64,000 nucleotides of DNA, from the NCBI RefSeq assembly GCF_020382885.2, contig NC_058499.1:10339872-10403871 (forward strand). Direction: 5' to 3'. The stretch is from Scatophagus argus. Lineage: Eukaryota > Chordata > Actinopteri > Scatophagidae. The position numbers were made by a program, and so were the translations under genes. Under the pieces are notes generated by a model. That model ran no database searches and was not told the origin of the DNA. It worked only from the letters and a program-made list of their open reading frames with translations. Positions 1 through 64,000 of this stretch are shown piece by piece (the stretch's first letter is position 1; each line of letters starts with the position of its first letter).

Positions 1-2679
1 TGAGAAATGAGTGGGTTAATTGTAGCATCATCACCAAGCCTGGGATGAAGAAATAACAGAATATTCAGTCATGTCCTAAATACTATAATCAGCATTACCT
101 GGCTTGTCGCGCTTCATTATAGTCCAGAAATCTCAGATTAATTAGCATTATTGTGCACAGTGAGTGAGAGAATTGGACAGTAATTACATTAACCTTCGGG
201 ATCACACCTTGTCTTTTTACAAGACGTGTCTGAGCAATAAAAGATTGCTACTGCATAGATGATTACTCTTATCCTTGACAGTGTCTGCTTTCCAAATTGA
301 TCCAATTAGCCATTCGGGGCTAATTTAATTACTTGGGGCTGCTATAGCCTCTCTATCTTTCTGTCCTTGCCACCAGGATAATCATAACTCTGAGCACTGG
401 AACAGATTATCTTTAGCACATGCATGAAGAAAGCAAATTTAATCTGATATGGGAAAACATGAATTAACAGACCCTCTAACAGCAATTGGTAGAGGGACAA
501 AAATACCTCTCTTTGTCCTGATTTCTCACGTATTAATGTGCTCTGTGATGAGTTTATTCTTCACCGCTGACGGCCCTGAGAAGGAGAAGCTATAGTGAGT
601 CTAGCTTTGTCACAGTTATCAGTCTCAGAAGTCTCTCACTTGGTTAACTTCTCTAGAATATCAATCACGTAAAAAAAAAAAGTATGTTTCATTTCAGACA
701 CTAATGAAGGTGAGAGCTAGCTCGTATGAAAGAACATCCGTATGATTAGCATGCATGGGACAGGCTCGTAGTTGATATTAGGTGAAACCATCTTCATGCA
801 CACAGAGTAATCTCATCTGCTTCATTTTGAGCAAAGCAGTGGGAGGCTGGGCACGTAGCAATCTTCTCTGCTCCGGGGACAATATGGGTTTGAGAAATGA
901 GTGGTGGAAGCCTCTGCGTTGCCAACCACATCCATAATTGGCAAACCGAACAAGATGAGAATGAACTCTGTGCTTGGCTCGTCTTTGGTGTAATTAAGAT
1001 GAAATTCACCAATCATTTAAACTCACAAATGGAGGTTTGACAGGAGGCCAAGAGCCCATTGAAATGCCATTGGCTTGCAGTTTAGGTATTTATCTGTCTC
1101 TGCAGAATGGAGGAGCCAGAATTTGAGTTCCTTCCATCAGCTTTCAGAATTGGGATTCCGGTAAACCTCTGAGTAAAGGTCAAAGGGTAATATATCAGAG
1201 AAAGCAGGAAACATGTATGCCATAATTGAATTTGAAATTAGGCGCAGAGGACAATATAAAAAATTAACCCAGTTTGCGCAGTTGTAAACATACGCAAGAT
1301 CAGAGTTCGTCTTCCTACACCGAGAAGCTAATTTACAGAAGACGTCGTATCTTGTCTGTTTGCTGTGTGAAAGAGACGACATAAAAGATCCACAGGAAAC
1401 AAATCTGTTGAGCTCTGAAAAATGTTTCTTTCAGTTTTTCTTTCTGTTTGTATCTCCACATCTCTCAGTGGGTTCGATTCATGAGCATGACATGTAAGAT
1501 TCAGGCCAAGTTTTGGAGCTAATGAGCTGAAACAGATCCAGAGACTTGGTGTTCACAATAGCCAGTGGGAGACACATTAAAGACTGTGTTCGCAGCTCTG
1601 CTCATCCTACGGGGGCTTTCTTCAGTGCCCGTGTGTGAATCTCACTTGGTCATGAGCACAGCGTATAAACAGAGCTTTAATCAGGGAATTGTTAGGGGAG
1701 AGTTCTTTTAATCTGTGATTATAACACCAGATCAATGAGGATTCCTGCTCTGAGCTGTGTCAGCGATAAAAAGGAGGATTTACATCAAATATTCATAGCC
1801 AGCTTTCCCAGAGGATTCACCACCATAGACAACCACTGACTTTTATTCTATACAGAGCACATGCAAAACAAAACCACCAAATGAATTGCCTTTAAAGAAA
1901 GAGCTGCTCCAAATTGGGTCTTATGTAAGGAAAGTTGAAAACTGCAGTAATTATCTACAAAGCGCTACGTTACGTTTAGAGAAAACGGAACTTAAAACAG
2001 AAAAGAAATGCGCTTTCTTGCCGTCCTCCCCTTGGAACCAGCATCAGGAAAGCGAACGACAACATGTTAAACATGGCTACACAACAGTGTTACACAGTCA
2101 ATGAAAGCTGTCTCTTGAGACAAGCTCAGCCGTGGCATCAGATAGTGTTTGGTCTTCATGTCATGACACCATGTAAAGAAATGAGGCATAATTCAATAAA
2201 GGACACAGTGTTTTAAGTGCAACAGCAAAATGAAATTTACATGATCTCTCTATCACCAAAGTGAAACAATAGAAAACTTTTTGGGGTTAGAGGCGTAGAT
2301 ATCTCTGCTGGTCTTTCAAGTGCTATTAGTGGAACTAGTGGAAGCATTTTAGGCTAAAATTTAACAAAAGTGTTTTAAGAAATTTATCAGTGTTTCACAT
2401 TCAAAAATATGCTATAATTGGGAGAACAACTGTTTCATTTATTTGTTATATGTCTTAATTTCATCATTATTTACTGTTGGTTATACACCTGTTTGTTGAA
2501 TGGTGGCCTTTTCCTCAGACAACACAGTGTCAGAAATGCAACTGGGTGCTAACAAATCAGAGCCTCGAGACAACGTGTCCATTTATAACAAAACAGAAAA
2601 CAGAGAACCAGCACAAGCTCACAGCAATGTGAGCCGGTTTAATCTTTTTTAATGTTTGATGGTATTTGCTTGAAAGCGA

Positions 2680-3070
2680 AAGCAACAAGTACATAATTAT
2701 CTGTCTAATTAAGCAGCCAAAACACAAGCATAGTGCTGGAGCACCTCTGAAACAGTGAGTGCCACATTCATTAGCATGTGCTATAAGCTTATTAATCATC
2801 TAACAGCCAATTAGCACACTGTTACCATTTGCAGTGGGTGTGTAAATAAATTCTGGGTTAATTTCTTCCTCTGATAATAAAGGGAACATTATGAAAATTA
2901 GCTCTGTGACTATGTAAATGATCTATGTCGTTAATTGCATAGCAGCGATAGATGTTTGCCATGAACTGGGCTGGTGATGCAACAAATATTTCCCGGGCTG
3001 TTAGAGAAATTAATCGGGTAGCTGCTGATTCCCTGGAGGAATCCACAAGCTACAATAATGACATTTACCC
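2680..3070. promoter_or_regulatory. Candidate conserved non-coding element
   Basis: Complex, non-repetitive sequence with repeated TAATTA, ATTAGC, TTAATCAT and TTAATTGCAT motifs (for example at 2693-2712, 2768-2815 and 2930-2942). The texture is typical of vertebrate developmental enhancers, and no reading frame explains it. Conservation is inferred from composition only. Confidence 0.3.
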
Positions 3071-3168
3071 AGCCCTCTGGCACACTGATAATGACAATGT
3101 CGTTCTTTGGCAGCAGGCCAGTGGGAGGTGAGGGCAATGGTGTGGGGCTGGCAATCATCTCTGAGAAA

Positions 3169-3230
3169 CACAACACACACACACATACGCATACACACAC
3201 ACACACACCCCCATACGCACACACACACAG
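3169..3230. repeat. Imperfect (CA)n microsatellite
   Basis: CA dinucleotides interrupted by TACG units over about 60 bases. An A-rich AAAC tract follows at 3415-3480. Confidence 0.95.
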
Positions 3231-6200
3231 GCCACACTGGCAGAAAAACAGTGGGCTTTAAGGACTAAATCAGCTCTTGTATCACCCACTGGTAATTAAT
3301 AATAATTGCTTTCTAATAAGGGTCATGGCATTAGCAAATTACCTCTCTACTGAAACGCAACCACAGCTAAACATGATGTTATTGGAAATGGAATCTAATG
3401 AGATTCACTTGACCAAAACAAAAAACAAACAAACAAACAAAAAAAAAAACAAAAAAAACCAAAAAAAAAACCCCAAAACCTCAAATGCACACACACTGAA
3501 TTCACTGAAAAACAACTGAAGACCACTGACTACTAATGGAATTATATGTATAATGCATTATGGCTGTCAAAATAATGTCATCACATTGAGCTGATCCTGA
3601 ATCACTGTGCAGCACTGACAGCAGAACAGAGGGGGGATTTCACTGTTGACGTTTTACTGACAAGTCAGAGAAGTGAGACATGTTTGAGTGTTAGAAAAAC
3701 AAAAAAGGAAGGTGGGCTCAGTTTCCCTTTTCGGTTGAACTCCACCACTACACCACCTGCCCCCCGTGTTCTGGCCTTGTGATAAATGCTTCAAGCTGGT
3801 CTTAATCATGCGTGTGACAGAGGAGGAAATGGAAGCCAGCGCAGACAGACAGGATGAATGGAGCATTTACTTCGGGTGGCTCCCATAAAAAACAGCCCTC
3901 CATGCAATACTGCCCTCGTACTGCTGACAATGTCTGGCTACTGACTGTGCAGCTCAGACACTTTAGCAAATAAGCTCTGCAGGGCCAGCTGGGTAAGGTT
4001 AGGCTGCACTAATGCTAACAAAATTCAGAGAATTAATGGATCTGCCCTGAGAGTAAACTGTCAGACTTGCATTGATTATATGACTATGCACAGTCACGCT
4101 TCTTGTCATCTTGTGTTTCATGATTATCAAAGGATAAGAAGTCTTTAAAGTATGAAAGGACTACATTTAACTGCCTGGACCACAGATGTTTTGTCATATG
4201 TAAGCGAATGTTCTGAATTAGTGTTTATTTATCAGTTACTTAGCCTTGAATTCTCAAAGTAGTCAATCCCTCCCTCCCCTCAACTTTGCTACCCAATCAA
4301 TTAACACACGGGTAATACCACTCCTATTAGAGCCAGCCAAAACCTTCCTAGCACTGTCATCTGCTGTTGGAACAATTGCTTAATATAACACCAGACTCAA
4401 AGGAGCACTTACCGGGGCCCAATCTTCTGGAATCAATAACAACAGGCAGGCTATATTGTTTCAAACAAGGAAACAGTGGGGGGTGAGAGGGAGAAAGAGA
4501 GATGGGAGGTGGGTCAATACAAGTGCTTTGGTTTAAGAGACGCTGGCTCAGCCATAAAAAAAAAAAGCATGCCCTAAAGTGCTGCTGTTCTCTGACATGG
4601 ATATAAGCACCACTTCCTGGGCAGAGGGTCTGTGAGGTCTGAGAAAGGACGTGGCCTATCACCAGGCTTCTTCACAACCATGAGAAAAGTCACGAGGTTT
4701 AACCTCTGAGCTCCAACATAACAGCTAAAGGGCAGCAGCCCGGAGGGAGACGCTGTGAGGCCGTCTACAGCTTTTGTCACCAGCACTGTGGGACACCATC
4801 AGGGAGTGGCAGCAGCCGTGGCATTTAGGGTCAGGGAAGATTTCATTTTCTTGATGATAATTCTGCAGGAGCTGTCCATCAAAGTTGATGAAAATTCAAA
4901 TTGTGCTGCAAGCAAATGACTAGAAAGGCATTTGCCATCCACATAACACAAATGTCACAGCCTCGCTAGCATAACAATGACAGGACAGAGCCACCCAGCC
5001 GCGCTAATGGAGAGCATTTTTCTAGTAAGTGAAGCTGTCGCCTCTCCGGGGCCTGTCAATGTCAGACCCGCATGGATCGCATCATTTCCTGTGCCAGCAG
5101 GGTGAGCTGGCTGGGGACACCACAAGGTATCGATCTGTCTGTAATCACACGAGCAGTTTGGGCTTCAGAAAAACTTCATCCTGAAGTGCTTAGCTTTAAG
5201 GACAGGATCCAATTTCTCAGCACAGTGCAGGAGAGGAGGACTGAGGGAAGGAGGGAGGGAGATACATTGTCAGTGATCTTTACTACAGGCCCGAAACAGA
5301 AGAGCAGACAGATATCGACAGCATGCAGTATATCATCAGCACCGGTCTCACTCTGCCCCTGTATGGCCCAAACACTTCTGTGAGACCTCATCACCAGTGA
5401 ATCTTTTAGCACACAGTCCAATAACAAATCCTTACAGTATTCTGCCACCAAATCGGTTTTTGTTCCACCAGATAAGTGCAGAAATATTACCTGATTCCAA
5501 ACTATGTCGGAGTACTTTCAAAAGGAGCATCAGAGAGGTGGAAAATCACTGAAGGAATGAGACACCACATTCCTGAAATTCTGGGTCTCCTGTTTTCCAA
5601 GAGGGTGAGAATGCATATGCTTTCATGCATTGCTGTTAAAAATGATCAGTGCAGCTGAACGGCTTTGGCAAATTCTGAATTTCTGTGGAAAGTGAAGTAA
5701 AAATGACAGGCTTCTCTGATGATGGAAATTTGAATAATTGTCTATTTTGAGAGCAGAAGAGGTGGTTTTGACTAACAACGAACGGGTGAATGATCACACC
5801 TGCATCTTTGGATGAAGACACCGAACTTCGACGGACAGAAAAAGGATAGTGTGAGTGAGAGAGCGAGGAAACAGGTGAAGAGGAGGTGTGAACTATAGCA
5901 TTCTCCCTGGAGGAGTGTGATCATTTCTGCCTCTCATCTCACTTCTCTTTGATGCATTCACATGAAAGTATCACATATGCAGACTCAGAATCTCCAAATG
6001 AAGGTTTAAATTCTAAAAGCTGATGAAGTAACTTTTAGTTTTACATCCCGTCTCTGTTATAATATGCCGTCAGTAAATAAATATTCAACAACAAAGCGGT
6101 TCGGTTTTTCTTTTTAAGGTTTACACAAAATAAAAATAAACAGTGAACATAGAGAAATATGTTTCCTGCCAGACTGAGTTTGACATGAGCTTCAGTCCAA

Positions 6201-6313
6201 CAATATTGAATGTGTTTTATTCAACTGAGTACGTATGGCAACACAGGAAAGCAAAATAAGCCTGTAAATCTTTGTGAAGAAGCACTTATGAATCTGAGTG
6301 AATATTTACTCCT

Positions 6314-6315
6314 GC

Positions 6316-6397
<82 letters not shown>

Positions 6398-6403
6398 GTC
6401 TGC
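6314..6403. repeat. (GA)37 array with inverted 8-base arms
   Basis: An uninterrupted GA run at 6321-6395. It is bounded by GCAGACAG at 6314-6321 and its reverse complement CTGTCTGC at 6396-6403. Long reading frames across it (Arg-Glu or Ser-Leu repeats) are artefacts of the dinucleotide. Confidence 0.97.
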
Positions 6404-8984
6404 TGCTGTATGGCTGCTATCAAAAAGCACACCATGACTTCTCCTGGCTTACAGCACGCTACCTGCATACATCCCCCCCAGTTGCCATGGTAATAGAGAC
6501 TGGCGTAAGTAGTGACGAGCCAACCACAGACATCAGAGCAGCTCTTAAGCAGAAACATCAGACGACTGCTGGTGGAGGTGATTTATTAAGCCCGTGTTCA
6601 AAGTCCATCTGAACCATAACAAGCCTATAAGCATGCAAAGGATCGAATACATTAAACTTGTTCAGAGAGCCCTCTCTCTCTTCATTACAGTCTTCATATT
6701 ACATTCCACTATGCATGAAAGGCTGAATGAAAGGACAAATAATAATCTGAAGAAAATATACTGGAGTGCACCAAAAATCAAGCTCACAATCTTATTTGCA
6801 GCATATCATGTTTATGCACAGTGAGAAATAATTTGCTACTAAATAACTGACTTCTCCAATGTTAAGATCTCAGGAGACTCTTTCAGTTTATTCACTGAAT
6901 GGCCTTTGCAGCATGCGCAGCATATTAGCCTTTCAGAAATGTCCTGTCAGGCCTGCCACCGGCTGTACATAGAGACTCTTCTCCTCCACGCCTTTCCCTG
7001 AATAATAACCTTCAACTAACCTTTAAACCACAGTGAATAATTTCAATCCTATTTTCATATCAATGGCTGAGTCAAGCCAGGCAATTATCTTTTATCCGTA
7101 TACTTTGCTGTCAGTGGAGAGAATAATAAAGTTTTCCCTTGTGAGGAGCTGCAGAAGGAAGAAAGAGAGAGGGAGCCAAAAAAGCAGAGCAAGATGCTGG
7201 AGATGCTATCTAAAGACATGAATGTGGCGATGAATTATTCAGTAATGACTACAAGATCTGTCATAAAAAAAAAAGCTCTGCTAACATCTGCACGGTGTTC
7301 TGAGGGGGCTGAGCAGAGCAGGGCATTGACGACAGCACGCCTCTGAAGATAAACATGACAAATTGGCAGATCATCTGTTCAATTAGGATAGCAGAGCAGG
7401 TGTGCTGGTAAGGCGTCTATGCCACAGGATGACACACTTACCAAGCCAAACCAGAGGCATGATGGGAAATACCTTGTTTGTGCGACAGTGATTTAGAGCA
7501 ATTCACCAGAAGGATATCCCAAGGAAAAAAAAAGGATATTCCCCTTGGTACTCATTAAAATTCGACTGCAGACGGCACCCTGCCCCACTCCCCCCCTCTG
7601 TTTCATTGCTTCATCCTTCTGCTTTTGGCTCCTCAACTGCCTGACTGGACGTTCCAGGATCATTTCTTATTAATCCATAAAACATACACTGGTGATGGGA
7701 TTGAGGGGAGCACTGGAGCAGCAAAACATGAGATATGGAAAAACATTGTGCATTTCGGCGAGCAAGCAGGCAGGCAGGTTTGGGGGGGTTGAATGGAAGG
7801 GGGAGAATAAGTGGTGAACAGGGAATGGGCTGTGTATGTGAGAGATGATGCTGGGGGGGGTCTGTAGGGCAAAGGAGGGAGGTGAGGTACAGAGAGAGGA
7901 GGGGGGGGCAAGCAAGAAACATGTTTTGAAATATTAATCCGTGGTTCTGGCCCTGGGCTGGAGCACAGAGATGAAAAAAAAGCAGGGGAACCTTTGAAGC
8001 GAGGGAATGTTCCCTGCATTTGTGAAGCAGGCGCTGCACAGACGGCCATGTTGGTGGGGTACAACTGGGGCAGGTGCACTGTTTCTCCCTCACATTTGAG
8101 AGCCCTCGTCTCCACTCTACCCCATACAGCTTATTGGTGCAGCGTGTATTTAGAGTGCTCCCTTTTCCCAGGCCTGGCACAAATGAGATGAGTGTGGTAA
8201 GTCTCTTAATCCCTAGTGCCTTGTAAAGCCTTTGAAAGGAATACTTACTGCGGCATAAACTATCGCTCACAGTTTTAAAGCAAGCACAAGAGGCGCTGTG
8301 CTCTGAGGGGAAGACAGCTTCCTGCGAGCAGCATCCAAGGGCTGTGGCATCACCAGATTTGGGTGAAGGGGAAAAGTGTATAACAGGATATCACAGTATC
8401 TTACTGAACCTTAATGACCCACTGAAACCCTGCTGAGGGACTAATGGATTCAGCACTCTGTTGTGACTGCCCCGTGTGCCCGTTAAAACCATGGTCCACT
8501 TACTTACAGCTGCGTGTGGCTGAGCGTCCAGCCATTCAGCCGACCGCCATCACCTCTCAGCCATCTCTCAGTGATACCACACATGACTTCACTATGCGCA
8601 CAACACCAGCACTACACGAGAGCCTCTACATGAGAGCCTCAACCGCAGTGCACAAGAAGCAGCAGGAAGACATATGCAAAAAGTGGCCAAAAAGTGAAGC
8701 CTCATTAAACATGAAAGGAAAAAAAAAATCATTTAGGTAGATAACTTAATATGCAGTCCTAGGATTTACCACGGCAAACACATCCGCTAAGAAGACAATA
8801 CATTAAAACACTTTGAAAAATCACATTGGGAAAAGTCATCATCATTAAAGCGTACTCAGGCTAAGTATCTTAGATGAATTATGCTCCCTGCATCAAAAGA
8901 CAGCAGGAATAACATTGAGAGTGTGTCCTTTTCTCTTCTATTCTCTGGCAGCACCCTGCTGGGAAACTTGAAATTACTCTCTGT

Positions 8985-9075
8985 CTGGCTATTCTCCACT
9001 AATAATAATGATAAAGTTTTTTCTCCCTAATTATGCAAAGAACTCTCAATTAGCATAACTCGTCCTCTGTGTCAG
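8985..9075. promoter_or_regulatory. Candidate conserved non-coding element
   Basis: Contains TAATAATAATGATAAAG, CTAATTATGCAAAG (homeodomain plus octamer-like) and CAATTAGCATAA within about 80 bases. No coding potential is seen. Assigned on motif density alone. Confidence 0.28.
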
Positions 9076-9348
9076 TACAAACAGTAGAACACCCCGCGGG
9101 CCCATGATGGTTTCATTTCTCAGCCTGTTGTGTGTGTGTGTTTTTTTTTTCATTATTTCTTTTTTTCCCCTTCCTTCCTCTAGCGAGTTAATGAAGATGT
9201 ATGTTAATAAAGATGGCTGTGGTGGTTGTGTTGGTGCAGGTGTAAAAGAGCTGCTGCTATAAAAACATGACGCCGTGTTTAGTATGCTGCCCTCTGCAGG
9301 ATGCTCACAGGGGCTGCATCGCTGTGAAAGTCAGACCTGGAGCCTCAG

Positions 9349-9349
<1 letters not shown>

Positions 9350-9378
<29 letters not shown>
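9350..9378. repeat. Poly-G run of 29 bases
   Basis: Homopolymer G. The length is likely unreliable in any assembly. Confidence 0.9.
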
Positions 9379-9383
<5 letters not shown>

Positions 9384-9824
9384 ACACACTCCCTCTCACA
9401 CAGCCTACAGCAAAGATTAAAGATGTATGTTTAGGGCAGATCAAATAGAATGCAGAATCCACAGGCCTATAGAGAGAAAACAACACATTAAAAAAGATTT
9501 TAAATAAAACCATACGTAGTGTGCGCTGGAGGCTTTGTCTGGGCCCAGAGTCGTTGCGGCTGATAACGTCCATCAAGCCTGCTATCATCAAAAGAAACAG
9601 GCATCGGGAGAGCGAGAGCTACTGGTTGTGATTTGTGCATTTTAAGGACAATGTCGTCCTGAGGGGAAACCATCAAAGAATCTGCAAACAAATGGCGGCT
9701 GGTGTAGGATGCTCTTCATAAAAATGAGTGTATAATGGGAGTGGGTTGCCACTGGGAGATGCCAATCAGTCCTTACAGACACAAAGAAGTGACGCCTGGG
9801 ACTCAAAGGTGTCATTCATACATA

Positions 9825-9850
9825 TACACACACACACACATATATATATA
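9825..9850. repeat. (CA)n(TA)n microsatellite
   Basis: Short CA run passing directly into TA units. Confidence 0.9.
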
Positions 9851-10652
9851 TTTCTTTAAAATCACAACTGTGAGGGGAAAACAAGACATCACAAACATGA
9901 GAACAGGTGGGGAAGTGTGTACTACTTAGTGCTGATGAAAGTGCCTGAAGTCCTTAAGGGTTTGGCAGTAAACACTACAAACAGACAATCCCTAGAGAGA
10001 CCTACACCTCCCCACCTTCCTGTGTATCTGAGGAAGTACTCTTTATGAGGGAACACCATTAAGACCACACTGCAGGTGAAGACACAGCACAGCATTTCTT
10101 TAAAAAAGTCAGATGCAAGTATTCCTTAGACAGATCCACTGGCTCTGCTGACTTGTGCTCTATCAAGTGTCCTCTACTTTGGAAAAAGTCACAGCCGAAG
10201 GTGTGAAGTGGACACCCAGCCACCACATGACGCAGCGATATCCAATCAGTGAACAACGTTTTGACACATCAGCAGCACTCCAGGAGGGCTGTGTCGACTC
10301 AAGTGTCCACATTCCTGCTCAGTGGGCGCTCAGCCCGGCCATGCACGCACACATGCACGCGCGCACACACACACAGTGACACAGGCACGTACAATGTGCA
10401 GGGTGGAGCAATGATTCCTGTGAGAAGTGGAGATGAAAGGTCACATTGTGGTGTCAGATTAGACCAAGCTTTGAGTCCGGCCCTCTCAGAGTTCGGTCAG
10501 ACACATTAGAGGAACATGTTCTCCCAACGCCTCATTTGAGGTGCGCTTGTGAGCCTTGTGAAATCCTCTCCCCTCCTTACATCCCACTTCCATCGCCTCA
10601 GGCACTCACAGAGAAAGAGAGGCAAGAGTGAGAAAGAGAAAGAGAGAAAGAA

Positions 10653-10676
10653 TGTGTGTGTGTGTGTGTGTGTGTG
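10653..10676. repeat. (TG)n microsatellite
   Basis: Twelve TG units after a purine-rich GAAA/GAGA stretch at 10608-10650. Confidence 0.93.
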
Positions 10677-12100
10677 AAAGAGAGCGAGGATTTCACGAAT
10701 GCCTTCATCATTTAAACGGCTGTGCTGTCGCTGGAGCGCAGCATGAATAATTCAGTGAGACTGCTCCTTCTTCAAACAGACAAATAGAACAGGATTACGC
10801 CTCCACAAAGCAAACGGTAAACACCACAATCAAAACAACAGAATTAATTAGGTAATTAGGGAGACAAAATAAATGTGAAATAATGATAAACTCTTCTGAG
10901 ACCACAGCTGCAACTCTGTTACAGTATGCAAATATGCAGATTCAAGAGTTCAGAATACATTACAGGCTCAGAGGATTGTTTGGAATGAATGGCATTGGCA
11001 AGCATTTTTAAAATGATGAGATTCAACACATAATCCACATCCAAGCACACTGCTGAGGAGGAATTTCAAAAGTGTATTTGCAAGACATCCTTGCACAAAT
11101 CTATATATGAAGCCATCAATCAGCAGTGATGAATATCCTGAGCCTTTTTCAGGAGAACATCAGCAGAGAATCTGTTGCTTGCTTAATGTTTGTATTGCTT
11201 AAAAACCCTGGGCAGAACGGACTCATGCTCTTATTAATGCTTGTCTTTGAAAGTTGAAAGAGATTATAAATCTTCTCTGGCAAGAATATATTTGTATATG
11301 CACACTGACACAGTCGAGTAGGGGGGGAAAACAGATGGGGGCTTACATAATTGAAGAATGAACAGCAATCCAGCTCAAGGATTTGTAGTTCATTTGCAGT
11401 CTAGAGTTAAGGCATTTATCTCCTTCTCATTCCAGCTGGAGTATTTCACTGCTCTATAGCCGATTAAAAGTGTAAGCAAAGAGAATCCTTCTCATCTCTG
11501 AGAAATCCAACCATGAAGAACAAGTGACAAAAGCATGCTGTGTAGCGGGCCCACGGAGAATTTTGTTTGCCTTGTGATCTGGAAAGGTCAGGACTAAACC
11601 TTCTGCTAGCAGCAATTAATGTCTTCAACTCATAGCGCAGGAAGTACAGCCGACATCCTCTACTTTCATCGCATGACAGGGCCTGGATCGGTTGGGGGGG
11701 CTTAGGTGAATATGAGCTATCCATTTCAAGCAATATTTAAATCACATTTCCAATTTGCAGCCCTTGAACAGCAGTTTAGTGCGGGATGAGGAGGTTGAGA
11801 CATAATGACAGCTTCTCCAGGGTTTATTGAAAGTGATGAATGCTCAGAAGAGGGGATTGCTCAATGTGAATTCATGAATTTGAGAGATTATTTAAGCACA
11901 GATCAATTTGAAAGTCCTAAAGCTCAACATTGATGCAATGTTTCAAGGGCACAAAAAAAACTGAACGTGGCCAAGTGAAAAAAAAAAAAAAAGAAGATCC
12001 CTTTAACAGCCTGAAAAGCTTTTTGCCGCTAGAACAAATTAGCTCTCCAAATCTGATAATGCATCCATCCAAACCAGTTTCATCAGCAATACTGAGGCAA

Positions 12101-12134
12101 GGGGGTGGGGTGGGGGTGGGGTGGGGGTGGGGGG
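12101..12134 (+). repeat. G-quadruplex-prone GGGGT repeat
   Basis: Alternating G4-G5 runs separated by single T residues; at least six G tracts in 34 bases on the plus strand. Confidence 0.9.
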
Positions 12135-12758
12135 CACTACATGACACACTAGAGAGAGAGACACTGTGCAGATATTGTGCAGCCTAATCTACCCACTGTA
12201 TATGCAGCAGCAGCAGCAGCCACATGTAATGACAGATGAGTAAGAGGATGAAAAGCAAGCCTTGATGTCCACCGAAGCTGCAGGGGTCACAAAAATAAGA
12301 AACAATCAGTTGAGGCTGTGCCTTAGAGTGAGTACGGATTCACAGCCGAAGTGAACTGCTGGGACTAACTATATTAGCCGTTGCTGAATACAAACCCCTG
12401 AAGACAGCATTAAAAGCTCACCAAGACAGACTGGAATACAGTGTAGCTATCAAAGGACCACAGAAACAGATCCCCTGTGTCGGAGGAAAGAAAAGAAAAT
12501 ACATCACTAATAAATGAATACGAGATACAAAGAAAAAGGAAAATCTGGGACAAAAAGAATGAGCCGCACACGTTTCGAGTGAATCGGGAGTAAAAAGGAA
12601 TAACGAATGAGGAGATGCTGCCGCTGTCCTGCAGGGGCAGGGTGGCTGTTTTTCTACAGCAGCACGTCCCTGTCTCTGCCAGCACTCATTTACTGATCTC
12701 ATTAATATCCCTACTCTGAGGAGGAGAGAGACAGCAGCCGTGAAACAGCCTCCCCCAT

Positions 12759-12790
12759 CTCCTCCTCCTCCTCCTCCTCCTCCTCCCTCC
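12759..12790. repeat. (CTC)n tract
   Basis: About ten CTC units in pyrimidine-rich sequence. Confidence 0.92.
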
Positions 12791-15718
12791 ATCCTCCATG
12801 TGCCTGTTCCACTGGGTCCCCCTCCCTTTCCTCTCATCTCCGCCTCTCTGTAGTTCAGTAATTGGGCTCAGCTCATTGTTATTCAAAACCCTGTAGAACC
12901 AATTAGTTGCAGACCTCCTGACCCTGGGTTGCTATGTAATGGTGCAAGCTAAAGACTCTAAGTGAGGAAGCCAAGAGCAAAGGTTTTAAATTCCTTTAGT
13001 TCCTGATTAATAATCCTGTCAGGGCGATCAGAGACATTAAAGAGAGACTCTGGTTCGGCTTCTGCTTTTATGGCTTCTCCCTCATTTCTAGGCTGTCCAT
13101 TAAAGCTTAATGATTCCGGGGGTCGTTCTCTCCTCCGTCTTGTCAGATAAATGTACAGTTAACAGGATGATGAGGAATCTTGATCCTCTAGCAATCTGGG
13201 ACAAAGCAGGCCTGTGACCCTGCTGGGAAGAAGTAGGGCAGCAGGGGAAGATGAACAGGGAGCAGAGAGGACAACAGTGGCAGTGGTGGCATGGATGGTG
13301 GACCGACATGCCTGGCCTGCCCCGGAGGACAGAGATGAAAGAGACGGGGTGGATAAAAAACCTGGGGTGGAAGGCAGAGATGAGAGGGATGCAGATAACA
13401 CTTCATGCAACATTGATGAGGAGGCCGAAGGTAAAAGAACACCAGTGGTTGAGGCTGCATAGACAGCCTGGTTCTACAAGTGATTTGCTTAAGCAAGGAG
13501 TGCAGATGTTACCGTGCAAAATTAGACAGAGAAAATAATAGCTAATCAGCTATGTAAGAAAATTGCTTGTTTACACCTGTTTATGTATGCTGGTATTATA
13601 GGAGCAAATGTCCATAACTTGATTACCGTTCCATACGAACAGAAATCACATTTCTACATGTATGTGAAAGGGTTACGGTTGCTCAAAGTGATGAACACAG
13701 AGAATTTTCACCCGACTCCGCACATCCCCTCAGCTCTAACAAGCTTAAAAGTGTCTTTCATCTTTTTTTTTGGTTTAACAGCCCTCAATTTCACCACTAC
13801 TGCTCAGTCTCACTGCTTTCATCAGCCAGCCAAAAAAGCACTAAATACATAAATATAAAAATATATCAAAAAAAACAATTACAAAAAACCCTCAGTGTGC
13901 CACAATGTTAGCAACTTCTGTGTGACACCGATGAGCATTTAGCAGCTAAAGAGCCAGATATTTCTCTCAGGAGTTGGTGGAGACCAAAGCAGAGCAAAAA
14001 GCTTAGTTGCCCAGAGCTAACGAGATCATCTTTATAGGTAATTTTAGTTTTGTGTTTGCAACTTATCTCTGCTGCCCCCACATGGGCAAAGTTAAACAAT
14101 CTTTATCTGTAGTTCAGGCTTATCTAAAATCAAATTTATTGTATCTGTTTCAAGCTCGCTGACAGTCCTTCTAGCTGTTAGTTTCAGTCTTCAAGAGTGA
14201 ATAGCTGCTTCAAAACCTCACAAGGCACCATTTCCAAATCGATCCATATAAGGCCACTGACTTGTCTTGTTTGTGAATCATCTCAGCAGGCCATTACGAT
14301 TTTTGAACTAAGAGAACCCCCAGCTCACACCTGTTTTCTGAAACCTGTTTGGAAAACTTGTGGTGTTTGCATTCCTTGAGCCTAAGTGCTTATTTGGTTC
14401 AGTTCTCCAGGCTTGGCCAAGAGTTGTGGGAGGATTCACATGCGATGCTGTAAACACTGACTGCTTCAAGCCCTCAGACACTGATGCATCGCCTCCCAGG
14501 CTGCTATAAATCCTTTTACAACAAACTCCATAAAGCTCTTTGGTGCCTAAATATTTATGGTTGCCTGAGTTTCCCTTGAGGGTTGTTTTCTGTCAAAGTA
14601 GCAACAGCACTAAGTCATGTGGAGTGACTCCAGACATCTTATCTGAGAGTCAGGGTAAAGGGCCTGGTGGTCTGGCCATCTCCACCAGAACAAGAACAGA
14701 CAGAGAGGAAAGGCCACTAATGAGCGCTTCTTCCCCATCACTTCTCCTCACCGGCCTCTGTTAGTGGATTCAATTGACCTGGCAAACAAACATATTGCTG
14801 CGTGACCTCTGCTGACCAGACAGACAAACAAACAAACTTTTCCGTGTCAAAACTACCAAGCCTGCCTCTGTCGGGGACCACAAGACAAACATGCTGGAAA
14901 TATCAATGGACATAAGACAATAACGGACATGACATGCTGTAACTCGACCTGGCTGCTGGGTGACTCATGGATCAGGAGGTCAAATGCTGTTATCACTGCA
15001 GTACACACCATCAGTGTGTGGATATGAGATGGTTGGAGAGTAAATACAGGTGTGCTGATGGTGAACCTCATCGGTGGATGCCTTCCAGAAACGTGTCATT
15101 TTGCCCATTGCAGTGTTGCTGTCAGCTACTAAACAAGGTGGCTCCTTGAAACAAGTGTTTCTAAAAAAGCGGCAGCAGGCCTGATGAGTCCTCAAGCATC
15201 CTCCCAGTGCTGTGATTACTGACGTTTACCCTCTTTAATATGTGTAATTCCCATTTTCTCTGATTCATGAGTAAGAGCCCTCAGGGGGACCACACTAAGT
15301 GGCAGCCTGCCAAAGCCCTCCTGTAGGAAAGGCTCTAAGTCACTTCTCCCTCAGCAGTTATACAGCGTGACAGTTACAGGTTGTCTCACTTTTTCTTTAT
15401 TATTGTTATTTGCTTCTCGAAGCACTGATGATAGCTTGATTATACAATGCATAATATTATGTGCTTCACATGCAGGTGTGACACAATTATGATTACACAC
15501 CTATAAAAAGGCACTGAAAAATAGTAACATGAAACAAACACTGGCTCTACATAGGCTGCAAATTGCTACTACTTGCACGCCAGAGCCAAAATAATGACCT
15601 GTGTTTAGTGCAGCCAACAAAACTGACCTCAAAGAACAAGTATTTTCATAATCCATTTTCCCAGACACTTTACAATATATTGCAACATCCCCACACACAT
15701 TTTTGGGCTACAATTTTT

Positions 15719-15756
15719 ACATAACATAAAGCATAACATAACATAACATAAAGCAG
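15719..15756. repeat. CATAA pentamer tandem repeat
   Basis: Imperfect tandem ATAACATAA/CATAAAG units. Confidence 0.8.
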
Positions 15757-18700
15757 AAGAAAACATTAATTCCAAATCACATTTGGGCTCCGTCTCTTAG
15801 ATGTTGCCATTTTGTGTTTTTGCTATTATAAACAGCATTATATTATCTTTGTGCTATTTTGTCAGAAGATCTCTTGTATTTTAACTTGATGATGTTCAGC
15901 TAGGGGTGGGTGATCAATGAGTTTAGATCATTATTGATCTTGAAGGTGGTCACAATCTGTTTTTCAGGCAAATCATAGAGATAGCAGAATTAAATGTTGC
16001 CTTAATTCTGTTTCTGAACTTATATGCTTATATACCTTATATAACCTCAATAACAAGGAGATCTGTAAACAAACCAACAGAGTAAAGTAGCCAACTCAAT
16101 GGCTATGCTAACTGAACAAATCCATGTAACTCTTTCATGGTTGACGTATCAAACATTATGCAATGTGAGTTGTAGCTAGCAACACTGCATCATCTTTAAT
16201 TATCTTTAATGCAGTATTGTGTTTGAATGGTGCAAATGTTTGTCTACGGAGCATTTCAAATTTGAGAAAAAAAGGTCTACGTCCCCATATTCATAAGTTC
16301 CCTATGTTTAGATTTTTCAAATCACAAACAGTAGTGGAAGGAAAAGACAAACCACTTGTTGTCAAAATGACAGGAATTCTGAGACATGTCAATATAATAT
16401 CGAATTTCTTCTGCTTCCTGGCAGTGGATATCTTCACCAGCAGAGAGGATGTGAGAGGTGGTGGTTTCACTTAATGTCTAGTTAGTGTATTCTTTTCATC
16501 TCTGGGTAGCTGAGTGTGCCACAGGCCAAGCACAGAAGGCCCACTGTTGGGAGAACAGCTACATGATGACAGACCCACCAAGAATGTTGCCCTGACCGCC
16601 ATATGTAATACAGCACCCGAGTTCCCTTATTAAGGAGTGAAATAATTTCCACCAAAGTGGTCGGTGGTGCTGACAGCTCAGATTAATACTCTCTGTAAAA
16701 CAGCCAGAATAACAACTGCTCCTGCACGCATCGTGAAAACCAGTACGTTTGGCTGAGGGAAGCCTGCCAGCTCTACAAATTCATGCATATTTGGGTCTGT
16801 GAACATCTGCCAGTGCAAATAATTTATGCTGTTCTCTAAGCTAAGAGGCAATGAATCCCCTCTGAAAAGTTTTCTCCAACTTCTACAGTGAGCCCCCTCC
16901 TCTCCCTGGTGTGAAGTGGTGCAGACACACGCTCCAACCACAGACCAGGCTGAATGAGGAGGATCCTGAGGCGTGTGGGAAAGTCCCAGGCACCACTTCA
17001 GTCGACCAAGAGCCAACTGTTTCCTGTCCCTCTTTGGGCCTCGGGGTTGGAGCGCGCTGTCAAGGCCATATCCATAACATCCTCCATGCTGCAGCATGAA
17101 TGGAGCCTTGCCTTGGGTGGGATCTCCACAGCAGCCCCAGACAGTGCAGATATCTGCATGCACACCTTACTGTTGGGCCCCTGTAGACATGTTTCTCCAC
17201 TGGAGCGGTGAATATCTTATGAGCATGGTGGAGGTGGATCAAAACATTTGAGCTCGCTGACACTACGGCACTTCAAAATGCTCTGTTGTTGTGTTCCAGC
17301 ACAATGGTATCAGGTGATTAAACATCCGAGGGGAATCATATTGATATTCAAAACACTACCAACAGATGGCATATTAATTATTAATTGATTCTCTGCCATA
17401 TCTGTTTGATCTACAGCACAAAATTCTGGGCTAATTTTGCACCCACTATGTGCTGCTCACTGCTGATAGCTAGACTATTTATGAGCACAGAACAAACCTA
17501 TCATTTTCCTCTAAAATTATAATAATACACGGCTCTCTGTTTCTGTAGTCAACACACCCCACTGGACATGAAGCCAGCACACATGCCATTATATCAGCTT
17601 GCAAATTAAATGCCAACCGTCAAAATATTTTTGTCATTATACACCTGACAACTAATTATAGTGCATAAAAAGAACCTGGAAGTAAACAGAAAGGAGTAAT
17701 TTAATAAATTAACACTTTACCCTTTGACTCACGCAGTGGAAATGTGGGGAGGAAAGAGAAAACCTCAGATTATCTGCCAAATGTGTATATGTGTGCGTGT
17801 ACATATATATCAGGCAAGACAAAAAGCTGTCAAGAAAGTCTTCCCCACTCTTCATTGCTCCTCTCGTCTTCACCCTCTCCTCCCAGTCCAAACTACTCTC
17901 CTCCTCGCCTCCAGCAGACTGGCAGGAGGTCAGCATCAGGCCAATCCCAGCAGCCCCAGAAGGGAGCTGCTGTCAACAAGCAACATGGATAGTTTGAACA
18001 CTGAGGGCAACGCTGTGGCACGCCGAGGTCAGGAGAAATCACTCACACACACACAAGAACTGGCCAACAGCACAGTTGAAGATGCAACTGTCACGGTTCA
18101 GGCCTCCTAATGAGATATCACCATTACAGTCCTACACATTGTAAGTATGCTGCAGTCTGTCCAGTTGAAAAGTTCATTTAGAAAAGGATGTTTTTCTACA
18201 ACTTCTCTTGTAATGTGTTCCTTGTTCTGTTTACTGACTATGAGTTTAATCCGTAAATAGTATTTTGTGACCATGTTGGCTATGCAACTGAAAGTGAATC
18301 ATGCACTCAGTTGCTGGTTTATCATTAGGTACACTCTGACAAAACAAAAGCATTCTGAAACAGCAGCCACACAATAAATACTCTCTTCATGAGGATCATG
18401 ATGTTCAGTTTTAAAAACTGTTTAAGAGATGTGTTAAACCAACTCTAAGAACATTCTACTTTTTGTTTTTAATATTTATTCTAACCACAGATATCAGTGG
18501 GATGAACATTAAACTGAACATTATTATTTTCATGAGGGTAAGATTTAGTGCAAGATGTTGTTTGTTAGTTAAAACTAGTCGCACTTAATAAACTTACATC
18601 TCGGCCCTCAACTCTGTTCAGCTACTTATTTCTCAGCTAAGTCTGCCCTCTGCAGGCTAAAACATGACAAATGTGTGCCAGGGTTTTTATCCTTCTGTAG

Positions 18701-19274
18701 AAACACATTTATTTCTATCAAGACATTTTTTGCATTTTGTCATTAAAGATAGAAGAAAAAAAGCTGTACTTAACCAAACAGAGAAAGAAAATTGAAGTGT
18801 GTGTAACAGTCGAGGGCCCCAATTTAAGTCAGTGGTACTGAACTTAGAAACAGAAAAACAGAAGCAACAGCTGTTCGCACTGTACCATCTATAAACGATC
18901 GGCTCCACACCCTCAGGTCATGGTCACACTACGAGAGGCTTTTCAATATTCGCCTGCATCTCACTGTTGCACTGCTTTCCTCCTCATATCTTTCCTATTA
19001 ATCTCATTAACCGGGAAGACAGCTTTGAAAAACTGGAAAGGCAGAACAAAATTATGTATGAATTATTTAAACCTAATGATATACAGATATCATTCAGATT
19101 TTGAGAAATTTGGGCTAGGTCACCTTGAAAAGGTATATTTAGTTCTTTCTCTAAAAAAAAGAAAGACCGGTTCCTCTTCTTACAGAACCTTCAGATCTGA
19201 TTCACTTTTATATTTCTTTGCCTTTTGCCACTTATACCACCCCACAGATAATATGCAGTTCTACATCCATACAG

Positions 19275-19302
19275 TATATATATATATATATATATATATA
19301 TT
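19275..19302. repeat. (TA)14 microsatellite
   Basis: Uninterrupted TA run of 28 bases. Confidence 0.93.
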
Positions 19303-20023
19303 GTAATAGTCATAAAGTTATGAAATTTCAACTATAAAGCTGGAAAGTGGATCCATCCCACTGGAGAGGAGTGAAAGGTTAAATGACACCTCTGCCCTGC
19401 ATTGATTGTGTGAAGGAGTTTTTTCAGCAACGGCTTATCAGAAATCTAAATTAACATAGAGACAAATCTACAGCGCAGAGGTGCAATCATACCCAGACAC
19501 TCAGGCGTGGATCAAAGCTGTGAGAAGACACGGGGGAAGAGCACATGAAAGAGGTACACATTAAGCTGTTTACTAAGGTGACATGAAAAGGTGTTTTAGC
19601 TCAGTATTCAGCCTAATGAGAGAGAGAGGGTTATCTTATTACATATGCAGAGCTGCCAGTTCACTGCCTTGTACAGTTCTGCTCGACATCAAAAGAAAAC
19701 TCAATTTTCAAGGTGACGTCTAATAATAGTGAGGTCCCTGCAGATTAAATTAACATTTAACTATTTCACTGACAGGCTCACTTGCACTCAAGCACAAGTG
19801 AAGCGGGGTCTTAGCACTTTTTAATGTGCGTATTGTGTGTTGAGGTGGTCAGCCTGGGGGTCATCGTTAACAGATTAGATGATATTTGTCAAGTTAATTT
19901 TTAAGTGAAGCACCATCTCTTATATTTATTACTTTGAGAAACTGAATATTTTTAGAAAAAACATTTGAAGACATCATATTTACTCGTTCTTACGTTCTAT
20001 GTATGCACCAATCAATCAAGACA

Positions 20024-20092
20024 GATTCCTAGTAATGTGAAAACTCTTCACTTACATGGCAATAAAGACGATTCTGATTCTGATTTTTCACT
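20024..20092 (+). mobile_element. 3' tail of a fish non-LTR retrotransposon
   Basis: GATTCCTAGTAATGTGAAA followed by ACATGGCAATAAAG and ending in the tandem GATTCTGATTCTGAT tail. I recognise this ending from abundant teleost LINEs of the L2/CR1/Rex group. No reverse transcriptase remains. Confidence 0.55.
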
Positions 20093-20173
20093 ACATTCTT
20101 ACACATCTATTAATCATTTAATCAATAAAATAACTTTTGAATGAAGAAACTAATCATTAAATAAATAATGACT

Positions 20174-20199
20174 ATTAATTAATCTATTGATTAATTAAT
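20174..20199. repeat. AT-rich perfect palindrome
   Basis: 11-base arms ATTAATTAATC and GATTAATTAAT around TATT, inside a longer AT-rich TTAATCA-rich stretch. Confidence 0.9.
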
Positions 20200-20954
20200 A
20201 ATAGCTTCAGCTCTCAATATTGGTATGTGTTAATTAGTAGGATCTACTCATTGCAATCTACTTGTTTTTAAGGGACTCCCAACATCTCATCTTTATTAAC
20301 AATTACCCCGTAACGACAGTTAATGATCCACACTGTTAATCAAATCCATCTCAAAGCCCTCTCAAAGAGGCAGAAGGTGTGAAAATTATTTCAATTCCAA
20401 AAATCTTTTCAAACACTTTTCTTGTTTGAAACAAACATGAGAAAAACAGCAGAACACAATGGCTCTGCTGTTCATTAATTAATTAATTTGAAATTTTTAT
20501 TGTTTAGCTTTAAATCAAACATCTGATGATTTCCTGAGAAGCTTAGTGCTTCAGGAAACCTTATTTGGTTTGATTTATTTTTTTATTAATAAATGATAAT
20601 AATAATGTGTTTTCTGCTCTGGAAGATGAATAGGATTTACAATCAGATGCAAAACTCAGCAACAAAGGCACAAAAATATACCAAAAGTTTTTAATCATGT
20701 GATTAACTTGAAAAAGGGGAGAGATCCATCCACATGTGCTGAACTGAAAAGTTAGAGAAACCAATAAGACCAGTAGAACCAATTGGTGTGGAGCCCTGAA
20801 GAATACAGTAATAATGATCTCATAATGTAACAGTGTACCAGTCACAGGGGACATTTTGGTGCTTTGAACACTGAAGATGTGAGTGCAGCCAATCACATCC
20901 CTCATCACAGGAGCACATGATGAGACGTGTCCTCATACCTGCTGCCGTGTCTCT

Positions 20955-21036
20955 GCAGCTCCTCTTCCCCCTCAGATTCTCTGAAGGACCAGCTGAGACA
21001 CCACCCCGATGATCGCCCTGGACACCTGAGCCAGGT
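20955..21036 (+). other. Exon-like segment, unassigned
   Basis: On plus, a CTCTGCAG acceptor is followed by 77 open bases in one frame (SSSPSDSLKDQLRHHPDDRP) and a CAG/GTGAGT donor. On minus the same DNA also has acceptor and donor-like borders. I cannot assign it to a protein and see no partner exon. Confidence 0.2.
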
Positions 21037-21151
21037 GAGTCTAAAACACCCGCGGGACAAGAGACACATACTCACTTCTTCCAAAAACACATTCACCCTA
21101 AAAATGATCATCTCTGTTTTTTTGATTAATGTTATATTCCCGTCTCATAGT

Positions 21152-21425
21152 CAGATGTTCAGACTGAGTCCATGCCTCATGTCTGTGTGCCAAATATGGA
21201 GATACAGGCAGCAGCTGGTTGGCTTAGATTAGCACAAAGAATGGAAACAGGGGGAAACAGCTAGCCTGGCCTTGTCCAACAGTAACAAAATCCACCTTCC
21301 AGCACCTCTAAAGCTCATTAACATGTTATATGTTGTTTAATGAATCAAAAAGTATACAAAAAGTGTAAAAACAATAGTTCACAGTTTCCCAGGCGTTGTG
21401 TGTTGGACTGTCTTTGCTTTGGTCC
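21152..21425 (+). mobile_element. Dispersed percomorph repeat, plus-oriented copy
   Basis: Contains the hallmark order GGAGATACAGGCAGCAGC, GGAAACAGGGGGAAACAGCT, AACAAAATCCACCTTCCAGC and CCAGCACCTCTAAAGCTCAT. I recall this series from very common interspersed repeats in perch-like fishes. Related copies are at 62.3 and 63.1 kb. Its class is uncertain (MITE or SINE-like). Confidence 0.6.
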
Positions 21426-21740
21426 TGAGACAGAATTCCCATTTAAGAGTTAATTCAAGATGTCTGTTACCAAACGGTCCAAATGAATGGCAGTTTGACA
21501 GCTTGAGATTGAAGTGAGTCTGAGTTTCTATAACAAGTTATGCATAGATTATGGGATGGTCTGTTCATATTTTCAGCTCTGTCTGCTGTTCTGCACTTTT
21601 CAGACCCTGAGTGGAAACCACTACTGTTCATACATGAGAGAATTTAATATCACATCAATATCACAGTGCTCTCATTATCTGTGTATCATTATGTAGCCCC
21701 ATATGGTATCAGGTGTATCTCGGTGTCTTCTTCCTGTGGC

Positions 21741-22603
21741 TGTACTTAAAGCACAAATATGAGGTACTTGTACTTGACCAAGTACTTCCATTTTCTGATA
21801 ATCAACTACTTTACTTGAAATTAATAAACAAGGTATATCAACAAATATAATATGATGTATTATTAGAGGTTAATATAAGATGAGGATGGGGATCTTTACT
21901 CCCTGCAACATTAAAATGATGAACACAAAGTATCAATATAACTGAATAACATAACCTAAATTATTTAGAAACAGCCCATTCAGCCCATACTTTTGCTTTG
22001 AGCTTATTTTGGTGCACACGCTTTAGAGAGACTTGAGACAGTTTGCAGACAGTTACTCACCGACTCCATCATCCTGTCACTGAATGCGATGCCAATCTCT
22101 GTCCTCCAAGGTGCTGATGAAGGAGAGGACAACAGAGCCCCAGTCCTCCAGCCCCCGCTCAGCCAGCACCTTCTCCTCCAGGAATTGCTTCACTGCCGCC
22201 CACCACTGCCAGCGGTTGGCAGATCATCAGGTGGGTGGTCTGATCTCGGCCAGTCACTCTCGACATGATGAATTATTTCAGGCATTAAAGGTAAAAGTGG
22301 GCAATTACTTTTCTGTGGGACATTGGCCAAGTGAGCTCAACTGGTTTCTGCTGCACACCTTGTCCAGTCCAGGCTGGACTCGCCTCAATCACACTCTGAC
22401 TGGAATAAAAGAGTAACAAGTATTAATACCACAGTGTAAAATTCCTACAGCATAGTACCCCACAAGTGTGGGGTAAACGTAATGTCTTTGGTCCTAAAAT
22501 GCAGTAGAGCAGAATTTCAAAGAAGACTGCAATGTATGTGTATATCAAAACTGTGGTTAAGTACAGTATTTGAGTAAATGTACTTAGTTACTTTCCACCA
22601 CTG
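21741..22603. mobile_element. Degenerate hAT-like non-autonomous element
   Basis: The right end (22558-22603) reads TGAGTAAATGTACTTAGTTA then CTTTCCACCACTG, i.e. CAGTGGTGGAAAG from the other strand, a Tol2-like hAT terminus found widely in teleosts. The left part (21741-21819) has the matching subterminal GAGGTACTTGTACTTGACC and AAGTACTTCCATTTTCTGAT, but its outermost about 48 bases are missing. The middle contains unrelated, exon-like sequence. Confidence 0.5.
22061..22205 (-). other. Exon-like segment inside hAT-like ends, unassigned
   Basis: On minus, after a GGCAG acceptor, the frame reads WWAAVKQFLEEKVLAERGLE and continues DWGSVVLSFISTLED, then runs into TGA. A one-base shift gives IGIAFSDRMMES up to a GAGTCG/GTGAGT donor. 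The composition and codon texture look protein-coding. I do not recognise the family. It may be a frameshifted relic exon. Confidence 0.3.
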
Positions 22604-23210
22604 CTCTGAGGTGGTTCCTGATTCAAAATTTAGTGAAAGCTCCCACATACTGTGAAGCCTCCACAGTTCCTTAGTTTCCCACTGAGTTGAGTTCACGTGC
22701 ACAAAACCACTCCTGTGCCGCGCCGCAAACAGACGAATCAAACAGTCCTTCTCCTTTATTTGGACTGCTCCGTTATTGGAAAGAATTTCAGTAAGAATTA
22801 CCAAATCTGGCCACCTTTCAGAAAAACAAATGGACACAGATGTAGTTTTCCATTTTACAGGCTGTTTATGTCTTGCAAATTCCTTCTCCAGAAGAGCAGG
22901 GTATGTTCTTTCATGTTTTAATGGCTCAGAGTGACCGCAGCCCTTTGTGGCAAAAGCACTTTTCCAACACTAATGACATACAGTCACACAAAGCTCTGGC
23001 AGCAGTGTGCTACTGAGGCTGTGTGCCCACTGTGTAATTAGTCTACCACTAACTCCTAGTCTGGGGAAACACTCACAACCACATTAAACACTGACGGTTT
23101 TTCACCTCTGAGAGCCCCAAGCAGATGGATACGCTCTGGAGGAATCATATAGAGCACAAATGGCTTTCATCAGTCAGTTAGACTTATAGCATTGGTTGCC
23201 CATTGGAGGG

Positions 23211-23238
23211 TATGTGTATGTGTGTGTGTGTGTGTGTG
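23211..23238. repeat. (TG)n microsatellite
   Basis: TG dinucleotides with a TATGTG start and a GGTGGGG end. Confidence 0.9.
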
Positions 23239-24920
23239 GGTGGGGTGTGTTCTCAGCGGTTTCTGCAGGCGCTGGAAGACCGAGAAGGATTAGATGACAG
23301 CCTCTTTGTTGGACTGACTGTCTCTTTTGTGCTCCCGTTACAAGACACATTGCTCTGGGGGGAAAAAAAATCAAAAGGAGCCACCAGCATCAGTGACAAC
23401 AATGAAAAACTCTCAGCACCTCACGGAAATACCACCGAGAACCACAGGCCTCAAATTTGTAACTCGGGGATGCAAAACTGAGGCTTTATATTTGTTTGAG
23501 TATTCCTGCCATCTGGTGGTACCCACTCGGTATTACATCAAATCAAACATTCCTACTAATTTTCATAATAACAGTGCACCAAAGCTATTTTTCATTCAGT
23601 TTTGATTTATTTATGCTGCACTCAAGTACAACACCAGAGCAAATTTACTTTCCACTGCTGATTTTTTTTTTTAAACTAATCCATCAGGGCAAAAGCTTAT
23701 TTGCTCTAATATATAAAATAGTGACACACAGGTGCTGAAATATTCTGCTAAACTCTGTCTATGATCATCCCCATAGAGCAATGACCTCAGTTTACTTCTG
23801 ATCCATGATCCAAAGGGTTCCTGCAGTCCTGTCTGAAATATGTCCTTTGGCTGTCAGACCAGAACGGACACATGAGGAGGAGGACCTGCTGAAGCCATCA
23901 CTCAGACTCGAACCAGCCTCATTAGCTGTAGCTGTATCATGCATATGCCTCTCTCATCTACGGAGTAATGACAGTCACCACTAGAGCTCCATGTCACCAG
24001 GGTCACATGAAAGCCCTCACACCAAAGGAAGGCCTGTTGGCGACTCTGCATCTGACGTAAAACGTGTTAATCGTGGCAGTAGATGGAGCCAAGAAAGAAG
24101 CAGCCTCTGAGGTGTCTCCGTGAACGTATCTGTGTGCGTGTCAGTCTCTGTGATGGGCTGTTAAAAGCCATCAGGGCTGCATGTGCTGAGAACACACTCC
24201 AGTGAAAAGGCATATGGTCCTGGTTAAGGCTGGGGGGAAATTGGATTAAAGACATTCTTCTGGAAACCGTCTGAATTGTTCTTGCCATAACAACTGCAAG
24301 CAGCTGACACCAATGAGACCACAAATCAGTCTGAAACTAATATTTAGCTTCTCTTTTCATGTCAAGGAAGTCACAGCAGTGGAAAAGAAGCTGATGGAGG
24401 GGATCCTGCTGAACATATTTTAGTGCAGAGAAGCGAGAGGAGGAAAGGCTGCTGGCCTGGATTCAATAGACTAATATTATATTTCTTTCCTGAATAAAAT
24501 ACACCAACTGCACCACATGCTTTCCATCACCGGGATGTTGCTCCATTGCTGGCAGCAGGAGACCCTGGTCTGTTGAATCCACACCACCAGGACAGGAAAA
24601 TCATCTCAGCAAACAGAAGAGAGAGAAAAAACCATACAGGTGTCTAAATCACATTCTCCACTTTGCTAAAAATGATCTTTTAAGTGGAGTCAAATAAGCA
24701 CAATGACAGCACAAGCCAGAGAAGTGATGAAATTAAGACCACATGTCCAATTCACAGTAAGTCAGTCATATGTTATATGTCCATATGTCACTTTTTTGGA
24801 AAAGGACTGAATCTTGGCTGCAGTCACTAAGCTACAATTAGCTGAAATAAAAAAAAGAATGCAGTCTGTGTGTGAAGAAAGTCGGAGAGACGGATAAGTA
24901 TCTGTTCATCCCAGCAGATA

Positions 24921-25298
24921 CACTACATAGACAAAAGTACTGGGACACCTGACCAATACACCAACAGGACATTGCATGCCAGTGTCTAAACACATAGACA
25001 TTAATATGCAGTTGTTCCCCCCCTTTGCAGCTATAAAAGCTTCCACTCTTCTCTGAAGGCTTTTCACCTTCCACTCTGTAGAGCATTTGTGAGGTCAGTT
25101 GCTGATGCTGGAATAGAAAAGGGCCTTCAACACAAAGTTGCAAGCATAGCATTGTCCAAAATGTCTCGGTATGCCGAAGCATTAAAGTTTCCCTTCACTG
25201 GAAGCAACGTGGCCCAAGCCCAAACCCTGAAAAACAGCCACAGGACACCTGAATACAATAATGAAGAGGTGCATCCCAATACTCTTGTCTATGTGGTG
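24921..25298. mobile_element. Tc1/mariner-type MITE, 378 bp
   Basis: Left end CACTACATAGACAAAAGTAC and right end the imperfect reverse complement (ACTCTTGTCTATGTGGTG). It is flanked on both sides by TA, the target duplication of Tc1/mariner elements. The terminal AGACAAAAGTAcTGGGACACC motif is familiar from fish MITEs. No transposase is encoded; the 88-codon open frame inside is incidental. Confidence 0.8.
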
Positions 25299-27059
25299 TA
25301 CAGAGTGGCAGAACAGGTCAGTAGTACAGCAGGAATGAGAAAACTGTTGAACTAAAACAGTGATTTGAAGTTATATCTGAATGTAGAAGCTTTAAAGCCC
25401 CAAACCACATACACAGCTGCTTTAACTTACATTGTCTGATTGGACCTCTTCTTATATTGTGTGCAGGGTTTCCTGCAGCATTTCACTGTGAAGGTGTCTT
25501 GCCTCTGATAACATCAGGAGCCCAGGTTCACAAACACAAGACCACGACTCAATTCATCTATTGTACTAAAGAGTTTGGTTGTTAGTTACCTTTAAACACA
25601 GCTGATCATACATTTAACTTTTTCCAACAGAAAAACATGGCTGACAACCCAAGAAAGCCACATCACCTCTTAGCTCTCTTACCTGTAGCAGAAAATGTCT
25701 GCCCTCTGGAAGAACTTAAAGGTTATGAGGATAATTTAGCCAAGAGTGTGAGGAGTAGCATGAAACAGACACTGCAGTTCAGACCTGTATCACACTGCTA
25801 GCTCGTCGGTCAGGCTAAGTTTCCTTAAGACAAGCTGTGCATTAGCTTTATATTTTCAAATTACCGCGCTCTCTAAAAAACATTTCCAGTTTCCTCAGTA
25901 TTCTCTACACAGCACTGCAAGCAAACTGCAAATCATTAGCCTCGTGCTTCATTTTGATATCTGTTATCACGGGCCAGCAGGTATCACAGGTGTGTCGTCA
26001 CCATGGAAACATGGGTCCGAGTTTTGGTTCCGGTTTAAAAATGTTTATTTATTTTTGTGAGACTGCCTAGCTTGCCTTGGTCTAATTTATAAACAAAATT
26101 AAAACAGACAAATATTCACAAGAACGTGGTGGATGAACAAACCCAAAACATAATCTCCACCGCCACCGCAGTCATCGTCTGTGACGAGGCGTCGGAATCG
26201 GCCCGATTTAAGCTCCACCCACCTTTCACCTGAGCAGGTACCTCATCAAACACAGTGACTGGACGGCCTTTTATATTTGTGATTATAATAAATATACACA
26301 GAATACAAGATTATTATCAAATAATTATTTTGTATGAGAACATTATTTGTATATTTATACTGCCTCACCCTTTACTCATTTAATCATTTTGTGGCTGAAC
26401 CATGCAGTTCATTACTTTAACTGGGAACAGTTAAAACAGTAAAGTAATGAAGTTTAGCCTTAATTCAAGTCTGCTGACATGTTTGACTGCAGGCAGATCA
26501 CAAACAGCCATTTCTGCACTATTTTGGCAATTTTTTTAGACAAATTTTCCAATTCTTTGACTTTGACCTGGCTGACATAATCATTAGCTGTTCCTGTTAA
26601 GGAACAGTGACTGGTCAAAACTTGCTTTTTGGGATTGTAATTTATCCAGTTCTCAAAATGCTCAAATGCTGAATGAGCAGTGAATTTTAATGCTCATCCA
26701 ATTATCACTGGATTTTGAGAATTTAATCAGAATTGAAATATGTAATAAACATTTTATTGAATTATTGAATGTTAACATTTGACAAATAGCCTTAATTACT
26801 GTGTACATTGTTTCAAAATGACAACGTGGCTAATTTACTTTTAATTAAGTTTTCCTAGGTATGAACAATATGTAGCTTATTTCTGAAATGTCCTTCAGAA
26901 GAAAACTCAGTTATGCTTTGTGAGACAACCTACTGCTCACAGTAGCCAACAAGAAATTCCACTCCCCTGTAGGTAAAAAGAACAATAAATTCTACCTTGT
27001 GCTAATTATTTTAGCTTTTAAACAAAGATGGATCAACAGTTCAGTGAAAATGAAAGAAT
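25299..27059. other. Intergenic, nothing recognised
   Basis: AT-rich spacer between the MITE and the morf4l1 poly(A) signal. No exon, RNA gene or repeat family is identified. Confidence 0.5.
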
Positions 27060-27065
27060 TTTATT
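27060..27065 (-). terminator. poly(A) signal of morf4l1
   Basis: AATAAA on the minus strand (TTTATT on plus), about 385 bases past the morf4l1 stop codon. This would give a 3' UTR of roughly 400 nt. It is the first canonical hexamer I see downstream; the cleavage site itself is not visible. Confidence 0.55.
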
Positions 27066-27448
27066 AGAAAATGATGACATCCTACAAGACAAATTTAGCT
27101 AGCATCTAAACCAAAACAGGAAACAAACAAAAAATTATCATGATGAAATTCCTTTTATAAAGATCTTGGAAAATGCCAGACAAAACAAGTGTCATAGAAA
27201 CTAAAAAGCGGTACTCAAAAACATACCAATACAGGAAGAGTGTACTCAGCAGCTTTCCACATGAAAGAAAATTACTTTGTCCAGGGATTAGTGTGACATC
27301 TTGCTCTGATTCTTCCCTAAAAATAAACAGATCTTGAACAATCCGTTCTCCAAAAGGCTTTTTGTGAAATCACATCCTTTCGACAGGTAAGAATGTCATC
27401 TCCAGAGCTCAACACACAAAGGCTTCAGATCCTAAAATAAAAAAAAAC

Positions 27449-30400
27449 CTAAACTGCCTTGCGGTGGTACTCTGGAGGAGCAACTTCATAGTCACTTGCA
27501 TTGAAGAGCGATGCGGAGTTCTTTACAAGATACCTGGAAGGGAGCAACATTTTACTCATATGTGCCGCGGGAGAATCAATGGGAATTATTAACAGTTTTG
27601 TGAATACTTACTTGAGGAAGTCTTGTAGATAACTGAGCAGCAGAGCAAGGCTCTTCTCATCCAGGGGAGTGTACGCAAGCATGGCTCCGATTCTCACTTA
27701 GAAACCCAAACAAACAGGATGTTATACACCAGTGACCTCAAACCTTGTCGTTACTTATGGTAAATCTAGAACTACTTCAATATTTCCAGCTTATGATGCT
27801 CACAAGGAGGTAATTCAAGTGAAACTGTAATTCATGCATTTGTGCCTTTCAGACTTGATTATTATGATGTCCCTTTTCTCTGGTCTACCTAGTTTTGTTA
27901 CTAGAAATGCTCAGCTTGTCCTGAATCTGCAGGTGGAATCTGGACAAAAACTTTTCCATATACATTTTGTCTTCTTAACTTTCTCCAAACAATTTCTTAA
28001 AGTGCTACCAATATTGATAATTTAGAGTTTCAAAAATCTCGTAATGATAGCGTGACAGAGTGAAACCAGAACTTCAAGTTCTGTTCCAAAAGTAAGAAAA
28101 GCCCATTCAAAATCCTAGTGACATTTGTAAAATTGCTAATAACCAAAAAATCCAGCTGTGTGGTTCATTTCTTATGTCTAGGATGGATGGTCGTTGAAAA
28201 AAAAGGAAATATTGTTGTTTACCTAATATTTCTGTTTTTTTGTAGACTTTAAAAAAAAAATAACACTTCCCCATAAGCCCGAGACCTTCACAGGGTAAAC
28301 ACCGAGTCAGCTTCTACTTGATATTACTAATCCTAATTCTAATATTAAAGATGCAAATGTATAATATGTCACACTTTTAACCTGCAATTTCTTGCTTGGG
28401 ACTGGGCAGATACAAATATTTTTAAGCCTCACTTAATTAAAGCTGCTTGTTGCTATAATAAATACTACATTGGAGTAATGTTGTGCAGCCGTTTTTACCG
28501 AAGAGTCTGAGTAGATGAGGAGCGCCGTAGATCTGAGACATAGATGTGTCTGGGTGATTGGCCAGGATGTCCGCGTACTGCGGCCTCTCAAATTTGTAGA
28601 GAAGTTGCGTCCCCAGCATGACGTTGAAATATTCCCGGACACCAGCGACCACCTCGTTCACGGCAAACTCCCTGAGCAGTGGAGGAGAAGCAAGATACAC
28701 CTCTATGACACACAGAGCCTTAAAATAGATTAAAAAAAAAACAAAAACAGCAAGTCATGCTTTTGCACCGCTCGTGCGATCTGCGACATTAACAATGTGT
28801 GTTTTTACTTGCTGTCAGAGTTTCCTCTGGATTTCTTGTAGTTTGCATAATCTTCAAGGACTGCGTCAACATTCTTTTTGGCAGGTAGGTGGAAAAGCTG
28901 AAGACATGAAACAAAATGACAGAAAGCAGCACGCAAATGAAGAACGTTGGAAATGTTAAGAGTGTAAACACATGAGACAATACTAATGAATAAAATGCTA
29001 ACACAAAGGTCAAACTTAGATCCTTAATGTCACTGGTTACTAACCTGTTTTTGCCTTGTAATCAGGTCCCAGTCATCCACAAGCCACGGTTTCAGCTCCT
29101 CTGGGATTTTTACTTTCACCTCCACTCGATTTATGAAGGTCTCCTCCTGAAGAGACAGGGACAAGTGTAAGAATTCAGCCAAGAGAACGTGCTGTTTAGA
29201 TCAGCGTTTGCTCAGTGAATGTCAGAAACATTTCTTAACGCTGAGTGTTTCCAGTATATGGCTGCAACTACGGAGAATTAAACATTGTACTTTCAGTAGC
29301 AGCTTACTGCTATTGGACATCTGAAACCGCCAAACAGAAATATCATGGAAAGAAACAGACTGATAAACTTACACTTTCAACTGTTGGGTCAACGCGTGCC
29401 CTCTTCTTTCGAGGAGGGTGGGTTGGGTCTCCCCCTGAACTTGTCCCTTCTCCGGCACCAGGAGCTGCATGGACGGAAACATACTTAATTAACACGATAT
29501 CAAGTTTTAGGCCACAATGGCACATTTTAATTTGGAGGATTCATGCATTAGTTTACAATTAAGTAAATACAAACCATATACTTACTCTTTTGTTTGTTCT
29601 TTTTGGTTTTCCTACAACAGATACACAAAACACAAGTGTTAAAAATCAAAAATAGGAAATCATTAACAGGTATAACACGACTAAAACAGTTTGGCTGGGG
29701 GCATCACCGCACATGACAGGTAAAACGAATAATGACTTGCACTCACACATCATTTTTCTGCGGTGCAGCAGGTATCTTCTTATTTGGCGCAGCACCCCTC
29801 ATTCTTCCTTCTACATAATGGTCTCTGAATCAAGCCAACAAAACAAGTTCAATTACTCAACAATACATCATTCATACTAAAGGCAGTCAGTCTGTTGAGA
29901 TTTCAGGACACAGAGTGTTTTTTCGCACGTATGTTTTTGCAAACAGACTGAATGGACTTACTGATTGGCCCTCTGAAGCTCTTTCTGTTTCTGCAGATTA
30001 CTGTCCACATACTTCAGCACTCTGCTTTCAGGAACCCATTCATCCCAGCTGAAAGACAAAACATGAAGAAGGAAATCAAGCACTTGGGAAATATTCACTT
30101 CATTAATCTCAAATATTTGACTAATTTGAAGCAAACACTTACTTTTTGTTCCACCCGCTGTAATGAATAAAGTACTTGATTTGTTTGTCCTTAATGTTTA
30201 TCTTAACACACTGCAAAGAAAGACATAAATCACTGTTGAAAATCTTTACCTCAGAGACAGACAGGAGGATCACATGATCAGAGAAACTGTCTAACTACTA
30301 CAGCCTACCTTAGCTTCGTAGAGCAATGGCCCATGAAAACACAGCACTCTTTCACCTGAACAGAGTGTTGGGTCAATTAAAATCAGCATGAGAGCAGTCC

Positions 30401-31682
30401 AAGTAAAACAACACGAAACTGTAAAGGCCACTAAACTGCTTGCACATGTTGAAGTTTCATGACGAATGTAATAAGAATATCTGAAGACTAAAGTTAGAGA
30501 AAAATTACAATAGAAGAGAGCGAATTGTGGTAGACTGAACAATTATTACAGCTTAAATCTAAAATCTTGAATGTCTCAACACATCAAAAACTAACACATC
30601 ACATTTTATAACTCCTAGTTGCACACTCGGGGACTCATGTTTCCACATTTCACATTGTTTTCAGAGACTAGAGTGAAAAGTTTAATCTAAATTTAATATA
30701 TGAAATGTAGGGTTAAGCCTAAAATAATTATTTTCATTATCAATACGTCTATTGAATATTTCACTGAATCTAATCAGCCTTTAAAACCCAGACACATTTG
30801 TATCACAGAAAAGCAGCAAATCCTCATAATGAGAGGCTGAACCTTTTTGCTACCTTTTGTTACCTCGATACTGATAATAAAGGTCGCAGTTGATGACTTC
30901 AAAATGACCAAACGACCAATACACAATCAATAAAGTGACTAATCATTACTATCATGACAAAGAGAATTACTTAATGACTTAATAATTTGCATAGGTTTGT
31001 TGAGTAGTAATTAATACATACTAAAACCTTAAATTATAACGTCTGAGATTATTCGTCCCATTTGAAATAAGTAACTTGATACTAACAATTAATGAACTCA
31101 CTGATCACCCAATAAATATAAGACATACATTACAACTGATTCCTGAAATACTGTCAAGCTTAACTAGAGAAAAGTTGATTCGCCACAACAGCAAAGACCA
31201 GTGAAGTACTTTCCATACATAAGGCACTTGGCCAGTCTAAGACAGCTGCTTAAAATCCCAATAAAACCCCAGTACACCAACTAGAACTCAGCTAACTATG
31301 AGAACAGGGAGATGGGCGGCGGAATCAATCAATGAGGGGCTAACGCTGCATGAATGAAGCTAGTCCTTTTAATCAGCTAGAGACAACATAACTAAGAATT
31401 CAAACCACGGACGTTGCCCAGATAATACCGCTGGCGTTACGATATGTTTTTAGAAATAAATGCTTAGTATGTGACTAACAAAAATTATCACGACCTCTTT
31501 TGTGCACAACAATGAGGGCTAACAATGCTAGCCGTAGCGGCATTTCCGACCATAACGCTAGCTAACATTTTGGACATTTCCGACGGCCCCAGCACTGAGC
31601 GGGACCACGGATCTGTCAGAAATGTAACGGACAACTTGTTACCTTCTTGAAATTTAGGCTTAGGGTCCTGTTTCGGCGCCAT
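27449..31682 (-). CDS. morf4l1: MORF4-like protein 1 (MRG15), complete, 12 coding exons
   Basis: Chromatin reader: MRG15 binds methylated H3K36 and is a subunit of NuA4/TIP60 acetyltransferase and SIN3-HDAC complexes (family knowledge). Coding exons on the minus strand: 31643-31682, 30309-30355, 30143-30210, 29962-30048, 29747-29824, 29586-29611, 29373-29464, 29045-29146, 28809-28897, 28499-28671, 27612-27696, 27449-27533. All have GT/AG borders and phases agree, giving 323 aa, the usual length of the short isoform. The N-terminus is [20 protein letters not shown]. The chromo barrel is about residues 8-80 and keeps Tyr26, Tyr46, Trp49 and Trp53 of the aromatic cage. A basic linker with KTKKNKQK and [10 protein letters not shown] follows. 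The MRG domain is about residues 150-315 and the protein ends [10 protein letters not shown]. Exons 1, 5 and 6 are duplicated upstream at 37.9-39.3 kb. Confidence 0.96.
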
Positions 31683-31800
31683 TCACGGATTAAACTTTAA
31701 AAATATGGGAAAAATCGCCAGCTCCCATTCCAGTCTGAAACGGCGCCGCTCACTAAAAACGTCATAATCAACTGCGTGACGTCTTAATACCGCGACTAGA
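31683..31800 (-). promoter_or_regulatory. morf4l1 promoter region with CRE-like sites
   Basis: Sequence directly upstream of the morf4l1 ATG. It is locally GC-richer (GGCGCCG) and contains a CRE/ATF-like TGACGTC core near 31777-31783 and a second ACGTCA-type core near 31760-31768. No TATA box is evident, as expected for a housekeeping gene. The first about 45 bases upstream of the ATG are also present in the duplicated copy near 39320-39360, but the CRE-like part is not. Confidence 0.4.
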
Positions 31801-32524
31801 TGCGTTCAAAACGCCAAGCGCTAAATGTAGACGGAATGAAAATAACCCCATTTTTGAATACTTCTCACGTACTCGTTTCTTATTATTTGTGCTGATTGTG
31901 GGGGTATCTTAACAGTTGCGTGTTTTTTGAAAAGTAATTTCCCAACTAAACGATAAATCGTGAAACCGTAAAAGACTTAATTTTTGTCAATCTATTCCAA
32001 GCTGGACCCATGAATTGTACGTGAGTGTGTTGATTACGGTCATACGATGAACACATACCCGATAGGCTGTTAAATTCAAATAAGATCCCTGTGCGGGCAG
32101 TAGAGGGTACTCAAGAAATAGAGATCATGAGTCCAGATTCTCATTGTTGTTCACACCACTTGGATGCAGAGGGCTTGCGGTGAGGTAACAGTGTTGCACA
32201 GAGCCTGCTCAAAAGCACTCGATAGCTCAGAGAACTGAATTTAATTCTTCAGGAGGCTTCATGTTTGTCACTCTCCAGTGCTTTCCAACTGAAACCCAGC
32301 CAGACTGGTAGTAGATGAGATTTCTAATGTCTACTCAATCTCAATGGACCCTGACTTGTTATAAAGTTGGGGTTTCGCTACAGTTTTGGTTTTATTACTC
32401 TCTTCTGTCTGCTGGCAGCAGTTTGAAATGCATCACAGATTCTTATTCAATCAATAATTTGTAGTAGACTTTGCCTATTTATCACAGCCAAAAGCAATAT
32501 TACAAATACAACGTGGGGGAAAAT

Positions 32525-32768
32525 AAGCAAATACATTTACTCCATGTATTTTCATTTTAGGTAGGTTACTTCATATTTCTACTCCACCACATTTAAGGGG
32601 GGGGGGCACTAGAAGCTGTACACCACGTTTATTTGACACATGTAGTTAGGAGTTATTTTAAATATCACTCTTGCATGAAAAACATGAAATGAGTGTGTTG
32701 TACATTTAAGTAAAAGTAGTTAAAATTAGTTCTACTTCCACCAGCTACATTAAAATTGCACTGTTCCT
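32525..32768. mobile_element. Internal fragment of hAT-like fish MITE
   Basis: Contains the ordered blocks TTTCTACTCCACCACATTTA, CTCTTGCATGAAAAACATGA and AAGTAGTTAAAATTAGTTCT then CCACCAGCTACATTAAAATTGC. These match the interior of the hAT-like repeat whose ends are at 21.7-22.6 kb (family recall). Both termini are missing. Confidence 0.5.
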
Positions 32769-33134
32769 TGAACCAGCAATTATGTTAGAATTTATCACAA
32801 ATGACAGTTAAAATCTCTGCAGGTCTTCAGTGACATTTATTATATATTATATTATTATTTGTAGTATTTCCTGTTGTATTAACATGCTGACAAAGCAGTA
32901 CAGTTTGAAGGATGCCAACCCATAACTGAGTCAGGCATCCCGGGCCTCTCAAGTGTTCCTGCAGGGCAAATGAACCCTCCTGTGTCAGATTTATAATGTA
33001 CTACTGTCCTATGCTGCCACCTGGTGTTCAGAAAGGATTCTGGTGCCAGTTGATTGGAGCAGATGCACATGCTCAAGTGTGCATTGTATTCTTCCAAGTG
33101 TATATAACATAACAAACTGGTACTTCAAAGGAAT

Positions 33135-33140
33135 TTTATT
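33135..33140 (-). terminator. poly(A) signal downstream of KIF23-like exons
   Basis: AATAAA on the minus strand (TTTATT on plus), about 420 bases after the read-through stop at 33560-33562. It lies well before the morf4l1 promoter, so the chimeric unit could end independently. Confidence 0.45.
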
Positions 33141-33559
33141 CCCGAGTGTACAGTGAAGTCAGGAGAGCTCAGTTTTGTCAGTGGCAGGAACGGAATCAAA
33201 CACACACACAAACAGTGTGTAGTGAACAAAAATCAATATTGTGACAGTTTCACAATATCTATTCACGTACCAAGTAACACATGTGACAAAGTAGCTTTGG
33301 TGACCCATGTATACCACACTTCATGCATACATAAAAGCATGGAAAATGTTTAAATATGATCACTAGAGCTAAATATTAAAAAGTTCAGACTATTGCACAA
33401 CAGCCAGGTGAGCACAGAGGGAAGTGATCACCGGAGCAGCAGGCAGCTGCTTTTAGGGTTTTCTACGTCTGTAAAAGGAGACACAGTTAATCAAATACAG
33501 CGTATTGCAGAAGAAATGCTTTTCTCACATGTGGATCTATGAAAGGCAACTATCAAAGA

Positions 33560-36500
33560 TTAGTTGGTGATCCCCTGATGTTCATAGCCAGGAGTCATGT
33601 TTGATCCAGCCTGCATCTCTACAGCCACAGAGCACTGCAAAAAAGACAAATACAGCCCCAAATGTATGCTGGTGTATTGGTAAATTTGGATTAACCCGAA
33701 TGATGGTGTCAGCTAAGAAACACATTAACAGCAACACAATGAAGAAAACACAAAATGAATTAGCAACTAGTCGGATAACTGTTTGACTTGTTCTGCTTTT
33801 CTTTATGATGCAACCGGCAGTCTAGAACATTTAGATCACTACAAAAGCAAAACAATCATTAGATAATGAAAATGTTGTTTTTGTGACCCCAAAGTATATT
33901 AAATTATGACCAATTTTGCAGAATCATGAGATTGACTACAACAACGAGAAACATACATTCATATGTGTTTTAGACTTGATGCAAAGCTTCCACACACGTG
34001 TAAATTGAAGCTCATTACATGATTGTTCTGCTTTCTAAACCGAGACACACATGCAGTGGCAGTTTATTGGAGACTAATCAATATAATCATCCTACCCTCG
34101 TCTCCACATCAGTCCAGGCTCCATCTGTTTCATCTCCTTTGGCAGGTTTGCCTTCTGAAGATCTTCTTTTGTGGCTTCAGAGGCAAATGTAAAAGGAAAA
34201 GAAAATGTTAAAATGCCACTAAACATCTGGCCAACCTGTAGCTAACAACTGGCTGTAGGCTGCTACCTCGGGACTGTGGTGAGCTCCTGTTTCAGGGTCT
34301 CAATGTCGGTGAACTGGACCGCCTGTCCTCCCCCTCTGGTTTTAATCACATCACCCTGAAAAATAAAGAACACAGGAGAAAATATCGATAAATGTCCTAT
34401 TATGTTTTGCAGTACTGTATCCATTGTGAAAAACACATTATTAATTAGTAGTTTATAAGCAAAGATTTGTGGCAGTGGTGTTTAAACCCCCCCTCGTCTT
34501 TTATGTGTGCCCATTACTCAATAATGCTGGAGATGCATCGACTGACTGACCAGGGACTGGAATCACCCATTTTTCAGTGTTCTCGGCCTGGACCTGAGAC
34601 TGGCCTTCAGTCTCCCCTGTCTCCGATTCCAACCCGGTCTGTTTTACACATGCGGCACACACCATACGCACAGTGGCACAGGCAATAACGTCACAGCCAC
34701 ACACCAATAAGTTCTTCACCGTGAGTGAAGAAGACGCAAAGCTCACAATTCCTCAAACACACAAGGCCAAAGTAAGCGTGGGGCACTACCACAAAAACGT
34801 TCAGAACAACAAACCTAATCAGATACTTAAAACACCATCATGCAGCTGAACGTGCCCAGTTTGAAGAGGCTAGCAAAGGAAAACCACCTAAAGCTAAAGC
34901 TAGCTAGAGCTCAGTGCCAGAGACAAGACAGCAGCCTCTTCTGTCTTTCCTTGATATAAACAGTGAAAAAACCAACGCAATTATGAGGAAAATTCATGGC
35001 CCTGGATGATCAGTCGCTCTCCATAGTTGAGAACAGAGGCTTCAGAAATCTGATAAATTACCTCAGCCCTGTTGAATTTACAAGCATACTGTGAAATGTC
35101 ATGTAACTGACATTTGTTTCGTTACATATATATCTGTTGCACCTGCTTTTTGGTGGCAAAGTAAAATCTGTCAGATAAAGTCGGGTGTACATCTCATTTT
35201 CATTTCAATTTCTATTTGTAGCTCAGTTGCAGAGCACTTTATTCTGAGAGGAAATTGCAAAGTTTTAAAAATTTATTTTATTATGAAAGTAAAATTTTGC
35301 CTCCAATAAAAGATGATTTTTTGTTTGTATAAGCTGTCAATTATAGTTCTTAGAAAGAAAACTGGAATAGGCAAAAATTGGTATTAGCAGGTTACACTTG
35401 TAACCTAGTAAAATATGTGTAATTGTGTACATTACCTTAATGAGTTTAGTCTGTATCTCGCCATCGGAGGCAAGCTCCTGATGTGTTAACACGTATCTGT
35501 CACACTTCGACAGGGCCTTCTCACTGGGTGCAGACACCTGGATGGCATTGGGGATGACGGGCTGCAAAACCGTACCGAGGTCCATGCTGGAGGAGGGCTT
35601 GTGGTCCACCCACTTCTCCCCAGCAACACAGCGAGAACGACGGTGCAGGGGCCGCACCGGTGTCACCGTCTACACAGCACGGTGGCAGTTAAAAAAGATA
35701 AATAAATAACATATCATACATACATAAAAGCAAAGGATTACATTAAAACTGGTGAATAGCTGGGAATATCTCCGGTTGTAGGATCTCATAGAATGTGCTT
35801 TCAATGTGAACAGCCAGACTTCTACAGCTAGACACTTAAAAGCCTCATCAGGGGTACCAGTTCTCATTATACAACCTCATGCTGCTGCCTGTAGCTAACT
35901 CACTGACCCTGTGGCTTCGCCTATTTAGGTCTACATCAAATGTTGGGGAGTTGGCCTCCTCTTCCTCTCTAGTGCAACATGCAGCTCTCCTCCTGGCCCG
36001 GCTGCCTGAGGTGGCTGCAGGGGACTGAGTTCTTGTGGGTGTACTAGTGGAATGGTAGCCCTGCTGCTGCTCCCATGCAGAGATGGAGCTTATCACAGAC
36101 AAAGAGCTACTGGGGCTGGGGAGGGGGCAGACGGGCCTGGGATTCATTTCATTTTCTTCAACTCCAGTGGGAGTGACTGGCCTGACATGGGACGAATCAA
36201 CAGGGCACTGGGGAGAAAAGTGACAAGATGCACGGCGCAATTACAAGCACGTATGGTTAGAGAGATAGTACAAAGAAATCAGTGAAGCATAAAATGTTAC
36301 CGGATCTGGCAGAACAAGAACAGCAGACACCTGTAGAGCCTAATATAGACAAATAAAACAGCCTTCTAACTTAAATTCTAACTTTGTGATGCACTGTTAT
36401 AATTTAGCTGAAACTATGAAAGTGTTATTTTTAAAGCAGCGAAATTAGTAAATCAATCAAGGAGCTGACCAACAGAAAATAGTGATGTGATTAATCATTG

Positions 36501-38110
36501 AGGTTACTGTTCAAGCAAAATGACAAATATTTGATAGAATAAGTTGCTTTTCCTTGTTTTACATTATATCAAACAGCATTTTGGGGTTCTGTACTGTTGC
36601 CTGGAGATCTCATGATGCCACTACGGACTAAAGGATATTGTGATAGCTAGATCAAATAATTAATAGAAGAAATAGTCAGGAGCAAAGCAGGTGCTCCACA
36701 TGCGCACTGTCAATACAACGTACAGGGAGAGGCGAGGGCGAAGCTGATCTCTTCGCGGGGAGGCGGTCCTCTCTAGAGGGCCTCTTTGGCTGTGTATTAC
36801 GCGGTGGAGGATCGAGACGACATGTGGTCTTGCTCTCCGTCACGATGGCCTTCAGCTGCTTCAGCTTCTCATCTTTCACCCAGAGTTTGTTTTGCATCTC
36901 CAGCTGCATCGCTTGAACACGTCTGTCCTGCACAGCAAAAGGTAAAATGTTGGAGTGCATAAATAAAGTGTAGAAATGATCACTGAGGAAGCTGAAGCAT
37001 GAAAAACAAATAACCCAAGGCAGTAAACAGACTATAGTACACAAAGACTACTTAGTTTAATTCAACATTTGTTTTGTAAGAGGAGTAACTCACACATTCT
37101 TTCTCCCACTTGAGCTGGGTGTCTGTGACCACGCCATGCATGCGCTGCTCCATGCGTCTCTTGTCAGACAGCTCCCTCTGCAGCCTGTGCTCTCTGGTAT
37201 CCAGCTCCTGCTTCAGTGATCGCTTGTCATCCTCATAGATTTTAGTTGTTTTCTGCAGGATGTCAATCTGGCACAGAACCATGTCAGACATTTAAGAAAA
37301 TGAGAAACATCTACAAAGCAGCAAGTCGTGCGAGGGTTAAATGATTTAGTGTCTCACCTTGTGTTCCTGCGTCTTGGTTCTTTTCTCCAAACGTTGGATC
37401 TCTGCCTTGTTGTTCTGGATGATTTTGTCCTTCTCTAGCAATTTGCTGTTTTGTTCATGAATAAAATTGTCTTTGGAATTGAAGTTGTTGTCCAGGTCCT
37501 GAAGCATGGACTTCATCATGTTTGCTAAAATTACCATGAAGGGGAGAACATGTGAGCAAAATAAGAAACCCAACTTTTCATGTCACCGTGAAAGCCGAGA
37601 GGGAAGGACTGAGCTAAAACGTGAGCAGGCACCTGCTTTGCTGTATTCGTCGATCATCATCTGCCTGATCCTGTGTCTGTTCTGCAGAGCTTCGATCAGC
37701 CTGGGCAGAGTGATGTCGTCGTGAGGGTCGGTCAGCTCAGAGGAGGGTAGAGGTGGGAGGCTGTGCACCAGGTGGCTTATAACAGAAGGCACATCTGAGG
37801 AAGCAGAGAGAACCAACTTGACTATTTGAATTAATCATGTAGGTAATAAACGTACAAAATAGTCCCCATATGAGATGTACATATTCAGTATGTGCAAACA
37901 CATATACTTACCCTTTTGTTTGGCATGTTTTGTTTTTCTACAATGGAAAATTTTCAAAAAAGAAAATTAATAACAGGTATAACATCCCCAAAAACAGTTT
38001 GGCAGGAGGCATCACAGCAGATAACAGGTAGAATAAGTAATGACTTGCACTCACACATCATTTTTTTGCATTGCAGCACATATCTTCTTATTTGGCGCGG
38101 CACCCCTCAT
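33560..38110 (-). CDS. Chimeric unit: duplicated morf4l1 linker exons joined in frame to KIF23 (MKLP1) tail exons
   Basis: KIF23 is the kinesin of centralspindlin, which acts at the midzone and midbody in cytokinesis. Only its C-terminal half is here. Proposed exons (minus): 38055-38110 from an internal ATG and 37912-37937 (both morf4l1-like), then KIF23-like 37633-37794, 37358-37524, 37094-37267, 36724-36927, 35908-36207, 35436-35669, 34267-34355, 34096-34174, 33560-33634. Every junction is phase-compatible and no internal stop occurs, giving 521 aa: 27 from the MORF4L1 linker and 494 from KIF23. Residues about 45-190 form the heptad-rich coiled coil ([36 protein letters not shown]). Then come a Ser/Pro-rich region, the HRRSR phosphosite motif, [38 protein letters not shown] and WTDVETR. 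Motor, neck and the CYK4-binding region are absent. Splicing across the morf4l1/KIF23 junction is inferred. The alternative is a non-coding or decaying fusion. Confidence 0.6.
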
Positions 38111-39360
38111 TCTTCCTTCTGCCTATTGGTCTCAGAATTAAGGAAACAAACACGTTCAATTGCTTAAGAATACATCATTTATATTAAAAGTAGTCAGTTG
38201 GCTGTCAGGAAATTTCAAATTTTGCATATTTTTTGCAAAAACTTGTATTTTTTCAGTACAGCTGTCAAAGCATACACACGTAATGCCCTGTTCTGTGTGT
38301 CTCGGTATGTTGTAAAACATTTCGTTCTTTTCTAAGTATTTAAATATTATAAACCGTGTTCACAATGAAGAACACCATGTTCTAATACAATTAGATGATG
38401 ACTGTATTTTGTCTTAACTGCCCTCTCTATGGACCTAATTACATCGAAGTTTATAAATGACTTTTAAACCAGACTGGAGTCAAACGTTTAATTTAGTAGC
38501 AGCCTTGATGTATGAAACGCAGGGCTGAGCCTAACTTTAAAATTATGTTTTTAAATCAGTTAATCTATTAAATATTTTATGCAATCTCTAACACCCAGAG
38601 ACATTCATTTAACAATTATTATGTTTTGTTTGAGGGATTAGTTAGCTATTGATTTTCAAAGGATCAATCCACAATCAAATAAATACTCATTATTTCTTCC
38701 TTAATGAAGAAAATCACTTCATGACCTGAGCTTGAGAACTGGCGGCGTATTACCTTCAGAAAAGTTACATGGGTTCCTGCTGAGACATTTGTAATTAGTA
38801 ATATCATAATTAAGTCTAACATTCTGTGTATTATTTTAAATAAGTAACTTGATACTGTCTTATTATACTGTACTAACAAAGACCAGTGCGGTACCTTCAA
38901 CACAATGCATTTGGCACATCTTACTGTAGAGTGGCGAGAATCAATATGGCGCGAACACTGCATGAAAGAAGCTAATGCTATCCGTTAGCCGGTGTCAACA
39001 CCACTGGAAATTCAGACCTGACGTTTCACTAAGTTCAATGTGTGTATGAAAGGAATGTATAAAAAAATGCTCACAACATAACCGACGAACAATGCTTCAT
39101 ATGTACTAAGTGGCCATGTACTAATAAGTGGCGAATGAAAATGATGAAGCCGTGTTTTTTGGCTGATGTTAGCTGTCCAACGGCGGCAGTTAGCTAACAT
39201 TTTGGGCCTCTCTTACGGCTCCAGCGCTGACAGAGACAACAGATCTATCAAAAATGAAGTCAGTCGACTTCTTACCTTCTTCAAATTCAGGTTTGGTGTC
39301 CTGTTTCGGCGCTGTTCATTGAATAAACTGTCAAAATACGGGAAAATCGCTAGCTCCCAT
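37912..39360 (-). pseudogene. Partial tandem duplicate of morf4l1 5' end (exons 1, 5, 6)
   Basis: Second copy of the morf4l1 5' region about 7.6 kb upstream of the parent. The exon 1 equivalent (39276-39315) is the same 40 nt length with an intact GT donor, but the start codon reads ACA instead of ATG. Exons 2-4 are missing. The exon 5 equivalent (about 38055-38130) has an in-frame TAG in the parental frame, and its parental acceptor CAG is changed to CTG with another AG two bases downstream. The exon 6 equivalent (37912-37937) is open and keeps its length and donor. Parts of introns 1, 4 and 5 align with the parent. It cannot encode a chromodomain or MRG domain. Its surviving exons run in phase into the KIF23-like exons. 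Confidence 0.85.
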
Positions 39361-41872
39361 CTAACAGCTCATCTAAACACATTAGTCACCGGTTTAAATT
39401 GTAATTTAGACAGTGTGACTGTGTTTTATTCAGGAAAAGTTCTCTTATTGCTGTGTCTCTTTTGTTTTAACATCTTAAAACTTTGGCTTTAGGGCTAAAA
39501 CTAATCAGAGCTATTGATTGTTATCGATTATGTCCGTTATGCGCATTTGTCAGTTACTTTGCAGGTTAAATGTTTAATCGTTTTATCTGTAATACGTTAG
39601 AAAATACTACAAAAATGGCTAATACAAATCCCCGAAGCCCTCACCAACAGGCCATATACAATAATATTGTAACGTCCCTGCAAGAATGTTCCATGGTGTT
39701 AATGTTGATAGAGTTTATGTTAATGTTAGAGTCAGATCAGTTAGAGTTGAGAGCTAGGAGTTTTATGGTTTCCTACGGTCTGTGAATGCATGTGTGGTCG
39801 GATGTGAGAGCGAGAGGGCGGGGGAGCTGAGAGAGAGAGAGAATGTGCCGGTGAGTGAGAGTGGAGATGTAAAGAGAATGAGGAGAGAGACAGACTGTTG
39901 TTTTGTGGGACCCCTTTTTTGTTGTTTTGGCGTGGTTACTTAGCTTTCCATTTTACATTAAAATGAAAAATAAACTCGTTAATGCTCCCTAGTGGACAAT
40001 AGGACCCATTTCTAAACTACATCCAGCATAGTCCTGTATTTTAGCATTTAGCTAACGACCTGCACACACTCCAGTGAGAATTCGTCTGCAAGAAGCTAAT
40101 ACGAAGCTAATGCCAGCATACAAACACAAACTTAATTCAAAGAAATCTTGCAGCATAGTATGATAGAAGAACAGATACAGTTGAATCAGACGAGCGTCCT
40201 TAGACCAACTACCAAACTACATGCACTTTCTTATATCTGTTTAATTCTTACAAATATCAAACAGCACAGTAGACCTTGTAGCGGTTCAAAATGATCAAAG
40301 CTTCTACTGAGTTATTGACATCATCTGATAGTAAAACGGACAGAGAAACAGAAAATGTTACAATGCATGTCGAGCAACAATGACATCTTTAAATAGCATT
40401 AATTATATAATTACAAAAGAAATATCACATACAATGACAGCAATGCATATCCACAAATCAAACAAATGCTGAAAATATATATGATAATAAATAATTCTAA
40501 TTGTAAGCACAAGTCAAGAAAAATAAAGGGAGGGGAAGTTGTCCATAATAACTTCAATGGTTGTAACTTCTGGGCCAAAATGCATTCTGTGATACACTCA
40601 AAGGCAAAGCTATCACAGTTAATTTATAGGCTGCTGCAAATACACTTAACAAAAAAGGCCAGGCACCCTGCGGCCTCACTCAGGAACAGCATAGCACTCA
40701 AACAGCTTTCAGGTTATTCGCAGAGACATGCAAAGCTGAGAACTACTCTTGAAGTGTTTACTGCAACTTTGAACGCATCACTGCTCCACTCCTCTTCACT
40801 GTGCCTTTATATCAGAAACAAGTGCTAAAATCAGACAGAAAGACAATGTGAAATGTTATCAATCCACCTGCGCCCATTTCGTTTCAAAGGTTTTTGAGTC
40901 TTTCAGTTAATTCATTATCTTACGTGGACCAGAAGCTTGGAGCAGAAATGCGTTGATGTCAAATGGCCGTTTCGCTGTACTTTTCTGGGTATATTTTTAA
41001 GTGTAATATGCAAATTAAAACAGCTAAAAGATGAACACACAACATTGCAAATCTTAGAAGTGTATAAAGGCCCAATTACTTTATGTGACGAGGCGAGGCT
41101 GCTTTCATGGGTCAGTGCCATTCATTCCCACGCTGAAAAAGCCTGCTCTTACAATACTGACTTACTCCCAAATTCTACGTATTTTAGGTACAGTCTGAAC
41201 TTTACAGTATTGTTCATATTTGAGTTGACGGAAACAAACAAAGAGTGCAGTTGTGACAACAGAAGGATCTAGCATTTGCTTTTGCAATTCTAGTGGCAAC
41301 AGTTCCTAGAGGCATCGGGAATGCTTCTTTAAAAACAGCATACATCCAACATAACTTACATCATAAATAATTCTTCAAAAATAAAACGACCACAGCATGA
41401 ATGTCTTTCAAAAAAATCTACAGTGATGGCAAACAGAGCCAGATCTTTCTGCTGTCAAAACATAATTGACAGTAATGATTTAGAAAATAAAGAAAGTTAC
41501 ACGTTCCTGTTTTTTGATGTGACTTGCCTTTTGTACATCTATAACAATGCCCATTTTCTTTATATTCTAAATATCATGTTCCATAAGGTGTCACCTCACT
41601 GGGTTCTGTGCACATAACATTATACTGAAATAATGCCATTGACATGGAATATCGAAACAAAACTGTAAAAACCAGGTACAAAAGGTACAATATACTGTAA
41701 TCAAAGGACCACATGAAGAGGTGTGAAAAAGTCTTCAGTATTCACAGAAAAATATCAACTGAAGTAACTCACCGGACAAGAAGCGTCCTAAGTTTATATA
41801 CATATGATAAGTAAAATTGAAAATAGATTTTCCTCTCTGTACATAGCACTGTATTCTTTCATCTTTCTCTTC
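39361..41872. other. Intergenic or pias1 3' UTR
   Basis: Between the duplicated morf4l1 exon 1 and the pias1 stop. The 40.2-41.9 kb part is AT-rich and could be a long pias1 3' UTR. A purine-rich GAGAGAGAG stretch lies at 39810-39895. No exon is recognised. Confidence 0.4.
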
Positions 41873-41878
41873 TTTATT
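41873..41878 (-). terminator. Candidate proximal poly(A) signal of pias1
   Basis: AATAAA on the minus strand, 54 bases after the pias1 stop codon. That would make a very short 3' UTR. The AT-rich sequence down to about 40.3 kb could be a longer 3' UTR, so this may be an alternative or unused site. Confidence 0.3.
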
Positions 41879-41931
41879 TACAAAGAACTCCCAATCTCAA
41901 GATCTCCCTTGTCTTTCAGTTCTGTGTGGAT

Positions 41932-44900
41932 CTAGTCAAGAGAGATAACGTCAGATATGGGGCCATAAATGGCTGCTGCTGCCGCAGCTTCCACTGAAGA
42001 TCTCGACAATCCTGAGATGGTGTGGCTGTCTCTGTCTCGCTCTCTGTCTTTATCGCGGTCTCGCAGACTGCTGGAGGACACCAAACTACTGGTGCTGCCA
42101 CTGTTGCTCCCTCCGTTGGTCGCTGCCAGCGTGCTGCTCCCAGGTGTTCCAGGTTGCTCCCGTAGCATCTGAGAGGAGCCATAGGGAAGGAAACGGTTGA
42201 GTAGCAGGTCGTGGTCCTCTGAGGCTGAGGCCGAGGCTGCTGCTGCTGCAGCCATCACCATGTTGTAATGCTAATAGGACAGAGCATAGTGACCATTAAT
42301 ACAACAACCAAACATCAGCATAAATCAAAGCGCTGTATGGTCCTGGGAAAGCTCAGGTGTTTGAGTGAATATACCTGATTGTCGCCTTGGAGGAAGGAGA
42401 AGAAACTTAGATCTGTAAGAAAAGGAAGAAAACTGAGTAAGTTTAATGTGTTCTGGATACAAATAACCAATATTTACAGCTACGAAATGATTTAAATTAA
42501 AGCAATAATCATCTGTTTATACAAAAACAAGTTTGCTTGGATTTTGTGAAGTGTCTTGGTACAAAACTTGAGGTAATACAGAGGCAAATAAGTTATGAGA
42601 CAAGGATGCTGCATGGAAAGGGACAAAACTGCAAAACTAAAACAATGGACAGTTAAAGAGCAGTACAGACTGAGCGAACAGTTACTGTGATGAAAAACCT
42701 TGTCAGCATACATATGGACATATGATTATTGTACCAAGACAGACTTTTACAAATCTAAACCTATCCTTTAAAGCTAGTGACAAATCTACCTGGCAGGTCA
42801 CTAGTTGTGTGATAATAATGCCGATAGTCCTGGATAAGAGGTGGAGGTGGAGGAATGTAGCTGGTCTCCACAGGGGGCATGCTGGGAGCTCTGGTCACAG
42901 GTGAGGCCTGGCTGTGTAAGTTCAGTACTCTGAGGGGAAACAACGCCACACCATGTTAGTGAGGACATAAGTAACAGGACAGATCTGTGCAAGGAGAGCC
43001 CAAAAATACATTTTTTATGATGATTTCACTGGTTTAGTGACTCACCCTTTGTTTGGAGGTGGAGAGACAGGTGACAGTGAGGGACAGGCCCTTTTAGGAG
43101 GCGGCTCATCATCCAGCTCATCCTCTGAGGAGCTATCCAGTGTCAGGTCAATCACATCTACTTTGCTGCTGCTGTCATTAGATGATCCCCGTTTTTGCTC
43201 ATGGGTTTCTGTCCGAGATGTATCTGCAAACAAGCGGCTAATTGACACTGTGCTCGTGGATCACAATGAAAGGGTACACGTAAAGAATATGAAATGTGCA
43301 AGTTACATACCGCTGTCCACACCATTGAATGAAGCAGACACCTCCTGCACCTCTTTCTTTGACCTCATGGGGGCCCAGTTTCCATCTTCTTTGAACTGGA
43401 TTTCATCACAGTCAGAACAGCTATTCAAGATTTCCATGAATAACCTGTGAAAACAGCATGACGGTTCAATAGAGTTTGATAATCTCACAACCAGAATTGC
43501 ATGAGCTTTAGTATTTCAGCACCCCTTAAAACTTTTTTTCTTGAAAATACAGTAAAACAACTAAAAACAAACACTAAAGACAAAGGTACTGCTTTGTTGG
43601 GGTTTCAGGTGCAACCGACTCACTGAAATATCACATAGGAAGATCAATTTAAGCAACAGATCCATGAGTTTGAAGCTTCACAAAAGGCCAAAACACAGAG
43701 TGCTTTATAATACTCCAAGGAAGGATTCTCTCTCAAATGTTTTCATAGTAGCAATTATTTTATCCTTGTCCTCAACGATAAGCAGGTAAAATGTAAAAAT
43801 ACTCTGACAGGAAGTCATCTGTAAGGAATGTGTGACATCACCTGGCAAACTTCCTCACATGCTGAGACAAAAACATCACAGCGAAACCACAACATACCAC
43901 AGAGCATCAGATAAAGCAGCGCTGTACTCACCCATCAATAATGAGGTGCTCATATGGCGCCTTCTTGTCACAGACTGGACACACCCAGGTCGGCTTCTTC
44001 TCGTTCATTTGGATATAAAGTGTAGCATCGAAGCACTGAAGGTGAGAGCATGTTATTGCCCTGCATGGGATTGTCAGTCTCATCTTTCCCAGCTTAAACA
44101 CACACACACACACACACACAAAAACACTCAGAATAAATGTGACTTATCTGTACTGCATAAATCTCACGATATTATGTTTTATAATTACAAAATATGAGTG
44201 TATAGAGCCACTGTGCTCTAATTAGCTATAGAGCATATGTACAAGTAGTTTTTGTCTCAATAAAATACACATTCTGGCAAAACAAAAATCACCATATAAT
44301 TAAAATTTCTAATTAATTTCTTGTTTACATTCTAATCTGATTGATATGACTAACAACAATAACATAGGTAGTATGTAGCTGAGTATTTACAGGACACAGG
44401 AGAGAGACTCGCAGACTGGTGGTGGCGATCTCACTCTCTGGATCAGCTGTTAGCTTCTCCTTAACTGTGAGCAATAAACAAAACAGATGAAATGCAAGTA
44501 TTAGAACTGTGAAATACAAGTGTGCCAGATGATGACAAGACCACAAACTCCCTCAATTAATTCTTGACTAATATTCAAAGAATACAACAATGTAAAGGGA
44601 TAACTTACTGAGTGCTCTCGAGTGATCGGGGTTCCTAATTCCTTTGGCCCGTAGTCTTTGCAACAACACTGCAGACGACTGCTGTCTTACCAAATAAACA
44701 GCCATGGAAAAACTCTGCCAAAAGACACATTAAGATAATGAGCAAAACGAGCCACAATGAGGTGACTAATGTCCGTTCTTACAGCATAATTTTAAACGGG
44801 CTATGACAAAGCTTTGCATGGGTCTTCTTACTCTCCCAATTTCTGAAGTCCATGACACCACAATTGTGTTGGGAACTGTGGTGGACAGTCGGACAAGAGA

Positions 44901-47900
44901 GGTTATGTTGATGGGGCGACTGGGCCTTTTTGGTTCAACTCCATTTTTGGTTGGAGGAAGATATCCCTGCAGACAAAACATCGATCCTCAGTAACTGTTG
45001 GTGTGATACTCAGGAAATACGACAGCACAGACTAACAACAAACTGTGAGGACTCACCGGGAGATTACAGGGTTTGCCGTTGACCTTCACACAGAGATTAG
45101 GGGGGAAATGATCCTCCTGGGGACAGCTCGTCTCTGATAAACAAAATCTGAAAGTGAAGGCAATAAATTGCAGGAGCGGTAAGCTCAAATGTTTAGGGAC
45201 AAATGTCAAAAGCAATTTGTTTCTGTGAAGTTGTCACATTTATTAAAAGGCTGGCTTGCTTGCTTATTTTACCATTTCAGTTGTGTCAAGTACAGCCAAC
45301 TCCATCTATGATATAGGAGAGCACTTCTTAAAGGATGGCAATCATCCATACATTGAATACTTAATTGTGCAACTAAGAAAACATAATTCTAGTAGTATTC
45401 TTTCTCAAGTAAAACAATGCCAACAATATGTGCCTTTTCAGTTTGATGCACTAATCCATGCTGGTAAGCTACCAAAAAATTATTCATTTGGAACTGAATG
45501 TGCTCCAGTGTTTCATACATTTCCACAAATGCTCTGAATCAGGGTTTGGCCAATACTGCATTTTGCCTGTATTCCCCAGTTACGGTTAGTCCACATTTGT
45601 ACACATTTTTATTGTTTGTTTCTTAAAATGGCAGCATCTGCATTCACAGGATAAACATCCCCTGCTGTGTTAGTCATTCCATAATTGGAAACCTGTTCTC
45701 ATGGTAATTCACCCTGATTCCTATCATTTCCATTTATCACCACCTGTAACTGTGAGATAACCAATAACTTAAAGTTAAAAGCATAGCTGATGCTTTTAAC
45801 TTTATTAAGTCTGCATCTGAAACCCAGACTAGACCACTAAGGAGGTCTCCGGCATGCAGATATGACTGAAATAACAAGACCTACACGGGTGAAAGGGCTA
45901 TTTCTAGTTCCTTCAGAACTGAGAGAAGCTAAACTGAAAAATAACTACTGATTAAAAGAGTAAGTTTACATGGCCTGAAGTATGCATATGTATGTCAGAT
46001 GTACCTTAACTGGACTTGAACAGCAAAGTCACATTTGGTCCCAGATATGTCCCTAAAAAATTAAAAGAGAGGTCAGGCTGGTCAAAGCAGTCTAACACAC
46101 AGTTTAACAACATGTCAGTTTACGTGAACTGTTTGTTGTGTCAGATGATACCTGTGTTCTAAATCATGCAGTGAACTGAAAAATGGTTCTGGGAGTTACA
46201 CTCCATTCACGGTGTAATTTCTTCTTCCTTCTAATCTCATCCTTTTGACAGCTGAAGATCATAAGTATTAGGGAGTTTTCTCACTTACATGGAGCTGCTG
46301 ATCTGTTGAACTTGTTGTGGTGTTAATGCGAAGGCATAACATGCTTCCTGGAACCGCTGACTGTTGTCTGAGGCTACGACAAAGAAACCATGAACAGAGG
46401 ATGACTGTCAAAGGCAAACCTACGGAGACTAATAAGTACTAGTGTTGTCGTATATTGAACTTTTATGGAGCATGCTTTTCACAAGTCATGGTTCAGGTGT
46501 CTGAACCACGGCTTGTCGTGGTTCAGACACCTGTGGTCACAATGATGTGAGTGAGAAGTGTTATCATTACACACACACAGCTAAGCAGGAAATGGTGGAC
46601 TTACCAAGGCTGGTTGGCTTAATGAGCTCATCCAGCATGTCATAGAATGGCAATCTCTGGAGCTTGACATCAGGGTGTACAGGGTGCAGGGAAGAGGGGA
46701 GGTGAGGCAGACTCAGCTCATGCTTAGGCCCAAGTAAAGAAACAGGCAGCAGAGGTGATGGGGAACTGTGACTGTCAAATCCCAGCTGGGCAAGGCCAGC
46801 GGGCAGACTGGAGGCAGAATGAACTCCGGGCAGAGCCAGGTCCACTGGAGAAACCATTTTGATTGGGAAGCGTCGTCTATAGAGCTCTTTGATCTTCATC
46901 TGCACTGCAGGACTGCAACCAGCCTTAAGTAGGTGGAGGGCTTTGGTCAAAAGTTCGTGTTTACGCCCGTGCTTATTCCGTCCTGCATATCCCAACAACA
47001 CTTGGAGCTCCGAAACTCGAAGGCTCATTACCATTTGCTGGTGAAAAACGAAGAGTGGGAGAAATGGTCTATTACACTCTGGAAAATACTTTTTCCAATG
47101 CTAGCATTAAGAAACAAGTTTCCTTTTCTCAATTTCACTTTTGAATTTATTGTATAAACCAATACTATTAAAGCATGTCTGATTCATTTGATACTATCCA
47201 AATGAATCAGACGACTACAATTAGACAGCACTTTCATCCAAAACCATTTAAAAGGTTTTTAAGGTTCATGTACTCATTCACACACACACACTCACACACA
47301 GAGGGCAGTGAGCTACCACGCAGGGTGCCAGCCTAACACCATGAACAATTCGGGGTTCTTTGGTCTAAATACAGGAGGACGCAGGGATCAAAATGGCAAC
47401 CCTGTCATCTACGGACGGCCAACTCTACACCTTGAGCCACAGCCGCCTCATTTATTTAAAATCCTTTAAAATCCTTCACTGGCTTCCAAATTGCCCATGC
47501 CCCTAACATTTTCGTTTCTAAAGGTATAAATGGAGCCACAAGATTAACATGATTTTATAGGTCTTGTTTCATTGAGTACCTCAATAAAAGCTCAACATTT
47601 ATAACTACACCATACATTATGTTTAACAAACCCAGCCACTCTGAAATGACTTTGGCAGAGACAGGCCTTTGACTGGAAACAGAAAACATGCATTCTTGTG
47701 CTCAAACCACTTTTTCACAGCTTTAATTCATAAAGCATTTCCACATGCTGCAAGTTATAATATAGGGTGCGGACAGAATAACATGTATGTACCTGAACAA
47801 AATAATTAAATCCTATGCCGGAGATGTTTTCCTGATTTAGCGTCAGAGAGGCAATAACTCAAAGCCAGCAATTTTATTAAGCAGCTCATGCTAATACAAC

Positions 47901-49322
47901 ATCAATACTATAAGGTGCCTCTGTTATTAGGAGACTGTCAAAAAAGACAGAAACATCTTACAACATGATACAGTCTGGTGGAAAGAAATAGCGTCAACAA
48001 ACTAGCAAACATGATAAAATATAATGGAGTGAACAAAAACAGCAGTGGAAAACCATAAAAATAATCATAAAATTGGATCAATACTTCTGTGTCATAGAGG
48101 CAAAAGAAAATAAAATGTTCAGCTCCACAAAAGGCAGAATTTCTTGTCCGTATGTCCACACTTGATGTTGGCATTACAAAGACAACCCACAATTGTGAAG
48201 CGCACATGAAAATGTAATTGGGAATTCACTCTGATTATCAATCCAGGTCATTTGCGTGTTAATTAGCGAACCCAATTAGTACCCGTAGTGGAAGTTAAAC
48301 AGTACAAATGTTTATCTTTCAAAAGTTGTACAAATACTGATGTCATTTCGGAGCTGGCTGAAAAATAAAATGTGGTGGCGTATACCACAGATGTAAGAGA
48401 TACACTGAGCTTAATTTTAACTGGTATGTATTAAAATGCCATTACTGTACTGAATTACTGTACAACACCAAAATGTGTTCACTGTCAATACGATTCATGA
48501 TTCAGAAGACTGGGTAAAAGAGGAGTGCAAACAATGCTGAGATTTGTTTAGGAAGAAAGCAGACCAAGAAGCAGATCGATGAAAACGTTTCACAGTTACG
48601 TCAGGTGTTTTCTGACTATTTAAAAATCAACGTGTGTTGCCAAAATAAAGCGATTGGAAGGACATAACGTAGATTTAGCATTAACTAGCTTACAACGCCA
48701 GTATTTTGCTGGAGTAATCTGACTAAAAACAAACTTCATGTTGCAGTATTTACTTTAAGTGCGGTGTCTGACAAATAATCACCAACATGAGATACATTAC
48801 AACTAACCAGACTGTGAATATTGACTATATTTCATGGACTACAGTCACAATTCATCAGAAATAACGCTAATGGAAGCTAACCTGCGCTTGCCTTCCAGGG
48901 AATAGACAGATCCCATTTTAAAACAGACATTCCATTCCGCCCGGTGATCTACCTATCATGTCAGGTGTCTAACGTTACAGTGTTGTTTGGCTCAAAACGT
49001 TGACGTGAATGTGGTTTTCATATTTTATAAAAAGAGATATCTGCCCTTATCTGCAGGTGAGCCGTTCAACAGAGTCAACCTAAAACGTCGGCAACAATAA
49101 CAAAGCTATTGCTAGCGAGCTAGCCAGCCAGCTAACAGTTTGTCTAGTCTCCTCTGCTCTGCTTTTCTGTCATATATGCTTTGATACCAACATTCCTTTG
49201 GGTCTCTACTATCAAGTAACAATGGTGCTACGATTTGAAATTCAAATCTCGCTGTGTGAAACGTCTATTTGTCAAGCTAATGTAGGGGCTCACTTTACCT
49301 TCAGTTCCGCACTCTCCGCCAT
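41932..49322 (-). CDS. pias1: E3 SUMO-protein ligase PIAS1, complete, 14 coding exons
   Basis: Nuclear SUMO E3 ligase and inhibitor of STAT1 (family knowledge). Exons (minus): 49299-49322, 46605-47037, 46289-46373, 46005-46052, 45057-45147, 44832-44966, 44609-44714, 44391-44464, 43932-44092, 43311-43444, 43046-43223, 42790-42929, 42375-42412, 41932-42270. Phases agree throughout, giving 661 aa, close to the mammalian about 651. Residues about 10-45 are the SAP domain with an LQVLL coregulator motif. The PINIT domain carries SRPINITSL near residue 245. The SP-RING at about 335-386 keeps the Cys and His ligands ([24 protein letters not shown]). A SUMO-interacting motif VDVIDLTLD followed by acidic Ser residues sits at 452-470. 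The Ser-rich, Ala-rich tail ends VISLD. Teleosts have pias1a and pias1b, and I cannot tell which this is. Intron 1 is about 2.3 kb. Confidence 0.97.
44099..44120. repeat. (CA)11 microsatellite abutting a pias1 3' splice site
   Basis: Eleven CA units on plus, read as (TG)11 on the pias1 strand, followed by TTTAAG and then exon 9 of pias1. It replaces the usual polypyrimidine tract of the intron between exons 8 and 9. Confidence 0.95.
46489..46533. repeat. Compound perfect palindrome in pias1 intron 2
   Basis: Arms 46494-46510 and 46517-46533 are perfect 17-base reverse complements with a 6-base loop. A second overlapping palindrome uses 46489-46496 and 46501-46508. The unit TGGTTCAG and its complement therefore occur three times in 45 bases. 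No gene or transposon end is recognised around it. Confidence 0.9.
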
Positions 49323-49400
49323 CTTGTTACATTAGGTACGCAGGCGCAACAGCCATCCTCAAGGGACAGAGTCAGAGTGAACACACTCTGGTGGTTCTTC
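49323..49400 (-). promoter_or_regulatory. pias1 promoter region
   Basis: Immediately upstream of the pias1 ATG, which is preceded by an ACAAG context. The stretch includes a GC-rich TACGCAGGCGCAACAGCC segment and no TATA box. The assignment rests only on position. Confidence 0.3.
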
Positions 49401-50089
49401 TTCACATCGGGCAGCAGGGGGCGGTACCGCAACAGAGAAAACTTTTGGACTTCGAGGGTAGATTATACAGCATATCCTACAGCCATTAATATGCCTACCG
49501 CAAGCATCCCATTTTATTTGATTAAGGCATTTTGTTCTGCTCGTAGACCTGCAAAAGTATTCAAAAATAAAATAGACCGGTTATGGAGGTTCGAAATATA
49601 GCCGAATGTTTCTTCCCTTTTATTGGTATTTTATTTTGGCTGCAACTATTAATTAGGCCTAGCCTATTTCTTGAGAGAAAATTTAAAAAAAGCAATCGTT
49701 TACCGATCACAAGTGGCAAACATCTATTGGTTCTTTCGGATTTGCCGCTTTTCCCTGTTTTGTATCACTGAATATTAGCCTAAATAGCCTAAGATCCATT
49801 GGTATTTTTGACAACAATTAGGTCACCTCGGATTTTCGGAACTTAAATGAAGGTGTTTTCTCATGGATGTGTTCTTCTTTTTGGTTCTAGTTGATCCAAC
49901 AAACAACACACGACACGCCACTCTCAGCTCACAAAGATGAAAGATGCACTCACATAAATTGAAAGGCAAAGCAAATTATTTATAGATAAATGGGTAAAAT
50001 CAAAAGTTGTGTGAATATAATGCACAAGGAGGAAATTATGCTCTGAGGGCAAGACTCCACATTTCTTTCAATAAAATGATTTATTCATT

Positions 50090-50095
50090 AGTGAT
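50090..50095 (-). terminator. Candidate poly(A) signal of skor1
   Basis: AATAAA on the minus strand, about 660 bases beyond the skor1 stop at 50753-50755. It lies between skor1 and the pias1 promoter at 49.3 kb. Confidence 0.4.
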
Positions 50096-50752
50096 GAAAA
50101 CAAACATTACATGAACAAATAGGCTACTCTTAATAGAATATGTCGATACTTACAGGGTCGCGGGTGTACTAATTTAGCCTACTAACTTCTGTGTTGTTGT
50201 TGTTTTTTTTGTCCCACCCCCAAGTCGTCAGAAACATATAGGCATGGTTTAACCGCTACAAACAACTGTATTGTAGCCCTATTTCAATGCACAAGCTGTC
50301 TGTGGTAATTCCCATCACTCGTTTAAAGTGCATAACATCCAAAGTAAGATTTTGGCCAGCAAAGACGAACACAGCAAAAGTAGTAGGCTAATTCACAATA
50401 CTATAGGAAGATAAGGAGCAATGAACCGGCTAATTAAAGCTGCTATTATTGACAAAAAAAAAACAAAAACTGAAATTACAACCTATAACTATTACAAGAT
50501 CCATACATTGCAATTGCACGTTGCCACAAATAATAAATATCATCAATGGTATCATTTTAGTAAAACAAACATGTCACCGTAAGCAAGATGATTACATAAA
50601 TACTGAGGGTGGGGATACACATTTTAAAATATTACAAGTAATTACAAGTTAGTCTTCTTTGAACTTGATTTCAGCAGTGTCCCTTGAGGCTGACAGAAGC
50701 TGCGTCCTTTGTTTCTCTGTCATAATGGCTAAATATGAAGCAAGTCGGTAGT

Positions 50753-53700
50753 TCAGGGTGGTAGCAGAGGAGATTTGAAGGAGCAGGATCCGGAGCAGTG
50801 GCGAGGAGTCAGCATCTTACACGAGAAATGGTGTAAAGCGTCGTGAGCTTCTAGAGAAGAAGGACATAAAACAATCAATAGTGTACGTGCATGGGGGTGT
50901 AAATCGGGCTTATTGAAAGGCTCACTTGCACCACTCATGTTTGAGTTAAGTTACACAATAATATAGGAGCAATTCATTCAAGACCATGCTCAAAAAGGTC
51001 TGGTCTTGGATATATATATATATATAGCATGGAAATGTGGTAGTTAATATCTGCACATCCTGGCTGTTTTTCAGTTACTTTTTAACTTGTGCTGAAAACC
51101 AGTTCCTCTTTCTTGGTCCACAAAAAAGCACCTGTAATCAGTTCAAATGATGATGTTTTATCATTATTATTATTATTTGTAATTTCCACTAGAGGCCCAA
51201 GTAAATGGTGAGAAAAATAAACTCCAAATTTGAAATGTCTCCCGCATAGGCGCGAGTGATTTTCGTGAATTTAACAGGCTACATTGCGCATCAAACATCT
51301 GGCATCCTGCGTGCACACAGACCCTTCTGAGCATCGTCAATCAGGCGGCAAAGATGCGGCAGTAAATCTGCAAATCCACGGCAGCAAAGTGAAGACACGA
51401 ATCCGCTGCCTCCGCTGCTTTAGTTGTCTCACCTCTGACGATGTGAAGCTGCTGGACCATCTCCTCCCTGTAGGAAAGCTCCCGTTTCATTTGATCCTGA
51501 AAATTATCTGGGAAACAAATAGCAAGCAAAGATTTGATTTGTCAGTCATGTGTTAGGTGAGTCCAAGACCACAAGTATTATCAATAAAAAACTAAATTTT
51601 GAATCATTTTTTTTCCTTCACACGCGTCAAGCTATTTCGCCAGTTTTACCCTACTAAAATACTAAAAAACAATTTGTAATTCACATCAGCTTGTTGCTCT
51701 GACATTGTCACGCGTATCCGAGTGGACATAAAAAAATAAACAAATGAGGTTTGTTTAAATGGATGAAGTCCTCCGTTCAAAATCCTTGTTTTTAGAGGGT
51801 TGAGAACATCGAAAATGCATCAGACATGTCGGTGGATTCGCCTCTAGAGGGCGCTGTTCTCAAGCTAAAACAAGGCAGGCTGCCGACTTCACATACAAAC
51901 TCCAGGGATTTGCACCAAACACCATGTCATGCCATGGAGAGGAAAAGTTTCCTATTATATGTGTTAGAACGGAGATGAAATTCTCTATACTCTTCATAAA
52001 ATCTAATCTCATTTCTAGTTTGGAAATTTGGGATGAATGGAATAACTTTAAATTATGAAGTGTACATGAAGTAAATTGTTTGTAACCAAATCTCTTTCTA
52101 TTTAAACTGAAGAAAACATGTTCTCCTGTTTAGATATTTTTTCGTGGATTTCAATCCCCTTGCTTTCATCAGTATTTTTATTATGTCTTGTTTACAGACT
52201 GGGACAAATAAAGCCATTGACACCAAGTCTCCAGTGTTTCAGTAAAACCAGATGTGCTGGTTTGTCACTTTGCTTTCTGTTCATCAAACTCCCAACATAA
52301 ATGCAAATACTAACAATGAATACATAAAGAAAAATATGTGGCCTATTTGTAAAGGAAAAGTGGTAAGATGCATCACCGGGAACTGATATCAAATTATTTC
52401 AGAAAAGTGAAGAAACCCAAAAATACAACTTTAAGAGGATGAAGTGTTGAATGATTTCCTGCTTATGTGCATTTGTAGTGACCCCAGTGATACACACTTT
52501 TACATTGATCGCATGGTTCAGAATTCATTTTCTAAGATGTTCCACTTACTTTGACATATGTGATGTTGCTCAAAGGTGAGACACATTAAATATCATTTAT
52601 ACATTTATATTAATATTATTTATAAACATCAATCCACCCACAGTACAACTGGATTATGACTTTTATCTGCACTCAGAACTGATGAAGACTGATCTGGACT
52701 GTATGTGCTGATCCAGTCTGCAATCATTTTTCATAAAAGCTTTTTATACATTTACAATGGAAGGCAGAGTCTCCTTTCCCTTTCTGAAAATATGAGATTT
52801 TGCACAACTAAATGAAAGTTTAAAAACTAGACATCTTTGGAATATAGTGTTGATTTTACTTTCTTTCTTTTCTTTTTTGGCACTGATCCTATAGACCAGT
52901 CCTGTGCAGCGGCTCCGTTTTCCGTTTTACTATGAAATTCTCAAATAGCTTTCTGGCAAAACAGAGTGTGAAAAGAGTTGAGTGGGTGGGACTTTTTTTT
53001 ATCATCATTTTGCAGAGATGGTGGTGGGTGTTGAAGACTTACTGTCAGTTTAAAATACTGCAGCAGTCAGGATGTAATTGGTGTCTTTGTCCCGCAGTTC
53101 ACCTGAGATTCATGTGAACCAGTTGCTTGATCCGAACATGAATACAGTTTCATATTCTTTACACAACCGGCTTGGAGTATTTACATGAGGTCACATAGGC
53201 TAGATATATTAACACAGATGTTCTCAGTGTATGTTTTACAGAATAAAAAAAAAAATCTGTGACATTTTATATTGTGTGCCATTCAAAACACATTTTTTTT
53301 CATGAACCTTTTAAATATTGCCTATATATATATGTTAAAAACAAATACTTTGTACTTACTTTATCAATGTTTTCCAAATTTAATTGAGCCCCCAAAATGT
53401 CTGTTAATTCACTTTCTTACTTGCAGAGAACCATTTTCTAAGGAAGGTTAAAATCCTAATCCTTTCACATCAGCACTAAAGGAGATTTTGAAAGCATCCC
53501 TGCGTGTGTCCCTGAACCACTTTTGCAGCATTTTTAGAAGAATGGTGCCCTTTAAGAGATTTTTGGTCTGCAGAGACAGGGGCAATGCACGGCCCTGTCG
53601 AGGTGGATTTGGTCGTGACTTGGCTATAGGCGTCATGTTTTGGCCTGACTCATGAAAATGACTGAAGAGGAACACTGAACATGCAAAAGAAAGACTTCTG

Positions 53701-56700
53701 AGTCTCTGTCGGTGAAATCAGCGATAAAACACGAGCACTGCTGCAGAATTTAGCTTACCTTTCAGATTCTGAAATTCACGTTCCAGCCTTTTCCTCAGCT
53801 CAACTTGCTCTAACAGCTGCTTCTGTAGTTCCTCTAAAAAGCAGGCAAAAAAAAAAAAAAAAAAATCGAGGATATTTGAGGAGGAAACATAGAGGCTTTA
53901 TACATCAGCTTCCCTCAGAGACAGTTTATCTATTTTAATGATAGTAATGAGAACATTATCATCATCATTTTATTCAGAGCAGTCTATGTTTCAGGGACAA
54001 ATCCCAAAGAATTTGCATCATGGCAGAAACGGATAATAAAAATTAAATTAATATATTTGTCTCATTTAATTTAAACTCAGTAAGAAATTAAGTAAATTAA
54101 CATAGTAATAATACTAATGTTTTTGAAGAGCCTTGTTATCTGTCAGTCGCTTTAACAATAACAGCAAACCAGCGTTTTACCTTTTGCCAGACTTTCTATG
54201 GCTCTTTGTGCGGGCAGAGCTCTGGCGGACGCGTCTTCGCCTGAATACACAGAAAAATGAGTCATGTTCCTCTGTGTACAAAAGACACAAGTCGCATCTC
54301 TCTTAAAGCAGTTCTTTGAACACATTCTCTGACCTCGGTGTAACTTACCCTCATCCGGATCTCGCTGCATCTCCTCGCTGCTTTGCTCATTAAAAGATTT
54401 CGTTTCGATCTCCTCCACTGTGGAAGACGGCTCTTCTTTACTTGAACTCTCATCTTAAGAGAAAAATAAATCGATGTAATTTCTCTCCTCTTATTGTTAG
54501 CTAATGTTTTAACAACAGCAGAGGGCGGGTGGGTGGGTGGGTGTGTGGATGGGGTGCGGTGGGGGGGAATCTAACCATTTGTTGTAAGTACTCCACTCTG
54601 GTAATTCGCAGGTCTGAACTGATACGGACTGCTCCTTTGTTGCAGCTCGGCCCTCTCCGGTGTGTACACCTAAAGAAGAAAGAATCACCACTTCTTTGAG
54701 CTCTTCAAATTACAAGAGGTTTTGTAAATAAATAAATAAATAAAATAAATACATTAGAATTGATTAAAATAAAACTCAAAATTAATAATTCAAAATATAC
54801 TCTAAGTTGAAGAGTAGGCTTTATGTTTTTATTTAAAGGATTTTTATATATTTTTTTTATATTGTGGACACTCTCTTTTGACGTTTTTGACATAAAGGAC
54901 ATATTTCCACACAACAACACAGTAATTTATCTACTTAAAATAAATGCAAACAATCCAGGGGGGGGGGGGGGGTGGGGGCCCCCATTTGCAGAAAGCTTTA
55001 GTGAAATATTACATCTTTAAATTATCGCCAGAGTTTGTCACAAATATAAGACACTCACTTCGGTAAAAGACGCAGCTATGTGGGTCTCTGATAACTGCTT
55101 GTTGTGCAGTTCTCTTTCAGAGGACTGGGCCGCATGCAGACTCATTTTGTGCGAGTCGACCATGCTGCCCTCCTGCACGGCCTTGGAGTCTGAATCGTTT
55201 GGTGAGACAGTGTGAGCCAGGCCGCTAGGAGTCCGAGGACACACCGAGGACAGCGGCCGGGAGTCCTCCACCTCCTCCTCCTGTGGAGATTTATTCGTCC
55301 CCACGTCTACGTCTGGTTCGCCCTCACTGTCCACGCAGGGGGACACGGACCGGTAGCTTGAGCTCTCGCTTAAAAAATCGGGCGATAAATAGCCGGTGCG
55401 ACACCCGCTGTAGGCGCTCCTGTTGCCGTACAGCTTGGCGATGCAGTCGGCGTCTTTAATGACGGGTCTGAACGCGGAGACGTAGCTGATTTTCCGTGGC
55501 GCAAGGGTCATCCCCTCCAGCGGCCTCGCCTCGTCCCCCGACTTGTCGTCTTCGTTACGCGTGGACTGAGTGCTGGAGCACCTGTCGTTTTCAACCGTGC
55601 TGTCTTTTGACGTGTTGGTGCTGCGGTCGCTGTGCTCAGATATGTCCATGTCACTCTGTCTGGGAGGACACAGCAGCTCTGTTGGGGGTTTGTGCTGAGT
55701 CTGAGGGTACGGAGGCAGGGGCAACGCGCCGGCCGCGGGCCAGAACATGGGGAAGGAGTGATAGGCGCTGTCCTTGGTGCCAGGCCACAGGACGCCCGGG
55801 AGGCCCGCTTTGCTTTGCTCTCCCAGCATGTTGTCGTCTTTCTTTTGGCACAGGCCGAAAGCTGGGAAGCCGTACGGATGAGGGAAGAGCGGCGGCGGGA
55901 TCTTTTGCAGCATCCCGAAGCCTTTACTGGGCACGGGGATCACCGGGTAGCTGCGTGTGCTCGTCATGCCGCCCCGGCTGTCCTCGCAGCTGAGGATTTT
56001 TGCAGGTATCTCGGGTGAGTCTCGGGGACGATTGGGTCCTTGTGGTTTTAATGGAGAGCTGGACCCTGACTCATGGCATGGCAACGTCCTCTTGCGGCTG
56101 CCACCATTGAACATGGCCTTCACGTCTTCCCATGCGTGTAATATTTCCATCTGGGAGCTTTTATCTGTTAATTTGAGATGCCGTCTCCAAGAATTAAAAT
56201 TAGCTGCATCCGGCTGCGTGTACTTGGACTCTGGCGTGCGATGCGAATGGAAAATGAATTTATTCGGAGAAAAATACATGTTGCAATAGGAGCACTTGAT
56301 GCACTTGGCCCTGGAGCTGTTGTATCTTGCCGGGATGAAGCTGCCTCGACTCCCCCAGGCGCATTCGTGGGACACGTCAAAGGCAAAATTTTCTGGAAGT
56401 TTAGGAGGCGAATGAGCTCCCAGGAAAGACTTACAAAGTCTCTCGGCCTCGCGTTTGGTGATCATCCCGCAGCGCCTGGAGGAGATGGGCATTGCCCCGG
56501 CTCTCCGCAGGATCTCCAGCTGGACAGGAGTGCACTGGACGCAGGTGATGCCCAGCGCCACACGCCGGTTGTGTATCTCGTTGTAGCTGTAATTCTTCAA
56601 CAGGGTGTTGGATATCTGTGCAAGACAAAGTCTCTCCTGGCCATCTATCACCAAAGACACAATCGGTATTCCGTAGAGCACTGTCTCCCCGACCTGGTTG

Positions 56701-56789
56701 GGCTTCAGGTTCTTGGAGGTCGAGTAGGAAAGTTCTTGCTTGGAGCTTGGCGAGGAGCTGGAGTCTCGTCCCGCAGGTATGGAGTCCAT
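50753..56789 (-). CDS. skor1: SKI family transcriptional corepressor 1, 7 coding exons
   Basis: Nuclear corepressor of the Ski/Sno family; with LBX1 it specifies dorsal spinal interneurons, and it binds SMADs (family knowledge). Exons (minus): 55059-56789, 54576-54669, 54349-54453, 54181-54240, 53759-53833, 51433-51507, 50753-50850, giving 745 aa. All junctions after the first exon are phase 1 and agree. The first exon holds the Ski/Sno/Dac domain (about residues 34-128, GETVLYGIPIVSLVIDGQER) and the SMAD4-binding SAND-like domain (about 139-230) with CIKCSYC and HSH metal ligands. A long Pro/Ser-rich low-complexity region follows. The C-terminal coiled coil runs through EELQKQLLEQVELRKRLE and DQMKRELSYREEMVQQL, and the end is the conserved HHFSCKMLTPRHC block. 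The start is the first ATG after the acceptor at 56807-56808, in CCAAGGATGG context. The family exon encoding the DTLCNELDQERKARY region is missing here. It could be skor1a or skor1b. Confidence 0.93.
51010..51027. repeat. (TA)9 repeat in skor1 last intron
   Basis: Short TA run between skor1 exons 6 and 7 as listed here. Confidence 0.9.
51079..51131 (-). pseudogene. Possible decayed skor1 exon remnant
   Basis: Located exactly where the missing coiled-coil exon should lie. After a CAG acceptor, one frame reads CFFVDQERGTGFQHKLK, which resembles the family segment CNELDQERKARYAIQQKLK with two residues lost. It ends at a GTAACT donor. At 53 nt, in place of the expected about 66, inclusion would break the frame. 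It may be coincidence, since the matching stretch is short. Confidence 0.4.
54525..54570. repeat. GGGT/GGTG-rich tract in skor1 intron
   Basis: Tandem GGGT units followed by GGGGTGCGGTGGGGGGG, starting 6 bases from a skor1 donor at 54574-54575. A second G run lies at 54957-54978. Confidence 0.9.
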
Positions 56790-56805
56790 CCTTGGAGGCC
56801 TGGAA

Positions 56806-57561
56806 GCTGTAGAGACAACGTCTGGCATTAATATGTGAGGGGTTTTTGTAATAGAAATAACAGCCTGAAATAGAGCTAATAATAAGCCTTTTAATTCATT
56901 ATTTCACTGGAAGTAGTTCAACCAGCTAAACATAGAAACGGAGAGGCCTCGTTTTAATAAAGTTGCATCAATGCAATTTCTGACCGATCCTCAAGAATAA
57001 AAGAATTAGGAAGAAATATTTGTGGCACATTTTGATGCACGAATGACATACTTAATGCACTTAAAAATTCACTTCAGCTGACTGAAATTGTCTGCAACTC
57101 AAACCGTTTTTCTTCACCCTGGATGACACGACGTGCCTGCGCGTTTCAGCCCCGAATGATTTCATGTTGCAATTTGAACAGACTGAGCGTTTAAAAACAA
57201 AACACAAAACGCTGCAATGGCTGCATTAAGGTCATGACACAAACGCCATACAGTCGAAATCAGTTTCCCAAACTCACCTTCAATGTTCGCGCAGCTCCCC
57301 TCCGTCGCGAATGAGGAAACTGTGATCAAGTGGAAAGTCGGAGCGATGAGAGGACGTTAAGATGTTTGCGTTAGGAGTGGGACGCAGTTGTCCGCGCAGC
57401 ACCGCTTCCCTCCTGCTCACTGTGCACCCCCCCGCCTGTCTCCCCCTCTCTCCCTCCCTCTCTCTCCCTCCCTCTCTCTCTCTCTCTTTGCTCCGCTGTC
57501 GGCGTGTGCGGATGTTTTGTGTCGCTTCAGCTACGGCGGCGGCAGCAGCAGCAGCGTCCAC
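56806..57561 (-). promoter_or_regulatory. skor1 5' UTR exon, intron 1 and proximal promoter
   Basis: A GAAG/GTGAGT donor at 57276-57278 pairs with the acceptor before 56806, leaving a 17-base leader ahead of the skor1 ATG. Upstream of the donor is GC-rich sequence with a Ser/Ala-type GGC/GCC run and a CT-rich tract. An upstream reading frame of 93 codons begins at 57561 (poly-Ala start) and ends in TGA at 57280-57282, just before the donor, so it does not join skor1. The transcription start is not visible. Confidence 0.5.
57437..57489. repeat. CT-rich tract at skor1 5' end
   Basis: CTCC and CTCT units on plus, purine-rich (GA) on the skor1 strand, within the likely first exon or promoter. 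Confidence 0.9.
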
Positions 57562-59571
57562 ATGGCAAAGCAGACTGAAGCACAGCCCCCTCTACGACAC
57601 CCACAGCAATCAAGTGACGGCAAAACTTATGGCAAGGCACTCCCACTCACACAGGCAGTCTGCATTAACTACGGATTCATGACCACTGAGGATGGTTTGC
57701 GTGTTTGGTCTCAGATCAGCCTGCAGGTCTACGTGATAAAGTGCAAAAAAAAAAAACGGTGAAATGATGAAATAAAAAGAAAAAGAACAGTAAGTAAATA
57801 TGTTGTTTAACACAGGTTATAGACTTAAATATATTCTAAATGAAAAAGGAAAACATCCACATTAATCTTTCATTACTCTTTTGCCTATTGTGTCGACCAT
57901 AATACATTTAATTAATTCTATTGCACTTTCCTGTTGGAAGAAAAAAAAACTGCTATTGGCATTATGCATGAAGGAGGCTGCAATGGGATTTGGCATTCCG
58001 CTAAAAACAGCAGGGACCCACCGGCACATTGTTGTGTGCACGGAGTCGGGGCCCGCTGGTGAATGCGGCTTGCAGGCCCTCAACACGTGCTGCGTTCCCA
58101 CGGATTCAGCGTTTACGAGCTACACGTCGCCTACACGCGTTTTGACAATAACCAGCTGCTCTAAAGGTCACTCTGCGCGATCTGAGCTTGGTGGGGTTTT
58201 TTTTTTTCAAGCGGAAAGACAAAGATCAGACAGGGAAACAATGCGGACAGCCGTGCGCCATAAGCGACGGGAATTTAACTTTTTTTTTTTGGGTGATGTC
58301 TATAAAGCTTTGGCTTAAAAATCTGGCAACGCGCGCGGCACCAAGCGCTGCTGTAATATTGATGGAGGTAACAGGACACGTTCCTGTTGGTCCTGTGGAC
58401 TTCAGTGAGACACAGCTGAGCAGAGACAAAGACAATTTGTCCATTACTATTACTGTAGAGAGGAAGATGCTTTGTTGACTTTCACACAGGCAGAATAGCG
58501 CAAATGTGTTTGGCAGGGAATTTCGAATTTATTATAGGCAATAATAATAAAAATAATAATACAATAATGAGATAATTTCATTTTAGAACCGCTACCAAAC
58601 GCAAAATATCATGGACAATATGAATGTTGTCAGTTACTGATTTCTTGTCACATCGTATTTAAAAAAAATCAAACTGACTTGTCTAAAATTGTTATTTTCT
58701 TTATCCAGCGTGATTCTGTCCCGTGACGATCATCATTGCACGATCGACTTATGATTCTTAACCTATTTGTCTAAAAAAAAGAAAAAGTGTAACTGCGATC
58801 ACCGTCAAAACGCATTTTGTTTGAGAAAAAAATTAAAATCCGTCAGTGAGCAGACGGTCGTCCAACTTGAGGCGACCAAATTAAATAAAGTTATCTTCCC
58901 CCAACCCCCCCATCTGCTCATCTATCGATCACTGAACGGATATATGGCCTGTTAAACGCCTGCTGCCATCAACATAGACATCTTTATTAAAAGCCATTGT
59001 TGTTATCGGACAAATGCAAAGCTTCACTGACAGCGTGAACGACTCCAACTGGTATGAGATGAGCTAAAATGCCCGTTAAACTGCAAATAAACCCCGGAAA
59101 TTCAGCAGATTTTTAGATGAAATCCATACTTTCAAATTAAATGCCGCATTCACAGACTCACTCACTGTGATAACACATGATGTGAGTGAGCTTAAACCAA
59201 ATGTAAGCAAGAAAATGAGAAAAGTGCCCCAAAAGTCAGTGAGGTCATTATCAGGCTCGTGCTTCTTCTACCTTTTTGTGCAAGAGAGAACATCTCGTTT
59301 AAAAGTGTGTCTGCATTAATCACAGTGCTGCATCAAAGTATGATAATCACCTGAACACTCTATTAAAATAAAAGTGCCAGCCCTGGGGAAATCTTACCTT
59401 ACTCTTTAATTGTTTTGAGGTTTTGATAGGCTTTTTAATCTAAGATTAATTTATGCATTCTTAAATAACTCTACATATGATTAATAAGCTTGAAAATTAA
59501 AAGGAGACTGAAGCAATTATAACAAGTGGTTGGTCATCACCTCATTAGATGGTATTAGAAAGATGCAGTTT

Positions 59572-59577
59572 GTGTGC

Positions 59578-59614
<37 letters not shown>
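59572..59614. repeat. (TG)n microsatellite
   Basis: About 20 TG units with one CG interruption. Confidence 0.95.
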
Positions 59615-59615
<1 letters not shown>

Positions 59616-60132
59616 CTGTGAGTGTGTGTTGTGCCTGATTGGGTATCACAAAAATTTACAGTGGAAGTGTATGAACAGAGCAAAATGTGGGGAGACTCTT
59701 TGATTTGACAGTTTTAAAAAAAGTGCTGCTGACTAATTGTTCTGGATCTTTCTAATGTGCTCTCTCTGACTGGATGAGTCACGGTCATTTATTGGAAACT
59801 ATTTATGAGACATGGCTTATTTTAACTGGATTGCTGTAGCAGGGATTCGGATCAAGATCAGCGTAGGTTGTGCGAATTGTTCACCATTGACCGCCGTGAG
59901 TGGATCTTGAGCTGGGAAGACAACAAAAGAGAAAGATCAGCCGTTTGTGAAGCCACTGGAGAGAAGCAGTGAAAACAGAGAGACTTGCTAAATGGTTGCT
60001 AATGTGTAAACAAGACATCACTCCTCTCCTCCTCTGATGTTTATTTGTCTCCTAAAAGCCCACCCCTGGGTCCTGACCCCCACATCCTCCACCGCTAAAC
60101 GGAACATTTCTTCTCGCAGGAGGTGGTGTACA

Positions 60133-60184
60133 CTGTGTGTGTGTGTGTGTGTGAGAGAGTGAGAGGGGAGTGGGGGGTGGGGGG
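60133..60184. repeat. (TG)n then G-rich tract
   Basis: TG run at 60133-60153 followed by GAGAGAGTGAGAGG and a GTGGGGGGTGGGGGG stretch. Confidence 0.9.
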
Positions 60185-60689
60185 TTCATCACTCCGTCAA
60201 ATGAAGCTGAGCGCCGGGACCCTTTTGTCACAGACAGGGACTCATCTGCCAATGGTGAGCTGTGAGGTCCTAGGGGAAAGGAGGAACAAAGGTGCTAAAA
60301 GGCTGTGTGACAATGAGGGTGCTCCGAAGAGAGCCTTCAAGTGTGGGACACAGGCTGCACGGGACAAGCTGTGCCAATCACTCCGCAATTACTTTTTTGT
60401 GCAATCCGGAGGCCTTGTGTGGGCATTCATGCAGAGACGCAAGGACACGAGCAGCCTCGGCGAGGTCCATGCATCTCTGTGCTTCGCTTCTCATATCGAG
60501 CTGACCCCAAGCTCATCGTGGCATAAATTTGGAGTAAATCACCTTCTCTTCTTGATTTGATTGTGGAAAACCTGACAAGAAAATCCCTGGCACATTTAGC
60601 TCCTTTTCATTATGGAATCTGTACCCATCGAAGAATATGATAAGGATGATTACATTTTGCACAAGAAGGAGTCAGAGCCTTATTTGTGT

Positions 60690-60714
60690 CACACACACAC
60701 ACACACACACACAC
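60690..60714. repeat. (CA)n microsatellite
   Basis: Twelve CA units. Confidence 0.93.
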
Positions 60715-62311
60715 AGATATACAGCAATATGTGTACTGATATCCAATGTGGCCTCCTCAAGTTGTCTTAAAAGATGAGCATGAAAAGTAAGGATTACAGA
60801 AAAGAATTAAAACAAAGATAAAAAAAAAAATATATAGAAATACATGCAGGGAATGGAAAAGAATAATGTGCTACAAGAGTTAGTCCCCCCAAAAAAGTAT
60901 TAAATTGCTGTAACTTTTCCTCAAGATTTAGTATGTCTTAGACCTGGACGATATGGCTGAAATCAAGATAACAACAATGTCATTTTTCTGATATGTAGTT
61001 AATGTGTATCATATTATGGCCAATGTATAGGAAATTCAGATATAAAATTTGTCATAAATGCAATGTTGCTTTACACTGCATTAGACCAGACAAAACTCTT
61101 CTTGTGTAAAACAAAAATCTCAGGAAGTCATTTTTTAAAGGTTTTAAGTTCATTCCTGACTACAGAAAAAATAGCTGACAAAAAAATCTGACTGCAGGGT
61201 CCTTGGTAAACTCATTTTACTTTTGATTGCAATTTTCTCAGAAATATGTGTTAAAAAATAAAAGCTTTGTAAAGGTAACATGGTGAACTTATATAGTCAT
61301 GAAACGATTACTTAAAAATCAATACATGACAATACTGACTCACTATTTTGCCAACAAATAAGCATAAATGCTACAGTGAACAGGCCTCTCTGCTGCTAAT
61401 TCACAATGCCAACTTCAATGCTTAATTGTCATTACACCAACTGTCTCACTATGTTTACAGAGTATTTAGGGAGTTTAAGTTTTGTGTATCAACACTACAT
61501 TCTACAGTGTAATAAAGAAAGATGCAGGAATTTGTCTATATCCAACCCCGAGCAGTTTCAATGGTGTAATGAGGAGTCAAGTGAGAATGGGAATTATCGT
61601 AATGATAACAAAGGTCTATGCACCATAGCTTGGGGCTGTATTGTAGGGCATTACCATAAAGATGTGATGTGTTTGTATTGCAGGGTTTTTGTGAGGGAGC
61701 AGGCCAAAGAGATAATAACTATTAGTAGATGACAGTGCTTTGTGGGATTCCAGCTGTGGAGCCCAAATTTCCATACAGATAGAATGGCTCTGGGTGGATG
61801 ATATGCGTATGTGGGGGGGAAGGGCCGGGGTTGACTCAGTGGACTCGTGTGTGCATGGATGTACATACACACACACTGCAATCTGCAAGTGGCAAATCTT
61901 AGTGTTGGACTCATTCTTGGTGTCCCCAGTCAGACCGTGGGGTGAAGTGAGAGCCTCCGGTTTGAACACTCTGCAGGTCTCTGTGGAGGAACTGTCCAGA
62001 GTACTGAAACGGGCCGCTGCTGCTCTGCCGGCAGCTTTCAAAGTCAGGAAGTGCAAATAGCTAGGGCTCTCTCTCTGTGTGTGTGTGTGTATGTGTGAAC
62101 AGAAGATCCCCATCAAAATCGTGTGCAGGTGAAAGGGTGTGCAACATACTTGTCAACACCAAGGATTGGGAGAAATGTCTAATTACCTAACAAACAAATA
62201 AAAGTCCACCTCCAAAAAAACTGCATTTTCAAGGTTACAAACTTTAAGACATGCACACGTCCCAGAAGTATCCAAATATCCAACATGTATGTGAGTAAAG
62301 ATGCATAGTTT

Positions 62312-62440
62312 AAAGGAAGAGCTCAAAATTGACCATTTTGGAAAATACACTCATCTGCTTTGTTGGTGAAAATTATATGGGAGTATTGATACCACTCACA
62401 TGTCTGAATGGTAAATGTGACAATGGGTTAGTTTAGCAAA
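62312..62440 (+). mobile_element. Dispersed percomorph repeat, plus-oriented fragment
   Basis: Starts AAAGGAAGAGCTC and passes through CCATTTTGGAAAATACACTC and TTGATACCACTCACATGTCT. It is the 5' part of the same family as 21152-21425, cut off at GGTTAGTTTAGCA. An A-rich AAAAAACAAAA tract follows. Confidence 0.55.
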
Positions 62441-63034
62441 AAAACAAAAAAACAAAAAAAACAATAAACAAAAAAACAATGGATATGCTCCAGCAGGAAT
62501 TGATATTTGTAAAGTAGTCTGTTCAGTTAGACTTAGATGTTTCCTCTTCATTACTTCTGAGAAGAGTTTGTGGAAGTCGTCTGCCTGGCAACAGACCCAT
62601 ACACTAAAGAATTACAGGGAAAAAAAAATTATGATTAACAGAACTGTGATACAGCAAAGCTTTCACAGTTTGTTCCTAAATATTCATGGCAGGTGTATAT
62701 TTTGGAGGAAGGTTGGCTTGCTAGTGTTCAGTTAGTTTCTCTTGTGAAAGTTTAATTTTTGCATTAATGGAACTGAAAACATGATGGCAAGAAAGCGCTT
62801 TTTCCAAAACAGACGAACAGGTGAATATTTTAAAAAATGTGTCAGGCTTTGCAACATCAGCCCCATTACAGTACAGTTTGAGTCATTTTTCACAGTTGGT
62901 CTTTGTTATGTGTTCCATCATTAAGCAACTACAAGTTGATCAGAAAAGGCAACACAAAAACAAGTCTACTTTAACCTTACGTTTGGCCCTGCAATATTGT
63001 ATATTATGGTTTCACTGTGGGTACATTTCATTAC

Positions 63035-63209
63035 CTTTGGACAGAGCCAGGCTAACTGTTGCCAGTCTTCATGCTAAGCTGAGCTAATTGTCCTATGGCT
63101 GCAGCTTCATATTTAAAGGGAAGACATGAAAGCGGTTTTGATCCTCTAAGCTGACTCTCACTGAGAAAACAAATGTGGGTATTTCCCAAAATGCTAAACA
63201 ATTCCTTTT
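63035..63209 (-). mobile_element. Dispersed percomorph repeat, minus-oriented copy
   Basis: Read on minus it runs AAAGGAATTGTTTAGCATTT, GGGAAATACCC, TCATGTCTTCCC, AATATGAAGCTGCAGCC, TTAGCTCAGCTTAGCATGAA and ends AGCCTGGCTCTGTCC. Same family as 62312-62440 but inverted, about 600 bases away. Confidence 0.6.
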
Positions 63210-64000
63210 CGAGTCGAAAGTGGAACTGGTTTTATGTAGTAATTAATTCAACTGGTGTCCCCTCTATGTGAACTTGAACAGCAGCTTCTGAGAGTGTGTC
63301 GTTATGACCCAGAAAGGACACATAATGTGAGGATTCAGGGCTGAGCGAGATGGAAAAAAGTGTGAAATTGGAAGTTAACTGTGATGAATTGTCTATGGGA
63401 GGAGGTTAGCTTAATAATAGCAGTAGATGTGGTGGTGGAGATTTAAAGTCTGCCGTCTCCTGAGTTCAAGTCAATCCGCTGGTGTAAATAAATCCACAAA
63501 CATCTGTAAACAATGGTGCACATGTTTTCTATCAAACAAACACAGCTGCTGAAAATGGGGCCCCGGAGATCGAACAGGTAAGAGGGCCGGGATCCCCGGG
63601 ACTGAGCGGCTTTTTTGGTCGACTTCCAGAGCCAAACATGCTGTGTGCATTTATGTAAGGTTGAAGCTAACAGAGAGGAGACAAAGATAGTGAGAGCAGA
63701 GAGCGTGAGGACACCAATCACCCCGTAATTATCCCCCTGGTGTGTGAACTGCCCAACTCTCCGTCCTTGATAGATTCACCTGACCCAATAACACAACACA
63801 CAGCCACAATGGACTGGAGGCAGGATAAAGACAACACCATAGATCAGCCAGGGATCGGCAATGAGACAAAGACCTAACATCTGGGAGCTGCGGTGAAATT
63901 AAAGAACTGAAAGACTGAACCAATCCTGTTACAGCTTTCCATTAATAGCCTGGGAGCTGCTTGAGAAACGGCACAAGTGAGGTAATGCAGGATTCAATTT

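What the first reader, a model, noticed from the sequence alone, without database searches (positions are those of the whole stretch)
33560..39315. Phase-matched chimeric gene: morf4l1 5' duplicate driving a motorless KIF23 tail
Seen directly: a partial tandem copy of morf4l1 (exons 1, 5, 6) lies immediately upstream of nine KIF23-like exons. All nine are open, have GT/AG borders except the last, and agree in phase. The morf4l1-like exon 6 ends in phase 1 with G, and the first KIF23 exon continues the codon as GAT. The predicted product of 521 aa joins 27 residues of basic MRG15 linker to the KIF23 coiled coil and C-terminal region. The introns shared with morf4l1 have diverged visibly while over 1.4 kb of KIF23 exon sequence has no stop. 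That argues against a long-dead pseudogene. Inference: a motorless MKLP1 tail could dimerise with or compete against full-length KIF23 at the midbody.
Basis: partly seen in the sequence, partly recalled or inferred. Interest (0 to 1): 0.88.

Follow-up and report, generated by a model that had tools for sequence, protein, structure and literature searches.

The report
Motorless KIF23 duplicate fused to MORF4L1
A fish chromosome carries a real second copy of the back half of the cell-division motor gene KIF23, joined to a broken copy of the neighbouring gene MORF4L1; parts of it appear to have been overwritten from the complete KIF23 gene nearby, and related fishes have similar motor-less copies, but whether this one makes a working protein is not settled.

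Summary
The arrangement is real and its coordinates are right. The window matches spotted scat (Scatophagus argus); a public predicted protein (P0001, 545 aa) already models the chimera. Its parent, full-length kif23a, lies inverted about 126 kb away on the same contig, which argues against an assembly error. The block is a partial segmental duplicate of kif23a (nine coding exons plus about 2 kb beyond), joined inside introns to a decayed morf4l1 copy (start codon lost, exons 2-4 deleted, in-frame TAG). Chaetodon trifascialis has the same MORF4L1-KIF23 protein junction; nine tail-only proteins in nine species keep the coiled coil, CHO1 exon and ARF6-binding domain.

The copy is a mosaic: about 98-99% identical tracts, introns included, alternate with unalignable introns. 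That points to gene conversion with kif23a, so open frames are weak evidence. Tail proteins evolve faster than full KIF23, yet the ARF6-binding domain is nearly fixed between three sister pairs of tails, and the parent's CHO1 exon is dead in this genome. An ARF6-linked modulator of KIF23 is my favoured, unproven function; for the scat copy alone, neutrality is not rejected.

The parts
39277..39360 (-). Copy of morf4l1 5' UTR and exon 1; start codon lost (ACA at 39315); homology to the intact gene ends at 39360
38895..38919 (-). First coding exon of the public model P0001 (MCQMHCVEG), in former morf4l1 intron-1 sequence
   Evidence: exon use is a prediction, no RNA seen
38754..38776 (-). Second coding exon of P0001 (THVTFLK)
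   Evidence: prediction
38055..38130 (-).
37912..37937 (-). Copy of morf4l1 exon 6, ends phase 1 with G
37836..37878 (-). Junction interval: morf4l1 intron-6 homology ends near 37878, kif23a intron homology starts near 37861 (blastn) and is strong from about 37836
37633..37794 (-). KIF23 tail exon 1 (C-terminal part of the neck, start of coiled coil); 162 of 162 bases identical to kif23a
37358..37524 (-). KIF23 tail exon 2 (coiled coil), 164 of 167 identical to kif23a
37094..37267 (-). KIF23 tail exon 3 (coiled coil), 172 of 174 identical
36724..36927 (-). KIF23 tail exon 4, 200 of 204 identical; end of the near-identical tract I0-E4 (24 differences in 1112 aligned)
35908..36207 (-). CHO1-type exon, open (100 aa); the matching kif23a stretch in this genome is dead
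35436..35669 (-). KIF23 tail exon 6: altered HxRxxS site (HRRSRC) and start of the ARF6-binding domain; 222 of 234 identical
34267..34355 (-). KIF23 tail exon 7 (ARF6-binding domain), 89 of 89 identical
34096..34174 (-). KIF23 tail exon 8, 78 of 79 identical
33560..33634 (-). KIF23 tail exon 9 with stop, 64 of 75 identical; would-be donor CT instead of GT
32148..33452 (-). Duplicated kif23a 3' UTR and 3' flank; AATAAA at 33140
28437..31728 (-). Intact morf4l1 (start ATG at 31682), source of the upstream copy (approximate extent; gene named from recall of its protein)

Best explanation
Shown: a block running from a kif23a intron through its last nine coding exons (and the small terminal exon) to about 2 kb past the gene lies inverted, about 126 kb along the same contig, next to a second copy of the 5' part of morf4l1, so that morf4l1 intron 6 runs into a kif23a intron. 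Stretches of the block are nearly identical to kif23a, introns included, while others are unalignable; I infer gene conversion, most likely from the full gene to the tail. Inferred: the copy is spliced as a chimeric mRNA and makes a ~521-545 aa motorless tail (short MRG15 linker peptide, coiled coil, CHO1 exon, ARF6-binding domain) that can dimerise with itself or with full KIF23 and occupy ARF6 without microtubule motility, acting as a modulator or partial competitor of centralspindlin at the midbody and supplying the kif23a-type CHO1 segment that the scat kif23a no longer encodes. I rate the origin and the mosaic at about 0.85, and the working-protein step at about 0.4; the confidence given is for the whole statement.
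For: Full kif23a on the same contig, opposite strand, with a counterpart for tail exons 1-4 and 6-9 and a remnant of exon 5. Mosaic identity: I0-E4 2.2% and E7-E8 1.1% different; I5-E6 9.0%; introns 4 and 6 little better than shuffled; run test P <= 0.0015. The morf4l1 copy itself is old (K 0.175-0.22). Public protein model P0001 and the same MRG15 junction in Chaetodon trifascialis P0003. ARF6 domain protected between sister tails: Sparus-Pagrus 1 of 86 versus 53 of 408, P 0.00024; Larimichthys-Collichthys 0 of 86 versus 32 of 356, P 0.00074; two Chaetodon 1 of 86 versus 42 of 404, P 0.0018. CHO1 exon open in 9 of 9 tail proteins, while the scat kif23a CHO1 exon has no 5' end or acceptor, a frameshift running into TAG, and TT at the donor.
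Against: No RNA or protein evidence was examined. Scat tail branch: 11 tail-only versus 2 full-only amino-acid changes of 360 sites, rough omega 0.58, neutrality not rejected. Taken tail by tail, the ARF6-versus-rest test is not significant in 4 of 9 (scat 0.053, C. trifascialis 0.29, C. auriga 0.053, Chelmon 0.062), and full-length pairs are also conserved there, so in the butterflyfish conversion could contribute. The tail has lost its terminal splice donor in this assembly and the copied start codon. The HxRxxS site is lost in 4 of 9 tails. kif23b on contig C1 has a CHO1-like stretch matching its Larimichthys counterpart over its length, so the tail is not the only source of such a segment. 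The N-terminal part of the neck is missing, so entry into centralspindlin is uncertain. Trees group tail with own full gene, not tail with tail, so a single origin for all families is not shown.
Confidence: 0.4

Rival explanations
1. A dying pseudogene, without protein function in scat, that looks intact because gene conversion with kif23a keeps overwriting it.
For: Near-identical tracts include introns; more tail-only than full-only amino-acid changes in 9 of 9 comparisons; lost start codon and lost last donor; within E1-E4 there are 7 nonsynonymous to 2 synonymous differences, omega 0.93.
Against: Sparid tails carry 6-7 tail-only changes in the ARF6 domain, so they were not recently converted there, yet Sparus and Pagrus differ at only 1 of 86 sites. 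With an assumed 10% indel rate, intact frames at the sparid divergence have chance about 3e-5 to 6e-5 if neutral, before allowing for the fact that only intact copies get annotated; the same sum for scat is 0.16, no evidence. The CHO1 exon is open in 9 of 9 tail proteins.
Confidence: 0.35
2. Independent recent partial duplications of kif23a in each family, instead of one old copy kept similar by gene conversion.
For: Tail groups with own full gene in the E1-E4 tree (support 100 scat, 97 Chaetodon, 97 sciaenid, 79 Symphorus, 76 sparid); a tree forcing the scat and butterflyfish tails together is rejected (p-AU 7e-5). The Larimichthys tail includes extra upstream KIF23 sequence and no MRG15 piece. 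Cichlid short copies group with cichlid full genes.
Against: Scat and C. trifascialis share the same protein junction (morf4l1 exon 6 to the same KIF23 exon), which is unlikely twice; scat tract divergence is patchy from 1% to unalignable, which one recent event would not give. For sparids, sciaenids and lutjanids this rival stays open.
Confidence: 0.2
3. Assembly artefact: motor exons wrongly placed or collapsed.
For: None found beyond the high similarity of parts of the two loci.
Against: A kif23a with tblastn matches for residues 28-872 lies at C7:10.240-10.247 Mb; the copy differs from it in many stretches; no N in 31001-42000; a second family has the same protein junction.
Confidence: 0.02

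Closest known systems
KIF23/MKLP1 (kinesin-6, centralspindlin)
   Same: Coiled coil, CHO1-type exon, MKLP1_Arf_bdg domain, exon borders matching those of kif23a
   Different: No motor, only the C-terminal part of the neck, MRG15-derived N-terminus, HxRxxS (LATS/14-3-3) site changed to HRRSRC in scat
NOTCH2NL / NOTCH2tv and other truncated human segmental duplicates (SRGAP2C, ARHGAP11B) (PMC11956922, passages read)
   Same: Incomplete segmental duplicate of a conserved gene, with gene conversion from the parent locus, proposed in some cases to act against the parent
   Different: Keeps the C-terminal half, lies inverted, is joined to a second gene, and its morf4l1 part is far more diverged; function unknown
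CHO1 isoform of KIF23 (human exon 18; PMC4320110, passages read)
   Same: Extra ~100-aa exon, reported there to have actin and Arf3 binding activity
   Different: In scat the kif23a exon is dead and the motorless gene carries the open copy; activity of the fish exon untested

Membership tests
KIF23/MKLP1 tail homologue | MKLP1 ARF6-binding domain | tested here: met
   Pfam PF16540, 141.6 bits against cut-off 28.2; PDB 3VHX, E 1.6e-43
KIF23/MKLP1 tail homologue | Exon-by-exon homology to kif23a | tested here: met
   (exon 5 matches only a remnant)
Kinesin motor protein | Kinesin motor domain | tested here: not met
   No Pfam motor hit in the 494 aa; tblastn of full kif23a finds no significant motor exon in the window
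Centralspindlin subunit | Binds CYK4 through the neck | not testable with these tools
   Only the C-terminal part of the neck is present; the ZEN-4 neck binds CYK-4 (PMC4395295, passages)
Chimeric gene (morf4l1::kif23) | Sequence from two genes joined in frame with legal splice sites | tested here: met
Chimeric gene (morf4l1::kif23) | A transcript crosses the junction | not testable with these tools
   No RNA data; only predicted proteins P0001 and P0003
Functional gene under purifying selection (scat) | Tail-branch omega below 1 | tested here: inconclusive
   rough omega 0.58, P 0.35
Functional gene under purifying selection (other families) | Domain-specific constraint between sister tails | tested here: met
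   ARF6 domain P 0.00024, 0.00074, 0.0018 in three sister pairs; proteins only, no dS; tail by tail 5 of 9 significant at 0.05
Gene conversion | Mosaic of near-identical and diverged tracts including introns | tested here: met
   the five stretches of the run test were picked after the alignment was seen

The most novel reading that the evidence does not exclude
Several percomorph fish families keep a motorless KIF23 encoded by a separate gene, selected for its ARF6-binding domain and CHO1 exon; in scat it takes over the kif23a-type CHO1 segment lost from the parent motor gene, so one splice isoform has become its own, motor-free gene that tunes centralspindlin and ARF6 membrane traffic, while gene conversion with the parent keeps it compatible.
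Probability: 0.3. Interest if true: 0.75.

Novelty: new variant of a known kind. Interest (0 to 1): 0.5.

Why it matters
If translated, it is a natural separation of the KIF23 tail from its motor, so that ARF6 binding, CHO1 and coiled-coil functions in cytokinesis could be studied without microtubule motility. Even if not, it is a case in which gene conversion with a nearby parent makes a partial duplicate look selectively preserved, a warning against reading open frames as function. Four paper searches (kif23/MKLP1 with fish duplicates; kif23 with teleost paralogs; morf4l1 with kif23; motorless kinesin with chimeric gene) listed 14, 5, 9 and 10 papers, none of which describes it in its title or the start of its abstract; apart from the passages of PMC5045880 I did not open those papers.

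Tried and rejected
One simple recent duplication: disfavoured by the patchy divergence. Tandem duplication of a kif23a-morf4l1 block in direct order: disfavoured because kif23a lies inverted about 126 kb away. A script for tree-topology tests on three segments timed out; only the E1-E4 test was repeated, with a fast constrained search, so its likelihood gap may be inflated. A structure prediction was queued and was not finished when asked; nothing rests on it.

Rows and choices: one search listed the best 120 of 1166 hits, 120 of 7584, 120 of 320. The length filter hid KIF23 proteins above about 864 aa. The full-gene rows for tail-bearing species came from a query without the CHO1 exon, so the absence of CHO1 in those 8 of 8 rows is suggestive only; the DNA proof is for scat alone, and the related Acanthopagrus P0156 keeps an in-frame but shortened CHO1 segment. 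Labrus P0168 (87% coverage) was not examined. One search used 44 proteins; one search used 39, 26 and 39 rows. Collichthys was paired with the Larimichthys full gene. The direction of conversion is inferred, not tested. The chances for intact frames assume an indel rate and ignore that broken copies would not be annotated.
Full report
What is there. The window is C7:10339872-10403871 of a 570.7 Mb genome. A public predicted protein of Scatophagus argus (P0001, 545 aa) agrees with my 541-residue model of the locus at 540 of 541 positions, so I take the species as spotted scat. On the minus strand the order is skor1, pias1, the chimera, then intact morf4l1; these names rest on recall of the proteins in the open frames.

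Corrections to the anatomy. The morf4l1 copy has lost its start codon (ATG to ACA at 39315), lacks the stretch with exons 2-4, and carries an in-frame TAG at 38125. P0001 instead begins in two small exons at 38919-38895 and 38776-38754, inside former intron-1 sequence. Its last residues (KRRKP) need a splice after 33564, where this assembly has CT; kif23a has GT there. Whether the assembly behind P0001 differs at that site I could not see.

The parent. Full-length kif23a (protein P0123, 876 aa) lies on the same contig at about 10.240-10.247 Mb on the plus strand, about 126 kb from the near end of the copy and inverted to it. A more distant paralogue (kif23b) is on C1, and so is a second morf4l1. 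A paper on teleost smad3 (PMC5045880, passages read) names kif23, tle3, morf4l1, pias1 and skor1 as genes shared by the two teleost smad3 neighbourhoods, so kif23 and morf4l1 are old neighbours. The window has no significant motor-domain match. The duplicated kif23a block runs from inside the intron before tail exon 1 to about 32148, some 2 kb past the gene. The joint with morf4l1 intron 6 lies between 37878 and 37836.

Mosaic divergence. Tail and kif23a differ at 24 of 1112 aligned bases across I0-E4 and 3 of 267 across E7-E8, with introns 1, 3 and 7 at 98-99% and intron 2 at 93%. They differ at 31 of 344 in I5-E6, 21 of 321 in E9-3'UTR and 20 of 328 in a 3' flank piece. Introns 4 and 6 align at 78% and 77% where shuffled sequence gives 76% and 75%. 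Permuting the 99 mismatches over these 2372 sites reaches the observed longest run with P <= 0.0015; I picked the five stretches after seeing the alignment, and exons are among them. The morf4l1 part of the same structure has K 0.175-0.22 from its source. I read this as an old copy with recent gene-conversion tracts, most likely from kif23a, because the full gene has only 2 private changes against 11 on the tail. The open frame of tract E1-E4 therefore says little about selection.

Selection. In scat the pair (exons 1-4 and 6-9) gives dS 0.058, dN 0.019, omega 0.33. Polarised with 13 other full-length KIF23 proteins, 11 changes are on the tail and 2 on the full gene, of 360 sites. Splitting synonymous changes equally gives rough omegas of 0.58 (tail; neutrality not rejected, P 0.35) and 0.10 (full gene, P 0.005). 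In nine of nine comparisons the tail has more private changes than the full gene (Tajima P from 0.022 to 1.7e-9). Between sister tails the ARF6-binding domain is nearly fixed: Sparus-Pagrus 1 of 86 versus 53 of 408 elsewhere, Larimichthys-Collichthys 0 of 86 versus 32 of 356, two Chaetodon 1 of 86 versus 42 of 404. Chelmon-C. trifascialis (5 of 86 versus 80 of 406) and scat-C. trifascialis (4 of 86 versus 86 of 408) agree. Tail by tail, the same contrast is significant in 5 of 9 (Symphorus, two sciaenids, two sparids) and not in scat, the two Chaetodon or Chelmon. Sparid tails carry 6-7 private changes in that domain, so recent conversion does not explain their mutual similarity; in butterflyfish it may.

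Spread. Nine tail-only proteins were found in nine species (P0001-P0008, P0011), which I assign from recall to Scatophagidae, Chaetodontidae, Lutjanidae, Sciaenidae and Sparidae. P0003 of Chaetodon trifascialis begins [28 protein letters not shown] and then the same KIF23 exon, so the fusion is shared with scat; the other seven models start differently. Cichlid short copies (P0009, P0010, P0030) keep motor or neck sequence and group with a cichlid full gene, so I leave them out of the nine.

CHO1 exon and regulation. Nine of nine tail proteins have an open CHO1-type exon. In scat kif23a this exon has no 5' end or acceptor, a frameshift running into TAG, and TT at the donor. The Sparus full-gene model P0122 has only a remnant, while Acanthopagrus P0156 keeps an in-frame but shortened segment. 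kif23b still has a CHO1-like stretch. The human S814 LATS/14-3-3 site (PMC4320110, passages read) is HxRxxS in 28 of 28 full-length rows and lost in 4 of 9 tails, scat included (the Collichthys row was blank there and reads HQRSCS, kept). This fits a tail released from 14-3-3 control, or simple decay.

How it most likely works. Shown: a partial inverted duplicate of kif23a, fusion inside introns, mosaic similarity to the parent, retention of tail domains, and ARF6-domain constraint in other families. Inferred: gene conversion and its direction, transcription, translation, dimerisation through the coiled coil, and competition or co-operation with KIF23 for ARF6 at the midbody. The nearest parallel in kind is the truncated human segmental duplicates with gene conversion such as NOTCH2NL (PMC11956922, passages read). 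The verdict is a real and interesting chimeric partial duplicate whose function is unproven and whose apparent intactness in scat is probably partly due to gene conversion.

Noticed in passing
C7:10245251-10245491 (kif23a parent, between its exons E4 and E6; outside the window): The CHO1-type exon of full-length kif23a is dead in this genome: 5' end and acceptor missing, frameshift with TAG, donor TT.
   Followed up: partly
window 33563-33562: The terminal exon's would-be donor reads CT instead of GT, while the public protein P0001 uses that junction; possible polymorphism, assembly difference or non-canonical site.
   Followed up: partly
proteins P0009, P0010, P0030 (cichlids): Cichlids have separate short kif23a copies with motor or neck sequence that group with a cichlid full gene, suggesting repeated partial duplication of kif23a.
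   Followed up: partly
protein P0011 (Collichthys lucidus): The tail model has an extra piece of the ARF6-binding domain at its N-terminus, a possible exon duplication or model error.
   Followed up: no
window 36207-36166: The scat tail's CHO1 exon contains HVRPVT, which fits the HxRxxS/T kinase motif; whether it matches the human S716 site was not tested.
   Followed up: no
window 6298-6582: Long TC/GA simple repeat.
   Followed up: no
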